Assembly: GCA_026991005.1 (NCBI GenBank)
Contig: JALXCH010000556.1
Location: 1 to 7,537, forward strand
Source: Calditrichia bacterium
GTDB lineage: Bacteria > Calditrichota > Calditrichia > RBG-13-44-9
Length of the DNA: 7,537 nucleotides
Direction: 5' to 3'
Under the pieces are notes generated by a model that searched no databases, was not told the origin of the DNA, and saw only the letters and a program-made list of their open reading frames with translations. Made by a program: the position numbers and the translations under genes. Numbering within the stretch: position 1 is the first letter of the stretch; every line of letters begins with the position of its first letter. This document shows positions 1 through 7,537 of the stretch, piece by piece.

Positions 1-706
1 GGATGCGCACAATGCGCCTGGAGTTTTCCTGCGAGGCGGTGGAGGTGGCAGGAACGCTATGGAAATGCACAAAAATTAACTTCACACCCCGTTTCATCAT
101 TTTATAGGAAGCCACCGGGGAATCGATGCCTGCCGAAAGGAGCGCCACAGCCTTTTCGCTGACACCCACCGGCAATCCACCGGGGCCCGGTACGCGACTC
201 ACATACAGAATCGCCATTTTATTGACAATCTCGATGTAGCAGGTTGCCTCCGGGTGATGTAGGTCCACCCGGGCGCCGGTTTCCTGCTGAATAGCAGCTC
301 CGATTTGGGCATTAATTTCCGGAGATTTCAAGGGGAATTCCTTCTGCGGGCGGCGTGTGGTTACCCGAAAACTCTCAAAGGAAAGTTGTTTCATCATCTC
401 CACCGCTGCCTGACGGATGACCTCCATATCCTGCGGCAAAATGACTGCCGGAGAAAAATGGGCGACACCAAACACCCGTTGTAAACGCGCCTCCAATTCT
501 TCCCAATTAAACTCCCGGGGCAAATACACCAGCAATCGCCCAAAAGAACGTTCCACGGATTTGATGCCCACCGGCGCCAGCGCCCGGTGAATATTCCGCC
601 GCAATTGATTCTCGAACTGACCACGGTTCTCCCCTTTTAACCCCACCTCTGCATAATGCACCACAATACAGGGTTTCCCATTCAGGGGAATATAAGGTGT
701 TGCCAT
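1..706 (-). CDS. thiI: ThiI, tRNA 4-thiouridine synthase (partial, 3' end outside window)
   Basis: The first 235 residues are visible; the family usually runs to about 390 or more, so the C-terminal part lies beyond the left edge. ThiI adenylates U8 of tRNA and transfers sulfur to make 4-thiouridine in the cytoplasm; in some species it also feeds thiamine thiazole synthesis. Seen here: an N-terminal ferredoxin-like/THUMP region (about residues 10-170, with EVGLKGENRGQFENQL near the start), the conserved GPGGLPVG at 174-181, then the PP-loop ATP-binding motif SAGIDSPVAS at 191-200. The usual motif is SGGxDS, so the second position is Ala instead of Gly. The start at 706 is chosen because AGGAGG (713-718) sits six bases upstream; an in-frame TAG lies a little further up. 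The gene follows the TIM-barrel gene by 85 bp and may share its transcript. Whether a rhodanese domain is present cannot be seen. Confidence 0.93.
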   Translation of the reverse strand, partial: MATPYIPLNGKPCIVVHYAEVGLKGENRGQFENQLRRNIHRALAPVGIKSVERSFGRLLVYLPREFNWEELEARLQRVFGVAHFSPAVILPQDMEVIRQAAVEMMKQLSFESFRVTTRRPQKEFPLKSPEINAQIGAAIQQETGARVDLHHPEATCYIEIVNKMAILYVSRVPGPGGLPVGVSEKAVALLSAGIDSPVASYKMMKRGVKLIFVHFHSVPATSTASQENSRRIVRI

Positions 707-791
707 CTCTGTCCTCCTGTTCAAACGGAGCCCATTCTACAAAAACCCCTTTCCAAAGACAAGAGAAAAAAGAATTGTTCAGCAAAGGAAG

Positions 792-1604
792 TTAGCGCGG
801 TACGCCAGCCGGGATATTCTGTAACAGCGTCTGCAATGTTTTCCGGCTTTCCAGGGGATGTAGTTTGTCCTCGTATTCCAGAACAATCCCTTCTACCGGA
901 ATGCGATTTTTCTCCATGAACCGGAAAATATCCGGATAGGGAACGATACCTTCCCCGATGGAACAAAATGAGCTGCGTAACTGATTCTCATCCCTTACAT
1001 CAATCAAATGAAGTAAAAGGGGCAGGTGGCGGTTGCCGAAATAATTCAGAATTTGAAAGCACCATTCCAGTGCCTCCCGGGGAGAAAACTTCAGGCGCTG
1101 GTGAAAGCATCGGGGGATGTCCAGCACCGGACGCAGAGTGAGTTCACCGGCGTTTGCCAGGGTAAACAAAGCCAGGTATTTCTTCAGATTTTTTCGGGCG
1201 TTTTCATTTCCTTCCAGTTGAAAGTAATTTTCCAGATACACAGTTACCGGTAGTTGCGCCAATTTTCGAATCCCGGCAAGCATTTCCTCCAGATCGGCCG
1301 TTTCATCAAAATGCAAAAGTACGGGTACATCCGGGCAACGATCGAGACATCTCTGGAACAGCCTCCAGAACTCTTGCCGGAAAAATTGAGCATTCAGTTG
1401 ACCGGGTAAATGGAAATAAAAGCGCAGTGTTCCCTCTGCTATCACTTTTTGCATCCACCCCATCTCTTCAGATTTCAATAAAGATTCGGTGAGGTACACC
1501 TGAAGTAGATCGAACCCCTCCTGCACCGCGTAGCGGTAGGCATCTTGCGGATCGAAACTAAAATTAGCCGAAACAGAATTTGCCACACCAATGGGAATCT
1601 TCAT
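792..1604 (-). CDS. Xylose-isomerase-like TIM-barrel protein (sugar phosphate isomerase/epimerase superfamily), substrate unknown
   Basis: A 270-residue soluble protein, the normal size for single-domain members of the AP-endonuclease-2/xylose-isomerase-like barrel. Strand-end motifs appear in the right order for this fold: FHLP at 64-67, LHFDE at 97-101, LENYF at 124-128 (E125 as likely metal ligand), LDIPRCFH at 161-168 (the D..H pair), LHLIDVRD at 198-205, [12 protein letters not shown] at 216-227 (the family's IGEG turn), and IVLEYED at 240-246 (E243 as final acidic ligand). The full set of candidate metal ligands (Glu, Asp, His, Glu) is therefore retained, which argues for an active enzyme, but the reaction (isomerase, epimerase or endonuclease) cannot be told. 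Start at 1604: AGAGGA lies about nine bases upstream, and the next sequence upstream is a G-free spacer. It is upstream of thiI on the same strand, so a two-gene unit is possible. An inactive or non-sugar role is an alternative. Confidence 0.7.
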
Positions 1605-1611
1605 CTCTATG

Positions 1612-1811
1612 ATTTCCTCTATTCACCTATTTCCTTACAAACCTTATTCCCCTTACTCCACCCTTTTACCACTCCTCCCCCTCACCCCTATTTACCCTAT
1701 TTACCCTATTTATCCTATTTCCCCTATTTCCCTTATTTACCCTATTTACCCTATTTACCCTATTTACCCTATTTACCCTATTTCCCTTATTCCCCCCATT
1801 CCCTACTTCAA
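1612..1811. other. 200-base G-free tract in the divergent spacer between the TIM-barrel gene and yifB
   Basis: From 1612 to 1811 the plus strand contains no G at all: it is built of C and T with scattered A. G occurs just before (1611) and just after (1812). The minus strand is correspondingly C-free. The tract fills two thirds of the 309-bp spacer 1605-1913 and must contain or adjoin the promoters of both divergent genes. It includes the 9-bp tandem array and, to its left (about 1640-1688), looser C-run/T-run sequence that may be decayed copies of the same repeat. I see no convincing gene here; open frames through it exist only because the repeat lacks stop codons. Confidence 0.9.
1689..1796. 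repeat. 9-bp tandem repeat, 12 units (consensus TATTTACCC / GGGTAAATA)
   Basis: Twelve contiguous 9-bp units. Seven are perfect TATTTACCC (starting at 1689, 1698, 1734, 1743, 1752, 1761, 1770). The others differ by one to three bases (TATTTATCC, TATTTCCCC, TATTTCCCT twice, TATTCCCCC). Five perfect copies in a row at 1734-1778 suggest recent slippage or expansion. On the minus strand this gives a GGG every nine bases, a pattern that could in principle form a long-loop G-quadruplex. The unit length is a multiple of three and has no stop codon, so every frame reads through (YPI or PYL periodicities), which is a by-product rather than evidence of a protein. Confidence 0.93.
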
Positions 1812-1913
1812 GGAATGTTTTTCAAAACCTCACTTGTATTTTTACTAAAAAATGCTAAATTAAAGAAAGGATTCCAAAAGAAGATTTTTTTAATCAATGG
1901 CAGGGAGAAAGGC

Positions 1914-3452
1914 ATGTTTGCTCAAGTACTGAGCGCTGCTTTAATGGGGATTGATGCTTACCTGGTAAAGGTGGAAGCCAACATTGAGGGGCAAATGCTG
2001 CCCGGTTTTGCCACGGTGGGATTACCGGACAGCGCTGTGAAAGAGAGTCGGGAGCGGGTGCAAACCGCCATTAAAAACAGTGGATTTCAGTTTCCCCTTA
2101 AAAAAATCACCATCAATCTGGCACCGGCAGACATACGGAAGGAAGGTTCGGCATACGACCTTCCCATTGCCATTGGCATTCTGGCGGCTAACGGAGAAGT
2201 TTCCCAATCCTTGCTGGAAGACCACGTAATTTTAGGGGAACTGGCGCTGGATGGTACGGTACGTCCCATCCACGGCGCCCTTTCGGTGGCCTGGGAGATT
2301 CGTAAAAAGGGGTTGAAAGGATTCATTTTGCCGGTAGAAAATGCCCGGGAGGCAGCTCTGGCACAGGACATCCAGGTGTATCCGGTAGCCACTTTACGGC
2401 AGGCGGTGGATTTTTTAAACAATCGGGAAGAGATTGAACCTTTTACGGTGGATATTCAGGAGCTGTTTGATGTAAGCAGGCAGTATGCCGTGGATTTTTC
2501 CGATGTGAAAGGGCAGCATCATGTGAAGCGGGCGCTGGAAGTGGCCGCAGCGGGAGGGCACAATATTTTGATGATTGGGCCTCCGGGTTCGGGGAAGACC
2601 ATGCTGGCCAAACGGCTTCCCACCATCCTCCCGGCCATGACGCTGGAAGAGGCGCTGGAGACCACCAAGATTCACTCGGTGGCGGGATTGCTTGGTCGGG
2701 ATCAGGCGCTGGTGGCTACCCGCCCCTTTCGTTCGCCGCATCATACCATTAGCGACGCCGGGCTCATCGGCGGAGGACGCTATCCCAAACCCGGGGAGGT
2801 GAGTCTGGCACACCACGGGGTGCTTTTTCTGGACGAATTGCCGGAATTCAAGAAAAACGTGCTGGAAGTGTTGCGCCAGCCCATGGAAGACGGCAAGGTC
2901 ACCATTTCCCGCGCCCTGCTCTCCATTACTTATCCGGCGAACTTCATGCTGGCAGCCGCCATGAATCCCTGCCCCTGCGGTTACTACACCCATCCCACCA
3001 AAGCCTGCACCTGCACATCGCAGCAAATTCAAAAATACCTGGCTCGAATCAGCGGGCCCCTGCTGGATCGCATCGACATTCAAATTGACGTACCGGCAGT
3101 GCCTTACAAAGAACTGGCCAGCCGCGAGAAAGGGGAAAGTTCCACTCAAATTCGGGAGCGGGTTCAGAAAGCGCGGGAAATTCAATTACAGCGTTTTCGG
3201 GATATTCCCCACCTTTTCTGCAACGCCGATATGCAGTCCCGGGATATTCGTATTTACTGTCGGCTCAATGAGGAAGGAGAGGCGCTGTTGAAGAGAGCCA
3301 TTTCCCGGCTGGGACTCTCCGCCCGGGCGTACGACCGAATCCTGAAAGTGAGTCGCACCATTGCCGATCTGGAAGGAAGCCAGGACATCCTCCCGGCCCA
3401 CATCAGCGAAGCCATTCAGTACCGCAGCCTGGATCGACAGATCTGGACTTGA
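1914..3452 (+). CDS. yifB: YifB/ComM family AAA+ ATPase (Mg-chelatase-like)
   Basis: A 512-residue protein matching the full length of the family (about 500-510). ComM is known as a hexameric DNA branch-migration helicase that helps integrate DNA in natural transformation; members occur in most bacteria. Domains seen: an N-terminal Lon-protease-like ChlI domain (about 1-170, with [15 protein letters not shown] and [14 protein letters not shown]); Walker A GPPGSGKT at 222-229; [19 protein letters not shown] around 270-288; Walker [10 protein letters not shown] at 304-312; a four-Cys cluster C353/C355/C365/C367 likely to bind zinc; [10 protein letters not shown] at 380-389 carrying the arginine finger; and a C-terminal Mg-chelatase helical domain with [19 protein letters not shown]. 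The reading frame stays open far upstream through the 9-bp repeat, but the start at 1914 is chosen because AGGGAG at 1902-1907 is correctly spaced and family homology begins there ([18 protein letters not shown]). No broken motifs are visible. Confidence 0.96.
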
Positions 3453-3547
3453 AACAAAAACGGTACGGAAATTCACGGGCATTTGCCTTCCTTCCATTGG
3501 TGCTGGTCTGGTAAGAAAAATTCGTAGTTCTGCTTTCAATTTGCCAC

Positions 3548-3579
3548 AAAAAAAATAGGCCTGGCAATCCAGACCTATT
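3548..3579 (-). terminator. Rho-independent terminator for the minus-strand acidic protein gene
   Basis: Inverted arms AATAGGCCTGG (3554-3564) and CCAGACCTATT (3569-3579) pair with one internal mismatch around a 4-base loop. Read on the minus strand the hairpin is followed by eight T (3548-3555). It lies 46 bp past the stop of the minus-strand gene at 3626. On the plus strand the hairpin lacks a good T run, so it may stop yifB transcripts only weakly; no better plus-strand terminator is visible in 3453-3625. Confidence 0.8.
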
Positions 3580-3625
3580 CATAAAATTCATCCCCATTTT
3601 CCCCCAGAACGGGAAGATCAAGACC

Positions 3626-3919
3626 TTATCCCAACAAACGTTTCAACATCTCATCGGTTTCCGAGTCCAGATCGACTTCAATTTCGTCCCGGGTACCATC
3701 GGTGAAGAACACTTCGATTAAACGTTGTTCTGGTCGCCAGGCCTCCTCTGGCCCCATATCTTCATACTCCTCAAACATCATGTAATCCACATCCTCAAAA
3801 TCCTCAATCACCAGGTATTCCACTGTTTCCGGATCCAGTTCCAGTAACTCGCAAATCTCCTCGAACATGGGTTCATCGCGACCAACCACTCGGGATTCCA
3901 TGCGATCTCCTATTTCCAT
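3626..3919 (-). CDS. Small highly acidic protein of unknown function
   Basis: A 97-residue soluble protein that I do not recognise. Composition is striking: 34 Asp/Glu against 8 Lys/Arg, concentrated in LVIEDFEDVDYMMFEEYEDM (36-55), then a more typical beta-like stretch RLIEVFFTDGTRDEIEVDLD (66-85), and a short basic end KRLLG. A single Cys lies at 23. There is no signal peptide or membrane segment. Two stacked starts are possible: Met1 at 3919 with GGAGGG seven to twelve bases upstream, and Met7 at 3901 with AGGAG closely upstream of it. I keep the longer form. The real ribosome sites, the 46-bp-distant terminator and its isolated position argue for a genuine monocistronic gene. A role binding a basic partner or nucleic-acid mimicry is conceivable from charge alone but unsupported. 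Confidence 0.75.
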   Translation of the reverse strand: MEIGDRMESRVVGRDEPMFEEICELLELDPETVEYLVIEDFEDVDYMMFEEYEDMGPEEAWRPEQRLIEVFFTDGTRDEIEVDLDSETDEMLKRLLG

Positions 3920-4100
3920 AGCGCCCTCCGTACTTTATTCGCTGTTTTCACCATTGTTTTCCAAAATAGTTTCCTGAATATCCCCGTATTACTTAAATTT
4001 ACATCCTAAATTCGATTTGGTTCTTAATAAAAAAAATGACCGGAGTCAATAAAAATTTTTTTATTTCTTAAAAATTCCGAAAACGACGCCAAACATACAC
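3920..4100. promoter_or_regulatory. AT-rich divergent spacer between the acidic protein gene and the DUF2809 gene
   Basis: This 181-bp spacer must hold the promoters of both divergent genes, but I cannot assign convincing -35/-10 pairs. It contains a short inverted repeat TGAC-CGGA-GTCA (4037-4048) preceded by a run of A, and an AT-only palindrome AATAAAAA..TTTTTATT (4048-4065). A-tracts of this kind can bend DNA or act as UP elements; that is inference. Confidence 0.35.
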
Positions 4101-4508
4101 ATGAAAAAACGTGTACGCAAATACATCCTGATTTTTTTAATCTTTTTAGTGCCAGTGGGACTGGGCAGTAAATTTTACCATGGAGTTCTGGAACTGTGGG
4201 TACAGAACTCTCTGGTGGGCATCTGGTACGTTTTGTTCTGGGATTTATTCTGGTTTTTCTGGTTTCCAGAGGAACGGTACCTCTTTCGCATCGTTACGGG
4301 TGTACTTCTGGTCACCTCGCTGCTGGAGGTACTCCAGCTCTGGCATCCTTATTGGCTGGAAGTCATTCGTTCCCATTTTCTGGGACGCACTCTGCTGGGA
4401 ACTTCTTTTGCATGGTGGGATTTTGTTCACTATTTTCTGGGAACCTTGCTGGCCTGGGCAATCATGTTCGGATTGCTGCGGCTGGCGCAACGGGTAGAAA
4501 ATTCCTGA
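4101..4508 (+). CDS. DUF2809-type four-helix membrane protein
   Basis: A 135-residue integral membrane protein with four predicted hydrophobic segments (about 8-24, 36-54, 61-81, 108-128) and a basic N-terminus (MKKRVRKY) that fits the cytoplasm-positive rule. It resembles the DUF2809 family (distantly VanZ-like): E76 and Q79 in LLEVLQLW at the end of the third segment, R90, and the signature LGRTLLGTSFAWWDFVHYFLG, given in two parts as LGRTLLGTSF (94-103) and AWWDFVHYFLG (104-114), with Asp107 the usual conserved acid. No biochemical function is established for the family. There is no good Shine-Dalgarno sequence before the ATG at 4101, unlike several neighbours, so expression may be low or leaderless. 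It stands alone, divergent from the acidic protein gene and convergent with rpmB. Confidence 0.82.
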   Translation: MKKRVRKYILIFLIFLVPVGLGSKFYHGVLELWVQNSLVGIWYVLFWDLFWFFWFPEERYLFRIVTGVLLVTSLLEVLQLWHPYWLEVIRSHFLGRTLLGTSFAWWDFVHYFLGTLLAWAIMFGLLRLAQRVENS

Positions 4509-4530
4509 ATTGATAGTAGCAGACAATAAA

Positions 4531-4566
4531 AAAAGCGGGATTTTAACACCACCCCGCTTCTTTTTT
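4531..4566. terminator. Bidirectional rho-independent terminator between the DUF2809 gene and rpmB
   Basis: Arms AAGCGGG (4533-4539) and CCCGCTT (4553-4559) form a perfect 7-bp stem with a 13-base loop. On the plus strand it is followed by C and six T (4561-4566), 22 bp after the DUF2809 stop. On the minus strand the flanking A run (4528-4534) becomes the T tract, 18 bp or more after the rpmB stop at 4585. It can serve both convergent genes. Confidence 0.88.
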
Positions 4567-4584
4567 CTCGAAAAGCCTGGAAAT

Positions 4585-4779
4585 TTAACGAACGGCCTTC
4601 ATCACCTTCCCTGCCTGGAGGCAACTGGTGCAAACCGTCATCCGTTTTGTTTTCCCGTTTACCAGCACACGAACTCTTTGTAAATTGGGTTCAAAACGGC
4701 GTCGGCGCCGGTTATTGGCATGGCTCACATGGTTCCCATACATCGGCTTTTTGCCGCAAATTTCGCATACTTTAGCCAT
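4585..4779 (-). CDS. rpmB: 50S ribosomal protein L28, zinc-binding (C+) form
   Basis: A 64-residue basic protein of normal short-form L28 length, part of the large ribosomal subunit. It starts [20 protein letters not shown] and carries the basic [13 protein letters not shown] stretch (22-34) that contacts rRNA. Cys5, Cys8, Cys50 and Cys53 form two CxxC pairs, the C+ type expected to bind a zinc ion; paralogues lacking these cysteines exist in some bacteria and are used under zinc starvation. The start at 4779 is supported by AGGAG eight bases upstream. It appears monocistronic, with the bidirectional terminator directly downstream. An inverted repeat lies in its leader. Confidence 0.97.
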
Positions 4780-4797
4780 CTCAAATTCTCCTGTTTA

Positions 4798-4835
4798 CAT
4801 CATCAAAGAACTAATAATTTAATGATTAGATGATG
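4798..4835 (-). promoter_or_regulatory. Inverted repeat in the rpmB leader
   Basis: CATCATC (4798-4804) can pair with GATGATG (4829-4835), enclosing a second near-palindrome CTAAT..ATTAG (4811-4829). It ends a few bases before the rpmB Shine-Dalgarno sequence. It could be a 5'-UTR hairpin or simply part of the AT-rich promoter; no known L28 leader motif is recognised. The rpmB promoter itself was not identified with confidence in 4836-4940. Confidence 0.4.
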
Positions 4836-4940
4836 ATAAAACAAATTCTTTGAATTTTTTTTGCTCGGAAAAGGCCCCATTTTCAAATCTTATTGATTTC
4901 CCGGAAGTTACCTCATTTTGTTTAACGTGAAACTAATTTC

Positions 4941-4957
4941 GGGAAAATTTTTTTCCC
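4941..4957. promoter_or_regulatory. Perfect palindrome just upstream of the dnaA-like promoter
   Basis: GGGAAAA (4941-4947) and TTTTCCC (4951-4957) are perfect inverted arms around TTT, ending 7 bp before the -35 box. A position next to the polymerase footprint suits an activator or repressor site, or an AT-rich UP element; which one cannot be told. It could instead mark the upstream edge of rpmB control, since it lies in the shared spacer 4780-5101. Confidence 0.4.
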
Positions 4958-4964
4958 AACTCGC

Positions 4965-4992
4965 TTGCATTTCTCGTAAAAAGTGCTATACT
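4965..4992 (+). promoter_or_regulatory. Sigma-70-type promoter for the dnaA-like gene
   Basis: TTGCAT (4965-4970) and TATACT (4987-4992) are separated by 16 bp. Each is one or two bases from consensus. Transcription would begin near 4999, leaving a 5' UTR of about 100 nt before the ATG at 5102. No TTATCCACA-type DnaA box was seen in this spacer, so autoregulation of the usual kind is not evident. Confidence 0.72.
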
Positions 4993-5101
4993 ATTTGCTG
5001 CCGCTGTCCGGAAGAGCAGTTACAACATTCGGCACCTTATTTCAAAAAAAGTATGAAGGTTTAGGGAAGAAACTCGTTACAAGGAAAGGGAAATCAGTTT
5101 T

Positions 5102-6547
5102 ATGGGAAATGAATTGGCTCATTCTCCTCAGGAGGTTCCATCGCAACCGGAATCGGTTCAGGGTAAATGGCAACAGTGCCTCACATTGATGCGAGAGAAG
5201 GTAACCCATCAGGCCTATCAGACCTGGTTGCTCCCTATAATTCCGGTAAATTTTGTGGACAACCAGCTCATGCTGCGAGTGCCTTCTCAATTTTTCTACG
5301 AATGGATTGAATCCAATTTTTACGAAATACTCCACTCTGCGGTAAAAAAGGTATTTGGGCTTCACGCTAAGATTGAATATCTCATCGCCTCCCGTCCGGA
5401 ATCTCAACCGGAGGCAATCAACCTGCAATCCGACACCTCGAATGAAAAGGCGACCCCTCCTGAGAATGCCAGCCCGGTACCGGCTTCCCCCGAGCCGGTA
5501 AATCTGGATGCCCGTTATTCGTTTGCCAATTTTTACGTGCACAACGATAACGAACTGGTGCTACGAGCGGCACAGGAAGTTGCCCGGCACCCGGGACACA
5601 CCGATTTTAACCCTCTATTCATTTACGGACGCAGCGGATGTGGTAAAACCCATTTACTCAATGCGGTGGGTAATGCCGTACTGGAACGAAACAAACGCAA
5701 AAAAGTGCGTTACTACAGTAGCGAGGTTTTTGTTAACGAATATATTTACGCTCTTCAAAGCAAAAAAATTGAAAAATTTAATCAACAATTCTTGAAATAT
5801 GAAGTCGTGCTATTCGACGACATCCATTTCCTGACCGGGAAGAATAAATCCCAGGAAGGGTTGTACTTTTTGCTGAGCGAAATGGAACGGCGTCGCAAGC
5901 AAATTGTGATTTCCTCCAGTTTGCCTCCCTCTCAGTTGAAGGGGTTTAAGAAACGGTTGATCTCATTTTTTAAGCGCGGGTTGATTGTGGATCTGGTTCC
6001 ACCCAGTTACGAAACCCGCATTCGCTGGATGGATGAATATTGCCGCAAGAACAATCTCCAACTGCTTCCGGAGGTAAAAGAGCTTCTGGCACGCTCGCTG
6101 GTGGATGGCCTGCATCAGACCCGCGCGGTGATGGTGCGGATTGCCGCCCAGAGTTCGCTGCTGGGGGAACCGGTTTCCCTGGCGACGACTCGCCGCATCC
6201 TGGAACAAATCGATTCCGCCTGGTTGGAAAAAAACGGTCATTTTCCCTTCCAGAAATCCATTAAAATCGAAGATATCATCAAGGCTGTTTCGGAATACCT
6301 GGATGTTCCGGAGGATTTAATCATCGGATTTTCCCGACAACGGGAGGTATCCTACGCACGACAAATTGCCATTTACCTCTGCAAAGAACTTACCCACCTG
6401 CCCTTTCAGTCCATTGGATATTATTTTAAGGACAGACATTACACCGCGATTTTGTACAACTACCGTAAAATCGCCAACCAGATTCATCAGAACCACATGC
6501 TGGCCGGGATGATTGCCGAAATTAAAAGCCGGCTGTATTTCGATTAA
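5102..6547 (+). CDS. Divergent DnaA-family protein with altered arginine finger, sensor II and DNA-recognition residues
   Basis: 481 residues with full DnaA architecture. Domain I (about 20-97) is typical: WQQCL at 23-27, VPSQFFYEW at 60-68. A Pro/Glu/Ser-rich linker (98-133) follows. Domain III (135-370) keeps Walker A GRSGCGKT (176-183), the helix SSEVFVNEYIYAL (206-218) and Walker B LFDDIHFL (237-244). Changes against E. coli DnaA, by eye alignment: sensor I TSDR is SSSL (271-274); RLKSRFGWGL is RLISFFKRGL (285-294), so the arginine finger R285 is Phe289; sensor II R334 is His338 in GLHQTRAVM. Domain IV (385-481) keeps basic-loop arginines (412, 414, 420), but RDHTT is RHYTA (445-449), losing Asp, His and the last Thr that read the DnaA box. 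No dnaN neighbours it. DnaA-ATP normally oligomerises at oriC using the lost residues. I infer a paralogue that may bind ATP and partner through domain I; a deviant sole initiator is the alternative. The ribosome site is weak (AGGG about 12 bases upstream). Confidence 0.9.
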   Translation: MGNELAHSPQEVPSQPESVQGKWQQCLTLMREKVTHQAYQTWLLPIIPVNFVDNQLMLRVPSQFFYEWIESNFYEILHSAVKKVFGLHAKIEYLIASRPESQPEAINLQSDTSNEKATPPENASPVPASPEPVNLDARYSFANFYVHNDNELVLRAAQEVARHPGHTDFNPLFIYGRSGCGKTHLLNAVGNAVLERNKRKKVRYYSSEVFVNEYIYALQSKKIEKFNQQFLKYEVVLFDDIHFLTGKNKSQEGLYFLLSEMERRRKQIVISSSLPPSQLKGFKKRLISFFKRGLIVDLVPPSYETRIRWMDEYCRKNNLQLLPEVKELLARSLVDGLHQTRAVMVRIAAQSSLLGEPVSLATTRRILEQIDSAWLEKNGHFPFQKSIKIEDIIKAVSEYLDVPEDLIIGFSRQREVSYARQIAIYLCKELTHLPFQSIGYYFKDRHYTAILYNYRKIANQIHQNHMLAGMIAEIKSRLYFD

Positions 6548-6841
6548 AATCCCTTTACAACATCGTATTCTAAATGTGTTCTGATAATTTGATGCACAGG
6601 GAGAGACATCCCATTCATTTCCTCTTTTTGTGGGTTACTCGCAGAAGCAATAAAATTATCCTTTTCAATAAAATTATTTCATTGTTCAATAGTCATGTAC
6701 CGTTTTTACGGGGGATGATTTGCATTTTAATAAGATTGTGTAGTTCATTCGGAGTTTTTAATGTAGAGGCAAACCTCATTTCAAGGAGTTGAACATTCCG
6801 AAGTTTTTTGTAACCAAAGCAATTTCTCAATATGATTTCTG
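6548..6841. other. Non-coding spacer downstream of the dnaA-like gene
   Basis: AT-rich sequence with no credible gene. An open frame at 6574-6792 has no ribosome site and a compositionally random product. Visible items: a direct repeat CAATAAAATTAT at 6648-6659 and 6666-6677 (18-bp period), and a small hairpin CCGT-TTTT-ACGG at 6700-6711. No clear terminator follows the dnaA-like stop. Confidence 0.5.
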
Positions 6842-6948
6842 TCGTCCCTACGGGACTTTCAAGAATTAGGTGGGTTTCTCTTTTCCCATGACTGAAGGTC
6901 ATGGGCTAAGCTCTGACGGCCACTCCGTGGCCTCGTACTCTGCCAGAG
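6842..6948. repeat. Composite hairpin cassette, copy 1
   Basis: Three stem-loops in a row. A: GTCCC-TAC-GGGAC (6844-6856). B: arms CCCATGAC (6885-6892) and GTCATGGG (6898-6905) around TGAAG, perfect 8 bp. C: inner arms GGCCAC (6918-6923) and GTGGCC (6927-6932), enclosed by outer arms CTCTG (6911-6915) and CAGAG (6944-6948). The stretch 6880-6946 recurs at 7191-7257 with 65 of 67 bases identical. The layout resembles REP/BIME-type dispersed palindromic elements; no RAYT transposase is present in the window. An AT-rich spacer (6949-7115) separates the two copies. Confidence 0.85.
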
Positions 6949-7115
6949 GAAAGTCTTTTTAATCCAGAGATTCAATTCTGATTACCCGGTTTTTGGTTAA
7001 TAAAAATTCTTTAGATGTATTGACGTAAAACCCAATTTTTCATTTATCATTTTTTCAATGTCCTCTGCGTATTCTGTGGTTACAAAATTCAATTAAAAAT
7101 TCATAATCGGTTCAA

Positions 7116-7257
7116 TCGTCCCTTTTGGACTTTAACGGATTGAGTGGGTTTCCCTTTTCCCATGGCTGAAGGCCATGTGCTAACATCTTTCTTTTCCCAT
7201 GACTGAAGGTCATGGGCTAAGCTCTGGCGGCCACTCCGAGGCCTCGTACTCTGCCAG
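7116..7257. repeat. Composite hairpin cassette, copy 2, with duplicated B hairpin
   Basis: Same order as copy 1 but with two B units. A: GTCC (7118-7121) with GGAC (7127-7130), loop changed to CTTTT. B1: CATGGC (7161-7166) with GCCATG (7172-7177) around TGAAG, where A-T of the other B copies is replaced by G-C, so pairing is kept. B2: CCCATGAC (7196-7203) with GTCATGGG (7209-7216), identical to copy 1. C: GGCC (7229-7232) with GGCC (7240-7243) and outer arms CTGGC (7224-7228) with GCCAG (7253-7257). The inner C stem has lost a pair through T to A at 7239, while the outer stem gained one through A to G at 7227. Confidence 0.85.
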
Positions 7258-7334
7258 CCGATAGCTTTTAAATCCTAAAAGTCTATTCCAACCACATGGA
7301 GTATCCGGTTAAAAAATATCTTTTCTAATTATTG

Positions 7335-7537
7335 AAACAAATTCCAATTAACAAATCCCAAATCACAAACAAAATTCCAAATAACAAATTCCAAATCACA
7401 AACCCCAAATCCCAATTAACAAAAAACAAATTCCAAATAACAAAAATAAATTCCAAATATCAAATCACTAATTCCAAAAAATAAACACCAAAACCCAAAT
7501 CAAAAAATACAAATAACAAATAACAAATAACAAATCC
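7335..7537. repeat. G-free AC-rich near-repeat tract running off the right edge
   Basis: No G occurs on the plus strand from 7335 to the window end (203 bases). It is made of irregular variants of AAATTCCAAAT, AACAAAT, AAATCACAAA and AAATCCCAA, of unequal spacing, and closes with exact 7-bp tandem units CAAATAA at 7510, 7517 and 7524, then CAAATCC. It has no coding potential. I recall similar AC-rich tracts from spacers of other bacteria, so this is probably a slippage-expanded or dispersed satellite rather than a gene-specific element. Confidence 0.85.

Follow-up and report, generated by a model that had tools for sequence, protein, structure and literature searches.

A Single-Copy, Extensively Substituted DnaA in the Calditrichota That Probably Remains the Chromosome Initiator

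Introduction

The closest described systems to the locus studied here are the canonical DnaA proteins, such as those of E. coli, B. subtilis and T. maritima. These carry an arginine finger, a sensor II arginine, an AID-1 arginine, a RELEG motif and a sensor 1 aspartate, and they have D433, H434 and T436 in domain IV. The related protein Hda has no domain IV. In PMC5742627, roles in E. coli DnaA are assigned to R285, R227, R281, K243, R334, D269 and R399, and R334 is described as dispensable for forming functional initiation complexes. Initiation may therefore persist when only sensor II is lost. PMC6727663 reports that the lethality of E. coli DnaA(R285A) is suppressed by oriC-allADP, in which the sites bind ADP-DnaA equally, and this provides a precedent for an origin that tolerates the loss of R285. 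The same paper describes a debate in E. coli on the role of DnaA-ATP: it may be required for opening the origin mechanically, or it may serve chiefly to give access to weak sites and to set timing.

Two further systems are relevant. The DnaA proteins of Synechocystis 6803 and Synechococcus 7002 are dispensable, and PMC7198777 reports that they nonetheless bound the DnaA-box-bearing oriC of S. elongatus; irregular GC skew is reported there to accompany DnaA independence in Synechocystis and Nostoc. The basal unwinding system combines a DnaA box with a DnaA-trio, the commonest trio being TAG (3'-GAT-5') according to PMC8287927.

This study was concerned with a dnaA gene in a window of 7,537 nucleotides, which is the whole stretch of DNA analysed, from a Calditrichia bacterium. 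The encoded protein and its relatives, referred to as variant DnaA, differ from canonical DnaA in lacking the finger, the sensor II and AID-1 arginines and the RELEG motif. The sensor 1 aspartate is mostly lost, D433, H434 and T436 are replaced, and hardly any of the old boxes are left upstream of either dnaA or rpmH within the clade. Unlike Hda, the variant is full-length with domains I and IV, and no canonical DnaA was found beside it. It resembles the cyanobacterial case of PMC7198777 in that DnaA control of replication is possibly loosened. However, in the variants it is the DnaA protein that has been rebuilt, and the skew of the long basal-variant contigs sampled is largely coherent. In a literature search limited to open-access PMC, no account of such a DnaA variant was among the records listed.

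Results

The window DnaA and its substituted residues

The dnaA gene (5102..6547, plus strand) encodes 481 amino acids with domains I, III and IV present. DnaA_N (PF11638), Bac_DnaA (PF00308) and Bac_DnaA_C (PF08299) all scored above cut-off. The protein also exceeded the cut-off of the NCBIfam DnaA equivalog TIGR00362 (375.5 bits vs 343.9); it fell below those of NF001154 (248.9 vs 410) and NF009087 (166.3 vs 657). A predicted model indicates that the fold is intact. The original prediction, made from the sequence alone, had described domain I and Walker A/B as intact, which is borne out by the DnaA_N match and by the Walker A (GRSGCGKTH) and Walker B (DDIHF) motifs, both of which were read in the protein. 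With these motifs kept, the variant probably binds ATP.

Both ATP sites align with B. subtilis DnaA without gaps. The finger stretch SRFEWGL of B. subtilis corresponds to SFFKRGL in the window and the sensor II stretch NIRELEG corresponds to GLHQTRA. The original prediction had placed F289 (5966..5968, plus strand) at the arginine finger, E. coli R285, and H338 (6113..6115, plus strand) at sensor II, E. coli R334. Numbering and alignment agree on both assignments, and the gap-free B. subtilis alignment gives F289 and H338, not arginine, at these two positions. The reading helix is RHYTA in place of the canonical RDHTT, as had also been proposed, and alignment with E. coli DnaA confirmed it, with H446-Y447 (6437..6442, plus strand) at D433-H434 of the DnaA-box reading helix. 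Several further losses had been overlooked: R227 of AID-1, an inter-protomer residue, is L231 (5792..5794, plus strand), D269 of sensor 1 is S273 (5918..5920, plus strand), W288 is R292 (5975..5977, plus strand), E337 is R341 (6122..6124, plus strand) and K397 is F410. In domain IV the substitutions relative to E. coli are therefore K397 to F410, D433 to H446, H434 to Y447 and T436 to A449. Tested at R285 (F289), R334 (H338) and D269 (S273), the window DnaA lacks the residues of the canonical ATP switch.

Copy number and phylogenetic position

Among the best 120 of 7313 matches in a protein search there were 49 relatives at 44-82% identity, and wherever the organism was named these came from Calditrichia, Calditrichae, Calditrichaeota or Caldithrix. 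The same best 120 included two variant DnaAs at 38-39% identity and canonical DnaAs at no more than 36%, among which the variant fragment P0061 was also located. Viral contigs contained no relative, and all 84 plasmid records matched at less than 60% identity. The record CP061233.1 is 1.0 Mb long, labelled as an E. coli plasmid and annotated with a dnaA; it is possibly a mislabelled piece of a chromosome.

Exactly one DnaA match (E<=1e-8) was found in each of the 15 Calditrichota genomes read as variant, and in sister genomes the same search recovered the canonical DnaA with E values of about 1e-120. The sister lineages have one canonical DnaA each. In the variant genomes the better matches to PF01695 were dnaA itself, besides other short weak matches. 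A DnaB_C match at E<1e-90 was present in 13 of the 15 (G427 and G432 had weak matches only), and DciA was found in 10 of 10 variant and four of five canonical genomes examined. In the tree, the variant clade (35 rows, SH-aLRT 100) is sister to canonical Calditrichota DnaA with a support of 90.

The original prediction proposed a paralogue that modulates the true initiator, and a second, canonical dnaA was looked for; none was present in any of the 15 variant relatives. Because of this single match per genome and the orthologue-like position on the tree, the variant DnaA is an orthologue of canonical DnaA and not a paralogue. The window dnaA is presumably single copy as well, judging from these 15 relatives, a set that does not include its own genome. 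In the alignment, changes of the F289, H338 and RHYTA type are shared by the whole clade (35 tree rows), so on this comparison the substitutions are not sequencing errors. Thus, the original prediction was correct on the residues and on the alteration of the ATP-oligomer and box-reading sites, but its Hda-like paralogue did not survive.

Residue conservation across the clade

Residues were tabulated for 52 main-clade, 13 basal, 14 canonical Calditrichota and 61 outgroup rows; the rows include near-duplicates, and the fragments P0050 and P0061 were excluded. The R285 position is F in all 52 main-clade rows and F (10), L (2) or S (1) in the basal rows, and R is kept in 14/14 canonical Calditrichota and 61/61 outgroup rows. 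Such recurrence, 52 of 52 for F at R285, is far above chance. The R334 position is Q (31) or H (21) in the main clade and H in 13/13 basal rows, and the sensor 1 aspartate D269 is retained in only four of the 52 main-clade rows. R227, R285, W288, R334, D433 and the RELEG motif were all lost on one long stem of the tree, and D269 was mostly lost there too.

Other functional residues are conserved. The Walker lysine (K178) and D235 are present in 52/52 main-clade rows and D236 in 47/52, with N in the remaining five. K243, R399, R407, Q408 and R432 are also kept in 52/52 and R281 in 51/52, and V/I211, R/K245, F46 and W50 are kept as well. Domain I and the ssDNA-binding motifs are retained. In addition, the variants have acquired new near-invariant residues: F289, K/R292, R/K341, Y440, H446 and Y447. 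F289, R/K341, H446 and Y447 are each present in all 52 main-clade rows, K/R292 in 51 of them. Canonical Calditrichota have W and E at positions 292 and 341 (14 of 14 rows). Among the five commonest residues listed for the basal rows, position 292 has K7 Q2 R1 T1 S1 and position 341 has H6 K2 N2 Y1 R1. These near-invariant residues would point to rebuilding and not to decay. Values of dN/dS were 0.041 and 0.122 for variant pairs and 0.043 for a canonical pair, two other pairs being saturated, which indicates purifying selection on the variant DnaA.

DNA upstream of dnaA and rpmH

DnaA boxes were counted upstream of dnaA in 15 canonical loci and in 15 variant regions (14 loci and the window). 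When up to one mismatch was allowed, the canonical loci yielded 44 matches, distributed over 15 of 15 loci (shuffles: mean 3.5, maximum 7). Of these, 24 were perfect, in 12 loci, with two regions clipped by contig ends. A frequent canonical layout is a pair of boxes near -250/-240, spaced by 11 bp, with a further box near -50. The 15 variant regions together contained three boxes at the same threshold (shuffles: mean 2.6, maximum 6) and no perfect TTATCCACA. Counts of perfect TTATCCACA per genome, among the matches listed, failed to distinguish variant genomes from canonical ones and were set aside.

A parS-like site, TGTTTAACGTGAAAC (4919..4933, plus strand), lies upstream of the window dnaA and of its probable promoter (TTGCAT - 16 bp - TATACT; 4965..4992, plus strand), which was read by eye and not by a scan. 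The form TGTTT[AT]ACGTGAAAC is found in 13 of the 15 variant upstream regions, and the other two have a form that differs from it by one or two letters. CGTGAAAC is present in all 15, and this half is also found in 10 of 15 canonical loci, which indicates that the half predates the change in DnaA. Eight variant genomes and canonical G403 carry the exact TGTTTAACGTGAAAC, as a single copy per genome adjoining dnaA. Through this site dnaA expression may be linked to ParB or some other factor, although ParB as its binder is a guess. True parS sites were paired in most loci read, and they adjoin mnmG in both loci checked (G303 and G428).

The divergent neighbour of the window dnaA is rpmB, for ribosomal protein L28 (4585..4779, minus strand; profile match). 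rpmB was found within the 1.5-kb dnaA flanks of 12 of 15 variant loci vs none of 15 canonical loci, and dnaA seems to have been relocated in the variant lineage. No second gene of the window adjoined dnaA in the first 88 loci. An acidic protein of 97 amino acids (3626-3919, minus strand) without a Pfam or NCBIfam match is 57-80% identical to proteins beside rpmB-dnaA in four main-clade loci (L091, L092, L093 and L095).

Upstream of rpmH, boxes with at most one mismatch were found, as raw counts, in all six canonical loci in which rpmH was located. They were perfect in G404, G400 and G418, and the G396 and G406 regions were clipped by contig ends. The variants, again as raw counts, had a single one-mismatch box in one of seven loci (G425). 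G421, whose DnaA class was not assigned, had no box upstream of rpmH. Motif enumeration upstream of rpmH did not exceed shuffles in the variants, nor in the canonical control (top 16, shuffles 13 to 17), so it had no power. The skew changes sign at the rpmH box region, at 4-kb resolution, in G400, G404, G418 and G415, and in G396, which was sampled coarsely, this region is near the skew origin so obtained (half-split p 0.0055). On the canonical contig G396:C1, dnaA itself is located at 2.955 Mb, near the skew terminus, with parS and the rpmH-upstream boxes near the skew origin. In the main clade the region before rpmH has shrunk to about one promoter. The rpmH operon of G430 runs against the local skew, so the origin of G430 is probably elsewhere.

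GC skew and a candidate origin in basal variants

The skew was largely coherent on the true long variant contigs sampled, all of which came from the basal variants G425, G428 and G303. For example, all eight samples of G425:C61 had one sign and G428:C64 had one switch in nine usable samples, with 150001-170000 left out as it is all N. Canonical G415:C1 is less regular, and coherent skew in basal variants is therefore weak evidence. On the variant contig G425:C85 no switch was found near parS (best split 50 kb, p 0.07). The skew of G303:C11 is negative on both sides of dnaA and so does not place the origin at dnaA there. Most 20-kb samples of contig G433:C1 (4.06 Mb) contain Ns in multiples of 100, and the contig was therefore taken as a pseudo-molecule with unreliable gene order and skew. 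Its scrambled skew had been considered as a sign of DnaA-independent replication, but this was dropped since the contig is apparently made of joined pieces.

On contig C63 of G428 the skew turns from minus to plus at about 80 kb (p 0.0006) and has its cumulative minimum at 81,311; parS sites are found at 70.8 and 72.7 kb. The intergenic stretch at the switch contains, at 80,855, five AACA at a spacing of exactly 11 bp. This YAACA array was first spotted by eye in one sequence and tested afterwards. No other run of AACA, CACA or ACA of equal length, at periods of 8-14, was found in 2.8 Mb scanned, and the 11-bp run was retained for this reason. Enrichment of k-mers in the G428 candidate origin alone was not significant (P 0.20 to 0.60). 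A phylum-wide search gave 20 array hits in 14 of 40 genomes vs 17 for a backward control whose mismatch levels were not broken down. Taken together, the array hits are thus no more frequent than those of the control, and only the zero-mismatch ones stand out. Perfect four-fold arrays occurred only in G428 and G427, both variant, and G424, also variant, had one with one mismatch. The five main-clade genomes G429-G433 had no hit even with one mismatch. These array searches and the rpmH regions gave no origin for the main subclade, including the window.

Counting from the start of the array, a TAATAATAATGA tract begins exactly 102 bp downstream in each of G428, G427 and G424. Since the G427 and G424 loci were retrieved by the array pattern, only the offset of this trio-like tract is independent evidence. 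In the 4.37 Mb examined, at least three YAACA with an 11-bp spacing occurred in five distinct places. Only the three in variant genomes combine this with the tract, at +102; the other two (L267 and L066) have no tract within 200 bp. A box abuts the tract in G427 (TTTTCCACA) and in G424 (TTTTCAACA), and in G428 a two-mismatch CTTTCAACA was recognized there by eye. G427 has four further box-like sites 40-82 bp before the array, and dapB-dapD is beside the array and tract in both G424 and G427. Compared with the basal unwinding system of PMC8287927, the box of G427 and G424 is likewise within 16 bp of the TAATAATAATGA tract, and G428 has a weaker box-like site. The variants differ from that system in having boxes of the form TTTTC[CA]ACA, an 11-bp YAACA array and a tract of mostly TAA, not TAG (3'-GAT-5'). 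Overall, the layout in G428, G427 and G424 looks like a DnaA-type origin.

Discussion

The best explanation of these results is that the variant is the sole DnaA of its lineage, an orthologue that is still the chromosome initiator but whose control system has been rebuilt; we give this reading a probability of roughly 0.65. In its favour are the single DnaA match per variant genome, the tree position, the new near-invariant residues, the low dN/dS, the intact fold, the scarcity of old boxes, the array with its tract at +102, the G428 skew switch, the DnaB_C and DciA matches and the oriC-allADP precedent. Against it stand the lack of array hits in G429-G433, the orientation of the G430 rpmH operon, the missing switch near parS in G425, and the main-clade rows that keep D269 or have N at D236. 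From sequence comparison we infer that the variant has initiator activity and a new box code, that the layout above acts as an origin, and that the window's subclade behaves alike. With the finger, sensor II and AID-1 arginines lost, and the sensor 1 aspartate mostly so, the ATP-on/ADP-off oligomer switch would be either dismantled or carried by other residues. Candidate replacements are the basic K/R292 and R/K341, three positions past the lost arginines. In place of TTATCCACA, domain IV would read a shifted box, TTTTC[CA]ACA, and short YAACA repeats. A box-to-trio route to melting would still operate, given that the ssDNA motifs of domain III are kept and that in three basal variants a trio-like tract directly adjoins the final box or box-like site. 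Within this explanation, it is a tentative suggestion that the branch initiates without any arginine-finger or ATP switch, that its timing is not set by an ATP-DnaA/ADP-DnaA cycle, and that protein and box code underwent co-evolution in one episode. As a special case, compatible with this explanation, an ordinary switch would have moved, with K/R292 as finger and R/K341 as sensor II, so that ATP control would be conserved. The near-invariance of both in the main clade, against W and E in all canonical Calditrichota rows, favours such a shift, but the basal rows vary at both positions, and we consider it rather unlikely.

The chief rival is DnaA-independent replication of the main subclade, in which DnaA would have been retired from initiation in favour of another start route and would serve as a transcription factor or other regulator. 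The losses of the ATP-switch residues, the dnaA promoter boxes and the rpmH-upstream box region are all compatible with retirement, as is the absence of a YAACA array from five main-clade genomes, and the cyanobacteria of PMC7198777 are a precedent for keeping a dnaA that is not needed. However, those dispensable proteins still bound a box-bearing oriC and so were not rebuilt in the same way. The new near-invariant residues and low dN/dS also argue against retirement, as do the coherent skew of long basal-variant contigs (weakly, given the less regular canonical G415:C1) and the tracing of the irregular G433 skew to N-joined contigs. Since three basal variants hold a box-plus-trio-like origin, a role solely as a transcription factor is less likely for the window's subclade, and retirement as a whole is judged improbable. 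Regulation of a separate canonical DnaA by an Hda-like paralogue would account for the loss of exactly the ATP-oligomer residues beside an intact domain I. It is very hard to reconcile with the absence of a second DnaA from all 15 variant genomes, the orthologous tree position and the presence of domain IV, which Hda does not have, and we give it almost no weight. If the preferred reading of a rebuilt initiator is true, the lineage is a case of an essential initiator co-evolving with its binding sites. A sole DnaA lacking the finger, sensor II and AID-1 arginines, with changed boxes, would be a natural experiment on the DnaA-ATP debate.

Other features of the window

Several other features were observed in the window. 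A protein of 270 amino acids (792-1604, minus strand) has no Pfam or NCBIfam match. A 9-bp unit, CCCTATTTA, is repeated in tandem at 1686-1791 (11.8 copies) before a yifB-like gene. The long non-coding stretch 3' of dnaA contains direct repeats of about 80 bp (6837-7269; 91% and 79% identical). Lastly, the end of the window (7336-7536) is an AT-rich, low-complexity repeat of period 14, similar to AACAAATCACAAAT, with TAACA words.
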